From Physcomitrium patens (taxonomy: Eukaryota; Streptophyta; Bryopsida; Funariales; Funariaceae), in assembly GCF_000002425.4 (NCBI RefSeq), contig NC_037258.1, positions 16,720,004-16,784,003 of the forward strand: 64,000 bases of DNA, written 5' to 3'. The notes under the pieces were generated by a model, which had not been told where the DNA came from, made no database searches, and worked only from the letters and a program-made list of their open reading frames with translations. The first letter of the stretch is position 1. Each line of letters starts with the position of its first letter. Below, one piece after another: positions 1 to 64,000 of the stretch. Position numbers and translations under genes: made by a program.

Positions 1-1536
1 GCATTGATTTGCCCTTATCTTTTGTCTCCTTTGTTTTTTCTCCCATGATGCTGAAGTATCCTTTACAGGCAATTCTTGTGAAGCTGCCTCCCGAGCCTTG
101 TCTCTTCGAGTTTACCTCTTAAAAGAATTTCCTTCTCTAGTATCATCAAAATTTCCTCGTCTTTTTTCTTCCATCAAAGCTTCATGTTGGCTTTTAGCAA
201 TATATGCATGAACTGAAAGAGACTCAACAGGATCCTCCCAACCTGTTCTTCCTCGTATTGTAGCTGCAGTTCTCAATAACGCTTCTCGAGGTAATTTCCC
301 TTCTTGCATTGTAGAAACGGCAGAAGCCCAAAACTCACTAGTTTCCGTACTCCCACCAATTTCATCCTCTACTCTAGCACCATAACTTGCACTTTCTCGT
401 ACTACTGTTTCATGCTCTTTTAAGTAATCTTGAACCAATGCTCTCATTCCTCCCTTGCCAAAATTGGTTTGAAGAAGATCCTCCTTATCTTTCAATGCTA
501 TCTTCCCATCTTTCCAGCAAATAATTCCCTGCCGTATCATATTATTAAATTCATTGCAATCTTTTCTAGTGTGTGAAGCATCATCACACCAAATGCATCT
601 TTGTACATATCCTTGTTTTGAAACATTCTTCGAATTGTTTATAGAAGTATTCTCTTCAAGTCTTGCCAATTTGATTTGAAGATCTCGCATTCCTCGTATA
701 ATTTCTTCCATCCCCATATCTGCTTTCTTTGACAAGGATGTCGAAGGTTGAACTGTAGGCATTGTCGGTGGTGTTGTACGTACTGGAGCTTTGGGTGCTT
801 GTACTGTTTTCGGGATATTGCTCCTATCCTTCCTCCTTTCTTTTTTTGTAAGCAACCCCACCGCATCTTCAACGTTCTTCCACTTCGTTGTCAATCCTTC
901 ATCTTCTTCTTTGTCTTCAAGAAGGGGTTCTAATTTCTCTTGCAATTCTCCATCAGCAGCTTGAAGAAATAGATCAACTTTGTTCGGCTCCAATGTCAAT
1001 TTTTCTACCTTCGATAATTGAGAGTACTGCCTCTCAAATTCCCTTAGTAGCTCTGTTGCTTGCAAATTCTTATTGGGCCGTTCAATCCATCCCAGAAACA
1101 GCTTCTTAGTAACGCGATCAGCATCTTCCAAGAAATATTCGTCTTTCAATGCATGTGAAAAATCCTCCCATGAATTCCCACAACGATTCGTAATCGATGT
1201 AATGTGGTCCCTTATCTCCGATATCGTGGCAAGTCCAAATAGTGCAACCATTTTTCTCTCACAAACCCGATTTAATTCCATTTCACGAACATAACATCTT
1301 AAATATCTTGAAATATTCCTCCCATCAAATTGATCAATTTTATTGACCACTGCTTGCAATGCTTTGGTTGCCAAAGATTCCTTTCGATCATTGCTTTGTT
1401 GTTGCTGCATTGACAATGAGAAGGCTTGAAACAAACTAGCAATAGACGGATCCATGTGCATACCTTGTCCTTTAGAAGACTCCCCACCAGAAATTTCTCC
1501 CAAAAATCCTTCAAAATTTTTATTTTCGTTTTCCAT
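1..1536 (-). CDS. Gag polyprotein of a Ty3/gypsy-type LTR retrotransposon, running off the window
   Basis: An open frame of 474 codons runs from ATG at 1536 down to a TAA at 112-114. The product is a retrotransposon capsid/nucleocapsid precursor. Visible parts are a Gln-rich N-terminus (around residue 45), a helical capsid-like middle with LREFERQYSQL, a basic/proline-rich linker and one CCHC zinc knuckle, CIWCDDASHTRKDC, with exact C-x2-C-x4-H-x4-C spacing. The start lies about 70 bp inside the primer-binding site, as expected for gag. After the TAA the same frame stays open for 37 codons to the window edge (111-1), so gag and the next domain may be separated by one stop codon. Gag is intact, so this is one of the youngest insertions here. 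Pol lies outside the window. I am sure of gag and less sure of the lineage. Confidence 0.8.
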
Positions 1537-1587
1537 AAAAATAAAGATAAAATCAACCGAAATCCAATACCTTCTACCTCAAGCTTC

Positions 1588-1603
1588 CACGTCGGGTTCA
1601 CCA
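1588..1603 (-). promoter_or_regulatory. tRNA primer-binding site of the first gypsy element
   Basis: On the minus strand the sequence TGGTGAACCCGACGTGG starts four bases after the LTR end. It begins with the TGG that pairs with a tRNA CCA end and resembles primer sites of plant gypsy elements. It fixes the orientation of the element and the inner LTR border. The tRNA species is not assigned. Confidence 0.6.
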
Positions 1604-1607
1604 CTTA

Positions 1608-2976
1608 TGTCGTATTACGTGCTTTCCTGCTCGAGAATGCGCCGGGCGTCTGGCTGTAGAAGGTAGTATGGAGATTCGCCAATAGTCAAGCAGTCTATCA
1701 GTTTTTGACTGCTGGAATATAAACGACTGCAACAATGTATTGTAAATCTATACGGGTGCTCTTCGACTGCTTGTCGAAGTCCTTTTTGCGCCAGCCGGTA
1801 GGTCTCTAGACGTTACAGAGAACCCCGTACAACCCAAACTGTTAACCTTCAATACTGCTTTGTACTTACGATCTTGTATCCACTGACTGTCTTGTTAGAT
1901 TAACCCAATAAATTTCATTCACTCCGCATACTCAATCCTATAGACACCCTTTTAATCCTTCAATCACAGACGTAACTCGATTTCACAAAACAGTCAAGAG
2001 TATTCAAATCCACTTCATTTAAAAATCCCGATTCACCATTACAATACTGACTTCAGCAGCGAGTGCCTCAGTCTTCCCAAAACTCCACGAAGAAGAAAAA
2101 TCCAAATTCTCTGTCTTTCCTTCCCCGATCCGAAGCATGAAGCTCCTCTCTCTAATTCCCTTGATCTTCAAAAAAACCTCCAATGAAAACCGAACTGGTA
2201 ACCTTGCAGAAGCTTGAAAACTCGCTCCCCCCCCCCGATTTCCCCTTAAAAAAAAAACCCACACCACTCCAAAACTATATCCCCCCTAACCTTATCCTCT
2301 GAATTTCTTCAATCTTCCGTCTTAGATCCGGAATTGGCTCCCACCTCAAGCTTGGATCCGAAATTGGCTCTCACCTCAACTTGGATTCGAAATTGGCTCT
2401 CGCCGCCAAGCTTTCTCCTCCGTTTTTACCTTTAAGAAATCCATTTACCGAAAACAACGTTCCCTGAGACGGCACAGAGAACAGGACAGCCTGAAACAGA
2501 ATCGAACCCCGTAATCGAGACCACATTGAGTCGCCCGACCAATTCAGGTCCTATATTGGTAAAGATGCCCGTAGTAACCTGGATGTTCCCGTAATTGGGT
2601 CAAATTGGTCCTCGCGTCAGATTGGCTAAGACCCGTAGTAAGACCTGGATTTCCCGTAACTAGACTGCATTGGGTTGCCCCACCAATACAGGTCTCATAT
2701 TGGGTAAGAGGACCCGGATTGGATTATCGAAATTGGATCCAATTGGCTCCTCGAACCCGTCGTGTGAATTGGTCCTTTTCTTCCTGCTGACTCCCGTTAT
2801 TGGAATCGAATGGGGCATTTCAGTATGCCCCGGCTGACTGTAACGGAGTCACTGAACCTGACCACTCAGTATTTGTACTGGAGTTGGTCGATGTTCCCAA
2901 TATTCGAGGTAACTGAATATTAATAAAATTCCCCTTTCTTTTTGTTTTCACTGTATACTCGTGTCACAACACGACA
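1608..2976 (-). repeat. 5' LTR (1369 bp) of the first gypsy element
   Basis: Read on the minus strand it starts TGTCGTGTTG at 2976 and ends ATACGACA at 1608, so the ends form a 6-bp inverted repeat TGTCGT/ACGACA with the TG...CA dinucleotides of an LTR. The primer-binding site and gag follow directly. On the other side the sequence is the RNase H coding region of another element, so this LTR marks an insertion into it. The middle holds tandem repeats. The 3' LTR is outside the window. Confidence 0.7.
2326..2413. repeat. 30-bp tandem repeat, three units, inside the LTR
   Basis: Three imperfect copies of a 29-30 bp unit with core GAAATTGGCTCTCACCTCAA lie head to tail. Next to them (2507-2745) a longer unit of about 146 bp is repeated twice imperfectly, with shared blocks such as CCCGTAA and CCAATTCAGGTC. 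Such subrepeats are common in long gypsy LTRs and may hold enhancer-like elements, but no function can be read from the sequence. Confidence 0.65.
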
Positions 2977-2979
2977 CCG

Positions 2980-4390
2980 CATTGGCATGTTTCTTGTCAG
3001 ATCGGATGTTAATCATAAAGTTGAATTCTTGGAGAAGTAACATCCATCGAGGAATTCATCCACTAAATTGAGGTTTATTTATCATATACTTAAGCGCATC
3101 ATGATCAACGTGGAACACAAATGAGTATCCAAGTAGATAGTGGCAGAATTTCTGTACAAACTAGATCATTCCGAGGGCTTCTCGCTTGATAGTATTATAA
3201 TTTTGTTCTGCAGCAACAAATTGTTGGCTCGGATAATATATGGAATGATCTAATCATTTTTCATCCTTTTGACTGAGAATGGATCCAATAGCAACATTAG
3301 ACACATCCACATAGACATGAAATGGTTTTGTCTAAGAAGGTATTATAAGAATTGAGGCAGATACCAATTTTCATTTCAATTCGTCAAATGTGAAAGTACA
3401 GTCTTCAGTCCATATTGGGCTAGATCCATCTGACGAGGGTTTCTTTAACAAGTGGGTTAACGGTTGATAGATAACCGCAAAGGATTCAATAAAACGTTGA
3501 TAGTAGCTGACATGGCCAATGAAACTGCGCACGCCCGATACCGTATCTGACTTTGGTAAATCCAATATACAAGTAACTTTATCAGGGTCTATAGCGATAC
3601 CTTTAATAGAGACAATATGTCCCAATAGCTTCCCTGATGGTATGCCAAATTGACACTTCTCTAAATTTAGAGATATCCCATACTTGTCATATTGATTCAA
3701 ACAGTTATCCAGACATGCTAGATGTTCAGCCGTTGTGCTAAAGGTACAGAAATCGTCCAAAAATATCTCTATTGATAAACGTAGGTAATCTTGAAATACT
3801 TCTATTATTACTTGTTGAAAAGTAGCCGAGGCATTACATAATCCAAATGGCATTACATTATAGGTGAATGTACCCCAATCTGTGATAAACGTAGTCTTCA
3901 ACTGGTCTTCTTCGGCAATTTTAATTTGATTATACCCCAAAAATCCGTCCAAAAATGAGTATCATTCATGTTTGGCCAGTGCGTCCAAAACACTATCTGT
4001 AAATGGTAATGAAAAATAGTCCTTCTTAGTAGCCGCATTTAACTTTCAAAAATCCTGACATATCTTGATTTTTCCATTCTTCTTCGGTACCATCACAATT
4101 GGCGACATCCATGTACTATTCAGAATAGGATAAATAAAACCCACGTCAAGAAATTTATCCAATTTTTCTTTCACTAAAAGAGAATATTTTGATTAAGCCG
4201 ATGTTGTCTTTGACGAATTGGCATAATATCCTCCTCTAAAATAATCTGGTGCTCACACACGTCGGCTGGAATCCCTTTCAAATCCGCATACGACCATGCA
4301 AAGGTAGATTTGTGACGGACAAAAAAGTATTTCCAAGCATCCAATTTTATACATATAATATTGACATATATTTTAATTAGCTATGGCATT
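2980..4390 (-). pseudogene. Reverse transcriptase/RNase H remnant of the Athila/Tat-like element
   Basis: The best-preserved piece is a 193-codon open frame, 3952-3371. It reads LDGFLGYNQIKIAEEDQLKT, then MPFGLCNASATFQ, then IFLDDF (the YxDD catalytic box in the FLDD form), then the connection segment FIGHVSYYQRFI. Below 3371 the RNase H domain continues with stops: FHVYVDVSNVAIGSILSQ, then AAEQNYNTIKREAL, then HVDHDALKYMI, ending KKHANA at about 2985. There the frame is cut by an inserted LTR. Upstream, 4390-3953 holds the N-terminal RT part in broken frames. It cannot encode active enzyme. Confidence 0.8.
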
Positions 4391-5100
4391 TTGTTGGTGC
4401 CTAGGTTAATGGATTGACACACAAGGTCTTCAATAACCTCTGATTTAATTGTCTTCTCTTGATCTGAATATCTTGTATTATCTGACATATGGAAACTATC
4501 CAATTTTGGTTCCAATGTGCTGATTCTATTGACTACGGGATTGTTCATCCATTCGGCAATAATATGATCCAAGTTAATTGCATCCTCTTGATGCAGTAAA
4601 TATTCGTTGGGACCTCTACATTGGTAGACTCCTGCCTTTGCTGTTGAATTGTTTTGTCCTATCCCAAATTGCGGTGAACCTATAGCATCGTCATCTTCCT
4701 TAATGGATTGACTCTCATTGTTTGATATAAATTCTAATTCTGACAATTGAGATTTTTCATGATATTCTACCGGGTATATCTGTAGAACAATCTGGTCATG
4801 GCCATTTCTAATTATCAATGTATCTCGACCCCAATCGTTCTTAGCTTTGGCTTGATAAAGCCAAGGTGTGCCCAATAAAATGGGATACGATAACGTAGAA
4901 CTTTGTAATCGAAATACAATATAATCAATTTTGTATGTCAATCCTGTAATTACAGTGATAATATTATGAAAGATTTTTACTAGCTTTACCCGTCTATGAT
5001 CCGCCATTCGCAAGATCAATGTCGTAGGCAGCAATTGCTTTAGATCCAAGTCCTCTATTGTATCCGCATTCATTAAATTCACACTAGAGCTACCATCAAC
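4381..5100 (-). pseudogene. Retropepsin-region remnant of the same element
   Basis: A 233-codon frame begins just after a VDGSSSV-like protease active-site context and contains the flap/hydrophobic segment LSYPILLGTPWLYQAKAKND, typical of plant gypsy proteases. It is followed by an acidic linker before the reverse transcriptase. The Asp-containing start of the protease domain lies across a stop at about 5100, so the enzyme is broken. The fragment at 5625-5281 (114 codons) is the less conserved gag-protease linker. Confidence 0.65.
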
Positions 5101-5789
5101 TTATATCCCTGGAATTAAAATGCCATTGATTGATACATCGATTGTTGGTGCTCTTGGATCTGGGTTTAAGCTAACTTCATGAATTTCTTTAGTGTGGGAT
5201 CTTCATCGTATTAACGCTGAATTCAATGTACATCAACATTTTGGTGCTACAACCAAAAGTTGCTTCATTGTAATTGAAGGCTAAATAACATCCAAATCCT
5301 TCAAAATGTCATAGGATTCCATACTGAGAGTAATTTCCAATGCTCTTTTGCATTTCATTGGTTTCGATTTTACTTTGTTCGGCAACAATTCTTTCTTGGC
5401 GATTGAGATTGCCGCAGGTAACTTCGCTAATTTTTCTACCACTAAAGGTTCCTTTAATGCATAAGATCTTTTATTGGGTTGTACATGTATTGATACTTGG
5501 TTAGTTGAGATTGAACTTGATGGTCCCGGCAAATTAGCACGTGGAACCAAATTAGGTTCCTCAGTCTGTTGAGGTCTCAATATTGGGATACGTCCCAATA
5601 CTGATACTGATTCATTTAGCCCCATGGACGGTGCTACTTACTTTCCTACGATTGGTTCATCTAGGTCCTCAATTGGATTCTTGTATTTTTGTTGGTCTTT
5701 GGTAAGCACTGTGTTCACCACCTCAACATGATATATTAGTGAGTCTCGTTGAACAGGACCTTTGTCCTCCGCCAGTTGGCTTATTTGCA

Positions 5790-7703
5790 TTTGCTAGTCC
5801 CAGTTATTATAATTAAAGGGCGCATTGCACTGCTGATAAGTATGACCAGACTGCTTATAATTTCCACATATTGGAGCATAGTCATTAGTGGCCCTTGGAT
5901 TAGGACATTCACTCGCATAATGTCTGATTTGTCTGCAACGATAGCAACAAAGTGGTTTCCTGCTAGCTCCTTTAGGAATATTGGGTGTCTCTATTGGTAT
6001 ATAATTGCTAGGTCTGTTCCATGTCCAATGAATAAAGGATCCTGGTTGATCCATTGTTACTGTAGACTCTAGCATTGGCTTTGTCATAGGTGGATATTGA
6101 TGGTATCCTGATTGGTTCATCGCCAATCCGTGAGTATTGGATACACCTTCTTAGTGAAATTCAGAGTTTAAAAAATTAGAATAATTCCTGTTTTGTTTAT
6201 TTTCTCGATTTTTATTTCAGCCAAATCTATTATTCATTTGTACTTAATTGACATCCCACGAAGTTGGTTGAATCATTATCTAGTTACTGAATTGTTGTTG
6301 CTTCCGTAAATTCCAATAGTTGGTGGTAATATGCTTGCCCCTGCAAAAGGTACATTGTACAATCATTTGGGGTAGTGAAGGACATTCAGTTACTAAATGA
6401 CCTTACCCCTTACAATTGCTGCACCAGACATTGGAACGCATATTGGTTGGTTTATGCCTCTTTTCTTTATTCTTGGCCAAATTCACAACCAATTCATCCA
6501 TTTTTTTTGTCAATGTTAATAGCAATGACTCATTGGGATCCCTTGATACCAATGCATTTGGCAATTCCTTCGTAGGTATTGATTTTTGATATGCAAAATA
6601 AGGCTCATACGGGTGTGATGCTGATGGTGGTACAGCTTATAATGGAATAGCATCCACTATTTTCTATGGAATTGTACCATAATTATTCCTTCCAGATAAC
6701 TTTTCGATGCGTCATTCGAATTTGTCATTTGATAACATCCTTGAGATGGAATCATCGCGGCTCCAACTATTAAGTTCTGGTCATAGTGACATTCCTCCTA
6801 TACTTTTGCTCACTGAAGAGATGATGCAATGGTGGCTGATTGGGCCTCCTTTACAAACATCTTCAATTCTGGTGGGTGTAGTCCATTAACCAATATGGAC
6901 AACACAAACGATTTCGGTATTTGGTTATTTGGCCATTTTCGAAGTATATCTACTATACGACCATAATATGACTGTACCGCTTCCCCTGGTACTATTTTGC
7001 TATTCATTAATTTTTTTCTAAGACGTTCTTCAAAATTGATTGGTCAAAAATGGGCTGAAAATGTATTTTTCAATGCCTCCCAATTGATAAATTGTTCCAC
7101 AGGTTGGCAGTTATACCACTCAAATGCTATGTCTTTCAATGTCGTTGGTAACCATCTCAGCCAAATGTCTTTTGTTCTTCCATTATTGGCTACACACGCC
7201 ATTAAGAATTGAGACAAATGTCGATCTGGATCTGCATTTGACAAACCCCGAAAAGTAGGTAATGGCACGATGTTAGTCGTTTGATCATCCACTGCACCCA
7301 TTTGAACTGCAATTGAAACTTCTGGTCCTCTGGACGCCATTAAAGATGCCGGTGTTCCACTCAATTCCTTATTAAAATAAAAATTGTCTCTCGTAAAAGT
7401 CTTTTTCAAACTTCCAAGCCTTCTCAATTGACTATTATTATTTCCAAATAATTTTACTACTTGAATATGAGGTTAAAACGATGGATTTTGATATACTTTG
7501 AATTGGTTTTTATTAGCAAGTGATTTATGCCAATCTTCAAAACTAGTCTTGTTAGAATCTAACGTATCTCCAATTGAGAAAATACCCAATGGAGTACCTA
7601 ATTCCTCTGTGCCTTCTTCACTTTTCGTTAACGGCTTTGAGAGGTATGCTGGACTATTAGCAGTGCTCTCTACGAGTGCTCTTGATAATTTCTTTAACGG
7701 CAT
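5790..7703 (-). pseudogene. Gag remnant of the Athila/Tat-like element
   Basis: Three neighbouring open pieces make up gag. 7703-7473 is the N-terminus. 7427-7044 contains PTFRGLSNADPDRHLSQFLM, then WLRWLPTTLKDIAFEWY, the plant retrotransposon capsid motif. 7007-6810 continues with PGEAVQSYYGRIVDILRKWP. Toward the C-terminus, 6126-5794 holds two CCHC-like knuckles (CYRCRQIRHYASEC and CGNYKQSGHTYQQC, the latter with one ligand changed), and 6410-6440 holds another. Stops and frame changes separate the parts. Confidence 0.7.
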
Positions 7704-7830
7704 GTACTTCTAAAATATTAGAGATCGATCGTCTTTTGGATACGATCGAATATGCCGATAGGCATGCAACCACGGCATAATCTAACTTTGTCGATGCTTC
7801 TTTTTCAATTTGGCGTTACACATTTTTCAT

Positions 7831-8040
7831 GTATATGAGCTTCAATTATTAGGATCACACAATTAACCACTACTGCTGAATGCTTATCATATCGACAAAT
7901 ACTTAACTTTTCCTCCTATTGTCCACTTATTCATATCAATACGATAACAACCACGACATTAATTTTAGTACCCTGTGTAATTCACAAATACACAAGCATA
8001 ATCCAAACCTTGGAATGAACAACTTCAAGTCCACAAATTT
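7831..8040 (-). repeat. Partial second copy of LTR sequence inside the leader
   Basis: These 210 bp repeat 8323-8535 of the adjacent LTR in the same orientation, 492 bp apart (shared blocks include GAGCTTCAATTATTAGGATC and CAAACCTTGGAATGAACAAC). Between the copies lie the LTR end, primer site and start of the leader. A regular element has no LTR piece here, so this is a local duplication or partial second insertion. The copies differ at about one base in ten to fifteen by eye. Confidence 0.75.
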
Positions 8041-8225
8041 GGCGTTAGACAACAAATTTTTTGCTTGCGATGTCTCTGTTCTTTCCTTTGATTCCTTTAT
8101 TCTCTTTGCTGTTAAATTCTCATTTTTAATAACCATACTCTTTCATTATTTCTATTGAGTTTGCTTCCTAATCTCCTTTACTACTTTGGCGGTTAATTCC
8201 TAACACTCAATAATGTTGTCAATCT

Positions 8226-8243
8226 ATGGCAGTGGCGCCAAAA
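8226..8243 (-). promoter_or_regulatory. Primer-binding site, TTTTGGCGCC type
   Basis: On the minus strand TTTTGGCGCCACTGCC follows directly after LTR end ...AATCACA. The same motif at 35730 (plus strand) reads TTTTGGCGCCGCTGTT and is followed by a homologous leader, which supports both assignments. TGGCGCC-type sites are known from Athila/Tat-like plant gypsy elements. Confidence 0.75.
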
Positions 8244-8997
8244 TGTGATTGTCGTTTTACTTATTCCAAAAGAAACCTCCCAGAATAAACCCATATAAGA
8301 GAATTCGAATACAGGAAAAGACCATGTATATGAGCTTCAATTATTAGGATCACATAATTAACCGCTACTGCTGAATGCTTATCATACCAATAAATACTTA
8401 ACTTTTCTTCCTATTGTCCACTCTCTCATATCAATATGATAACAACCACGACATTAATTTCAGTACCTTGTGTAATTCACAAATACACAAGCATAATCCA
8501 AACCTTGGAATGAACAACTTTAAATCCACAGATTTTGATTGAGACAATTCTTTCGATTACAATTTCTCTCCACTGAACTTACAACCTTATGATAAACATT
8601 GACTGGAAACTTCCATACATCATCAATCTTTTACAATAATTGATAAACAGTGATCCATAAATAACTTCGTAAATCAAACATTGATTTATTAAATCGATTC
8701 TCTTCACTAGAATCAACACTAACACATAAGAAACAAGAAAATTAAGAAGAAGAGATAGCACCAAGCTTATCTCTGGCTCAATATTATCGCAGTCTGGCAT
8801 TTTTTTCCTCTCTCCCATCCTCCTTATACTACCCCGAGATACCAACTCCTATATTACAGATGATAACTATTTTTCCTCACTATTCATCCATTCTACCTGT
8901 TGAACCACATTTTTAGCAGTTATCTATCCATATTTACACTATATACTAGGTATTCACATTCTAAAAATAACTACTTATTCTACAATCTGACAGAACA
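8244..8997 (-). repeat. 5' LTR (about 754 bp) of the Athila/Tat-like element
   Basis: The inner end is fixed by the primer site: the minus strand ends ...GACAATCACA at 8244. The outer end is placed at TGTTCTGTC (8997) by comparison with the related plus-strand LTR at 34930-35729. Shared blocks include ATAAGCTTGGTGCT. The outer border is uncertain by some tens of bases. No protein is encoded; the 88-codon frame inside is a chance frame. Confidence 0.6.
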
Positions 8998-9636
8998 GAT
9001 AGAGGATATTTGACCATTAGTGTAAAGAGGTATCGAAAGTTAGCAGATTGAGGTTGTTTAGGGTTTCTGTAATATGTGGAGATCTACCGACTCGAATAAG
9101 GTGACTTTTGGTGTGGTAAGTTGAAGACTTCTAGGTGGCGGTCAAGATACATCAATGTGGATTAACAGCATTTTCTTGCAACCTTTAAGTTAGATTGGAT
9201 TGAAACTTCTTGAGCATTTAGAAGGCTTACAAAGACACTAGTGGTAGAAATTTACAACAATCAGATGGTTAGATTGAGAATTACAACTTATTGAAGCTCG
9301 TTGTCTAAAATTAGGGTTAAAAATAAAATAAAATAAAATAAAAATAAAATAATAAAATAAAAATAAAATAATAAAATAAAATAAAATAAATAAAAAAATA
9401 AAAACTAACAAATAACAAAAGACTTTGTGCTTATAATATCTTGAAGTTATTAAAAATAGTGTTTTTAAGAACTTTGTATTGGGATTAAGGTTTTACATTG
9501 AAATTCGAAATAGTTTGTATTTAGATGTTTGAAATCCACTAGCTTACTTGGATATTTGCAAAACATTATTTTATCTTCTACAGTCAGACGTCCGGTGCAT
9601 TCTCAAGCAAGATAGCATGTTATACGACACTGACTT
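8998..9636 (+). repeat. LTR remnant, plus orientation, ending at 9636
   Basis: The last about 60 bp (9577-9636, from CTTCTACAG to ATACGACA) match the 3' end of the LTR at 1608-1665 in opposite orientation, including the terminal ACGACA. No primer site or gag follows, so this is a solo or truncated LTR. It abuts a Tcn1-like gag fragment. The left border and most of the body could not be matched to anything, so only the right end is firm. Confidence 0.45.
9316..9410 (+). repeat. (AAAATA)n-type simple repeat
   Basis: About 95 bp of AAAATA/AAAATAAT units without other bases. It sits inside the LTR remnant and may descend from an A-rich promoter stretch or replication slippage. Confidence 0.85.
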
Positions 9637-9649
9637 TGATAAATACGTT

Positions 9650-10375
9650 TCAGAAAACTTAGGAGCTGCCGCCATTACTTGACTTGCTCCTCTCCATTTA
9701 AATCTTTATTTTTGACGCCTTTCCAAATAAACCATTGTCGCATGCAATGACTTGAGTAATAAATTATTCTAAAGATTCTACTTACGACATTATTAATAAC
9801 AAATTTTTGACACTATCCTTCAATCTATATCCAAATTGGTTGATAAGTGCTTTGTTGTTCCAGTCCATGTCGCAAGCAAGATTTTAAAATTCGACAGCAT
9901 ATGTAGTAGCTGATTGTAATCCTTGAAGTAAGGATAGAGGCTTGGTCTGTCCTACTCATTCTCGATCACTTTCTCTGAATATGGCCATAAACACTTCTAG
10001 AAATAAATTCAAATCATAAAAGAGTCATGAATCTTTTTCCATTAAAGGTACAAACCAAGGGAGAGCACTTCTTCTTTGTAGTGTATCTGAAAATCCAACT
10101 TGGATAAATCCATCAAGATATTCGAAAAGATGCAACCTTAGATACAGCTTGACTTGTTGCAAAAATCCTCAAAATTTTGATCTTGTTCCATCAAACTTCT
10201 CAGGCATACTAATTCTTCTCCCTATCATACTTGTAGAAGCAAAACTCCCTAGATTTGGTTGTGACGTTGATCTATTTGCTATATTCAACTGCAAAACTTC
10301 TTGTCGCAGACTCTGAACTTCTTTTATATGCGTAGGCATAGTACTTCTACGATTCATGTTAAAAATATGTGAGAT
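9650..10375 (-). pseudogene. Gag fragment of the diverged Tcn1-like element
   Basis: The open piece 10357-10169 reads MPTHIKEVQSLRQEVLQLN, a coiled-coil-like N-terminus, and then RRISMPEKFDGTRSKF, the capsid start of Tf1/sushi/Tcn1-type gag. Below 10169 the reading continues with stops through LQQVKLYLRLHLFEYLDGF, LPWFVPLMEKDS, and ALINQFGYRLKDSVKNLL, matching the gag order of the intact-length copies. The zinc knuckle is not reached. Confidence 0.7.
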
Positions 10376-10696
10376 TTCTACTCTTAGAGTGTTGATAAGC
10401 TCATGAAGATCTGCTATAGTTGCAAATCTATTTTCACTTCATTTGACAGTACCATCCATAATCTTTCCTTCTATTGAAAATTTAAATAAATTCAAAAGTT
10501 AAATTAGAAGAGGATAATCTACATCCTCTAAAAATAAATGCCACAAAGAGAGATAATCTCTTCTATTTAAAAAAAAGATCAGTGTTAGAAAATAAGATTT
10601 TTTGTTTAAAGGTGGATAGTTCGTAACCTTCAAAATACAATAATAGAAGTGAGATAATCCACTCACTTCTAGAACAAGACACAAATAATATATTAG

Positions 10697-10708
10697 CACT
10701 CTTGTCAA
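10697..10708 (-). promoter_or_regulatory. Putative self-primer binding site (diverged copy)
   Basis: On the minus strand TTGACAAGAGTG lies 2 nt after the LTR end. It is the exact reverse complement of CACTCTTGTCAA (minus strand, plus coordinates 10876-10887) in the LTR, 31 nt below TATATAT. The copy at 18804 has the same spacing and pairing, so the arrangement has been kept although the flanking leader has changed. Confidence 0.6.
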
Positions 10709-10710
10709 AC

Positions 10711-11258
10711 TGTCAAGGACATGAATCTTGAAAAATTGGAATCCTCAATACACTCTTCTATCACTAAAGAGAACTAGAAAGTCGCTCAAAAAGTAATGTA
10801 ATATTAACTAGAATGGCTATTGCCAAAAACAAAAACATAAGAAAGTCTTGAAATAAGACTAAGACTAGAAAGGCATTGACAAGAGTGAAGAAGGCTTCAC
10901 TCTTGCCTCCATATATACTATCTAACAAAGAGCCACGTGGTGATGTTCTATAGGACCTCCAATATGTGTTGACTTTGCTAGCCACATGTCTTATCTTGCA
11001 AGGCAAGTTATCTATGTATGCACCACGTAGTTGACTTGTTCCACAAGCTACTACACAGAGGTTACTTGTTCCATAAGCTACCAATACATGGTTAGCTTTT
11101 TGGCCAAGTTTCTAACCTACGAACACATCTGTAGTCAAAACCACGTCTATAAAGCTTCTAGGAAGCTTCTCTAGAAGACATTATGAAATTATTCTATTTT
11201 ATCTACTTCTACTTAATCATATAAGTAACTATTGACGTAAATATATATGTCTATGACA
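10711..11258 (-). repeat. 5' LTR (548 bp) of the diverged Tcn1-like element
   Basis: Starts TGTCATAGAC at 11258 and ends TGTCCTTGACA at 10711 on the minus strand, against TGTCACGGCC...GTCCTTGACA in the 552-bp LTRs of the composite. The central part is clearly homologous (AGTCAACACATATTGGAGGT, the TATA box at 10911-10917, and the hairpin GCAAGAGTGAAG/CTTCTTCACTCTTG). Overall divergence is large, so this is an older family member. Confidence 0.75.
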
Positions 11259-11438
11259 TTGGTGGTATTCCTATCTTCTCCATGCATGTGTTACCTTTCT
11301 TCCATAAATTGAGAAAATGGCCTAAATAAACCATGGGTACACATTCTTCATGATAATCCAAACCTTGGATTTTGATCCCCTATCGTAACTTCTTGAGATA
11401 ATTAGTGCCCTAAAGCTCTCGCAGTAGAAGCACCAATA
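11259..11438 (-). promoter_or_regulatory. Primer site and leader of a second gypsy family
   Basis: On the minus strand TTGGTGCTTCTACTGCGAGA starts 2 nt after LTR end ACCCGACA. The plus-strand element at 37507 has TTGGTGCTTCTACTGAGAGA at the same place. The site begins with TTGGTGC as in several plant gypsy elements. About 150 bp of leader follow before the Tcn1-like copy interrupts it. Confidence 0.65.
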
Positions 11439-12684
11439 TGTCGGGTTTGAGAAAGTTTGCCTCAAAAAAGCGCTCGGCTTCTAGTTGACACTAAATACTC
11501 AATTAAGTCTAAGATATAAAAATCCAAGTTTATAAATATAATATTTTCTCTTTTTGGATAATTACATCAAAATACAAGCCCAAGTATCAAGAAAATATCC
11601 AAATATATGATAAAGATCTTAAAACCTTATATATCCTTTTGAGAGATGTTTCTTGAACTTCAACAACTCATATCTTACAATCGGACCATCCAAAAAATCC
11701 TAAATTTTATATGAAGTGCTGATATACTTTCAAAAACTTTCACAAAATAAATCAACTAAAAATTCATTACGGATCTTGAGATATCACCAAAATCCTAACA
11801 GTAGCTTTAAATCCTAGCTTACTTACATCCACACGCTAATTTCTTCATATCTCAAAAAATAAGTACTTAAATACCATGAAACTTTGATCTATAGCTTTTC
11901 AACTTAATAACGCACACTTCTGAAAATTTTGAGCCAAAAATTCGTCCAAAAACTCAAGATATGGCTCCAACCATTACTATCAACAAAATGACTCACTTAC
12001 TGCCATTGAATTACATGTGTTGTCTTCAATTCCCTATAACCCCTTCATCTAGACTTGGATTCATCAAATAGTATATGTAAAGTGTAGCCAAGAAAGTGCT
12101 CTCTCTAACTCCAATCGCCGATCTTTCATTGCTTTCCGTATGCATATATTATACTTCAAAGAGTGACAATAGGTACAAATTTGACACCTTAACTTTGAAC
12201 ACCTATATCTCCTTCACAAAAACTCGAAATCTTACAAACTCTTCATCCAAATTATATCCAAAATCTTGAACTTGCTGACCCTAGCCTCCAAAGCTCGAAT
12301 GAATTCGAAAGAAAAACCCTAATCCCTAATAAGGCCTCGGGCAGCCTCCTTGAAGCCCATTGGGCATGGCCTTCGACCAATAGGAATGAAGTTTTCCATT
12401 CCTTGCCTTCATCCAGCCATGCCTTACTTTCATCCCTTCCAATAAACCTCCTATTAGTTAAGATTTTCTCCTTTAGGCTCCAACCTTCTCTTAAGCTTTA
12501 TACTAAATATCTAAATCCTACATAATATAAACACTATAATCAAAATAGATAAATCTCCAAATAAATTTCTTATATCAATTCTCTTTAAATTTATTTACTA
12601 ACCACTCTAATCTACATCAAGACTTACAAATATATTATATTTTTTAATTAATTTTTACATACTATAAGCAATTACAATATGACA
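11439..12684 (-). repeat. LTR (1246 bp) of the second gypsy family
   Basis: Starts TGTCATATTG at 12684 and ends ACCCGACA at 11439 on the minus strand (TGTC/GACA ends). It is homologous to the plus-strand LTR 35944-37503, for example around the GAATTCGA block and the terminal AGCGCTTTTT region. A primer site follows one end and a polypurine tract precedes the other, so the LTR is shared by two internal regions. Confidence 0.7.
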
Positions 12685-12701
12685 TCCACCCCCTCCAAAC
12701 C
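12685..12701 (-). promoter_or_regulatory. Polypurine tract before the LTR
   Basis: On the minus strand GGTTTGGAGGGGGTGGA directly precedes TGTCATATTG of the LTR. This is the expected plus-strand priming site of an LTR retrotransposon. Confidence 0.65.
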
Positions 12702-13670
12702 TACACATCCTTCGGCATGTGCCAACCTTACCATCTTTGTTCTCTTCATCATCATCTATGTCTGCATCTTCTTCTTTATATTCTTGGTCTAAATATTGAA
12801 ATAAGAATTTTCCAAGGTCTTTTATTCAAAATCACTTATCTCTTCTCTTAAAAGTCTTCACCCTCTTTTCTGCTATTGAAATTCTAATGATAGCTCCATC
12901 TAACTCACAAAATATATATGTTTCATTGTCTTGCAATATTGCAACTATATATGACTTAAACTATTTTTTTGAAAATTCTTCTATCTATTATATTAGTAGT
13001 TTGAAGTATCCTTAAAAAACTCTATTCACATATCTTCCATATTATTTAAAACTCTCAGTATTTATTTTTGGTTGATATTAATAGATTATTTCTTCCTATC
13101 AAAAAGTCTCCTAGATATGATTTTTTTTTTGGAGTCATGAACAATCAAAGCTAAAATCATATCTTTAAGCTCTTCAAGCTTTACTTTTGTCCAAAATAAA
13201 TGATAATAATCCACCTTTCTTTCTTTACCACACTCAAAGTTGTGGTTATCAACATAAATAAGTACCTTTTTATCCTTGTGAACTATCTTTTTCATTTATT
13301 ATTTTTCCAATCTCCCATTCTTGAATTCGGATGGTCTGAGCTTCTTTTATTAAGTCTTATGCTCCTCCATATTAAAATTCACCTTGATTTTGGATACATG
13401 TTGTATCCATAACAACTCCCTTATTACTCATATTTATTCCAGCAAACATTTGTAAAACCTCATTTTCTATTTCTCCATTGAAAAAATCTTCTATTTCTTC
13501 AACCTCTACTTCTTGAACCTCATGTAAGCCAATTTCTTGTTTCTTTTTGTAGCCATCATTAATCACAAGATCATATTTAAGAGCAAATACTTGGCCAATC
13601 TCTTTTCTTTCCTCTTCTTGTTCTTTCATTGTATATATATCTAATGCCTCCATTATAATAGCTTCAACTT
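12702..13670 (-). pseudogene. Internally deleted gag/protease remnant of the second gypsy family
   Basis: The frame 13653-13372 matches the plus-strand copy at 37860-38030: KEIGQVFALKYD against EEIGQVFALMYE, and NGEIENEVLQMFAG against SGEIEDEVLQMFIG. Next, 13295-13086 reads MILALIVHDSKKKIISRRLF, the retropepsin region (ALVDHGSKINILSRKTY in the sister copy) with its active site damaged. An acidic pol C-terminus, EYKEEDADIDDDEENKDGK, then runs straight into the polypurine tract. RT and integrase are deleted. Confidence 0.65.
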
Positions 13671-13671
13671 T

Positions 13672-14765
13672 GATGATCTGTTCTTATTGGTGATCTTGTT
13701 GAATCCTTGATAATCAATACACATCTGAAATTATCCACTTTTTTTCTTCACAAGTATAATTGAGGCTTCTGCTAGAGATTTGGAATGGCATATGAAGTTC
13801 TTGGCTAGATTCTCTTCAATGTATTCCTTGAATTTAGCCAATTTATTTGTGATAAATTGTAGATTGGTCCAAATAGTAGTTGTGCTCTTTCTTGAAGGTC
13901 AATTAAGCAATCATAGGGATAATATTATAGAAGAATATTCACATTCTTTTTTTTCAAATACATCTTGAAATTCTTGATATTGGCTTGAAATGCCACTTGA
14001 AGTCTTTGCACCATTAGAAATAGGTGTGGCATAAATGACATAAGGTGATCCTTCTTTTGCAGCATGCAAGAAAGTTCTTGCACCTACAAATATAGGTTGA
14101 ATTCTATTAGACTTGTGATTTTTTACTTGATTAATTATACTCTTAGTTTTATTTTAAAAAAAATTGAGAATATAAGAAATCCAATCTACTCAAAGGTTGA
14201 ATTTAATTAATCATGATAAGCCTAAAATGATTGAATTAGAGATATCTAATGATATTAAATACCACAAAGCTATTATGACCATTAGTTATTACTTCTATAG
14301 GAAGGATTTTATGAGTAACATCTCTAAAAGACAACAAACAACCATCTATGACTTCTTTATGAACAGGTTTAGTTTTTCTTACTTAATAGGCTATATTTCA
14401 AATATATAAATTAATAAGCTACATATATATAAATTAATAGGCTATATATATAAATTAATAGCCTATTAATATATCCTCTATTTTTGAATAAACGTGATAA
14501 AGAAGCATTGATATTGCTATTAAATTATAGTAATATTGAGGCCTACTTGTCTAACTCTCATATCAAAATTCAAAAATTTGATTATCACATTTCATAGAAA
14601 AATCAATTGCTTGACTCAATATTTTAGAATTAGATAATTTGAGCATCAATTTCTTTACCTCATATTATAATCCATAGAAAAATTAGCTAATAAGAGTAGC
14701 ATCATCCTACTTGATATTAGTTGCAAGTTGTCAGAATTGTGAAGCATATAATATTATGGATCAAT
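13672..14765 (-). pseudogene. Tcn1-like gag/protease/RT fragment, diverged
   Basis: 13672-14400 aligns base by base with the inverted copy at 24310-25010 (protease to start of RT). Shared blocks include GGAGCTCCTGCTGGAGATTT-type RT sequence at 13770, AATGCCACTTGAAGTCTTT at 13990 and GACAACAAACAACCATCTAT at 14330. 14550-14765 then aligns with gag (GAGCATCAATTTCTTTACCT; GCATCATCCTACTTGATATT). The zinc-knuckle region and protease start are deleted between them. Many stops are present. It is an old family member unrelated to the nearby second-family piece. Confidence 0.7.
14388..14482. repeat. AT-rich tandem repeat with palindromic units
   Basis: Four imperfect copies of a 20-22 bp unit (TATATAAATTAATAGGCTAT) in a row. 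The last copies are arranged so that AATTAATAGGCTAT faces ATAGCCTATTAAT and can form a hairpin. No gene is present. Confidence 0.7.
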
Positions 14766-15060
14766 TTTTTTGTCATAAAATATGGATCTTATTGATCTTA
14801 TTGTCATCTAATTTCTAATCATATCAATTAAATCTTAAACATATTATCTTAAATCCTAGATACATCATCTAATCTTGATCATATTGTATTAATTCTAATT
14901 ATAAACTTTTTTCTAGTATTAAGCCATCTTATTATTAAACAAGATAAGAAAATCTTATCAAAAACTAATGTACATCTTATTGAGATAATATAATCTAATG
15001 AAGACTATTCAAATACAAATTTATCATCCAACCATCAAGTATCACTAGTAATTCTATATA
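14766..15060. other. AT-rich spacer, nothing recognised
   Basis: About 300 bp of AT-rich DNA with short repeats of ATTGATCTTATTG and ATCTAATC. I see no coding frame, LTR end or RNA gene. Confidence 0.5.
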
Positions 15061-15690
15061 TTAACCTTTAAAGTCTATAATATCTTTTTTGAGATAGGAA
15101 CTTAATCCAATTGGCACAAATGACAAGCTTGAATACTTTATTATATATAAGGTAGTAAAAGATGTGAGATTATCTAATTTATTTGGAAATGATGTCAAAC
15201 TTGAGCATTCACTTATATCTAAATTAATCAAAGATGTGAGGTTGTCCAATTCATTTAGCAATGATGTCAAGCTTAAATATCCACTTATATAAAAGGTAGT
15301 CAAAGATGTAAGGTTTCTAAATTCATTTGATAATGATGTTGAGCTTAAGCACATACTTATATCAAAGTTAGTAAAAGTTGTGAAATAATCTAATTCATTT
15401 GGCAATGATATCAAGCTAGAACACCTACTTATATAAAAAGTAGTCAAAGATGTGAGATTATCCAATTCAATTGATAATAATATCAAGCTGAAGTATTTAC
15501 ATATATTTAAGGTAGTCAAAGATGTAAAGTTGCTTAATTCATTTGGCAATGATGTCAAGCTTGAGCATTCACTTATATTAAAGTTAGTTAAAGTTATAAA
15601 ATAATTTAATTCATTTAGCAATCATATCAAGCTTAAGCACTCACTTATATCAAAGCTAATCAAAGATATGAGGTTTTTTATGCCTTTTAG
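15061..15690 (-). pseudogene. Leucine-rich-repeat gene fragment
   Basis: The open frame 15621-15061 (186 codons) is made only of 24-residue leucine-rich repeats with consensus LTSLTTLNISECSSLTSLPN and a following EL-DN. About eight repeats are visible, and 15690-15622 adds one more beyond an in-frame TGA. The repeat class is found in plant LRR proteins, including resistance-like proteins, and in several early land plants. No NB-ARC, kinase, signal peptide or membrane segment flanks it, and both sides are transposon debris, so it is a stranded piece of a larger gene. Repeats differ by several residues each, pointing to relaxed selection. It may have been carried in by a transposon or left by deletion; the sequence does not decide. 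Confidence 0.75.
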
Positions 15691-16108
15691 ATAATAATTA
15701 AGTAGAATTAATCAATTAATTAATTATCTTGTAAGAATTTGTATATTTGTTATAATTAGTTAAGTACAATTATTAAGGTAGGGATTCATTGCTAAGCAAC
15801 GAAGGTTCTGTTGTGAAATAAGACTGAACTATCGATGGGTGTCAAACTCTTGGCCTATGTTACTTGTAGCCACATACAAGTAACTCTACCTCTTGCAATG
15901 TTATCCCTTATAATGTTTCTTCGCTAAGGTGGTATCAGCAGCATTGACATCACAAGTAAAAATATGTAAAGTTGACTTGAACTGAACTTCAGGTAGATGC
16001 ATACTTTCTGAAGCTTCCTAAGATAGACCACTTCTTCACGGTGTCGAAGCCAAACTGGAACTATATGGAATCAGGCAGAGAGAACCCAAATATCAATTCA
16101 TGCAAAGG
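15691..16108 (+). other. Possible LTR end, primer site and leader of a copia-like element
   Basis: TGGTATCAGCAGC at 15930 resembles the initiator-methionine tRNA primer site of plant LTR elements (TGGTATCAGAGC), and TGTAAGAATTTG at 15731 could open an LTR of about 200 bp. The sequence after the site (about 16030-16100) translates to a short run like a copia gag start (FTVSKPNWNYME). The LTR end before the site lacks CA, so the assignment is weak. Confidence 0.3.
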
Positions 16109-16255
16109 TGTTAAGCAAACATGATGAAAGCAGGATGGACATTGTTTGTTGCAAAAGAAAAGGTACAGGAAGCAAAGAGAAGGGCACTTCTGGTGTCTTA
16201 GTTAAGAGTTGGATAAGTCACAGCTTTCTACATGTACACTGTGAAATATTCTACA
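16109..16255 (-). repeat. Short copia LTR (about 147 bp)
   Basis: On the minus strand it starts TGTAGAATATTTCACAG at 16255, just after a purine tract GGAAGAGGAA (16265-16256), and ends near TTGCTTAACA at 16109. It is homologous to the 190-bp LTR at 41931-42120. A polypurine tract on one side and pol on that same side make it the 3' LTR. Confidence 0.6.
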
Positions 16256-16289
16256 TTCCTCTTCCAAAAGTGGGATTTATTTCTCTAGT

Positions 16290-17480
16290 GAAACAAGACC
16301 TAATATATCTCTAAAAGCTAGAAATTTATTTCTAAAGAGAGGTTTTGTAAAGATATCTATTGCCATTTGTTCCATGGAACAATATTCCAAACCAATTTGT
16401 TGTTTTTCAAGACATTGCCTAATAAAATGATGTTCTATATTCCAATGCTTTATATGACTATGGTGTATCAGATTCTTAGTGATAGCAATGGAATTCTACT
16501 TATCTTCATAAATGAGAATCTTTTTTTTATTTTAGAATGTCATAATTCTTAATTACTTTATAAAGCCACAAAATCTCCCTTATTGCAGCAGCAAAGGCTG
16601 TATGCTCTACTTCCATTGATAAAACAAAAACTAAAGATTACATCTTGCTTGACTAAGTGATAATTATTCCACCTAATATAAATGCATAACCTTCTATTGA
16701 ATGGAGCATCTCCACACAACTTGCTCCATTTGTATCACTATAGCCTATAAGTTGTAAATTTGCTTTCTTTCTTCCATATTACAATATCAAATATTTTATT
16801 TTTTGCAAGTAATAAAATATTTGTTTGATTCTTTGCTAATATAAAACATGTGCATGTTCCATGTATTGAACAAAGTATTGACAAGCAAATATAATGTCAT
16901 ACCTTACGTCATTTCCAAGCGCAATACCTTGTCTTTATATTTAGATGGAACTTCCAAACTTTCTAGAATTTTCATATAATATCCTCTTCTTTAAGTTTGC
17001 TATTTAAATAAGCTGAAAAGATTATCTTCTAATATATTCTAATTAAGAATAGCAATAATTATAACAAATATAGAAATTCTTAGAAGACAAGCAATTGTTG
17101 TAAAAGTTTCTTAATAATCAAGATTTTTTACTTATATAAAATTCTTTGCCACCTATTATGCTTTAAAATATTCAATGGAACCATTGCTAGCAAGTTTTTT
17201 CTTTAAAATCCATTTTGAATCTATAGTCTTCTTATTATTGGGTAAAAATAAAAATTTCCATATACCATGATCTTTAAAAAAATTAAGTTCTTCTTTCATG
17301 GCATGACTCCACTCTTTGCAAAAAGATGAATTCATGGCTCATTCAATAGTCCTTGATTTTGCATATTCATCAATATGAAGTATATCCATTGTTTCAATTG
17401 ATAAGTCATAATCTCCTCAAATAAAATTATTATATTTTTTTCAAGGCATGCAATACATCCTACTATTGCTTTTAATATTT
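16290..17480 (-). pseudogene. Ty1/copia pol remnant (reverse transcriptase to RNase H)
   Basis: On the minus strand, 17340-17100 translates to KEWSHAMKEELNFFKDHGIW, then SKWILKKKLASNGSIEYFKA and a DY-ETF box: the start of copia reverse transcriptase. 16735-16560 gives GYSDTNGASC, then EGYAFILGG and SMEVEHTAFAAAIREILWL, the RNase H domain with the usual GYSDADWA and STEAEY motifs altered. Stops and frameshifts are dense. The YVDDM-type catalytic box was not found. Integrase and gag are missing, and the relic ends shortly before the next LTR at 17579. Confidence 0.75.
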
Positions 17481-17578
17481 TTTTGGTCAATGCCATATTT
17501 ATAATGACATCTTAGTAGTAAAGCTTGAGTAGTTGCTTCTACATTTAGTTAATAGAATTCTATTACTTCTATTGATAT

Positions 17579-18082
17579 TGTAACAAGGTACAAATAAGAT
17601 AATTGTATAGATAGTTAGAACCATGGAAGTTTCTAAGAATTAGAATTAAGTTAGTGGACTAGGTAGGATCTATTGTGGAATATTTTAGAAAGAATTTAGG
17701 GTAGTTATTTAAGTAGAGCCTACCATAAAACCTTCTAAAAAAGAAATTTAAGACAATCATTTAAGTAGGATCCACTATCTAAAATTTTTTTAAAAAGTCC
17801 AGGGTGGTAGGATAAGATATGAATAGGAATAGCCAAGGCCTTTTGGGGCATGTAGTCAAGTATAGCTTTAGACCTTTTTCCTTAGTAAAATTAGGTTTTT
17901 CATCTTTCTATTCAATTCTATTTTGTTTTATTTCCATTTGCTTAGTTTTGTCTTTTATGTCCTATTTTGTTTAATTCCAATCAATTTTATTCTGGTCTAT
18001 TTTGTCCTATTTTGTAATGAGACTTTAAATTGTTGTAGATTAAAAGGATCTTGGATTTTTGAGATAGTCTCGTCATGTTTCA
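17579..18082 (+). repeat. 5' LTR (about 504 bp) of an old tRNA-primed gypsy element
   Basis: Starts TGTAACAAGG and ends ATGTTTCA, followed after 1 nt by the primer site TGGTATTAGAACGA (18084-18097), close to the complement of initiator tRNA-Met. T-rich repeats (TTCTATTTTGTTTTATTTCC) fill the last third. The outer border is inferred from TG alone. Confidence 0.55.
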
Positions 18083-18099
18083 TTGGTATTAGAACGAGT

Positions 18100-18803
18100 A
18101 TTAGACTATTTATTTTTGGTAGCATATTAATAGTCATCATCTAATCCAAGTTCAAGTATTGTAGTCAAACTAGATATTGTGTTGAAGCTACTATGAACTA
18201 CTCTTAAAAAATCAATCAAGATGTGAAAAGACATTATAATAGTGGAGTCCAGCGGAGAAATTATAGTATAGGAGATAGGAAAGAGCAATCCCAGATGAAA
18301 GATCAAATATAATACTTCTTAGGTTAGATAGCTACTTTGCAAGGAAATAGAAGCCTCGAAGATAAGAGAATCAACATCTGCTAGGTTGAAATTGAATAAG
18401 CCTAATACATACTCTAGGACTTGAAGACAAGAAGATATATGTCCATGGCTCTTCAACATGCAACAATATCTCCAACTATCTGGGACAAATACTACTAAAA
18501 AAATTATATTTGCAGCCACTTATTTGAGAGATGTGGTAGCGATTTGGTAGCAACATCGAATTCAAAGCTATAGAACTCAAGGTGGATTTTGTGACTAAGA
18601 TGAGTTTGAGACCAAATTTAGGAATCAATTTTGGTCCATCAATGCAGAGAAGATAGGACATAACTAGTTGGCAAATCTTACATAAGCTAGGTTGGTGCAA
18701 GATTATGTCTCTTGATTTAAGTCCTTAAATCTTTAAATTGGCAATGTTTCAAAGGCAAAGATGATGGATCAATTCTTACAAGGCTTAAAACTTGGGGTCC
18801 AAC
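18100..18803 (+). pseudogene. Gag remnant of the old gypsy element, left half of the split copy
   Basis: In broken frames one can follow leader, a capsid-like region, and the end QILHKLGW..., then FKLAMFQRQR, then INSYKA-NLGSN (a decayed 'LQGLK' capsid end). The coding sequence is cut at 18803/18804 by the Tcn1-like composite and resumes at 31783. The split confirms that this element was there first. Confidence 0.55.
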
Positions 18804-19355
18804 TGTCACGGCCATAATCATGTAAGCTAATAATTACATATAGAAATAGGTAGAAGTAAGTAAAAGTAGATAAAAGTAAGTTAATTCAATAATATTTAAT
18901 ATAGAAGCTTCCTAAAAACTTTCTAGACACTGCTTTGACTTCATAGATTTCTTTAATTGACTTTTTGGATTAGAAACGTGGTCAACAAGTTGGCCATGTG
19001 CCACACATGTTGTTAACTTGAAGATCAAGCTAACTATGTTGCCCACATGTAGAAAAACTTGCCTTGTAAGTCAAGGCATGTGTCCTACAAAGTCAACACA
19101 TATTGGAGGTCCTATAGAACGTCGCCACGTAGCCCCTAGTTAGATAGTATATATAGAGACAAGAGTGAAGGCTTCTTCACTCTTGTCAACTCCTTTCTTG
19201 CTTCTAGTCCAAGTTCAAGAGTCTTTAGTTTCTTGTCTTGTGGCAATAGCCATTCCAGTTTCTTTTTAATATACATACTTGTTTATATTTTGACTTATTA
19301 TATCGAGATAGCTTTTTTGTGTATATTTTCCCTAATCGAGTCTTTGTCCTTGACA
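18804..19355 (+). repeat. LTR of copy A (552 bp)
   Basis: TGTCACGG...TCCTTGACA. By my count it differs from the LTR of copy C at about 5 positions and from the 3' LTR (31226-31777) at about 18. The right end is set by the 3' LTR, which leaves homology after CTTGACA at the same base and enters host DNA. The LTR carries a TATA box and a hairpin around the predicted transcript start. Confidence 0.85.
19148..19189 (+). promoter_or_regulatory. LTR core promoter: TATA box, hairpin and predicted transcript start
   Basis: TATATATA at 19148-19155 is followed by GACAAGAGTGAA (19158-19169) and its perfect inverted copy TTCACTCTTGTC (19176-19187) with a 6-nt loop. A CA initiator at 19178/19179 lies 31 nt from the TATA start, so the RNA would begin ACTCTTGTCAA. 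The same block occurs in copy C (25751-25792), in the 3' LTR (31568-31611) and in the diverged LTR at 10876-10917. Confidence 0.65.
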
Positions 19356-19357
19356 AA

Positions 19358-19368
19358 TTGACAAGAGT
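19358..19368 (+). promoter_or_regulatory. Putative self-primer binding site of copy A
   Basis: TTGACAAGAGT lies 2 nt past the LTR end and is the exact reverse complement of the predicted first 11 nt of the element RNA (19179-19189). In Tf1-type elements an 11-nt RNA 5' end pairs with such a site to prime reverse transcription. Copy C has the same site at 25961-25971. Confidence 0.6.
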
Positions 19369-19566
19369 ACACTTACAATATCAGAGCTTTGTTTTTCTTG
19401 AGTAAGAGTGGATTATCTCTTTCTCTTGACAAGACATAAGCGTATTAGAAGTTTGCGGATTATCCACTTCTAAACTGATATTGTTCTTAGTATCTTCTTT
19501 GTTATCAAGTCTTTCTTTTCTTTTGTCTTGAGCAGTATCAAACAAATTTTTCTTCTTAGTGTCATT

Positions 19567-20571
19567 ATGGCAAAGCTTGTTGAAATGAAGAGTGCAATGG
19601 CACAAATGCAAGAGCAAATGAGGGAGTTAATGCTTGCGATGCATCAACTCAATTCACCAACACAGGAAAGAATAAGAATAGCAGAAAGTGGAGATATAGA
19701 GATGATCGGAGCTACTTCAACATCTGCAACAAATCACGTTCCTTCCCCAATTGTACAACACCCTGTAAGCACTAGAGAACCAAGAATTACCTTACCCGAG
19801 AAATTTGATGGTACGAGATCAAAGTTTCGAGGGTTCATCAATCAAGTACAATTGGCAATTGAACTTCAACCGCAAAGCTATCCAACTCCAAGATCACAAG
19901 TCAAGTTTATTAGCACTCTACTTTCTGGTTCTACATTATCATGGTTTTCGTCTTTTCTTGAACAACGAAATCCAATATTGGACAATTTGGAAGCTTTTTT
20001 GGTGGAGTTTCGATCTATGTATGGTGAACACGATGCAACTCCTGTTGCAACAAATAAGATCCAAATTCTACGATAAGGAAATCGCTCTGTAACAGTGTAT
20101 GCTTCACAATTTCGACAACTTGCAATTAACATCAAGTGGGATGATGCTGCAGTCATCAGTCAATTTCTTTATGGATTGCAATACGAAGTAAAGAAATTGA
20201 TGCTCAACTTACCTGATCCTCAAACTTTGAGTCAAGCAATCGATTTTGCGGTAAAATGTGATAATCAACTTTTCAAATTTCGATCCGAAAATTATTTACG
20301 AGAACCTCAACGTTATTACTCAATGGCAACATCAACATCTTTGCCAAACGTACATTCGGAAGTAGAAGACATGCAAATTGACGCAGTACATTTTAAACCC
20401 CTAACTGAGCAAGAAAAGATTCATCGTCATCAAGAAGGATTATGTTTATATTGCGGAGAACCTAAGCACACTGCTCAACATTGTCCAAACAAACAACGCA
20501 ACTATAAAATGAGGGGTACGGCGGTCAAAGAAGACAACATGTCAGAAAACGGATTCGTCCAGCTACAATAG
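19567..20571 (+). pseudogene. Gag of copy A, one in-frame stop
   Basis: The frame of 334 codons from ATG 19567 to TAG 20571 is broken only by TAA at 20074. The N-terminus is a coiled coil (MKSAMAQMQEQMRELM), followed by LPEKFDGTRSKFRGFINQ, the capsid signature of Tf1/sushi/Tcn1 elements. RSVTVYASQFRQLA follows the stop, and the C-terminus has a CCHC knuckle CLYCGEPKHTAQHC (20443-20484). The upstream in-frame ATG at 19528 is possible, but 19567 starts the conserved part. The stop stands where a Gln codon (CAA) is expected. Gag forms virus-like particles and packages RNA in this family. Confidence 0.85.
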
Positions 20572-21882
20572 GGACCGTGCAGCTGGAACCTTGTACAATT
20601 CCTAATGAAGGTCCTATCCTCTCCTCAGAACCCTTTCCTTGTTTTATAATAGACTTATATTTAGGACCTAAGAATTATAAAGCCTGTGCTTTATTAGATT
20701 CGGGAGCCTCTGCATGTTTTTTAGATGAACAATTTGTTAAAAGTCGTAAAATACTTTTTGTACAGAAACCTAAACTAGTACATGTAGAAGTCATAGATGG
20801 TCGTCCCTTGTCTTCTGGAGATGTCACTCATGAAACTCATCTTATAAAAGTAACAATAGATGGTCATGATAGCTACATAGCTTTTAACATAATTAAATCC
20901 CCATCCAATCCAGTTATTTTAGGTTTATCCTGGCTAGAAAAATATAACCCTCAAATAGATTGGAATTCGCATAAACTTGACTTTTTCCATAGCGTTATTA
21001 ATAATTCTACCAACCAAGTAAAAAATTATAAGTCTAGTATAGTAAAACCCGCACTGCTAGGTGCAAAAGCATTTATACACGCAGCAAAAGAAGGATCAAC
21101 TTTTGCTATTTATGCTGCACCTATTTCTGAAAACGTAAAGACTTCAAGTGGTATTCCAAATCAATATCAGGAGTATCAAGACGTTTTTGAGAAAAAGAAT
21201 GCAGATATTCTTCCTGAGCATCGCCCATATGATTGTTCAATCGACTTCAAGGAAAGAACTCAGCCACCATTTGGACCAATTTACAGTTTATCGCAAGATG
21301 AGATGGCTGAACTCAAGACATATATTGACGAGAATTTAGCGAAGAATTTCATACGCCATTCAAAATCTCCAGCAGGAGCTCCAATTCTATTTGTAAAGAA
21401 AAAAGATGGATCTTTACGAATGTGTGTTGATTATGGAGGACTCAACAAGATCACAATCAAGAATAAGTATCCATTACCTTTGATATCATGACTCCTTGAC
21501 CAGTTGAATCAAGCTAAGATCTATACAAAAATAGATCTAAGGGGAGCATATAATCTAGTACGGATCAAAGAAGGAGATGAATGGAAGACTGCGTTTCGAA
21601 CCAGGTATGGACTTTTTGAATATAATGTCATGCCCTTTGGACTCACGAATGCACCAGTTGCTTTTCAACATCTCATGAATGATGTATTTCGTGAATTCTT
21701 AGATAATTTTGTCGTCTGCTATCTAGACGATATCCTGATCTATTCTAAGAACGTCGAAGAACATGAAATACATGTTCGTCAAGTATTACAAAAACTTAGA
21801 GATGCAGGATTGTACGCCAAGATAGAAAAGTGTGTATTTCACACTACTCAAGTTGACTTTTTAGGATACATCATTTCAAATT
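20544..21882 (+). pseudogene. Protease and 5' RT part of pol, copy A, truncated
   Basis: Pol lies in the -1 frame relative to gag and overlaps its end by about 30 nt. It holds the retropepsin box [16 protein letters not shown], then [11 protein letters not shown], the RT start [19 protein letters not shown], a shared TGA at 21489 (PLIS*LLDQL), the palm [20 protein letters not shown] and the catalytic YLDD. Coding ends at about 21882 in the connection region ([10 protein letters not shown]), where the sequence switches to the inverted copy B through the 6 bases TCAAAT. Confidence 0.85.
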
Positions 21883-24800
21883 CTTCAGTATTATCTACTT
21901 CTATAGGAGGCGGTGGTATTTGTCTTCTTCCTTGTATATCCACTGTCTTATATGGTTCAAGAAGAGACACGTGGAATATTGGATGGATCTTCATTGACTC
22001 CGATAGATGTAACCGATATGCAACTGGGTTGATCTGTTCAGAAACAGAAAAGGGGCCAAGCTTACGATAGTCCAACTTGTCACAAGGTCGAATAGTCTTG
22101 ATATTGCGACGAAGTAGCCATACCTTATCACCCACGTTGAGTTGTGGTTGCTCCTTACGATATAGATCTGTGTTTATCTTTTGTCGTTCTTGAGCTTCCT
22201 TCAATTGCGTCTTCATTATTGCATGTAACTCTGACAACCGATTTGCCATATCTTCTGCTGCAGGATTATCAACTTTTGAAAAATCAAAAGTATCAAGTCG
22301 TGGATGATAGCCATAATTGGCAAAGAAAGGTGTTTGTTGCATGGAAGAATGTACCGTATTATTATAAGTAAACTCTGCCAATGGCAGAAGGGTTGTCCAA
22401 TCATCTTGTTGGTAGTTGATAGTACACCTTAAATATTGCTCCAAGACTTGATTTACGCGCTCTGTTTGTCCATCAGTTTGAGGATGGAAAGCCGAAGATA
22501 GCTTTATGTCCACTTTTAAAATCTTGAAAAGGGTCCTCTAGAATCTTGACACAAATTGAGTTCTCCTATCCGATATGATATCTTTAGGTAATCCATGATA
22601 GCGATAGATATTATCAATGAAAAGCTTAGCTGTTTCTTCACCTGTGATAGATTTTGTACATGGCACAAAATGTGTCATCTTGGTGAAACGATCTACTATC
22701 ACAAATATAGAATCATAAGATCTTGAGCTTAGAAGATCTGTGATGAAATCCATAGAAACAGAAGACCATGGTTGTTCTGGTATAGGTAATGGCTGAAGAA
22801 GTCCGTAAGGTCGATGACGAGGAATTTTTGATCTTGAACAAATATCACAAGATTGTACAAAGTCTTTGACTGACTTCCACATTTGTGGCCACTAAAAATC
22901 TCTTGATATGAGTTTCAAAGTCTTATTATATCCAAAGTGCCCTACTGCTAGAAAGTCATGACGTGCTTGAAGAACACGTAAACGTGCTTCTCTTTTTGGA
23001 ACATATAGGCGTCCTTCAAAATATAATAGATTATTCTTGAACTCAAACTTAGAAGGATCATGAGACTTGGAAGAATTATTCTCGATATCATGAACAAGAG
23101 GGTCTGAGGACATACTGGACTGGATTTGCTTGAGAAAAGTTGAATCAACAGTCAATGTTGATTTCATTGCTCGGAGATGAAATTGCTCCGATTTCAAGAG
23201 GACCGTTCTTTGTTGCTCAAAAGTTGCATCTCCTTCTTTTAGTGCAAAATAAGAATGTCTAGATAGGGCATCGGACAAACCTTGTTGTTTTCCTGGCGGA
23301 TAAGTGATAATGAACTCGAATCTTGACAAAGACATACTCCAACGAGCTTGACGACGATTCAACACGCATGTTGACATGAAATACTCGAGGTTCTTGTGAT
23401 CTGTATACACAGTGACTGGACTAGAAGCGCCTTCTAGATAATGACGCCATTCTTGAAAGGAATCCACGATCGTAAGAAGTTCTTTATCGTAGATCTCATA
23501 ATTGATCTCGACTGTTGAGAATTTTCTTGAATGAAAAGCTATCGGATGAAGTTTGTCATCTGATCCCATTTGTGATAAAATTGCACCCAAGGCAAAATCT
23601 GATGCATCTGTTTCCATAAAAAATGCCTTCGAAAAGTCAGCACGATATAAGACTGGTGCAGAGACAAATGATGTCTTCAAGGCTTCAAATGCTGCTTCCG
23701 CTTTTTGATTCCATTGGAATTTATCTTTACTAGACAAGCGTGTAAGTGGAGTTGCAACTCATGAGAAATCTTTGATGAAGATCCGATAGTAATTGGCAAA
23801 TCCCAAAAAACATTGGACATCTCTTATTGTTCTTGGAATCTTCCAATCCATGATTGTTTGGACTTTCTTAGAATCCATCATGAGACCATTATTTGAAATG
23901 ATGTATCCTAAAAAGTCAACTTGAGTAGTGTGAAATATACACTTTTCTATCTTGGCGTACAATCCTGCATCTCTAAGTTTTTGTAATACTTGACGAACAT
24001 GTATTTCATGTTCTTCGACGTTCTTAGAATAGATCAGGATATCGTCTAGATAGCAGACGACAAAATTGTCTAAGAATTCACGAAATACATCATTCATGAG
24101 ATGTTGAAAAGCAACTGGTGCATTCGTGGGTCCAAAGGGCATGACATTATATTCAAAAAGTCCATACCTGGTTCAAAACGCAGTCTTCCATTCATCTCCT
24201 TTTTTGATCCGTACTAGATTATATGCTCCCCTTAGATCTATTTTTGTATAGATCTTAGCTTGATTCAACTGGTCAAGGAGTCATGATATCAAAGGTAATG
24301 GATACTTATTCTTGATTGTGATCTTGTTGAGTCCTCCGTAATCAACACACATTCGTAAAGATCCATCTTTTTTCTTTACGAATAGAATTGGAGCTCCTGC
24401 TGGAGATTTTGAATGGCGTATGAAATTCTTCGCTAAATTCTCGTCAATATATGTCTTGAGTTCAGCCATCTCATCTTGCGATAAACTGTAAATTGGTCCA
24501 AATGGTGGCTGAGTTCTTTCCTTGAAGTCGATTGAACAATCATATGTGCGATGCTCAGGAAGAATATCTGCATTCTTTTTCTCAAAAACGTCTTGATACT
24601 CCTGATATTGATTTTGAATACCACTTGAAGTCTTTACGTTTTCAGAAATAGGTGCAGCATAAATAGCAAAAGTTGATCCTTCTTTTGCTGCGTGTATAAA
24701 TGCTTTTGCACCTAGCAGTGCGAGTTTTACTATACTAGACTTATAATTTTTTACTTGGTTGGTAGAATTATTAATAACGCTATGGAAAAAGTCAAGTTTA

Positions 24801-25407
24801 CATGAATTCCAATCTATTTGAAGGTTATATTTTTCTAGCCAGGATAAACCTAAAATAACTCGATTGGACGGGGATTTAATTATGTTAAAAGCTATGTAGC
24901 TATCATGACCGTCTATTGTTACTTTTATAGGATGAGTTTCATGAGTGACATCTCCAAAAGACAAGGGACGACCATCTATGACTTCTACATGTACTAGTTT
25001 AGGTTTCTGTACAAAAAGTATTTTACGACTTTTAACAAATTGTTCATCTAAAAAACATGCAGAGGCTCCCGAATCTAATAAAGCACAGGCTTTGTAATTC
25101 TTAGGTCCTAAATATAAGTCTATTATAAAACAAGGAAAGGATTCAAAGGAGAGGATAGGACCTTCATTAGAAATTGTACAAGGTTCCAGCTGCACGGTCC
25201 CTATTGTAGCTGGACAAATCCGTTTTCCCACATGTTGTCTTCTTTGACCGCCATACCCCTCATTTTATAGTTGCGTCGTTTCTTTGGACAATGTTGAGTA
25301 GTGTGCTTAGCTTCTCCGCAATATAAACATAATCCTTCTTGATAACGATGAATCTTTTCTTGCTCAGTTAGGGGTTTAAAACGTACCACGTCAATTTGCA
25401 TGTCTTC
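21877..25407 (-). pseudogene. Inverted copy B: integrase back to gag, no LTRs
   Basis: Minus-strand order: gag end with zinc knuckle CLYCGEAKHTTQHC (25401-25201), protease and RT (25231-23759), RNase H (23737-22892), integrase (22882-21877, ending just before the chromodomain). It spans element positions 1562-5091 with no indels visible. It shares four stops with C (24281, 23759, 22892, 22538) and has a private CGA-to-TGA stop at 24173-24175 in RT (AFRTRYG region). It has no LTR, no own target duplication and both its ends fall inside coding sequence, so it did not arrive by integration. Confidence 0.85.
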
Positions 25408-25408
25408 A

Positions 25409-25958
25409 TCACGGCCATGATCATGTAAGCTAATAATTACATATAAAAATAGGTAGAAGTAAGTGAAAGTAGATAAAAATAAGTTAATTCAATAATATTT
25501 AATATAGAAGCTTCCTAAAAACTTTCTAGACACTGCTTTGACTTCATAGATTTCTTTAATTGACTTTTTGGATTAGAAACGTGGTCAACAAGTTGGCCAT
25601 GTGCCACACATGTTGTTAGCTTGAAGATCAAGCTAACTATGTTGCCCACATGTAGAAAAACTTGCCTTGTAAGTCAAGGCATGTGTCCTACAAAGTCAAC
25701 ACATATTGGAGGTCCTATAGAACGTCGCCACGTAGCCCCTAGTTAGATAGTATATATAGAGACAAGAGTGAAGGCTTCTTCACTCTTGTCAACTCCTTTC
25801 TTGCTTCTAGTCCAAGTTCAAGAGTCTTTAGTTTCTTGTCTTGTGGCAATAGCCATTCCAGTTTCTTTTTAATATACATACTTGTTTATATTTTGACTTA
25901 TTATATCGAGATAGCTTTTTTGTGTATATTTTCCCTAATCGAGTCTTTGTCCTTGACA
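25409..25958 (+). repeat. Left LTR of copy C, lacking its first two bases
   Basis: Begins TCACGGCC without the TG of the LTR start and directly follows the gag end of copy B with one extra A. It ends CTTGACA at 25958, followed by the self-primer site (25961-25971). A missing TG and missing target duplication show that this LTR was joined by rearrangement. Confidence 0.8.
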
Positions 25959-26169
25959 AATTGACAAGAGTACACTTACAATATCAGAGCTTTGTTTTTC
26001 TTGAGTAAGAGTGGATTATCTCTTTCTCTTGACAAGACATAAGCGTATTAGAAGTTTGCGGATTATCCACTTCTAAACTGATATTGTTCTTAGTATCTTC
26101 TTTGTTATCAAGTCTTTCTTTTCTTTTGTCTTGAGCAGTATCAAACAAATTTTTCTTCTTAGTGTCATT

Positions 26170-27174
26170 ATGGCAAAGCTTGTTGAAATGAAGAGTGCAA
26201 TGGCACAAATGCAAGAGCAAATGAGGGAGTTAATGCTTGCGATGCATCAACTCAATTCACCAACACAAGAAAGAATAAGAATAGCAGAAAGTGGAGATAT
26301 AGAGATGATCGGAGCTACTTCAACATCTGCAACAAATCACGTTCCTTCCCCAATTGTACAACACCCTGTAAGCACTAGAGAACCAAGAATTACCTTACCC
26401 GAGAAATTTGATGGTACGAGATCAAAGTTTCGAGGGTTCATCAATCAAGTACAATTGGCAATTGAACTTCAACTGCAAAGCTATCCAACTCCAAGATCAC
26501 AAGTCAAGTTTATTAGCACTCTACTTTCTGGTTCTACATTATCATGGTTTTCGTCTTTTCTTGAACAACGAAATCCAATATTGGACAATTTGGAAGCTTT
26601 TTTGGTGGAGTTTCGATCTATGTATGGTGAACACGATGCAACTCCTGTTGCAACAAATAAGATCCAAATTCTACGATAAGGAAATCGCTCTGTAACAGTG
26701 TATGCTTCACAATTTCGACAACTTGCAATTAACATCAAGTGGGATGATGCTGCACTCATCAGTCAATTTCTTTATGGATTGCAATACGAAGTAAAGAAAT
26801 TGATGCTCAACTTACCTGATCCTCAAACTTTGAGTCAAGCAATCGATTTTGCGGTAAAATGTGATAATCAACTTTTCAAATTTCGATCCGAAAATTATTT
26901 ACGAGAACCTCAACGTTATTACTCAATGGCAACATCAACATCTTTGCCAAACGTACATTCGGAAGTAGAAGACATGCAAATTGACGCAGTACATTTTAAA
27001 CCCCTAACTGAGCAAGAAAAGATTCATCGTCATCAAGAAGGATTATGTTTATATTGCGGAGAACCTAAGTACACTGCTCAACATTGTCCAAACAAACAAC
27101 GCAACTATAAAATGAGGGGTACGGCGGTCAAAGAAGACAACATGTCAGAAAACGGATTCGTCCAGCTACAATAG
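26170..27174 (+). pseudogene. Gag of copy C, one in-frame stop
   Basis: Same architecture as the gag of copy A: 334 codons, TAA at 26677-26679 at the identical place. A private C-to-T change (CAC to TAC at 27070) turns the zinc-binding His of the knuckle into Tyr (GEPKYTAQHC), which should destroy zinc binding. The stop shared with A predates the duplication. Confidence 0.85.
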
Positions 27175-30100
27175 GGACCGTGCAGCTGGAACCTTGTACA
27201 ATTCCTAATGAAGGTCCTATCCTCTCCTCAGAACCCTTTCCTTGTTTTATAATAGACTTATATTTAGGACCTAAGAATTATAAAGCCTATGCTTTATTAG
27301 ATTCGGGAGCCTCAGCATGTTTTTTAGATGAACAATTTGTTAAAAGTCGTAAAATACTTTTTGTACAGAAACCTAAACTAGTACATGTAGAAGTCATAGA
27401 TGGTCGTCCCTTGTCTTCTGGAGGTGTCACTCATGAAACTCATCTTATAAAAGTAACAACAGATGGTCATGATAGCTACATAGCTTTTAACATAATTAAA
27501 TCCTCATCCAATCCAATTATTTTAGGTTTATCCTGGCTAGAAAAATATAACCCTCAAATAGATTGGAATTCGTATAAACTTGACTTTTTCCACAGCGTTA
27601 TTAATAATTCTACCAACCAAGTAAAAAATTATAAGTCTAGTATAGTAAAACCCGCACTGCTAGGTGCAAAAGCATTTATACACGTAGCAAAAGAAGGATC
27701 AACTTTTGCTATTTATGCTGCACCTATTTCTGAAAACGTAAAGACTTCAAGTGGCATTCCAAACCAACATCAGGAGTATCAAGACGTTTTTGAGAAAAAA
27801 AATACAGATATTCTTCCTGACCATCGCCCATATGATTGTTCAATCGACCTCAAGGAAGGAACTCAGCCAACATTTGGACCAATTTACAGTTTATCGCAAG
27901 ATGAGATGGTTGAACTCAAGACATATATTCACAAGAATTTAACGAAGAATTTCATATGCCATTCAAATCTCCAGCAGGAGCTCCAATTCTATTCGTAAAG
28001 AAAAAAGATGGATCTTTACGAATGTGTGTTGATTATGGAGGACTCAACAAGATCACAATCAAGAATAAGTATCCATTACCTTTGATATCATGACTCCTTG
28101 ACCAGTTGAATCAAGCTAAGATCTATACAAAAATAGATCTAAGGGGAGCATATAATCTAGTACGGATCAAAGAAGGAGATGAATGGAAGACTGCGTTTCG
28201 AACCAGGTATGGACTTTTTGAATATAATGTCATGCCCTTTGGACTCACGAATGCACCAGTTGCTTTTCAACATCTCATGAATGATGTATTTCGTGAATTC
28301 TTAGATAATTTTGTCGTCTGCTATCTAGACGATATCCTGATCTATTCTAAGAACGTCGAAGAACATGAAATACATGTTCGTCAAGTATTACAAAAACTTA
28401 GAGATGCAGGATTGTACGCCAAGATAGAAAAGTGTATATTTCACACTACTCAAGTTGACTTTTTAGGATACATCATTTCAAATAATGGTCTCATGATGGA
28501 TTCTAAGAAAGTCCAAACAATCATGGATTGGAAGATTTCAAGAACAATAAGAGATGTCCAATGTTTTTTGGGATTTGCCAATTACTATCGGATCTTCATC
28601 AAAGATTTCTCATGAGTTGCAACTCCACTTACACGCTTGTCTAGTAAAGATAAATTCCAATGGAATCAAAAAGCGGAAGCAGCATTTGAAGCCTTGAAGA
28701 CATCATTTGTCTCTGCACCAGTCTTATATCGTGCTGACTTTTCGAAGGCATTTTTTATGGAAACAGATGCATCAGATTTTGCCTTGGGTGCAATTTTATC
28801 ACAAATGGGATCAGATGACAAACTTCATCCGATAGCTTTTCATTCAAGAAAATTCTCAACAGTCGAGATCAATTATGAGATCTACGATAAAGAACTTCTT
28901 ACGATCGTGGATTCCTTTCAAGAATGGCGTCATTATCTAGAAGGCGCTTCTAGTCCAGTCACTGTGTATACAGATCACAAGAACCTCGAGTATTTCATGT
29001 CAACATGCGTGTTGAATCGTCGTCAAGCTCGTTGGAGTATGTCTTTGTCAAGATTCGAGTTCATTATCACTTATCCGCCAGGAAAACAACAAGGTTTGTC
29101 CGATGCCCTATCTAGACATTCTTATTTTGCACTAAAAGAAGGAGATGCAACTTTTGAGCAACAAAGAACGGTCCTCTTGAAATCGGAGCAATTTCATCTC
29201 CGAGCAATGAAATCAACATTGACTGTTGATTCAACTTTTCTCAAGCAAATCCAGTCCAGTATGTCCTCAGACCCTCTTGTTCATGATATCGAGAATAATT
29301 CTTCCAAGTCTCATGATCCTTCTAAGTTTGAGTTCAAGAATAATCTATTATATTTTGAAGGACGCCTATATGTTCCAAAAAGAGAAGCACGTTTACGTGT
29401 TCTTCAAGCACGTCATGACTTTCTAGCAGTAGGGCACTTTGGATATAATAAGACTTTGAAACTCATATCAAGAGATTTTTAGTGGCCACAAATGTGGAAG
29501 TCAGTCAAAGACTTTGTACAATCTTGTGATATTTGTTCAAGATCAAAAATTCCTCGTCATCGACCTTACGGACTTCTTCAGCCATTACCTATACCAGAAC
29601 AACCATGGTCTTCTGTTTCTATGGATTTCATCACAGATCTTCTAAGCTCAAGATCTTATGATTCTATATTTGTGATAGTAGATCGTTTCACCAAGATGAC
29701 ACATTTTGTGCCATGTACAAAATCTATCACAGGTGAAGAAACAACTAAGCTTTTCATTGATAATATCTATCGCTATCATGGATTACCTAAAGATATCATA
29801 TCGGATAGGAGAACTCAATTTGTGTCAAGATTCTAGAGGACCCTTTTCAAGATTTTAAAAGTGGACATAAAGCTATCTTCGGCTTTCCATCCTCAAACTG
29901 ATGGACAAACAGAGCACGTAAACCAAGTCTTGGAGCAATATTTAAGGTGTACTATCAACTACCAACAAGATGATTGGACAACCCTTCTGCCATTGGCAGA
30001 GTTTACTTATAATAATACGGTACATTCTTCCATGCAACAAACACCTTTCTTTGCCAATTATGGCTATCATCCACGACTTGATACTTTTGATTTTTCAAAA

Positions 30101-30667
30101 GTTGATAATCCTGCAGCAGAAGATATGGCAAATCGGTTGTCAGAGTTACATGCAATAATGAAGACGCAATTGAAGGAAGCTCAAGAACGACAAAAGATAA
30201 ACACAGATCTATATCGTAAGGAGCAACCACAACTCAACGTGGGTGATAAGGTATGGCTACTTCGTCGCAATATCAAGACTATTCGACCTTGTGACAAGTT
30301 GGACTATCGTAAGCTTGGCCCCTTTTCTGTTTCTGAACAGATCAACCCAGTTGCATATCGGTTACATCTATCGGAGTCAATGAAGATCCATCCAATATTC
30401 CACGTGTCTCTTCTTGAACCATATAAGACAGTGGATATACAAGGAAGAAGACAAATACCACCGCCTCCTATAGAAGTAGATAATACTGAAGAATTTGAGG
30501 TGGAAGAGATATTAGACTCAAGGTGGCGCGGAAATAAGCTGGAATATCTTGTTCATTGGCGCGGATATGATATTAGTGAATGCACATGGGAGCCATCCAG
30601 GAATCTAGCAAATGCATCAGCTATAGTCAAAGTTTTTTATCAACGACATCCATCGAAACTAAAATGA
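27147..30667 (+). pseudogene. Full-length pol of copy C (protease-RT-RNase H-integrase-chromodomain)
   Basis: About 1170 codons. Domains: retropepsin [10 protein letters not shown] (27295), RT with [18 protein letters not shown] and YLDD (28322-28333), RNase H with DASDFALGAILSQ (28764) and VYTDHKNLEYF (28965). The integrase has a His-Cys zinc domain (H at about 29437, C..C in SCDICSRSK at 29523) and a DDE core in SMDFITDLL, SDRRTQF and HPQTDGQTEH. The C-terminus is a chromodomain, VEEILDSRWRGNKLEYLVHW then RGYDISECTWEP (30499-30606), which in this class binds methylated histone H3. Broken by stops at 28091, 28613, 29480 and 29834 and by a private 1-nt deletion near 27965. It would otherwise end at TGA 30665. 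Confidence 0.88.
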
Positions 30668-30761
30668 AAATCTCTCTTATAAAAGAGACAAGATTGAGGC
30701 AAGATAACATTCAATTTCCTATCCTTGTTTGTAACTTCTTTGCATTTGTGACGCTAATTAG

Positions 30762-31184
30762 ATGGAGAGCCAACAACCAGTGGATTCAACTCAAGAACCT
30801 TCGTTTACTGACCTGCAGGACGAGACATTACGATTGTCACAACCTTCAAGACGACGCAATCGAGATGAATATCTTCAAGAACGACATGTTCTTCCTCGAA
30901 TAGATGGTGAGATACAACGCGTTTGGTATCACGATTTGAGAAGGGACTCCCGATGTTTGGTGATTTTGCTAGAGGTAGAAACAACTCCTCATGCTGTTCC
31001 AAATATTCTATTCGAAGGAAGTTACGAAGGCCTCAAGAATGATCAAATAACTGGGTGATCTTTCCACCCTGGTATGGGACACTACCGATGGTTGAGAGGG
31101 CCTATCAATCATCTTCGAAGAAAACAAAGATCAGAGTATGTAGCGAATACAATTCGTCGCATCATAGATTTCCTCAACATATGA
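30762..31184 (+). pseudogene. Extra reading frame between chromodomain and polypurine tract
   Basis: A 140-codon frame starts with ATG at 30762 (MESQQPVDSTQEPS) and ends at TGA 31182-31184, interrupted once by TGA at 31056-31058. The predicted protein is hydrophilic and Arg-rich (QPSRRRNRDEYLQER; RWLRGPINHLRRKQRSEY), with a central WYHDLRRDSRCLVILLEVE stretch. I do not recognise it. It lies 94 bp past the pol stop, in another frame, on the sense strand, and fills almost all of the space to the polypurine tract. Chance cannot be excluded for so short a frame, but its one stop is of the same CGA-to-TGA kind as those in pol. Copies A and B do not reach this region, so it cannot be compared here. 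Confidence 0.45.
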
Positions 31185-31208
31185 AGACCGCTCCTCATGG
31201 AACTCGTC

Positions 31209-31225
31209 TCTAGAAGGGGGGGTAA
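31209..31225 (+). promoter_or_regulatory. Polypurine tract before the 3' LTR
   Basis: AGAAGGGGGGGTAA directly precedes TGTCACGG of the 3' LTR, as expected for the plus-strand primer of an LTR retrotransposon. Confidence 0.75.
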
Positions 31226-31777
31226 TGTCACGGCCATAATCATGTAAGCTAATAATTACATATAGAAATAGGTAGAAGTAAGTAAAAGTAGATAAAAATA
31301 AGTTAATTCTATAATATTTAATATAAAAGCTTCCTAGAAACTTCTTAGACGCTGCTTTGACTTCATAGGTGTCTTTAATTGACTTTTTGGATTAGAAACG
31401 TGGTCAACAAGTTGGCCATGTGCCACACATGTTGTTAGCTTGAAGATCAAGCTAACTATGTGGCCCACATGTAGAAAAACTTACCTTGTAAGTCAAGGCA
31501 TGTGTCCTACAAAGTCAACACATATTGGAGGTCCTATAGAACGTCGCCACGTAGCCCCTAGTTAGATAGTATATATAGAGACAAGAGTGAAGGCTTCTTC
31601 ACTCTTGTCAACTTCTTTCTTGCTTCTAGTCCAGGTTCAAGAGTCTTTAGTTTCTTGTCTTGTGGCAATAGCCATTCAAGTTTCTTTTTAATATACCTAC
31701 TTGTTTATATTTTGACTTATTATATCGAGATAGCCTTTTTGTGTATATTTTCCCTCATCGAGTTTTTGTCCTTGACA
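31226..31777 (+). repeat. 3' LTR of the composite (552 bp)
   Basis: TGTCACGG...GTCCTTGACA, same length as the LTR of copy A. It keeps the TATA box, the hairpin and the CACTCTTGTCAA start. Followed by CCAGC and then by gag sequence of the split older element. By count it is about 3% different from the LTR of copy A. Confidence 0.85.
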
Positions 31778-31782
31778 CCAGC

Positions 31783-34700
31783 AAGAGGTAGAGCTTAGGA
31801 ATCTATAAATATTCAAAGGGGTAATTTGGATTGCCGAGAGGATCAATGCTATAGATTTCAAAAATCATGGAACACAACTTATAGTACAAAGTCTTATGCT
31901 GCTATCTAATACTATAGTATAATAACCAATGCTAGTGGACATTGATGGCCTACAAGGATTATTGACAGCACAAAGACGACAAATATTGGTACAAAAGGGA
32001 TTGTGTTTCTATTATCAAGAGCCAAGCCATCAGATCAAAGGTTGTCCAAAACATCAAAATTCAAGTAAGAGCAAGATAAGGCAGGTTCATAGTCTCAAAT
32101 CTCACTAAGTTGATAATGAATCAAAGTAGGAAAATAAGTCTTCTTGATAAAGGGATCAAGGACTAATACTAGAAATAGCTATTATCTCTTAGAGACAAAT
32201 GGTATAGCTTCAAAATACTATAAAAAGAATCAATTAGCTCATCTAATCAAACTAGTAAGTGAACAACTATGTTGAGTATTTGTAGATTGTGGCTCTATGA
32301 AAAATTACATCTCAATTGAAATCGCCAATTGGCTTAGAATTCAAATAATTTTAATTTCAAGGAAATCAAGAAGAGAAGTATGTACCTTGTAGATAATCAA
32401 GAGAACATGTTCAATGAGACGTGGAAAGAAGAAACCTTAAAATTGACAGACACTTACGTCTTAAGAGAGAGATTCAAGGTAACAAAGCTAAGGTATGATG
32501 TTATCCTTTATATGCCATTGCTAGAGATAGAAAATAAGCAAGTTGATTGGATAGCAAGAATAATTTCTTTTAAAGATAGAGGATGCAATGTGACTCTTCG
32601 CACCTCTATATCAAGTAAAGAAAAAATACAATCTACAACTAAAGACTTACTTGTAGGGACGACTTTTATGAAGAAACAAATACAACATGAGCAACCAATA
32701 TATATGGTGGTTCCAAATCTTGCATCAATGGTGGAAAAGACAACTAAAGGCATAAAATAGACAAAGCAATTCATACGAGAATATCAAGATGTATTTCTAA
32801 TCAACCTATCTAGTACCATACCTCCTAATCAAGGTACCTCTTTCAAATAGAACTATTGCTTGGAGCCAAACCAGCAAGTCAATTAATTTATCACCTAGCA
32901 CCAAAAAATTTTGAAGAACTGCAAAAAATTTTTAGACGAACTCTTAGAAAAAGATCTCATTTGAATAAGCACATCACCACAGAGAGCACCTATATTCTTT
33001 GTACCCAAGAAAGATGGTGGACTTTACCTTTGTATCGACTATTAAGGCTTCAATAAGCAGATTATTAAAAATCCATATCCATTTCTTTGTGTAGATGATC
33101 TTTTTGACCAATTTTGAAGTGTGACCATCTTTAATAAATTAGATCTTTAGAGTGGCTATTAACAAATACCTATTACAAGAGAAGATGTGAAAAATATGAC
33201 ATTTTGTATGTGCTATGGATAGTTTGAATGGCTAGTTTTACCTTTTGGGTTTATCAATGCTCTAGCCTCTTTCATGGGTTAGATGAATAGATTATTTTGA
33301 GACCTTTTGGACAAATATAGTCATCTTCATTGATGATATCTTCATATATAGTAAAATCCTTGAAGAGCATGAACAACACTTATAAGAAGTATTGTATCAA
33401 TTACAAGTTAATTGCTTCTATTGCAAGTAATTAAAATATGGACTTTGGAAGTCGGAAGTCACCTTTTTGGGGCATGTGGTGTCATCCAAAGGCATGCATA
33501 TGAAACAAGATAAGATGAAAGCAGTGGAGGATTGGTCAACTCCCAAGGATGCTTTTGAAGTTCATTCATTTTTAAGTCTTGCTGGATACTATCACCATTT
33601 TGTTCAATAATTTGCTGACATTGTTATCTCATTGATAAATCTATTGGAAAAGGATGCCCTATTTGAATGGAAATTAGAGTAGCAAAATGCCTTTGATAAG
33701 TTAAAAGAGGCACTCATTATTGCTCCAATATTATAACCATATGATCCTAATCTTCCTTGTACGCTTGACATTGATACTTTTGACTTTATTATTGGAGCGG
33801 TGCTTCAACCAGACTTTGGTAGGGGCCTCCAACTTGTGGCATATGAATCACATAAGTTCAGAAGGGCACAGCACAATTATTCTATATGTGATCAAAAGCA
33901 ATTAGCAATTGGATATACTACAAAGATGTGGCAATACTATCTATTGAGGAAGCCAGTGGTTGTTCAGACTGACCATCGATCCTTGCTACATGATTTGTAT
34001 TTGAAAAATATGAAATTGTGGCATCATTATTAAAAAAAATAATTGCAGCTTTTTGATATTCAGATTAAATATAAGCAAAGGTGACAACATATTATACCAA
34101 ATAGCTTATTATTGAGACTAGACTTAAAAAACTAATTGAGAGATAAAACAGAAGTCGCTACCATTAGTAGAGTTATTTCAAATCTAATCAAAGAGGCAGA
34201 ATAGAAAGAAGCTATGCATTGAGATGTTTATTTCAAGATGGTTAGAAATTGACTAAAAGTAGGTCATACAATATTAAGATTATATTTTTAGTGATGGCTT
34301 GCTCTATTTTAAGAAGCAAATTTATATATACAATAATGCTAAACTTTAGATCCGCATATTTTAGGAGAGATATGACATCCCAATATCTAGACATTTAGGA
34401 TAATAGAAGACTCTAAAACAGATCTCAAGGATATGATTTTGAATAGATTTAGATCATAATGTTTGAGCTTTTATATACTCCTACGAGTCATGTCAACATA
34501 ATAAAGCATGCAACACCACATTTCTTCGACTATTGCAGCCAATTCGACTACCTATAGCATGTTAGGAGTATGTGACTATAAATCTCATCATATGTGTATC
34601 GCAAATGCTTCATAATTATACTGCAGTTGTTGTCCTTATGAATCGACTCTTGAAAAAACTTTACTTGGCCACAATACGCTCAAATATTGATGCTTCAATG

Positions 34701-34905
34701 CTTGCATAAGTTTTCTTTGATATTATCTTTTGTCACCATGGATTATCTCATGTCATTATTTTAGATTAGGATCCATGCTTCATGGGAAGTTTTTTGCAAG
34801 CCTTGTTTAAGCTACTAGGCATACAACTTGTCATGTCTAGAGCCTTCCATCTCCAAATAAATAGGCAAATAGAGTATGCAAATTGGACCTTAGAAGATAT
34901 CTATA
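31783..34905 (+). pseudogene. Right half of the split gypsy element: gag end to integrase
   Basis: Continues the element whose left half is 17579-18803. A decayed knuckle CFYYQEPSHQIKGCPKH (about 32010), protease VDCGSMKNYIS (about 32280), a 126-codon open piece (32380-32760), RT with FVPKKDGGLYLCIDY (33000) and LVLPFGFINALASF (33240), RNase H with TFDFIIGAVLQ (33780) and VQTDHRSLLHDL (33965), and integrase with DPCFMGSFLQALFKLLGIQL (34770) followed by VMSRAFHLQINRQIEYAN. Stops and frameshifts occur throughout. The copy ends at about 34905 next to another LTR. Confidence 0.75.
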
Positions 34906-34929
34906 GATATTTATAGAAGTTCATCATAA

Positions 34930-35729
34930 TGATTATGATGAATACTTGTAGAATAGATATTAGTTCGTTTTTATAAGATATTGGTAAAATAGACTAATAG
35001 TCCATAGAATAGTTAGTTTAGGAAGATGGATGGTTAACTTAGTTATGAAAAGCAGTTAATTATATGATTACGGTTAGAATTTGGAAATAGGGAGTAAATA
35101 TATAGGAGTTGTAGAAGTTAGTCTAAGGGCCACAATGTGATAGTCATGAGTCGGGATAAGCTTGGTGCTACGTCTTTGTTTCTTTGTTGTTGAAGAGTAA
35201 TGGATAGTTTCTAAATACTGTGAAATAAATCTGTGGAATAAATCAGAGATTGATTTATAAGATATTGAGTATGTAATTGGAGTACTATGTAGTTGAATTA
35301 TTATGAGAAGATATTGAGAGTTTGTTATCAGACTCTATGAAAGATTGTTTATGGATGGAAGATTATGATTATTGGTTAATGAGAGTTATGTGTTTCGAAG
35401 GAAGAAGTCTGTGATTACAGAAATTATTTGAAGATAGATTTTTTGGAATAGAAGTCTATTATTTTTGGTGTTGGATGAAATTTATGTATTTGAAGCGGTC
35501 TTTTAAGACAGTGCAAAAGTTACACTTTGTTGTTATTAGTAATTACATTGTACTATTAGGAAGTGGAAAGTATTGTAGTATTCTTTGGTATTTTTAGTGA
35601 TTCAGAATACGGTTAATTGTGTGACCCTAACAAGTAGAATTCATGTAGTTAGTCTTTCCTTGCAATTGAATTCACTTATACAAGTATATTCTGAAAGGAA
35701 TTTATAGAATAAGTAAAATGACAATTACA
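34930..35729 (+). repeat. 5' LTR (about 800 bp) of a plus-strand Athila/Tat-like element
   Basis: Ends ATGACAATTACA at 35729, directly before the primer site. Homologous to the minus-strand LTR 8244-8997 (GGATAAGCTTGGTGCTA block at 35155; terminal GAATAAGTAAAATGACAATT). The left border is approximate. Confidence 0.6.
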
Positions 35730-35943
35730 TTTTGGCGCCGCTGTTAGGGATTGACAATAACATTGAATGTTAGGAAGTAACTGCCATATGAGTAGAGAGG
35801 AAATAGGAAGCAGACTCAGTAGAATATAATGACAGAGTATGGTTATTATCAATGAAAACTTAACAGTAAAGAGAATACGGCAGTCAAAAGAAAGAATAGA
35901 GAGATTGCTATCGTGTTGTAATTTATTCATAGTGTAAAAATAA
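35730..35943 (+). promoter_or_regulatory. Primer site and leader of the plus-strand Athila/Tat-like element
   Basis: TTTTGGCGCCGCTGTT starts right after the LTR. The leader (GATTGACAATAACATTGAAT onward) matches the leader of the minus-strand relative at 8225-8050. It is then cut by the LTR of another element at about 35944; its gag and pol do not appear farther right in this window. Confidence 0.7.
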
Positions 35944-37503
35944 TGGTTATCATATTGATATTATTTAATAATGACCTTAGAGAATAATAAGTTATTTTCT
36001 ATAGAATTTCATAGTTTATAGAAATCTTAAATAACTTGTGTAAGTTTTATAAGTAAAAATAGAAATAGTAGGATATTTAATATGGAAGATGTAGAAAGAT
36101 ATGGATATTGATATTATAGTATTGTGGCCTTAGGCCATCTACGTGGATAGATAAGGCCAGGATAAGAGGATCTTCACTCTCATTGGCTATTGGTCATGAC
36201 CAATGAGCTTCAAGGGCTGTCCGAGAGAAAACTGAAGGCGAGGCCTCTTCTTCGGAGGGAATTCGAGGGTTTAGAGGAGAGATTCAGAAAGCTTGTGTTT
36301 TGGGCTATAATTTTGGTGTATAAAGTTTGTTATTTGAGTTGTGTATGAAGAAGTTAAGGTTGTTTGAAGTTAGGCTGTGAATTATTTACTGACTATCACT
36401 CTTTTAAGCATACAGAAAGTTGTAGAAGGTTTTCTGGAAAACAAAAGATGTCGATGGAAAGCTGGTTTGAAGGACTACAATTTTTGTGAAAGGGTTGTTA
36501 ACTTTGAGTCTGCAATGAGAGAGTTATGGCCGTTTAAAGTCTAGATGTGAAATTTGTACCTATTGTCACTCTTTTAAGCATACAAAGAGTTGTAGAAAGG
36601 CATTTAACAATCGGAAGGTAGAATTGAAAAGTTGACTTGAAGGAATTCAACTATTGTGTAAGATTTGATGAAATCAGATTTGAAGTGAGGAAGAAATGGC
36701 TGGTCGAAGTCAGAGCTTGCAAATTAAGGAAGTAAGTGAACTGAATTGTTGATGGTTATGTTTTGAGCCATTTTTTTTGAGAATTTTGAATGACTTTTGG
36801 CTCAAATTTGCCAAAGGTGTAGTTATAATATTGAAAAGCTACAAAAAAAAATTTCATGTCATTTGAGTATTTGGTTTCTAAGAAATCGCAAAATCAGTAT
36901 ATAGGTGTTTGTAAGTCAACATGTAAAGGCCGTGCTACTGAAATTGTATTATCTAGAATTTTGTAAAGAATCGACGGTTGAAATTTCGATATAAAAGAGT
37001 TATGGGTACTACCTTACTTCTTAGGTAATTTGAGCTCAATCTAACGGTTGGATTGAGAATTACCAAATTTTAAAGTTCAATGCATCAAAGAGATTCGGTA
37101 TTGAAGGAATTTTGATATTACAAGGATTTTACTACCACAAAAAGGGTTTTGGAAATTACAAAAGATTTGGAAATTATTGATTGATTTTACTATTATCATA
37201 GGTCTAGTAATTATTATTTATTTCTACAACTTTTACTATTACTGGAGGTTTGGTAATTATTATTTATTACTACAACTTTTATTATTACTGGAGGTTTAGT
37301 AATTATTATTTATTGCTACAACTTTTACTATTACTAGAGGCTTGGCATTTGATGTTTATTGCTACTAAGTTTAATATCATAGAAAGGAATAAAAACAAAA
37401 TTATAAATAATCTTGGAGTATTTTTCATCTTATGATTAATTGAGAATTTACTGTCAGCCAAAAGCCCAGCGCTTTTTCAAGACAAACTCTCTTTTCTCCA
37501 ACA
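35944..37503 (+). repeat. 5' LTR (about 1560 bp) of the second gypsy family, plus strand
   Basis: Ends TTTTCTCCAACA at 37503, three bases before the primer site TTGGTGCTTCTACTGAGAGA (37507). Homologous to the LTR at 11439-12684 on the minus strand. Contains two internal repeats: a unit of about 166 bp twice (block CACTCTTTTAAGCATACA at 36398 and 36564) and a 46-bp unit three times (37207-37345, core TTATTTATTACTACAACTTT). The left end is placed at TGGTTATCATATTG by analogy. Confidence 0.65.
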
Positions 37504-37558
37504 TTATTGGTGCTTCTACTGAGAGACCCTTGAGGCATTGAATTCTCTACAAGTCAAG

Positions 37559-38451
37559 ATGGAGGATTCTAGATTTGGAAAAACAAGTGGTGGTGGAAGT
37601 CAAAATTTTATAGAAGATTTTTTAAAGGCCATGCAAATGTTTATGAATCAACAAGCCGCAAATGCAATAGGGCAAGGAGCTACCAAAGCTTTAAGATGAA
37701 TAATTAGTAAGATTGAAAGGGTATTTTAGAGGAAAGGATTTTAGATGCTAAGATCGAATTTACATTGAGAGAAGCTCTTGGTATTGCAAAAAAAGACTTT
37801 CATGAGCTCATTATTGATGTGATCAAAAGAAAAAGGTAGATGACAGCAAAAGCAGTAATGGTGAACGCATTAGATACTTTAATGAGTGAAGAAGAGAAAG
37901 AAGAGATTGGTCAAGTGTTTGCATTAATGTATGAACCAAAGAAGAAGTGTGAAGACTTTTTTGGTGAGTTGGATGAAATTTTGAGTGGAGAAATAGAAGA
38001 TGAAGTCTTACAAATGTTTATTGGTGCTCATGTAAACAAAAGTAGAATAAAATGTGTATATGGTAAGAACCAAGAAGATGAAGAGATTTTTGAAAGAAGA
38101 ACGACTCATGTCACAAGTATTAGAGGACTTGAAAAAGAGGCAAGGGTGGCATATTATGAAAAAAGTGAAGGTGAAGCATCTTATTTTCATCCATTTTGGA
38201 CAAGAGTCACCATAGAAACACATGTCAAGCTTGGAGATTTGGATGAGCCAATTTTAGCTCTTGTGGACCATGGTTCTAAGATCAACATCCTATCTAGGAA
38301 GACTTATGAAAAAAGAAAATGGTCCATTGATACTAACCATGGATGGGTATTAAGAGCTGCTAACAATAAAAAAGGAACTATTTTTGGTACTTATCCAACA
38401 GTAAAGGTGAAGCTTGGAGATGTGGAAGTAGAACAAAAAAATTTCGTGTAA
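37559..38451 (+). pseudogene. Gag and protease of the plus-strand second-family gypsy element
   Basis: ATG at 37559 opens MEDSRFGKTSGGGSQNFIED, resembling the gag N-terminus of the element at 1536. It stops at TGA near 37697. An open frame of 203 codons (37840-38451) carries the gag end EEIGQVFALMYE and GEIEDEVLQMFIGAH and then the retropepsin active site ALVDHGSKINILSRKTY, followed by GTYPTVKVKLGDVEVEQKNF. Most of the capsid region and the zinc knuckle are deleted between the two pieces. Confidence 0.7.
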
Positions 38452-38459
38452 AATCAAGG

Positions 38460-40250
38460 AAGTTATCTAATTATTTTGGAACAGCCATACATCACTGCAA
38501 CAAGGATGGAGACCAAGGTATTAAATGATGGCTCACACTATGCCAGAATTCGAAGTCATGATGGAAAAAGATCAGTTCAGTTTCTTATAGTGAGACTAAA
38601 TCATGAGAGGCATAGAGATCAGCTTAGAGAAACTCCTATGAATTGAGAGCATGATGATTTCCTGGATTTTTATACTGCACATGTAGAATATGGGATGCCA
38701 AGGGTACAAAAAAATTATCTACTATTACATGCCCCAATGTACAAGGGAATGGTTGTAGGATTTAGAATTTAACTGAAGAAGGACTCATAACTTTTAAGAA
38801 GTTTGAAGATTTGAATTTTAAATATAAAAGATCATTTAAGAAAATTTAAAAATAATTAAAAATAATAAGTGTAATTTTGAATGATGAATTTATTTCTAGA
38901 ATTGTTGAAGAAGAAGGATTTTTAAATGATATTTTACAAGTTTTAGAGACTTTAAAAGGGGAAAAGATTGCATCTATTAATGTGATGTTAGAGATTCACT
39001 TAAGAAGACTATATGAAGAAATATTAAAGACAATTGCTGAGGCTTTTGCAAGGTATGCCATTAATTCTATTCAAGATATTTATTCCAGTTGTGATCAGTT
39101 TCAACTTATTATAGAAAGTAGAGATTTGACAACTATAAAAACTCCTTTAGGACTTGTGAAGATGTACACCTTGTCTCAAGGTGCAACAAATTCAGTGGCT
39201 CATATGTAAAATGCTATGAATAAAATCTTAAGAAAATTTTTGCATGAGAAGACTATTCCATTTATTGATGATATTTCTATCAAATATTGCAAAGAAGAAG
39301 CAAAAGACTTGATTGTGGATGCTGATAGATGCAAAAAGTTTGTAATGGATCATATTGAAGATGTAGAGAGAATTTTGAAGAAACTTGAAGATGTGGACTT
39401 AACATTATCAATTGATAAGTCCAAATTTAGAGTTGATGAGATTATAGTAGTTGAATACTTGAGTGAGAGATATGGCAGAAATCCTATTCCTAAAAAAATT
39501 GATGCCATTACTAAGAGGAAGGCATATAATAGCATCACTAAAATAAAAAGGTTTTTAGGTGCTTGTGTCTTCTATCAGATTTGGATTCTTCATTTTGCTC
39601 ACATAATTGAGCAATTTTATAATCTCTTGACAAAAGGAACCAAGTTCAAATGGGAATAGAAGCAAGAAATGGCCATGGAAGGTCTAAAGGAGATTTTAAA
39701 ATCACCGCCAATCTTGAGGCAAGTTGACTATGATTGTGGAAGGCCAATTATTATTACCGTTGATACAAGCTCAATTGCAATTGAAAGTGTAAAGTGAGCT
39801 ACAGATAAAGAGGACAGTGGCTAAAATATGAGAGCTAAACGCATGTCAAAACCACTGTCTATGATAATCATTACAAATACGGAGTCAATGAAGTTAGATA
39901 TTTTTTGGACGCCAAGAAGAATAAGAGACCTTTGAAATGCATAGTTGTTCCAATTTTTATACCAGTCCGATTGCTTATCACCAATCAATGTGGCATTAGT
40001 AGAAGAATACATCACGAATTACAACCCCAAAGATGGATCGAGTATCGTACAATGGAGAATTATGGAGATTAATGAAACAATCTTAGAAAAGGTGTTATTT
40101 CTGTCCATTGAAGAGAATGCAATAGGAGCTGATGAGTCAAGTAATTTTAGCCCCGAAAGATTATTTAAGGCAGGTATGTCATCCTTTGAGAAGAGCCAAG
40201 GTTAGCAGACTGCTGAAGCTTTTTTACTAAAACTTGGGAAATGATTTTGT
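38460..40250 (+). pseudogene. Reverse transcriptase remnant of the same element
   Basis: 38877-39209 contains IYSSCDQFQLIIESRDLTTI, TPLGLVKMYTLSQGATNSVA. 39216-39659 contains the catalytic box as FIDDISIK, then VDLTLSIDKSKFRVDEI and FLGACVFYQIWILHFAHII, the connection segment. 39660-40250 enters RNase H (ILRQVDYDCGRPIIITVDTS). Frames are split by stops. Integrase and 3' LTR are not seen before copia sequence begins at about 40450. Confidence 0.7.
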
Positions 40251-40449
40251 TTTGTAATGAGGCGGTTAGGATATTATCAACACCCCACATATATGTCCAA
40301 ACAATTATTATATGCACTGGTAGGAGCACTAGAAAGGATGGTGTTCAATTGGGTAGCTTATGTAGCTACTCGTATTCATGGGGAGATAGGAGCTAAGTAG
40401 AAATTGAAAAAGTTCATATATTTGCTTTATTGCATAAAGTTGCAACTGA

Positions 40450-41918
40450 TAACAAAATATTACATGCTCCATAAATCCAATGGACATCCTTCACAACCAC
40501 AAGAATGCATTTTTTTTTAGGGTCTATAATTGTAAGATGCATCTCACCTAAGTCTTGTGATTTGCTAATGCCACCATCATAGCCTTGAAGTTGAATAGTT
40601 ATATTTTCATCAAAATTGAGAAATTTACTTCTATCTCTTCAAATATGTATATTTATTGCCTTATTAATGCATACATAATATTATAATTGAAAAAAATATA
40701 TAATTATTTTTTTTGAATTAAATGATGTCTCTTGAGCTAAAAAAAAAACAATAATTCCAATATTTACTATACCATTGTTATTTATTTTAGGACATTTTGC
40801 ATTACCTTGCTAATGCCTTTTTTGTCTACAAGCCCTACAAGTACTTTTAGACTTATCAATCTTAGGCTTTTTTTTTGTTGTGGATGGTGCTTCTTTAAGA
40901 CTTATTTTTTTCTTATATGCACTACTAAAACAAAAAATAGAAAAATAGTCTTTTCCTTCTTTTGCATCTTTTCTTCAAAGAGAATAGATTGCACTAAATT
41001 TTTTGTGATCTCTTCTATTTTTCACAATGTAATTGATTGAATAAGTGAATTCTAAGATTTTAGTAATGCAATAAGTATAAGAAATATCATGCTTTGTTTT
41101 TCCATTTCCATTGACTTCAATATATTAATTCCTAAAATAAAAAATCTCTCTAAGAGAAATCTCTATAGATTTTCTATCCACATATCAAAGATTATATAAT
41201 TTTTTTATTAAAAATATTTCAATAATAAATCCTAAGGGCTTATGGATCTTAACTAATATGTCCTACATTTTCTGTGTAGTATTACATTTGCATATATGAT
41301 TTAATTGAAAAGATTTAATATTGAGTGCAATCAATGTTGGTACTTCTCTTTTGCTAGATTTTTATTTTAGTTTTTTTATTAAAATTCATGGAACATTTTA
41401 ATGTCCCATCTACATGCATATAGAACTTGTAAATATGCATGAATTGTTTCATAACAAATATCCATATGTCATAGTTTTTTTCATTTAATTAATCAATATA
41501 ATGATCTATTGAGGATACAATTGTCAAATACAATTAATGCAATAGCAAAAAATAACAATAAAGAAATAGTTAATAAATAATCTACAAAATGCAATATTTA
41601 GAAAGTAAAAGTACTAAGCTATATTGGAGCAAAAAGACTCATCTTTACCACCACCAACAAATGGAATTTAATTAAGTAAAAACTAGCATCAATATAGTTT
41701 AAATTCCAATTCTAGTAGCTCCAATAGCTCCTTGACTTCATCAATAATCTAGTAGCAATAGAGCTCTAGTAAAAAAATCATCAAAAAAAAAAAAAAAAAA
41801 AAAAAAAAACATCTACAGAAAATATCCAATTTCATCCAAATTGAAATTTATCTATGGCACTATTCATTCAAACTGATGTTTATCTATAGCATTGTTTATC
41901 CAAACTAATATTCATCCA
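40450..41918 (-). pseudogene. Ty1/copia gag remnant
   Basis: On the minus strand, downstream of the primer site, 41530-41300 reads LNEKNYDIWLFVMKQFMHIY then FYMHVDGTLKC, like the copia gag core (LNGxNYxxW). Near 40850-40810 a knuckle-like CRACRQKRH occurs, and 40600-40490 may be the protease start in broken frames. RT and integrase are missing. A 24-bp poly(A) run at 41785-41808 sits in the leader. Confidence 0.55.
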
Positions 41919-42120
41919 GCTCTAATACCATGTTATGAAAATAAGATGAAAACATAAAAGTAGAATGGATATTATTTGTTTCTAACAAAAGGTGCAAAAA
42001 GCCAAAAGAATGACGCTTTTGGTGTCTAAATTAAGAATTAGATAAGTTATAGCTTTTGATATATATAATATCGAATATTCATTAAAAAGATTCAATTCCT
42101 TTACAAACAACAATTGTACA
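41919..42120 (-). repeat. Copia 5' LTR (190 bp) with tRNA-Met primer site
   Basis: On the minus strand the LTR starts TGTACAATTGTTG at 42120 and ends TTTTCATAACA at 41931, directly followed by TGGTATTAGAGC (41930-41919), which matches the initiator tRNA-Met primer site at 11 of 12 positions. It is homologous to the copia LTR at 16109-16255. Confidence 0.75.
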
Positions 42121-42728
42121 ATTGATCCTTATTGAAATGGTGTGTTGATAGTATAAGGGCTTTAGTACACAATGTTGTGAAGCCTAGTTAGTATTTTGTG
42201 GCTTGGGTTTTTTGGATCAGCGTCAAGCCGAGTGATTGACACCAAGAAAGTATGCTTAATGAGTTGTATGTGCATGGCATATATACGTGGTTGGTAGAAG
42301 TTAGTCCATATCTAACAAAAGGAGCCACGTAGAGAATGCACATGAGCTATGGTCTTTTTAGGTTTTGTTTCAAAGGTGGAGATTTTCTTTTATATGGATT
42401 TTAATCATTTCTATGCACTAGATGGATAAAATGTGAATAATAATAATATAATTATAATTTTAAATTATGATTAAATTAATTCTTATTTATTTATTCATCA
42501 TGATAAAAAGATCATTTTTATATTTATATGTCATTAAATTAAGTGCATAATATTAAACTTTATAATGTAATTTATTACTATATTATATAATTTATTATTA
42601 TATTATATTATATATTTATAATTTAATAATATATAATAAATAATATAATTAATTATATAATATTTTATTTTTGATATCAAAATAAATTATTTTTTATTAA
42701 AATAATATATATATTTTAAAAAAATTAA
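42121..42728. other. AT-rich spacer, no gene seen
   Basis: The left part (42121-42380) has moderate GC with motifs like GGCTTGGGTTTTTTGG and GGAGCCACGTAG that look like decayed LTR sequence, but no ends could be set. The right part is nearly pure A/T. Confidence 0.4.
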
Positions 42729-42755
42729 TAGTGTATATATATATATATATATATA
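42729..42755. repeat. (TA)n microsatellite
   Basis: About 13 TA units directly left of the foldback-like element. Confidence 0.9.
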
Positions 42756-43203
42756 TAATTTTAGAGAGTTTCTAAAGTGACACCTTCATATTATTAAAGC
42801 CACAGTCCATGTAGATATACTCTTACTCAACTCTCACTCTCTAAATAATCTTCCTTGTTGTTTTCTTCTCATGCCTCTCTTTACTTGTGTTTATCCTATC
42901 TTTCTCTTGTTGCTTTTTACTCATGTTTAATCTTATCCTCTTTTGTTACTCTCTACTTGTGCCTACATATTAAATCGTCACTTCTAATGCTTCTTCCATC
43001 CAAATGAGAGTCAATATACTAATTGACCTTCTCCAAAGTATCTTGAAAGGAATTATGAAGTGTGATTCCAAAAGAAATTACAATGAAAACAACCACAATA
43101 CCTTTTAGGATGTGTCATTAACATTATAGAAGTGTGGCTTTAACAATATCAAGGTGTAGCTTTAATAATATAAAGGTGTGGCTTTAGCAATTCCTATAAT
43201 TTT
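42756..43203. mobile_element. Foldback/MITE-like element with 22-bp subrepeats in its arm
   Basis: Left arm 42756-42803 (TTTCTAAAGTGACACCTTCA and TATTATTAAAGCCACA) is the imperfect inverted copy of the right arm 43150-43201. The right arm holds three 22-bp direct repeats (43128-43193, core GGTGTGGCTTTAACAATAT). The centre encodes nothing. Length about 448 bp. Tandem repeats within inverted arms are typical of foldback elements. Confidence 0.6.
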
Positions 43204-43810
43204 ATTTGAACAAAAAATAATTGAATATATTGAAATATAATCAATAATATACTAAATATATGAAAATATTAAATGATTCCAATTTTTTATAAAATTGCTC
43301 CATCCATCCTAACCATCATAAAAAATAGAAATTAAGCATATTAATTTGACAATAATAAAAATATAAATTAATTATACATGAGTTGATTTTTTTTTTTTTC
43401 TTGTCATATATGTTTTGTGAAATGATTTTATTTTTTATTTTTTAGTTTAATTAATTTTACAATTTTTTTTCTTTAACCATACTTTTAACACAATAAGAAC
43501 CAGCAAGATCAAAGTATATTTGGTTTATAATTTTTAAAATATATTTTTATTTACAATAATTACAAGCATATACATACTTATTTAATTAATTAATTAATTA
43601 ATCACTAGTAATAGAATCAAAATTTAGTAATTTATAATTTTCTACCAGATTTCTATTTGATTATAAACCTAAAAGTAGAGTTACAACACATTTTTGATTA
43701 CACTATACAATTTGTGCAAGTAAAAAAATCAATAGTTGATAAAGCTAATTAAAATTCTAATTATAAAAGAAAACACATTTGAACGTATGAGTATTGCATG
43801 CTTAAGGTTT

Positions 43811-43847
<37 letters not shown>

Positions 43848-44070
43848 GTGTGTGTGTGTGTGTATAATTTTTTCTAACATAAACAAATCTTACACAAAGT
43901 ATGAAGTTTCATTTCTTTTTAACATAATTTAAACGAATATTCTATTGGAAAAAAAAAGTAATAGCTGTGGCTTTTTCAAACTAATCTACAAAATCTATGA
44001 TAAATAATACAGTATATAATTATTTTCATTGCCATTATTCTTAATGTAATATAATTTGTTTAACGCGTTC
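43204..44070. other. AT-rich intergenic DNA with a (TA)n(TG)n microsatellite
   Basis: No coding frame or transposon end recognised. 43815-43864 is (AT)n followed by (TG)n; 43580-43602 is TTAA-TTAA repeated. Confidence 0.6.
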
Positions 44071-44074
44071 CCAT

Positions 44075-44420
44075 CACTATTACACGTTCTCAGATCACAA
44101 TACAACGAGAGAACGTGTGCCCTTGGCATGGCCCTCGTTGTGGAGCAGCCTGGAAGCTTCGTGGCTTGATCAGACCAATAGAATCATTTTTAAAGGCCAC
44201 GTCAAGTCGGGGGTTTCGATGGGCAGCCTCCACCGTCGCTGATCACTCTGCCACGTGGGAAGTTTCGTGACCCTCGGGCAGCAGTTACGTGAAGAGAATG
44301 TTCAAGGCTCTCTGGGCTGCCTGATCCTCTGCCCGAAAAAAACCTTCATCCACCCCAAGAACGCTTCTTCTTCTTGTTTTTCACTTTCTTTTGAACTCAG
44401 GAGGAGGGGAGAGGGGTAAT
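44075..44420. promoter_or_regulatory. GC-rich island with G-box and palindrome, about 1.5 kb before the channel gene
   Basis: GC content rises sharply compared with the flanks. It has CACGTG at 44252-44257 in GCCACGTGGG, CCACGTCA at 44202, TTACGTGA at 44285 and a 10-bp palindrome ACACGTTCTC/GAGAACGTGT (44082-44091 and 44109-44118) with ACGT cores. A CT-rich run (44360-44395) follows. It looks like a promoter without its own gene, or a distal part of the next gene's promoter. Confidence 0.4.
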
Positions 44421-44444
44421 TCTAATGTTAAATTTAATAAAATT

Positions 44445-44494
44445 TTATTACAACATGAATGTTTATTACAACATGAATGTTTATTACAACATGG
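44445..44494. repeat. 18-bp tandem repeat, 2.8 units
   Basis: TTATTACAACATGAATGT repeated without change (44445-44462, 44463-44480) and partly a third time. Confidence 0.9.
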
Positions 44495-44538
44495 GCCAAT
44501 GTTGATTGTGTGTGATAGAAGTAATCAGTGCTGTATTA

Positions 44539-44541
<3 letters not shown>

Positions 44542-44575
<34 letters not shown>

Positions 44576-44753
44576 GAAGTCGAATTTTAAATAGACCTAG
44601 GCTTTTACTAAATTGACTCACCATCAATAAATAAAAAATGACTTTTACATTCATTTCACCACTACTAGATCTGAAACCAATGAAAACTAACCACATTCAT
44701 CATGGGTAAATCAATTTAGTAAAAACCTTGGTCTATTTAACATTTCTTTATAT
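44542..44753. mobile_element. MITE copy 1 next to a (TA)n tract
   Basis: (AT)15 at 44542-44571 is followed by a left arm with AAATAGACCTAGGCTTTTAC and TAAATTGACTCACC. The right arm ends AATCAATTTAGTAAAAACC and TTGGTCTATTTAA, its inverted copy, before TATATA. About 182 bp, no coding. The interior (CACTACTAGATCTGAAACCA) matches copies at 52374 and 56284. Confidence 0.75.
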
Positions 44754-45158
44754 AAAGTGAAGCTATGAAAGACATCATTTTATTTTGTGAATGACTTGAT
44801 TCATGGCAAGTGTTATAGATGCAAAGACTATATAAGTTAATTGATTGTTGATTGTTGTGTAGTTAATTTATTGTAACTTATCCCATTTTTAAGATGTTTT
44901 CTAACTTTGGGAATACACAAAAAGGTCCATAAATGTCTGTTGATCACTTTTTGTGGTTTCTGGACTTGTACAATGGTATATCTCACCAAAGGAGTCCACC
45001 TCCTTACGTTCCAAAAGGAAAAAAGATAAAAAAAGAAACTAGGACTTACATCCGAAAAGGTCAAACGATATTCATCCATATACACCATCGCATCGATGAA
45101 GCGGATGAATGAACTAAAACCAGAAATCGTCCCTGAAGGATGATAATGGACAGCGCAG

Positions 45159-45263
45159 CACGTGGTCGTGTGAGGTTCCAATGAAGGAGACAACGAGGCT
45201 TAGTCCACCAACGCACTCCACGTGTCCAATCGATGCCGGAATTCTGCAAGTGCCTCCACGTCA
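45159..45263. promoter_or_regulatory. CACGTG/ACGT (ABRE/G-box) cluster upstream of the channel gene
   Basis: CACGTG at 45159-45164 (GCACGTGGTC) and 45219-45224 (CCACGTGTCC), and CCACGTCAC at 45255-45263, all within 105 bp and about 650-750 bp before the start codon. CACGTG with GTC or GG flanks is the classical abscisic-acid/drought element of plants. ERD4, the Arabidopsis relative of the gene below, is dehydration-induced. Confidence 0.45.
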
Positions 45264-45299
45264 CAGGGTCAAATTCCGGGTAACTACAGGATCTCAGAC

Positions 45300-45678
45300 C
45301 GGGTAATACAGGGTCTCAATTGCATAAATGGAGCGAGGGCGATGGAAAGCTAGACTTGTCTCTTTGCTGCCGTGAGCTTGTGCGCCACAGCTTTGCCGTC
45401 GGGGCTCTCGCACTTGATGAAACTCAATCAAATAATCCTCCATCGCCGTTAGTCACTTGCCGCATCCTGTGCGTGTCGTCGATGTCTTGATCCCCCTTGT
45501 CGTGGCCTGAATTCCGTTTTTTTGTGCGAAATTGAAGCTCGGGGCTCGAAGCTAAAGCTGAAAGAAACGACGTGATAGAGTTTCGGTTCGGACTCTTTTT
45601 TCAGTTTGATCGTCGCTGGGCTGAGGATTTCGCGTGAGAGATTCAGCGGTGTTCGATTCCTGGATGTCTGCGCGCGAA

Positions 45679-45709
<31 letters not shown>

Positions 45710-45906
45710 CCTCTCATGCTTTCTGCTGTAATATTCGGGGCATTGGAGAGTGCTACTGCCGGCGAGGGGGAGCTTTCTTGCTATTGTTGATGGCGGGATG
45801 GTGCGAGAGATGGGATTGGTAGCGTAATGCCGAGTCTCGCGTTGATTATTGTGGATTTGAGGTTTTAGGAGTGCGGGATTGAAGTGAGAAGAAAGGAGTT
45901 GGCAAG
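45300..45906 (+). promoter_or_regulatory. Core promoter and 5' leader of the channel gene
   Basis: GC-richer than the flanks, no clear TATA box. A run of about 29 T (45671-45699) lies about 210 bp before the ATG. A short upstream frame (45634-45822, 62 codons) could be in the leader. The transcript start cannot be fixed from sequence. Confidence 0.4.
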
Positions 45907-48900
45907 ATGGCCACCCAGACGTCGTTCCTTACGTCCCTGGTGACTTCTTTCGTAGTGTTTTGTGTGTTAATGTTAGTGTATTTTATACTATCTCGTCGGC
46001 CAGGAAACGCTCCGGTCTACTATCCTCTTCGTATCCTCCGGGGCGAGGATGGAGCAGTGGCGGCCAAACGCCGAGGACCATTCTCATGGATCACAGAGTC
46101 TTATAGAGCTACAGATGCAGAAATCGTTGCTGCTGCAGGCTTAGATGCTGCGGTTTACATTCATCTCTTCACTGCAGGTATGTCCTCACTTTTTTCTTGT
46201 GGATGTTGACTCTTGACAATTTGAAAGTTCACGTACGATTATTAATCTCATCCTGCCGAAATTTGTCAAGCTGGCTGTACTGGATGTAATTTGCTACTTA
46301 AACCGTTTCTACATAATAATCAATCGGAATGCTTTTCAGCTGTGGAGATTATTGGGTTGTCGGCGCTATATTGTATACCTGTCCTGGTTCCTCTGTCGTC
46401 AACAAGCAGCTACAATCAACAGCAACTCAGGACGACAGGCAATTTCACATATCAAAATTTTGACAATTTAGGGATGGCTAATGTCGAGGTAATCTATTTT
46501 TAACAGCTCACAGCTCGTCTCCTCTATGTTGCCAGATGTGGTGTGATTCTGAATCAAGAATTGATCCAATCAATGTTCTAACATGCGAGTGGCTGGGATT
46601 GTTGGACAGCCAAACAGCAGGAAGATATGGGCATTTCTCATTGGAATGTTTTATGTTTCTATGGTGGTCTACTTCGTCTTATGGAGATCGTACCGTTGGG
46701 TCGTGGACTTGCGTGATCGAGAAATCGCTTCCTCGAACGCTCGACCTCAACAGTTCACTGCGCTGGTTAGAGATATTCCGAAGCCGATGGGAAAGGAAAC
46801 TCGTGCCCAGCAAGTAGAGAGCTTCTTCGCAAGAGTTCATCCGGGCGCTTATAATCGAGTGCAACCTGTTTATAACATCAAACCGGTAAGTGTTCGATCC
46901 CTAGCGCACATTCATTCGAAACTCGATCTTTGAATCACTCATATGTCCATCGACTTCACGGAATCGTTAGTTTCAAGAATGACGCATCTGACACCGAAGG
47001 GCTAGTGATTTGGGCAGGTCGAGAAGCTCTTCAGCGAACGTGAAGACGCTTTGCGAAAACTCGAGCATTCTGAAGCAGTTTGGGAGTTGTCAAAGCAAAA
47101 GGGTAACGGCGATGGAGAGCGGCCTATGCACAGGATTGGATTCATGGGCTTGTGGGGCCGAAAGGTCGATTCTATCGACTACTGGAGACAGAAAAGCGAG
47201 GAAATGAAACCCAAACTTGATGCCGAGCAGTCTCGAACTCGCCATGATCTAGAGCAAGATGCTGCGTTCGTCATCTTCAATGACCGGCGCACTGCCGCCG
47301 AAGCTTCTCAGGTGCGGGTCAATTTAGACTGCTGTTGTGGTTACAAAATGTCGCTGTCTGTGGCTTGAATTCACTGTCTTTCTTTAGAAGAAAATCTTGA
47401 GTTGAATTGCTGTCGTTTCTATTGCAGGTGGTACATGCACCTCACGCTCTGTTTTGGAAGGTATCGCAAGCACCCGAACCCGAGGAGGTTGTGTGGAACA
47501 ATCTGCACATCCATGCATGGAATCGTGCTATGAGAAGAATCATCGTCTCAGTTATCACCTTCTTCTTGGTCATATTCTATATGATTCCTATAGCGTTCGT
47601 TGCGGGGCTCACAACCCTTGAGAATCTGGAGAAACTTCTGCCTTTCACCAGTAACATCACCAAGATCCCAGTCGTCGGAGCCATTGTCCAGGTGATTATT
47701 TTCATTTTAGATGAAAAGCTGGCCATTTTCGAAATTGTCAAGTAGTTTCGCTCTTAAATTCCACCAATTGGTTGTCGATAAAATGGTAGGATCGAGTCAA
47801 TCAAATTAATGTTGGTGTGTATCTAATTCAACCTTGCAGGGATATTTACCCCAACTAGCGCTTCTTCTCTTTCTCTTTCTTCTGCCCAAGATTATGATGG
47901 TGCTGTCGCACGCTGAAGGTTTCCCGTCTCAGTCCCAAGTAGTGCGCTCTGCCTCGTCGAAATATTTCTACTTCATCATCTTCAACGTGTTCCTCGGAGT
48001 TACCATCTTCGGCGCTGTCTTCTCGAACCTCAGCAGTGTCAAAATTCTCGTGCAACAGAGCCAGCTCTCAGCCAACAAAGTGGTGACGCTTTTGGGTTCC
48101 AAGCTGCCTCCAGTTGCTAGTTACTACATAACATATGTCGCTCTCAGGTCAACATCATATGCTCTCTCTGCTCGTGAATCCACGCACCTACGAACCCAAT
48201 GTGTGAGCAATGCTGAAGCTTTTTTACGATAACCTACAGGATAAAAATGATAAATTGCTGGTTTCATGCGCAGGTTCTTCATTGGTTACGGTTTGGAATT
48301 GTCCCGTCTGATTCCTTTATGCATCTTTCACTTCAAGCGCAAATTCAAGTGCAAAACCGAGCGGGAGCTCAAAGAGGCATGGGCACCTGGGGCTTTCACA
48401 TACCACAAAAGCATCCCCAATGATTTGCTCATCCTCACAATTTCTCTCTGCTACTCTGTGATCGCCCCCATGGTCATTCCCTTTGCCTTCACGTACTACG
48501 TCCTGGGATGGTTTGTCCAGCGCAATCAGGTAAAAATCATTCTACGCCGAGCTATCACCTTTATTGCAACTATAAATTTTACCATGTAGTTGACCACACC
48601 GAGGGTGCGTCACCTGCAGGCTTTGAACGTTCACGTTCCAGACTTCGAGAGCCATGGTAGCATGTGGCCCCATATCCACAACCGAATCCTAGCAGCGCTC
48701 TTTGTCGCTCAAATCACAGCTCTCGGTTACTTCGGAGTCAAGGAGTTCCTCTTCACCCCCATTCTGATTATCCTTCCCGTCGCCACAGTCATTTTCTACA
48801 TGTTCTGCAAAAAGAACTACTATCCGTCTATCGTGGTGGTGTCGCTTTGGACGGCAGCTGAAACGCCCAAGTCTCGGCCATCCGAGGGAGCCATCGCCTA

Positions 48901-49003
48901 CGAGTATACACCCTCGTGTTTGCAAGAGGGGCATCCAGGCATCCGCGACAGGCGTTCAAACTTAGCAACACAGTTCAACTCCACAATCAATGCAGTTGTT
49001 TAG
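45907..49003 (+). CDS. ERD4: OSCA/CSC1-like calcium-permeable channel, ERD4 type
   Basis: Eight exons with GT-AG introns: 45907-46177, 46340-46488, 46610-46885, 47018-47311, 47428-47691, 47840-48147, 48274-48529, 48620-49003; 733 residues, the usual length. Relatives are hyperosmolality/stretch-gated cation channels of the TMEM16-like fold. Visible: an N-terminal membrane helix SFVVFCVLMLVYFILSRR; GNAPVYYPLRILRG; DNLGMANVE and KIWAFLIGMFYV; a cytosolic RNA-binding-like domain (RDIPKP; GLWGRKVDSIDYW; AAFVIFNDRRTA); APEPEEVVWNNLHI; IPIAFVAGLTTLENL; the conserved QLALLLFLFLLPKIMMVLS and SKYFYFIIFNVFLGV; FFIGYGLELSRLIPL; LTISLCYSVIAP; MWPHIHNRILAALF. Of the Arabidopsis family, ERD4 (OSCA3.1) is closest by the DNLSMAN-like and C-terminal FN-T-AVV features. 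The acceptor before exon 8 was chosen at CACCTGCAG because it restores NQALNVHVP. No frame damage. Confidence 0.9.
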
Positions 49004-50512
49004 GCCCTTGAGCCGTGCTCCGACGGTCGATCAAAACTCGGTGCCACAGGAGCTCATTCTTTCGGAACACCCAGAACTCACATGTGGGTTCAACCCTGTT
49101 GTTGTTGTAGAAATCAAAGAAGTCATCAAAGAGCAAGGTCACAAATTTGAATTGCAAATGCACAGCAGTTCTGATCAAGTCTGGACATAGCACAAAGGGA
49201 AGCAGCGAAATATCAGGGGCTAGAATCGATCCCCATTTGAGCCATGGTCTTCTTCTGGTTGGCTTGTGCGGAGAGCACCTTTGCAGCAATCTCACCTTCG
49301 ACAATCCGTGCATCTTGCGTTTCTGACCGACTTCTGACTTGCTATTGTGCAAAAACCAAGCATCTTTCTGCCTTCCGAGCATGTGAATAAGTGATTGTTG
49401 GTGGAGTCATGGGTGTTCTCGTCTGCTGCTTCCGGGACCATGTGGATCGCATCGTGTGCTGGACAAAGTTGTCTCCGAAACCGCCGTGGATTTTATCACC
49501 GACACTGTATCCTATGTACTTTGTACCCTTCTATACTTTTCACGCATTTTTTTATTTTTTATAGTCTTCGTGTTCATCTTCGGTATTAAGAAAGAACTTT
49601 GTATATCTGTGTATTAGTGAAATCGTTTGAGCTGAAGTTATTTATTGGTGACTTCAATTGAAAGTTGGAAAAATGCCAAGATCGTGTGCATCCGATGCAC
49701 AACGTGCTTATATTGGTGTGTGTTGAAATTTTAACTTCTAATGTGACATTAAAGTTCATAAGTACTGCTTGGAAAACTTATTTTTATTTTTACTTTTGAC
49801 TTAAAACTGCCAATATGAAATTAGATCATGGGAAACTTTGTTGTATTCGTTTTTGATACATGACAATTGAATCTAAAGTTCTATCTTGTCTAACACAAGC
49901 AATAAATTAAGTCTGTTAGGTTGATTTTTATTTACATGTAGTTGTGATTGTATGTATAGGTGAATAATAGTAAATCTATTGTTGTTTGAAGGTGATTATA
50001 AAAATTACACTTTTATAACATGAAACTGATTTTCACTACTATAGAGAATAAATCTCACTTTTAAGGCAATTGAAAATATTATTTAAGCATAGTACACAAA
50101 ATTAATTAAAATTTCAAAACATATTGATGTAGAGATGCATTTGTTTAGTTTTTATGTTGCAAGTAAGATTGTATAATGTAAACAAAATAAAATATTAGAT
50201 AAACAAGTTTTTCATATTTGCATGATAGAATTAAAAAATAATGATTCAAAGGTCACAACCAATCTTATAAAATACTCTTTATTTCTTTGAAATACTCTTT
50301 TACTTAATACTCTAAATCTAGGAAAATTTATACTTCAACAAATTATTACTTCTATGTTATTTATTTTCCATCTGATCTAATTTGCATTAAATAATATTTT
50401 TCTTTTTTTAAAACATTTTTTTAAAAAATATCTTCACCTTAAATAATAATAATAATAATAATAATAATATATAATATTCTACTCAAATACTTAGAAAAGA
50501 TAATTATTTAAT

Positions 50513-50546
<34 letters not shown>

Positions 50547-50560
50547 CACAAGTATGTATA
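49004..50560. other. 3' flank of the channel gene and AT-rich spacer
   Basis: 49004-about 49620 keeps mixed composition and is probably 3' UTR; AATAAATTA at 49902 and TATTAAGAAA at 49585 are weak poly(A)-signal candidates. The rest is AT-rich with (AAT)n at 50442-50468 and (TG)n(TA)n at 50513-50545. No further gene seen. Confidence 0.45.
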
Positions 50561-50671
50561 GTGACTCAAAAAATTGTTTCAATATTGACATATTTTGGAA
50601 AGAATGGTGTAATATAGATGAATTGTAGTGAATAATGACACATGGTTTGTGTAGCAAATAAAATATTATTT

Positions 50672-52334
50672 TATAGCTACCAAATGAAACTAAATTAAAA
50701 AGAATCCATCAAGTAATTGTGGAACTATGACCAATCCAATTTAGAGCAATATTGAAACAATTTTTTGAGTGTGGTATCCAATTACATATCAACACTTTGT
50801 AGGACCTTTGTTGGCCTTGATAACTACTTCCAACTTCATGGGCATACTTTCTATTAACTTTTGACAAAAAATTGCTTCAATATCATCCCATTTCACAACT
50901 ATTCTTTCTCATAATTTCCAAACCCCTTTTGGTTTTATCTTCTAGGTGTTGAGCTAGCATTTAAGGTGCTCTTAAAGATGTTCAATGGCATTAAGATTAT
51001 GAAATTGTGCAAGCCAATTCCATAATGATCAAACTACTTCCATGCCAATTTTGAGTTGTGCTTGGGGTCATTATCTTCCTCAAAAATCACCTTCTCGTTA
51101 GAAATGTCAGATTCCTCAATCCTAAGGAGTATGCTTTTTTCAAAAATTTCTACAAATTGCTTGGCATCCATCTTCCCTTCAACTTTTGTCATCCTTTCAA
51201 TTCTATTTCATCCTATACACCTTTGTATGATGATATTTCCACCTCTATGCTTGACTGTTTTTTGGATCTTCTTGTCAAGTAAGAACTAACTCTTTTGTTT
51301 CTACACCCACTTTTTGCCATCTAATCCAAATCTGTTGATTTTTGTCTCATTTGACCAAATAACCCTCTTTCAATCCTCCACAATTTATTCCTTATACTTT
51401 AGAGCAAAATCCAAGCATTGTTTTTGATAGCAAGCAAATAATAGTGGTTTTTTTTTTTTTTTTTTTTTTCTTCACCACAGCTTTTATATTCCATATCTTC
51501 AAAACATTTTAAATGGTTTGGATCAACACAAGATTATTGATAATGTTGTTAAGGTTTTTAGTAGCCTCAACAACATTCTCAACCTTCCTAGTGTTGATTT
51601 GGCTAATAATTGATCTTTCATCTACTATAGTGAGCTTCTTTGGTTTACCTAATTTAAGGTTCTTCCTATGAAGAATGTCATTTTTTGCTAGCCTACAAAT
51701 AGTAACTTTACTACAACCAAGTTTAAAAGCAATTTGGCTATAAGATTTTTGAGAATGAAGAAAAATAGAGATGAAGTTGTCTTGAAAAGAGTAGAGAATG
51801 GATCTTATAGTTATCGAAGGAATTGTTAAGGATACAAGAATCTGACAAAAAAATATGTCAAGATCAAAGACAAAGAATGAAATTGATAACAAAAGTTGTT
51901 CCAAAGACTCATATTTATATTATAATGTAGGATATAGAAGTCTATGGTACTTTCTATAAAAATTTATAAAAGTCTAAAAAGGCTTCTAGAAGCCTATGGA
52001 ACTTCTTAAAATATTATGGAAGATTCTATAAGTATCTAGAAGATTTTAAAAGGTCCTAGAATGTGATAATTTGGAATATATCAATATTAGGAATTGAGAT
52101 TAAGAATAGTATTTTTATAGTTGCTGATAAGCATTAATGATGTCATTAGATTAGTAACAATATAATCATAGTAAATTGATAATGATAGAATGATATAATG
52201 TTGAGTAATTGATAGAATCCAAAAATTAGATACCACACTCAAAAAATTGTTTTGATATTGCTCCAAATTAGATTGGTCATAGCTCTACACCTATGTAATC
52301 AATTCTTTTCAACTTAGACTTATTTGGTAGCTAT
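50672..52334 (-). mobile_element. Tc1-like DNA transposon with long terminal inverted repeats
   Basis: The left repeat 50672-50779 and right repeat 52229-52334 are inverted copies of about 107 bp (shared blocks TATAGCTACCAAAT, CTATGACCAATC, CAATTTTTTGAGTGTGGTAT). They enclose a degenerate transposase. Length about 1.66 kb. An extra inverted copy of the repeat segment ACTCAAAAAATTGTTTCAAT lies outside at 50563, so an older insertion may have been hit. TA duplications cannot be told from the AT-rich flanks. Confidence 0.7.
50930..51904 (-). pseudogene. Tc1/mariner-type transposase, broken
   Basis: 51904-51509 (131 codons) has the helix-turn-helix YSQIAFKLGCSKVTICRLAK and LGKPKKLTIVDERSII, the GRPKKL-like second DNA-binding motif. 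Below it, in shifted frames: VIWSNETKINRFGLDG (51355-51308), GKMDAKQFVEIFE, VIFEEDNDPKHNSKLAW (51090-51038), and NAIEHL-EHLK (about 50985). These are the three catalytic blocks of the DD34E triad. The first Asp (SDE) is Asn here, the second (DNDPKH) and the Glu (PIEHL) remain. Poly(T) at 51450-51469 interrupts the frame. It cannot be active. Confidence 0.75.
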
Positions 52335-52344
52335 AAAAAGTATA

Positions 52345-52345
<1 letters not shown>

Positions 52346-52375
<30 letters not shown>

Positions 52376-52598
52376 TAGAAATATCAAATAAATCTATGCT
52401 TTTATTAAATATACTCTTAATCAAGAATATGGTAATCACAATGAATGTGGTTGGTCTTTATTAATTACAAATCTAATACTGGAAAAATGAATCTAGATGT
52501 CATTTTTATTATATTTTTTTCATGATGGTTTAAATAGGGTGAGTCAATTTAGTAAAAAATTGACTCTATTTAATATTCTTATATATATATAATTTATC
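52346..52598. mobile_element. MITE copy 2 within a (TA)n tract
   Basis: Flanked by (AT)n at 52350-52373 and TATATATATA at 52580-52590. The left arm ATCTATGCTTTTATTAAATA (52392) and right arm GGGTGAGTCAATTTAGTAAA (52538-52557) are degraded inverted copies. The interior ATGAATGTGGTTGGTCTTTA matches copy 1 in reverse orientation. It sits directly beside the Tc1-like element. Confidence 0.65.
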
Positions 52599-52599
52599 A

Positions 52600-53546
52600 A
52601 TTAAGGTTATTACAAAAAATATATATATATATATTCTATAATAATCATAAATACAAGTACATTATAAAAAGTTATATCTCATGTAAGATGTAATTCATGA
52701 ATAATCATTAAAATACAATTGAAGTTAACTTGTATAGACTTATGTGATGATTTTTGGCTAATTTTATTTTTTTGAAAAAATCTTGTTATTATTTTATTAC
52801 CTAAAAATGAATAAAATACATGCATGCCAAAAAAATCATTGTCCATTTATTAAGTTTAAATTATATATCATGTATTTTTTAAAAGATATCATTGAGACAT
52901 ATACACATGGTTAATTCTGCTCTTGGATATGAATAATTTCCACTAAGTGTGATAAGAAGAATAATAATTTTATTTTCCAAAGGTGAAGATCAAACATTAT
53001 CAACTAAAATTTGACTTCTCAAATGCTATTAAAAATATATTAACTCTTTATAATGATAGATATTATGTTAATTTTAGATAAAATATTGAAAAACTAAACA
53101 TAATCAAAAATAAATCTCTCAATTGGCCAAAAAATTGAGATTAATTTTGAGATTTATTAGGGTTAATTTCAACCATTTGTAATTTATAATTTTTTATTTT
53201 CCAAAATCTTTTTTTTTTTGGCTAATAAAAATTCAAAATTTGGTTAGTAATGGCCTTTTTTAATGTTTAAAATTCAAATATTTTCAATAGCTTGATAGAT
53301 TTTTAAAGAATGCAATAGGTAAATTATATTTTTACCAAATGTTTATTTATATTAAAATTTCAGGTTTTTAATAGTAATGCAATATTATTTCAAAGAATTT
53401 TTAATTTTTTGAAAACATATTATGTTAATCTCCATGCTTCATTGGGTAATAATTTCATTTTCATTTTGAAAAGTAAAGAGAACATTTAAAAAATTCACTA
53501 ATTTTTGCATTTGAGAAATGATTATTAATATATATATATATGTATG

Positions 53547-53578
<32 letters not shown>

Positions 53579-56180
53579 TAACTTGTAATGTCTTACCTTT
53601 ATGTTAATGTTTTTCTTTGCAAGAGAAAAAGTAGAAAAATAAGAGGATGTGTAAAAAGACATAGAGAAGATGGGGACAATATAGTAGAATTGGCATTATG
53701 GTAAAGGAACTTGAAGAACTATTCGTTTTGTAAGGTTTACTGGGATTATTTGAATTCTATAAGAAGCTTTAGTACAGTTTACAAGAAGAGATTTTTTTAT
53801 ATTTGGTAGAGATTTTTGGATGGAGTGTTAAAGGAAGTTATAATGCAATAACAATATGTAATGTCTTTATTGATAAAATTTATGATTATAATAAGCAGTT
53901 TTTGTTGTAGATATGAAACTTCAGAAAAATCTCATGATAACATGCAATCCTAGCTTTTGAATGTTACCAAAGTCGATGATTTAGACAAATAAATTCATAT
54001 TTTGTTGTATTTGGATCTACAAATTGAGTTAATTTAAGTTTCTCATCAATAAAAAAGTTATTCTGGGATTTTTTAATTAGTTAATTAAGAATTTTCAAGA
54101 CAAATAATCCATTGCAATTTACATTTACATGTTGATTGTAATAAAATATCAGTATTATGATTATTAAATGGTGATTGTTTTTGAATTTTTATTTTGAAAA
54201 TCATTAGTTGAAGGATGATTTGAAGGAAGAATGAGATCATGAGGCACAGCCTTTACAGTTCTTGAAACTGATGTTTTTAAAATTAATTATTATATTAAGA
54301 TGATACAAGTGTATAATATATTTCAATGAAATACAGCTTTAATGCTATTTATATTATTTGGAATATAATTATTTTGAACCCAATATGTTTAATACAATTT
54401 CTTAAAACAAGCACTGTAAGATGAATATTAGGTTGATACTGCATTACTGAAACTATGGTATAATTACCAACCATAGTTTTAATAATTTTAAAAAATAATA
54501 AAAAAAACAAAATTAAAAAAGAAGTGGATGCCTACAATTTACTCCATGGATATTTTAATTATATTTACCATTCCTTTAAAAGTTACAAAATATGAAAGAA
54601 AGAAATTACAGATAAATCTTAGTACACTACTTAATAGTAAACTATAAAGAAAATTTTAAACTAGTTAACATTACAATTAGAGATAAAGAGAGAATAAAAG
54701 ACAAGAAATATTTTGTCAAAAAAAATCATGGTGTAGAATAGTATAAATAAATAGTAAAAGAGAGGAGTACAATAATACAAAAATGGTGGCACTTCTCTAG
54801 ATCTAATGTTATGGAAGCTTCATAAAAAGAATTAGTATTTTCATGTAACTTCTGCAACTTGTTGCTCTGAAAACCATTTCTGACAAAACTAAATTTAAGA
54901 ATAAGGTTTACTCTAAGTGGAGTAAAATTGAAATTTTAAATGATCAAACGTTGCTTTTATTTCACGTTTCTCATATATATAGTTAAATTTTCTACATGAA
55001 CTATATGTTATTTTAAATCTTTGCTCTATTTTTTATTTTTTTATTTTTTTCAACGATAATAATTGTCTCTATTAAATATGTTTTATTTTTATGATTCTAA
55101 CATTTTGAGTTTGGGGTATTCTGTAATATAAAAATCCTAGATATAACAAATGAAAACTTTGTTCAAGAGAAATTTAAGGGTAATATAAGGTGTCAATTTA
55201 TGCACACACGATTCTTTTATTTTGACTTTATCTAATGTGTGGAAATTTAGTTTTTCATTAATTTAATATATTTAAGAATATTAAAAACCAAAAAGAACCA
55301 GATTTTAAAAAAAATCTAAAATCAAATGAAATATTTCACTTTTATTACATGAAGTTTTCAAAAATGATTGCAATAATTATTATCTTTTATATTGGTTTGG
55401 ATTTTTTATTTAAGAATAAAGAAATCTGTGAGTCAATTTATACTTATATTGTTGAGACTTTTCATAATAATCAAAAATTAATATGAATTTTTGTTATTTT
55501 TTACTCTACTTTTGAAACATATAAATATATAATTCCAATTAAATGATATGTTACAAAAGGAAAATGTTTTATATATGTTAAGTGATGTTACAGTCAAATT
55601 TTAAGATCCAACACATTTGAAGGTGTAAGATTGAACCATGTATTAATTATTTGGTAATATAAATATAAATATAAACAGGCTTCATATTTATAGGTGATCA
55701 TCGAGTCATGTTTGAAAGTATACTTAAAACGAATTAATGGCATATAAATACAATTAAGTTTATTGGTGGTATTTAATTTATTATTTTTTATTATTATTTC
55801 AATACTGTCATTACTTTTGATGATTTTCACATCACTTTGTCTTAAAAAAAAATTATATTAATCTTTTTATATACTTTATTTATTTTAAGTTTTCCCTAAA
55901 TAGGAGATAATGACTGGGATATTGTCTTCTAATTTCTTTTAGAATCCTTAACATTCAATTACAGCCTTTCAAATTCTTCAAAACTATCTTAAATTGTTTT
56001 TAAAACTTCACAAGAATTAACTTTCAAAGCTTAGATGGCAAATCAAAGCTTATTTAAACAACAAGTTTTTAAACTCAGAATTAGAAGAATAATTATTTTA
56101 ATACTTTTCTATCCAGTTTTATGTGTTTTTAAACCTTTTTTTTTAATCTAATGGCCTATAAGTCAGTTTGAATCTCAATA
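52600..56180. other. 3.6 kb AT-rich intergenic DNA, no gene recognised
   Basis: More than three quarters A/T by eye, with no reading frame above 80 codons that looks coding. (TA)n/(TG)n microsatellite at 53528-53580. No LTR end, transposase motif or RNA gene could be supported. Confidence 0.6.
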
Positions 56181-56283
56181 TATATATATATATATATATA
56201 TAATTTTTACTCTAATATAATACAATTAGTCTTTGTGTATTTATATGTATATATATGTAAATATATAGAGAGAGATATAGATA

Positions 56284-56465
56284 AGAAATTGTTAAACTGA
56301 CCCACATATTTATTAAATCAATCCACCCCTTGTAACCATCATCAAAAAATTCTCCACTGCCAGATCCATGTTGGCCAAAAACCAATGAAAAAATAGTTGG
56401 ATCCTCAACCAACTATGATGCGTGAGTGAATTTAGCAAATGCTTGGGTCAATTTAACAATTCCCT
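56284..56465. mobile_element. MITE copy 3 between (TA)n tracts
   Basis: The left arm GAAATTGTTAAACTGACCCA (56284) is inverted at the right as TTGGGTCAATTTAACAATTC (56442-56461). The inner arm part ATTTATTAAATCAATCCACC is inverted as GTGAGTGAATTTAGCAAATG. The interior CACTGCCAGATCCATG and AACCAATGAAAAA matches copy 1. 182 bp. TA repeats flank at 56180-56199 and 56468-56499. Confidence 0.75.
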
Positions 56466-56779
56466 CCATGTATATGTATATATATATATATATATATATG
56501 AAGGAAAATATGGAACCATTGTAATCTTTATCCACACAGCAAAAATAATTTGAGCCAATCACATTATCAACATCACAACAAGACACACACAACAACAATA
56601 CCTCCCTACCAATACACAATTCGTAAAAGACAATCACTAACCACTAATACACACAGAATTAAACAAAAAAACACACATATATGTTTTTCCGCCCACAAAA
56701 CCCCCACATTAGAAAATGAATTCACACTAATCATAAGTTTAAACTACAAATAGGAGATCTCTATACACACAAATAATCA

Positions 56780-57730
56780 GACGTTCAACCGCATTCTAAT
56801 CACCCCACACGGTTTTACGACCTCGTGTCCTACCCGCCCAGCGATCCACCAGATTTGCGACCTACCCCAGAAGCGGCCCAGAGAGGGAAAAGTGTCGCAA
56901 AGTCAGGTGGGGTCGGGGGGCGACGCAGCGCAGCTCGCGCACAGTCAAATCCCCACCAAAAATCGAGCTGCAGCAGCGCGGCCATGACCTAGACTAGGCA
57001 CCCAATTCCTCTCTACACAATACAAAAATCCCCCACCTCATCACTTCCCTACCTTGCTCATGTCTTCCCTGCCTTTCTCATCTCACTACATTGAAGCTGC
57101 GCGCTCATGCGACGCAGACCAGGACGAGGTTTCAGGAGCGGCGCGTGCGAGTGTGTCCCGACGATGTCTCAGACATGGCGTTGACGAAGAAGAAGGGAAG
57201 GAAGGGGACGTAGAGAGCGATGTTATGAAGTTCCCTTTGCCTTTGTATTGATTCTACCCACAATTGGGCTCTGCTGCCTCGTTTGATCTCTGTGAGGCAG
57301 GCAAGCGGGCAAGGCATTCACCGTTGGGCTCTCATGGGTGCCCGTCTTTGGGCAGCGAGGGAACAGCGTCGTGACTGGACCCGCATTTTGCTATTGTAGC
57401 TCTCACATTGCCGCGCTATGCAGCACCGGTGATGTGTATGAACTCTGTTTTGGAATAGACGCAACCTGACGCTTCCCGCTTCTAGTGCAGTGCCGTGGTG
57501 TGTTCCCCGCTCTTCCCGATTTCTCTCGCGGTGGCTTTGGCTGTGGTTTGTTCCGTCGTGTTGTCTGCTGCGGTTTCTGCAGTGGGTGTAGGTGGAGTGG
57601 GAACAGCGTTTTTGTTCGTGAAAGGGGTTTGGAGAGGTTTTCAATCTTGTTCAGCTCGAAAAGTGCTTTTTCTTCCATCCTCCGTTGGGTGGTCCTTGAG
57701 GGGGTGAAAGCCCAGCCTGCTTGTTAAGTT

Positions 57731-57770
<40 letters not shown>

Positions 57771-58419
57771 AAAACTCGTGGGAACTGCGCATAGTTGTAC
57801 CCTTTTTATTCTGTGGAAATGTGAGGGGTGCTGGAGTGACCTGATTCCCGCCAAGCTGGCTCTTGCTTAGATTTCAAATGGGACTAATTTATGAGAAGCG
57901 TCAGAGTATACTTTTTGTTGCCCCTTGTTGCTGCCCCGTACTGTCCAGCTGTGTAATTCCTATCTCCTATCTCAGTTGTCCTTGCGCTCCGTCTGGGTTA
58001 TCCTTCCCTTGTAACCACGAAATTTGCAATCGTAGTCTAGTAGACAATGTTTTTTGAAGCTGCCTCTTGCTCTGTCCTTTGCCCTCGCCGACCTAATGGC
58101 AACTGCTCGAGAGTGATGCTCTGATGTCGACATTGACGATTTCAAAACGGATGCGAGCTAGATCTCTTCTCGTCTCTCTTCTATTCTTGCAAGATTGGCA
58201 ATGCAGGAATGAAACAAGAGGCATTTAGTCGGATGCATAAACAATAGTCTTACGCCAGCTTCTTCATCTCTTCACTACTTGGGCGTGTTTTGGATCTGAA
58301 GAGGGTGTATCACTCCAAGTAACATTTATTTTTTGGGGGGCGGTCGAAGTGATCGGGGTTCAGATAAGTTACTTTACACTTCTACGGAAGGTAGGAGGGT
58401 TGCCGCTAATGTAGAAACT
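56780..58419 (+). promoter_or_regulatory. CpG-rich promoter and leader of the ALMT-type gene
   Basis: Base composition changes abruptly at about 56790 from AT-rich to CpG-rich (GGGGTCGGGGGGCGACGCAG at 56907). Overlapping short frames on both strands between 57050 and 57720 reflect GC content, not genes. A run of about 32 T lies at 57734-57765. An additional upstream exon or leader intron is possible, since the frame of exon 1 is open upstream to at least 58333 without an ATG. Confidence 0.4.
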
Positions 58420-61400
58420 ATGTATCAGCACGATACGAATACTGAAGGAATTTCACAAAGTCTTCCGGATCCTCAAGCTCCACCTGAGAATCTGAGATCG
58501 ATTGAAACAGAATCGATCGAAGTTAAAGTAGAGCCGATCCTGACACGCGTGAACTCCATCGAAGGTGGTGCTAGGCGAATTGCGACGCAGGAGAAGCTGA
58601 AACAGAAGGTTCGACGAATTAGACACTATTTGAAAATACATAAGGACGAGCAATGGCATGGGTTCAAAATTGCACTAGCAGTACTATTGAGCTCGACACC
58701 GGTTCTCGTAGGACCCCTTTACGACTATTTTGGAATGAATAGCTTGTGGCTTATCATCAGCGTAAGTATTTTCGCTGCATTTCTGATTCTCTTGAGCAGA
58801 CACAGTGTTTATGTACACGTATTCTATTTTTTTTCACAAAAGATTTCACGAGGCCATCCATGTAGTTTCTATTGTGGGTTTGATTTGCAGTGAAACTAAT
58901 GGAAGATCGAAACTTTGAAGATTAAAAGTGAAATGGTAACTGTTGACTGTCAAAACAAAATTTTGAAACTTTTTGAAACTTCTTTTGACTGTCTCAAACA
59001 TCTTCTGTTAGTGGGCGATACTAGTAACCAGGTTACTCTCGCTGGTTCAGTTTTTTTGAGGATACGTTAAAATTCTTATACTTGTTGCGGGTGCTACGTA
59101 ATAATTTGCCTCTTATTCCGAGGGCTACTGTGCGATCAGCTGAAGTGGACTTGGATGTTGGTTTCAAACATCAATCGCTTTTACTTGCTTGTGTAGGGTA
59201 CAAACTGATTTATGGAAGAAATACTGTGGTTTGTGATGTGTGCGAACTGCAGGTTATTATTATTTATGAGCCTACTGTGGGTAGTTTTTTGTCTAAGGGA
59301 ATACTACGCATGATTGGGACAGTGTCAGCAATTTTGGTCGCTCTTGCATGTTCTGAAATGACGGAAATTTCCGGGCGAGCCGAGGTGTATCTGATCCCTG
59401 TGTTCTTGTTTATGGGGTCATGGTTGCTTGGTTTTATTAGACAGGTACGGTTTGACATCATTACGTCAGTTTTTTCTAGCTACAAATGAAAATGAATTAG
59501 CTGTTCGTGATTGACATGGTTATCCTTTCAGTCTGCACCCTTACGACCATGTTTATGAGCGTGGTAAGTTAGTCAGTGGAAGTTTAGAGCGTGAGAGTGA
59601 ATACGAGGATATACGCCAGCATGTTGAAGAACTTTTGAATGTGTATGTTAATAGATTCCCTTACATTCTGTAGGTGCCTCCGGTGAAGGAGAAGTACGAT
59701 TATGCTGCCCTTACCGGATTTGCTACATTTGGATTTCTCACATTGAGTGAGTAAGTGCCTTTTCTATGCCACACACACTTAAGCTCTTCATTTTCAAAGT
59801 GGCCTCTCGATTTCTTCTCCTACAGTGGGTATAACACAGGGTGACTATATCTTTGGAGGTGATTTCAAGAGTTCGATTGTATTTAAAATTTAAAAACTTT
59901 CTGAACACGTACTCATCCTATTCATTTTGGATAGAATATCTAGTTCAGAGAAGGCTGACAGGTCTTGCGTGCCATGCCGGAATACTTATGGATAACGGTT
60001 GATACTGTTAAATAACTGAGCAAATTTAAACGAACATATTCTTGGTGATTCTGTCTACTTTCGCCATCAGGTATCGCACACATGAGGGACCAAGGCTAGC
60101 GGGGTTGCGGATGTTGCTTATACTTGTGGGATTTGCCATTTCATTTGGGGCCAACATTGGTATTAAGCCGAATTTTGCAGGCAATGAGCTGCATAAAGTG
60201 GTTGCTGCGCATTTCGATAAAGTAAGTCCGTAAACTGTGTTATCAAATTTCACATGTTATTCAATTCGAATAATATTTTGAATTTAGAAGCACCCACTTT
60301 CTTCGCTGTTTGTAACCGTGAATTACAAAGTCGCTGTGGAAATGTCTGATTACAGTGGTGCTAGCATGTAACACCTAGCCCCCAGACTGATCTCGCTGCT
60401 CTGTGATTTTCAACTTCGGCTTTGCAGATCGCGCTTGCACTGGAAACATGTGTTCAAGCATATGTAGCAGGGAGTCGGATGGCAGATTTTGAGAGAATTT
60501 TAGAGGGACCTGAACCTGAAGATGTTGTGTATGAAGGATACAAAACCGTTATCCTTGCAAAAGAAAATGAAAGTGCATTGGTTAGTTTCATCTCCTCCTG
60601 TTGCAAACAAGTGTTCTCTTCATGGATAGCATACTAGGTGGCAAATTAAGTTTGCATTCCAACAACCGAATGTCTTCTTACAGTTGTTCTCTTATCTGTC
60701 ACCTTCATGCCTTTTCTTAACATGACCTTTTCTCGCTAGAGCATTGACCCTTTTTTCATTAACATCCCAATTTACTCTTGTTTGAATTCATGTTGCGTTA
60801 ACAAGTCTTGATTATTTAGAATGACAGACAATCAGCTGTGTTATTTCGCAGCATGAATTGGTGGTATATGAACCACCTCATGGTCATTTTGAGTTGAAGT
60901 ATCCGTGGGATCTGTATAAAGATGTCTCGCGACAATGTCGGCACTGTATGTACATAGTGTTAGCCATGGATGGCTGTCTTCGATCAGAGATTCAGTGCCC
61001 TGTTAATATACGTCAACTTCTATCTCGCCCTATGACTCGCCTTGCTGGAGAAGCGATCAAGGTATGTATTGCATTCCGCACGATGATATGCAGACCTTGT
61101 TCGCGCATAGAACTGATGAATGTAGTTTACAAGGTTGCCAAATGTGCTTCTCCTGAACCTTGTATTCTGAAAGTGAATGTTGAGTCTCTGATGAATGTTT
61201 CTCCAACTTGTATCCACATTACCGTCAGGTATTAGAAGCTATGGGAGAATGCGTGTCAGAAATGAAAATGGTGAATCTTCGACCTTACATCACTGCCGTA
61301 GATGCTGCAGCATTGGATCTGCAGAAAGAACTGCAGGAGAAAGCAACATTACTGATAACCCCCACTCCCGAGACCGACAGGTATGGTTTAGATCGTAACA

Positions 61401-62397
61401 TTGCTAGTTGTATCCATGGGTGGAACTCATACATTTGGATTTCAGTCCAGACATGAATTAAGTTGCTCTCCATGCATGGAATGATGAAGAGGCAGATCAG
61501 ATTTCAGCTTCATTTTTTAGGATCATCAGTTGGCGTCTTCCGCTTTTACCACGCTCTACTTTTGGCCAGATGGGTGGAGAGTTTCTTGGATGAAGACGAC
61601 GAAAGAGCTAGGGCCAGCATGTCCAGCAGTAAAGCAAGGCGTTCTGCAGGTACATGTAGTTAGTTAATTACAATGCAGAGGTTCGTTCCCTCCTGAATTT
61701 TTAAGTCGATGAAAAACAGGCTATGATTGCATCTCATGCCGCTGATAATTCATGATATGTTTTTTTTGTAATTGAAGCAGCAGCCGAGCTAACAGAAGGG
61801 AAGCGTGCTTCAACAGAGGACGACGAATCCGTGGAGTTCTCATTTCCGATCATGCAGGTAGAAGAGGTACTTGACGAAGGTTATCTCCACACGGACTCAT
61901 ATGGTCATCAAAGCCGTGTGACACCAGGGCGCAGTAAGTTGACTCTTATCAACCATTTGTGAATGTTCTTGCTTTCTTCCATGGTGGGTTACATCTGCAC
62001 TTAAAACGAGAGACTGAACTTATCTCTAGGCCTTGGTAATACAGGCCTTCTTCAAAGTACATCTTCAGACCTGCAAGAAAGACATCGTTATTCAGCGGAA
62101 CTCACGGACATGGAACCTCTTCCCCCCGCCTCCGGCCAGGGGTCCTTAACTGATCGGATTAATCGAAAACCCAGCAGTCGACAATTGATGGTTCCTGTTC
62201 CGGGAGGAATTGCAGTTTTTTCATTAGTTCAATTTGTATGTAGTCTGGTAGAATTCGTGGCCAAGTTGAACTTGTTGGTCAATTGCGTCAATACCTTAAG
62301 CGAGAAGGCTGGCTTTACTTGCGATGGTAGGATCTGGTCTAGCAGAGAGAGTGCTGAGCGGCGAACACGCTTAGAAACGGTGACTAATAATTTATGA
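58420..62397 (+). CDS. Aluminium-activated malate transporter (ALMT)-type anion channel
   Basis: Ten exons: 58420-58761, 59253-59444, 59674-59750, 60071-60221, 60428-60580, 60852-61061, 61229-61394, 61521-61649, 61778-61933, 62030-62397; 647 residues, slightly above the usual 450-600. ALMTs are plasma-membrane or vacuolar malate/anion channels. Visible: a hydrophilic N-terminus, then WHGFKIALAVLLSSTPVLVG, LWLIISVVIIYEPTVGSFLS and KGILRMIGTVSAILVAL, VYLIPVFLFMGSWLLGFIRQ, KYDYAALTGFATFGFL, LRMLLILVGFAISFGANIGI and FAGNELHKVVA. The cytosolic half has VVYEPPHGHFELKYPW (the family's WEP motif reads YEP), a helical domain RQCRHCMYIVLAMDGCLRSE, and the C-terminal FSLVQFVCSLVEFVAKLNLL. The exon 7 donor was set at GATC|GTAACA because it alone joins in frame to exon 8 (SSVGVFRFYHALLLARWVES); the stronger-looking donor at 61381 would frameshift. 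ATG 58420 is the first in frame, but the true start could lie upstream. Confidence 0.82.
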
Positions 62398-62512
62398 TAG
62401 TTGATCCGTTCTTCCGGTGCCAAACCGGCTGCTGACTGCTTTACCTCGTCGGCTGGTTCAGGATTTCAACTTTTAGGCTCTGGTACCACAAAAGTGGTGC
62501 ACCACAGAACGT

Positions 62513-63388
62513 TTGTACCTTCTTCTACTGGCCTGCCGGCCTGCGACCTTCTGTCCAATTCACTTCCCTTCTTGTGCTTTCTTGCTCTCCTCTGTATCAT
62601 CAGTATCCATTCTGTCGTGTGCGTCACAAAGATCTGAAGAAGATAGATCTGCCGCAAGGCAGAGCTTCTACTACGTTCACACCACAGATGGACCCGTGAA
62701 GGTCATACATGGTCCAATTACAGGCAGAGCGAGAGCGGATGTTTGTTACGATGCCCCATCTGACCAGCATATTCTCAAAGTAGTGGGGCTTCCTCTGGTT
62801 CGTTACATAGGTTATCATCAAACCGGCCTATTCTCAAAACGGTGGATGAACAAAATTGACAGTTATCAAGCACCAGAGATCTTAAAGCGTGGATGTTAAA
62901 AACCAGGCACGTTTCAGCCTCATAAATCCAAGCCCAGAATATCGCCTTATCAAACTAGAAGAATTGTACATCCCACTGGATATGCCACTAAAGCGGAGAG
63001 GCTCCTCAGCGTTATAAAACCCACGCTTCCTTACACCCCAGCTGCGGATGTTTTACTGTGGGTCACTCCGATATATCATGAAAACTACCTCTTAGCGCTC
63101 AAAGTCACAATCTTTACCCCCGTAATCTTCGACAATCCAATCAAAGATGCAGCGCTTTGCCTCAGAAGGCAACGTAGCAGAGTTCACACAGAAGAAATGC
63201 GGCAGTGCGAGCGTCACCACTTGTCAACCGCCGTACTTGGTAGTCGGCACATGTTGAACCCAAGGCCGGTCTCATTAGTTGTGATGACACGAGAATTATC
63301 TCTTGGGAGATGGAGAACGCCGCAGTGCTTACAAGGGGAACGCAACACATTGCAAGGGGAATTCCGACCTTCCAAACAGGGAGAGTGA
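62513..63388 (+). other. Long reading frame with a single stop, unknown
   Basis: One frame is open from about 62513 to 63388 apart from TAA at 62897-62899, about 290 codons. The middle is the most protein-like: VHTTDGPVKVIHGPITGR, HILKVVGLPLVRYIGYHQTG, FSKRWMNKIDSYQAPEILKR, and after the stop PYTPAADVLLWVTPIYHENY and LLALKVTIFTPVIFD. I recognise no family. It starts 115 bp after the ALMT stop codon, so part may lie in its 3' UTR. It could be a decayed gene or mobile/viral insertion, an exon of another gene, or chance. Confidence 0.35.
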
Positions 63389-63399
63389 AGATTTGGCTC

Positions 63400-64000
63400 G
63401 GTAGTCATCCCCGTTCTAAGGGATCCAGCTTAGAAAAAAAAGATTCGAAGAAGCCCGTGGGGAGCCGGTGAGAACAGGGTCACAAGACGGGGATCGTGGA
63501 TGTTCTCGCATTCGGGAGCGCATCGTGCGACGAAGATCCCAACAATTCAAATGTGGGGAGCGGATGTTCCCTTGTGATGGGAGCAGTGGGGAACAGCTCC
63601 CCGAATGAGAACCAAGGCGCCTCTTCTCGCAACCCACACTCTCCTCCTTTCGCTAGTAGTTTTGCCCTGGAACCACATCCATCGCTATCTCAATTCTCGC
63701 ACCGTGCACCCCTCGATCTGTGCTCGCTGACTCTCTCTACTTTTTGCCGTCTTCGCTGCGATCCCATCCACCCAGCTCGCGTTGAATTTGGTGGTCTTTT
63801 GCGCCCTCGTCACGTCGTCTTCCTCTTCGACCAGACCCTCGTGGCGTCTGTTACGTGTTTTCTACGTTCTCCATCTCGGAGGGTGGTATTCCGCGTGTTG
63901 CATTCCTTCTTGGGTGCTGCCGTTGCTGTAGAGAGGTTTGTGTGGTCACAACAACAGCTCCGCAGTCCAATTGTACCTGCGGCCGTTAGTTAGTTCGATT
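63400..64000. other. GC-rich end region, possibly promoter/leader of a gene beyond the window
   Basis: C/T-rich on the plus strand (63640-63860), with a 165-codon frame (63496-63993) rich in Ser, Pro, Arg and Leu that has no recognisable domain. Composition resembles the leaders of the two genes here. No start of a known protein seen. Confidence 0.3.

What the first reader, a model, noticed from the sequence alone, without database searches (positions are those of the whole stretch)
19148..19368. A plant chromodomain retrotransposon that appears to prime itself like Tf1
The sequence shows TATATATA (19148), a CA initiator 31 nt later (19179) and then ACTCTTGTCAA. TTGACAAGAGT (19358-19368), its exact reverse complement, lies 2 nt after the LTR end. 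The diverged copy on the other strand (10697-10917) keeps all of it: 31-nt TATA-to-start distance, 2-nt spacer and perfect pairing (12 nt), while the sequence after the site has changed. Tf1-type elements prime with an 11-nt RNA 5' end paired to such a site. Gag signature and chromodomain agree with the Tf1/sushi/Tcn1 group. Self-priming in this plant-borne group is my inference.
Basis: partly seen in the sequence, partly recalled or inferred. Interest (0 to 1): 0.82.

Follow-up and report, generated by a model that had tools for sequence, protein, structure and literature searches.

The report
Self-priming moss retrotransposon, two primer sites
A moss jumping gene appears to start its own DNA copying with the first 11 letters of its RNA rather than a borrowed tRNA, and a sister family seems to do so although it also carries an intact tRNA landing site beside it.

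Summary
A chromodomain Gypsy element has TATATATA at 19148, a CA start at 19178-19179, and an 11-nt R start whose exact reverse complement lies 2 nt after the LTR end; the diverged minus-strand copy shows the same. Self-priming is well supported, by sequence only. A sister family (64% identical over 174 aa of integrase) has changed three of the 11 R positions and exactly their three partners in the primer site, and LTRs end just before this site. The idea is not new: Neumann et al. 2019 (PMC6317226) predicted self-priming for most moss and club-moss Tcn1 elements. Two features go beyond the finding. A 13-bp hairpin spans the U3/R border, co-varies with R in several subtypes, and in folding hides the 3' LTR copy of the primer sequence. 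And 304 genome places (100 listed, all alike) carry an intact 12-nt plant tRNA-iMet site about 10 nt behind the self site, yet a search for LTRs ending at that tRNA site found none. The window's copies keep 9 nt of it. A within-family covariation test was not significant (p = 0.31), and no RNA data were available.

The parts
18804..19355 (+). LTR A (TG..CA, 552 bp) of the + strand element
   Evidence: matches 31226-31777 at 96.6%; preceded by CCAAC
31226..31777 (+). LTR C, outer 3' LTR; fixes the LTR end at ..TTGACA
   Evidence: followed by CCAGC, a 4-of-5 match to the CCAAC before LTR A
25407..25958 (+). LTR B, middle LTR; its first two bases are CA, not TG
19148..19155 (+). TATA box (TATATATA), 31 nt before the proposed start
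   Evidence: same spacing in groups A, D and F
19158..19187 (+). 13-bp inverted repeat with 4-nt loop over the U3/R border; its U3 arm (19158-19170) repeats 9 nt of the primer site
   Evidence: co-variation
19179..19189 (+). Proposed RNA 5' end and self primer ACTCTTGTCAA
19358..19368 (+). Self-priming site TTGACAAGAGT, 2 nt after the LTR end
19379..19387 (+). TATCAGAGC, 9 nt of the 12-nt plant tRNA-iMet primer site TGGTATCAGAGC
25782..25792 (+). Second copy of the R start, in LTR B
25961..25971 (+). Second copy of the self-priming site, after LTR B
31601..31611 (+). R start in the 3' LTR, inside the hairpin that begins at 31580
26077..30667 (+). Interrupted coding region: gag (DUF4939/Retrotrans_gag), protease, RT, RNase H, integrase, SH3_Tf2-1, chromodomain
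   Evidence: frames broken, described only
10876..10886 (-). R start of the diverged minus-strand copy (D)
10698..10708 (-). Self-priming site of copy D (12 nt pair if 10697 is included)
10878..10907 (-). Hairpin over the U3/R border of copy D

Best explanation
These are chromodomain Gypsy (Tcn1-like) retrotransposons of a moss, probably Physcomitrium patens, that prime minus-strand DNA synthesis with the first 11 nt of their own RNA. The RNA starts at A 19179, folds so that ACUCUUGUCAA pairs with the site 2 nt after the LTR end, the element's RNase H would cut after nt 11, and the 11-mer is extended back through U5 and R. Shown by sequence: the site, its position, its conservation, its co-change in a sister family, and LTR ends consistent with initiation there. 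Inferred: the start site, the RNase H cut and the extension. A second inferred step: a hairpin formed only when U3 is present hides the R copy at the 3' end, leaving only the true 5' end free to prime. The nearby tRNA-iMet-like site is not the primer site.
For: (1) The pairing begins 2 nt after the LTR end and runs to the start expected from the TATA box. (2) 48 of 65 fetched copies pair at 11 of 11, all 65 at 8 or more: A 23 of 25, D 8 of 20, F 17 of 20 perfect. (3) Sister family F (64% identical over 174 aa of integrase; chromodomain) differs from A at R 2, 6, 8 and at site 10, 6, 4, exactly the partners. (4) The A LTR ends at 31777 with a near-match target duplication. (5) 304 places have an intact tRNA-iMet site behind a TGACAG (the 100 listed are F-type); a search for the stretch between the two sites followed by a non-T where TGG begins found 1 match, itself a TGG mutant, so that stretch is not part of the LTR. 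(6) RNA from 19179 folds with the 11-bp duplex (probability above 0.5 in 63 of 68 rows, references included). (7) Hairpin: shuffles, co-variation, masking.
Against: No RNA 5' end or cDNA end was available. A within-family test for linked changes was not significant: matched doubles 75 and 4, unmatched 15 and 12, odds ratio 1.67, p = 0.31; age-related C-to-T decay can explain most doubles. The A-F co-change is one evolutionary split, not many. The 65 copies were taken from the top of similarity lists, which favours intact sites; of 12 copies met in flanking DNA I read 5 as perfect. The 5' limit of the block is not sharp everywhere: the base after the site is a non-pairing A in 24 of 25 A and 19 of 20 F copies, but a pairing G in 20 of 20 D copies and in many listed double-site copies, so a start one base earlier is not excluded there. 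The MFE of copy D folded with its U3 arm lacks the duplex, and 5 of 21 D rows are not above 0.5.
Confidence: 0.87

Rival explanations
1. tRNA-iMet priming at the TATCAGAGC / TGGTATCAGAGC site inside the leader, with the R complementarity incidental.
For: TGGTATCAGAGC is a plant tRNA-Met primer site and is intact at 304 places behind a TGACAG; 9 nt of it persist in the window copies.
Against: Priming there would put the LTR end about 20 nt further in. The LTR ends at 19355/31777, and in the sister family the stretch between the sites was not found as an LTR end (1 match, a TGG mutant; exact form only). The D copies compared lack the motif. The window copies lack TGG, which would pair with CCA.
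Confidence: 0.04
2. The complementarity is a by-product of the hairpin or of repeated LTR-end sequence (TTGACA..TTGACA), with no role in priming.
For: In group A the site begins with the same TTGACA that ends the LTR, and 9 nt of it also occur in the U3 arm.
Against: In family F the LTR ends GTGACA but the site begins TTGTCG, so that repeat is gone while the R pairing persists. The F site follows R, not the U3 arm: in the 21 F1 rows the arm mispairs in register at R 2, 6 and 8.
Confidence: 0.04
3. The hairpin is a palindromic DNA binding site for a transcription factor rather than an RNA mask.
For: It sits between the TATA box and the start, where regulatory sites can lie; perfect palindrome in group A. 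In F1 the hairpin is weak.
Against: G.U-type pairs are common in D (19 of 21 rows at one pair) and in F subtypes (6 of 8 at another), which preserve an RNA helix but not a DNA palindrome.
Confidence: 0.3
4. Chance complementarity.
For: The site is only 11 nt long.
Against: 9 of 20,000 simulated LTRs hold the 11-mer anywhere; the three partner changes in F have probability about 6e-5 under independence at 27% divergence (rough).
Confidence: 0.01

Closest known systems
Plant Tcn1-clade chromoviruses of moss and club-moss (Neumann et al. 2019, PMC6317226, passages read)
   Same: Chromodomain Gypsy, non-seed plant, self-priming predicted for the majority; aromatic-cage chromodomain
   Different: The passages read give no sites, no co-change, no hairpin and no second tRNA site; supplements were not open to me
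Tf1 of fission yeast (recalled; mentioned in PMC4600332 passages)
   Same: Self-priming by a 5' segment of its own mRNA; primer of 11 nt next to the LTR end (recalled)
   Different: Experimentally shown there; here by sequence only. Whether Tf1 has a U3/R hairpin or a second tRNA site was not examined
Tj1 of Schizosaccharomyces japonicus (PMC4600332, passages)
   Same: Primer site complementary to the mRNA 5' end
   Different: Fungal; transposition shown
SM-Tcn1 of Selaginella (PMC2864245, passages)
   Same: Tcn1-like plant chromodomain element with a T-rich leader
   Different: Its authors found neither a tRNA site nor self-priming
tRNA-Met-primed plant LTR elements (Jatropha copia, PMC3852365, passages)
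   Same: TGGTATCAGAGC, found intact in the F5 copies here
   Different: There it is the primer site of the element; here it begins 24 nt after the LTR end, behind the self site

Membership tests
Tf1/sushi (Tcn1-like) chromovirus | Gypsy-type protease, RT-RNase H and integrase, related to Ty3 | tested here: met
Tf1/sushi (Tcn1-like) chromovirus | Chromodomain after integrase, with aromatic cage (group I) | tested here: met
   Chromo 3.2e-16 and SH3_Tf2-1 2e-20; F, W, Y at the HP1 cage positions (cage positions recalled)
Tf1/sushi (Tcn1-like) chromovirus | Falls in the Tcn1 clade of an RT/IN tree | not tested
   no reference sequences of the clades were at hand
Self-priming LTR retrotransposon (Tf1 type) | R start complementary to a site next to the LTR end | tested here: met
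Self-priming LTR retrotransposon (Tf1 type) | LTR end where initiation at that site would put it | tested here: met
Self-priming LTR retrotransposon (Tf1 type) | RNA 5' end at the complementary stretch; RNase H cut after nt 11 | not testable with these tools
   no RNA or cDNA data
Self-priming LTR retrotransposon (Tf1 type) | Stem-loop beside the primer duplex like the U5-IR loop (recalled) | tested here: inconclusive
   predicts a 6-bp hairpin at the LTR end; its co-variation was not tested
tRNA-iMet-primed LTR retrotransposon | TGGTATCAGAGC directly at the LTR end | tested here: not met
   window has only TATCAGAGC, beginning 24 nt after the LTR end; F5 has the full site but no LTR ending there was found

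The most novel reading that the evidence does not exclude
This family carries two primer sites in series, a working self site and, 10 nt behind it, a tRNA-iMet site that is intact in hundreds of copies and trimmed to its 9 non-CCA nucleotides in others. It would be either a primer switch caught in progress or a tRNA held for a role other than priming. The U3/R hairpin would be a built-in lock that stops the 3' copy of the primer sequence from capturing the primer site, a problem every self-priming element with terminal R repeats must solve.
Probability: 0.35. Interest if true: 0.8.

Novelty: new variant of a known kind. Interest (0 to 1): 0.57.

Why it matters
The moss genome offers a natural contest: elements with both an apparently usable tRNA site and a self site. 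LTR ends record which one started DNA synthesis, and they point to the self site. That makes the question of how retroelements change primers testable in a laboratory plant. The hairpin, if it acts as proposed, answers how a self-priming RNA with R at both ends avoids pairing its primer site with the wrong end.

Tried and rejected
Within-family linkage of R and site mutations: not significant, reported as such. An architecture scan for further families (324,026 bases, some overlapping): 37 hits, of which I class 29 as family members (A, D or F) and 8 as unrelated, against 9 in reversed sequence; it yielded one new site type (F). A pattern for more site types gave 12 matches, all mutant A sites; (146 matches, 100 listed) gave F subtypes, A mutants, what look like ordinary tRNA-primed elements and unrelated matches, with no third site type that I could recognise among the 100 listed. 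The alignment had wrong coordinates for some rows and the hairpin table was off by one; both discarded, redone. One search failed part-way and was replaced. A typed plant tRNA-iMet gene query did not complete, so the tRNA itself was not read from this genome; the 12-nt site is taken from PMC3852365. Chance, LTR-end repeats and tRNA priming were considered and rejected as stated under rivals.

Literature: searches. The listings (two or tandem primer binding sites; primer switch) show no title or abstract opening about a self site next to a tRNA site; the papers listed there were not opened for it. I did not search for the U3/R hairpin: that search was malformed and not repeated. Papers were read as passages only.

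Full report
What was checked. The finding is exact at the base level. The + strand LTR runs 18804-19355; TATATATA at 19148, R start A 19179, ACTCTTGTCAA 19179-19189, LTR end 19355, spacer AA, site TTGACAAGAGT 19358-19368. The minus-strand copy repeats this with 31-nt spacing, a 2-nt spacer and 12 pairing nt. The 11-mer occurs in 9 of 20,000 first-order Markov simulations of the LTR, without any demand on position.

The element. 18804-31777 is a complex of three direct LTRs. The outer ones are 96.6% identical and flanked by CCAAC and CCAGC, a 4-of-5 target duplication. 25407-31777 has the order gag (DUF4939 6.3e-11; Retrotrans_gag 1.3e-4, below its curated cut-off), protease, RT (9.3e-34), RNase H, integrase, SH3_Tf2-1 (2e-20), chromodomain (3.2e-16), in broken frames. 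RNase H and integrase pieces match Ty3. The chromodomain has F, W and Y at the HP1 cage positions (positions recalled), as reported for 95% of the Tcn1 clade (PMC6317226, passages). The window lies in a 470-Mb assembly of 101 contigs; from size and contig lengths I infer Physcomitrium patens, whose main family RLG1 is a chromodomain Gypsy element (PMC7466625, passages). Organism and family name are inference.

Copies. From the hits of three DNA searches (40 best candidates scored in each) I compared 25 copies near the + strand element (A; the window's own two and one duplicate fetch dropped), 20 near the minus-strand copy (D) and 20 of a sister family (F). R and site pair at 11 of 11 in 23 of 25, 8 of 20 and 17 of 20; the lowest value is 8. 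These copies were the most similar to a query, which favours intact sites: of 12 further copies met in flanking DNA I read 5 as perfect. So the block ends at the proposed start in A and F1 and may run one base further elsewhere.

Co-change. A scan for the architecture alone found F. The coding pieces directly upstream of an F LTR hold integrase core, SH3_Tf2-1 and chromodomain, 64% identical to the window element over 174 aa. Its R start is AGTCTCGACAA and its site TTGTCGAGACT: changes at R 2, 6, 8 and site 10, 6, 4, the exact partners, and no others. Over 75 rows (65 copies, 3 references, 7 more F copies) these pairs read CG 44 / GC 28, TA 47 / CG 28 and TA 45 / AT 28, the rest mismatched. 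Under independence at 27% divergence (the 73% leader identity) this has probability about 6e-5 (rough). It is a single evolutionary split.

A negative test. If each replication cycle rewrites the site from the RNA 5' end, single mutations should be linked inside a family. Matched double mutants numbered 75 and 4, unmatched 15 and 12; odds ratio 1.67, p = 0.31. Post-insertion C-to-T decay can account for most. The test neither shows nor excludes rewriting.

LTR ends decide the initiation site. In self-priming the LTR must end just before the self site; it does. The rival is tRNA-iMet: TATCAGAGC lies 10 nt behind the site in A and 13-14 nt behind in F subtypes, and 304 genome places read TGACAG followed within 12-35 nt by the full TGGTATCAGAGC (backward-pattern control 0). 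Of the 100 listed, 91 keep an intact TTGTCGAGACT, and the linker to the tRNA site is nearly always 10 nt. That 12-mer is a plant tRNA-Met primer site (PMC3852365, passages). If these copies (F5) were tRNA-primed, the linker would close both LTRs and the 3' LTR copies would be followed by other DNA. 87 of the 100 listed rows fit the exact linker form, so with one 3' LTR each I would expect well over a hundred cases with a non-T where TGG begins; the search found 1, itself a TGG mutant. The search sees only the exact linker form. I conclude that the self site was used although a perfect tRNA site was present. Four such copies fetched over the R-to-site range pair at 11 of 11; two further F subtypes (L090, L091) pair at 10, and one double-site copy (L089) has a decayed self site.

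The hairpin. 19158-19187 is a 13-bp inverted repeat over the U3/R border (-21.3 kcal/mol with flanks against a mean of -7.4 for shuffles, 0 of 500 as stable). Its U3 arm repeats 9 nt of the primer site. D copies range from -22.4 to -7.0, some within reach of shuffles (20 of 500 for L061). In 8 F-subtype rows the arm has changed with R: paired 8 of 8 at R 2 and R 6, 6 of 8 at R 8, and in two rows also at a pair outside the primer block (arm 12 with R -3, A-T to G-C). In the 21 F1 rows the arm is one base shorter, 0 of 21 pair in register at R 2, 6 or 8, and the fold uses a bulge (median -11.9; 8 to 35 of 500 shuffles as stable in the four rows tested): a weaker case. G.U-type pairs in D and F favour an RNA role. 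Folding pieces together, the primer site pairs with the 3' R copy at 0.107 without the U3 arm and 0.000 with it; with the 5' R removed, 0.718 falls to 0.000. I propose that the hairpin, which exists only at the RNA 3' end, keeps the 3' R copy from capturing the site. This is inference.

Leader fold. RNA from 19179 forms the 11-bp duplex with a 6-bp hairpin at the LTR end. Across copies the duplex has probability above 0.5 in 26 of 26 A, 16 of 21 D and 21 of 21 F rows, references included. Copy D folded with most of its U3 arm forms the hairpin instead.

What is known. Neumann et al. 2019 state that the majority of Tcn1-clade elements of moss and club-moss lack tRNA sites and are predicted to self-prime (PMC6317226, passages). 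Novikova et al. 2010 found neither mode in Selaginella SM-Tcn1 (PMC2864245, passages). So the mechanism in this clade is a published prediction. The listings showed no paper on the two sites in series; the supplements of PMC6317226 could not be opened, and the library lacks most subscription papers.

Verdict. Observation confirmed, interpretation supported at sequence level and already predicted in print. The tandem sites and the co-varying hairpin are the new part.

Noticed in passing
window 18804-31777: Three direct LTRs, with 21876-25407 an inverted copy of 26968-30498 (98.3%; about 2.5 kb of it nearly identical), all inside one near-match target duplication; LTR B starts CA instead of TG. 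A rearranged single insertion or an assembly artefact.
   Followed up: partly
window 15031-15743: Array of a 72-nt unit (copies about 63-80% identical) next to the minus-strand element, with a 186-aa stop-free frame on the minus strand at 15061-15621.
   Followed up: no
window 19379-19387, 25982-25990: TATCAGAGC conserved behind the self site in A and F subtypes although the linker between differs; absent in the D copies compared.
   Followed up: yes
L043 minus strand, reverse-complement positions 1548-2041: A family F LTR preceded by a polypurine tract and followed by a primer site: apparently two elements in tandem sharing one LTR.
   Followed up: no
L092; places listed: What look like ordinary tRNA-iMet-primed LTR elements (TTTCATTGGTATCAGAGC and alike) in the same genome.
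   Followed up: no
window 7828-8547: Direct repeat of 225 nt, 92% identical, 495 nt apart.
   Followed up: no
window 112-1536: Longest open frame listed in the window (474 aa, minus strand), not examined.
   Followed up: no
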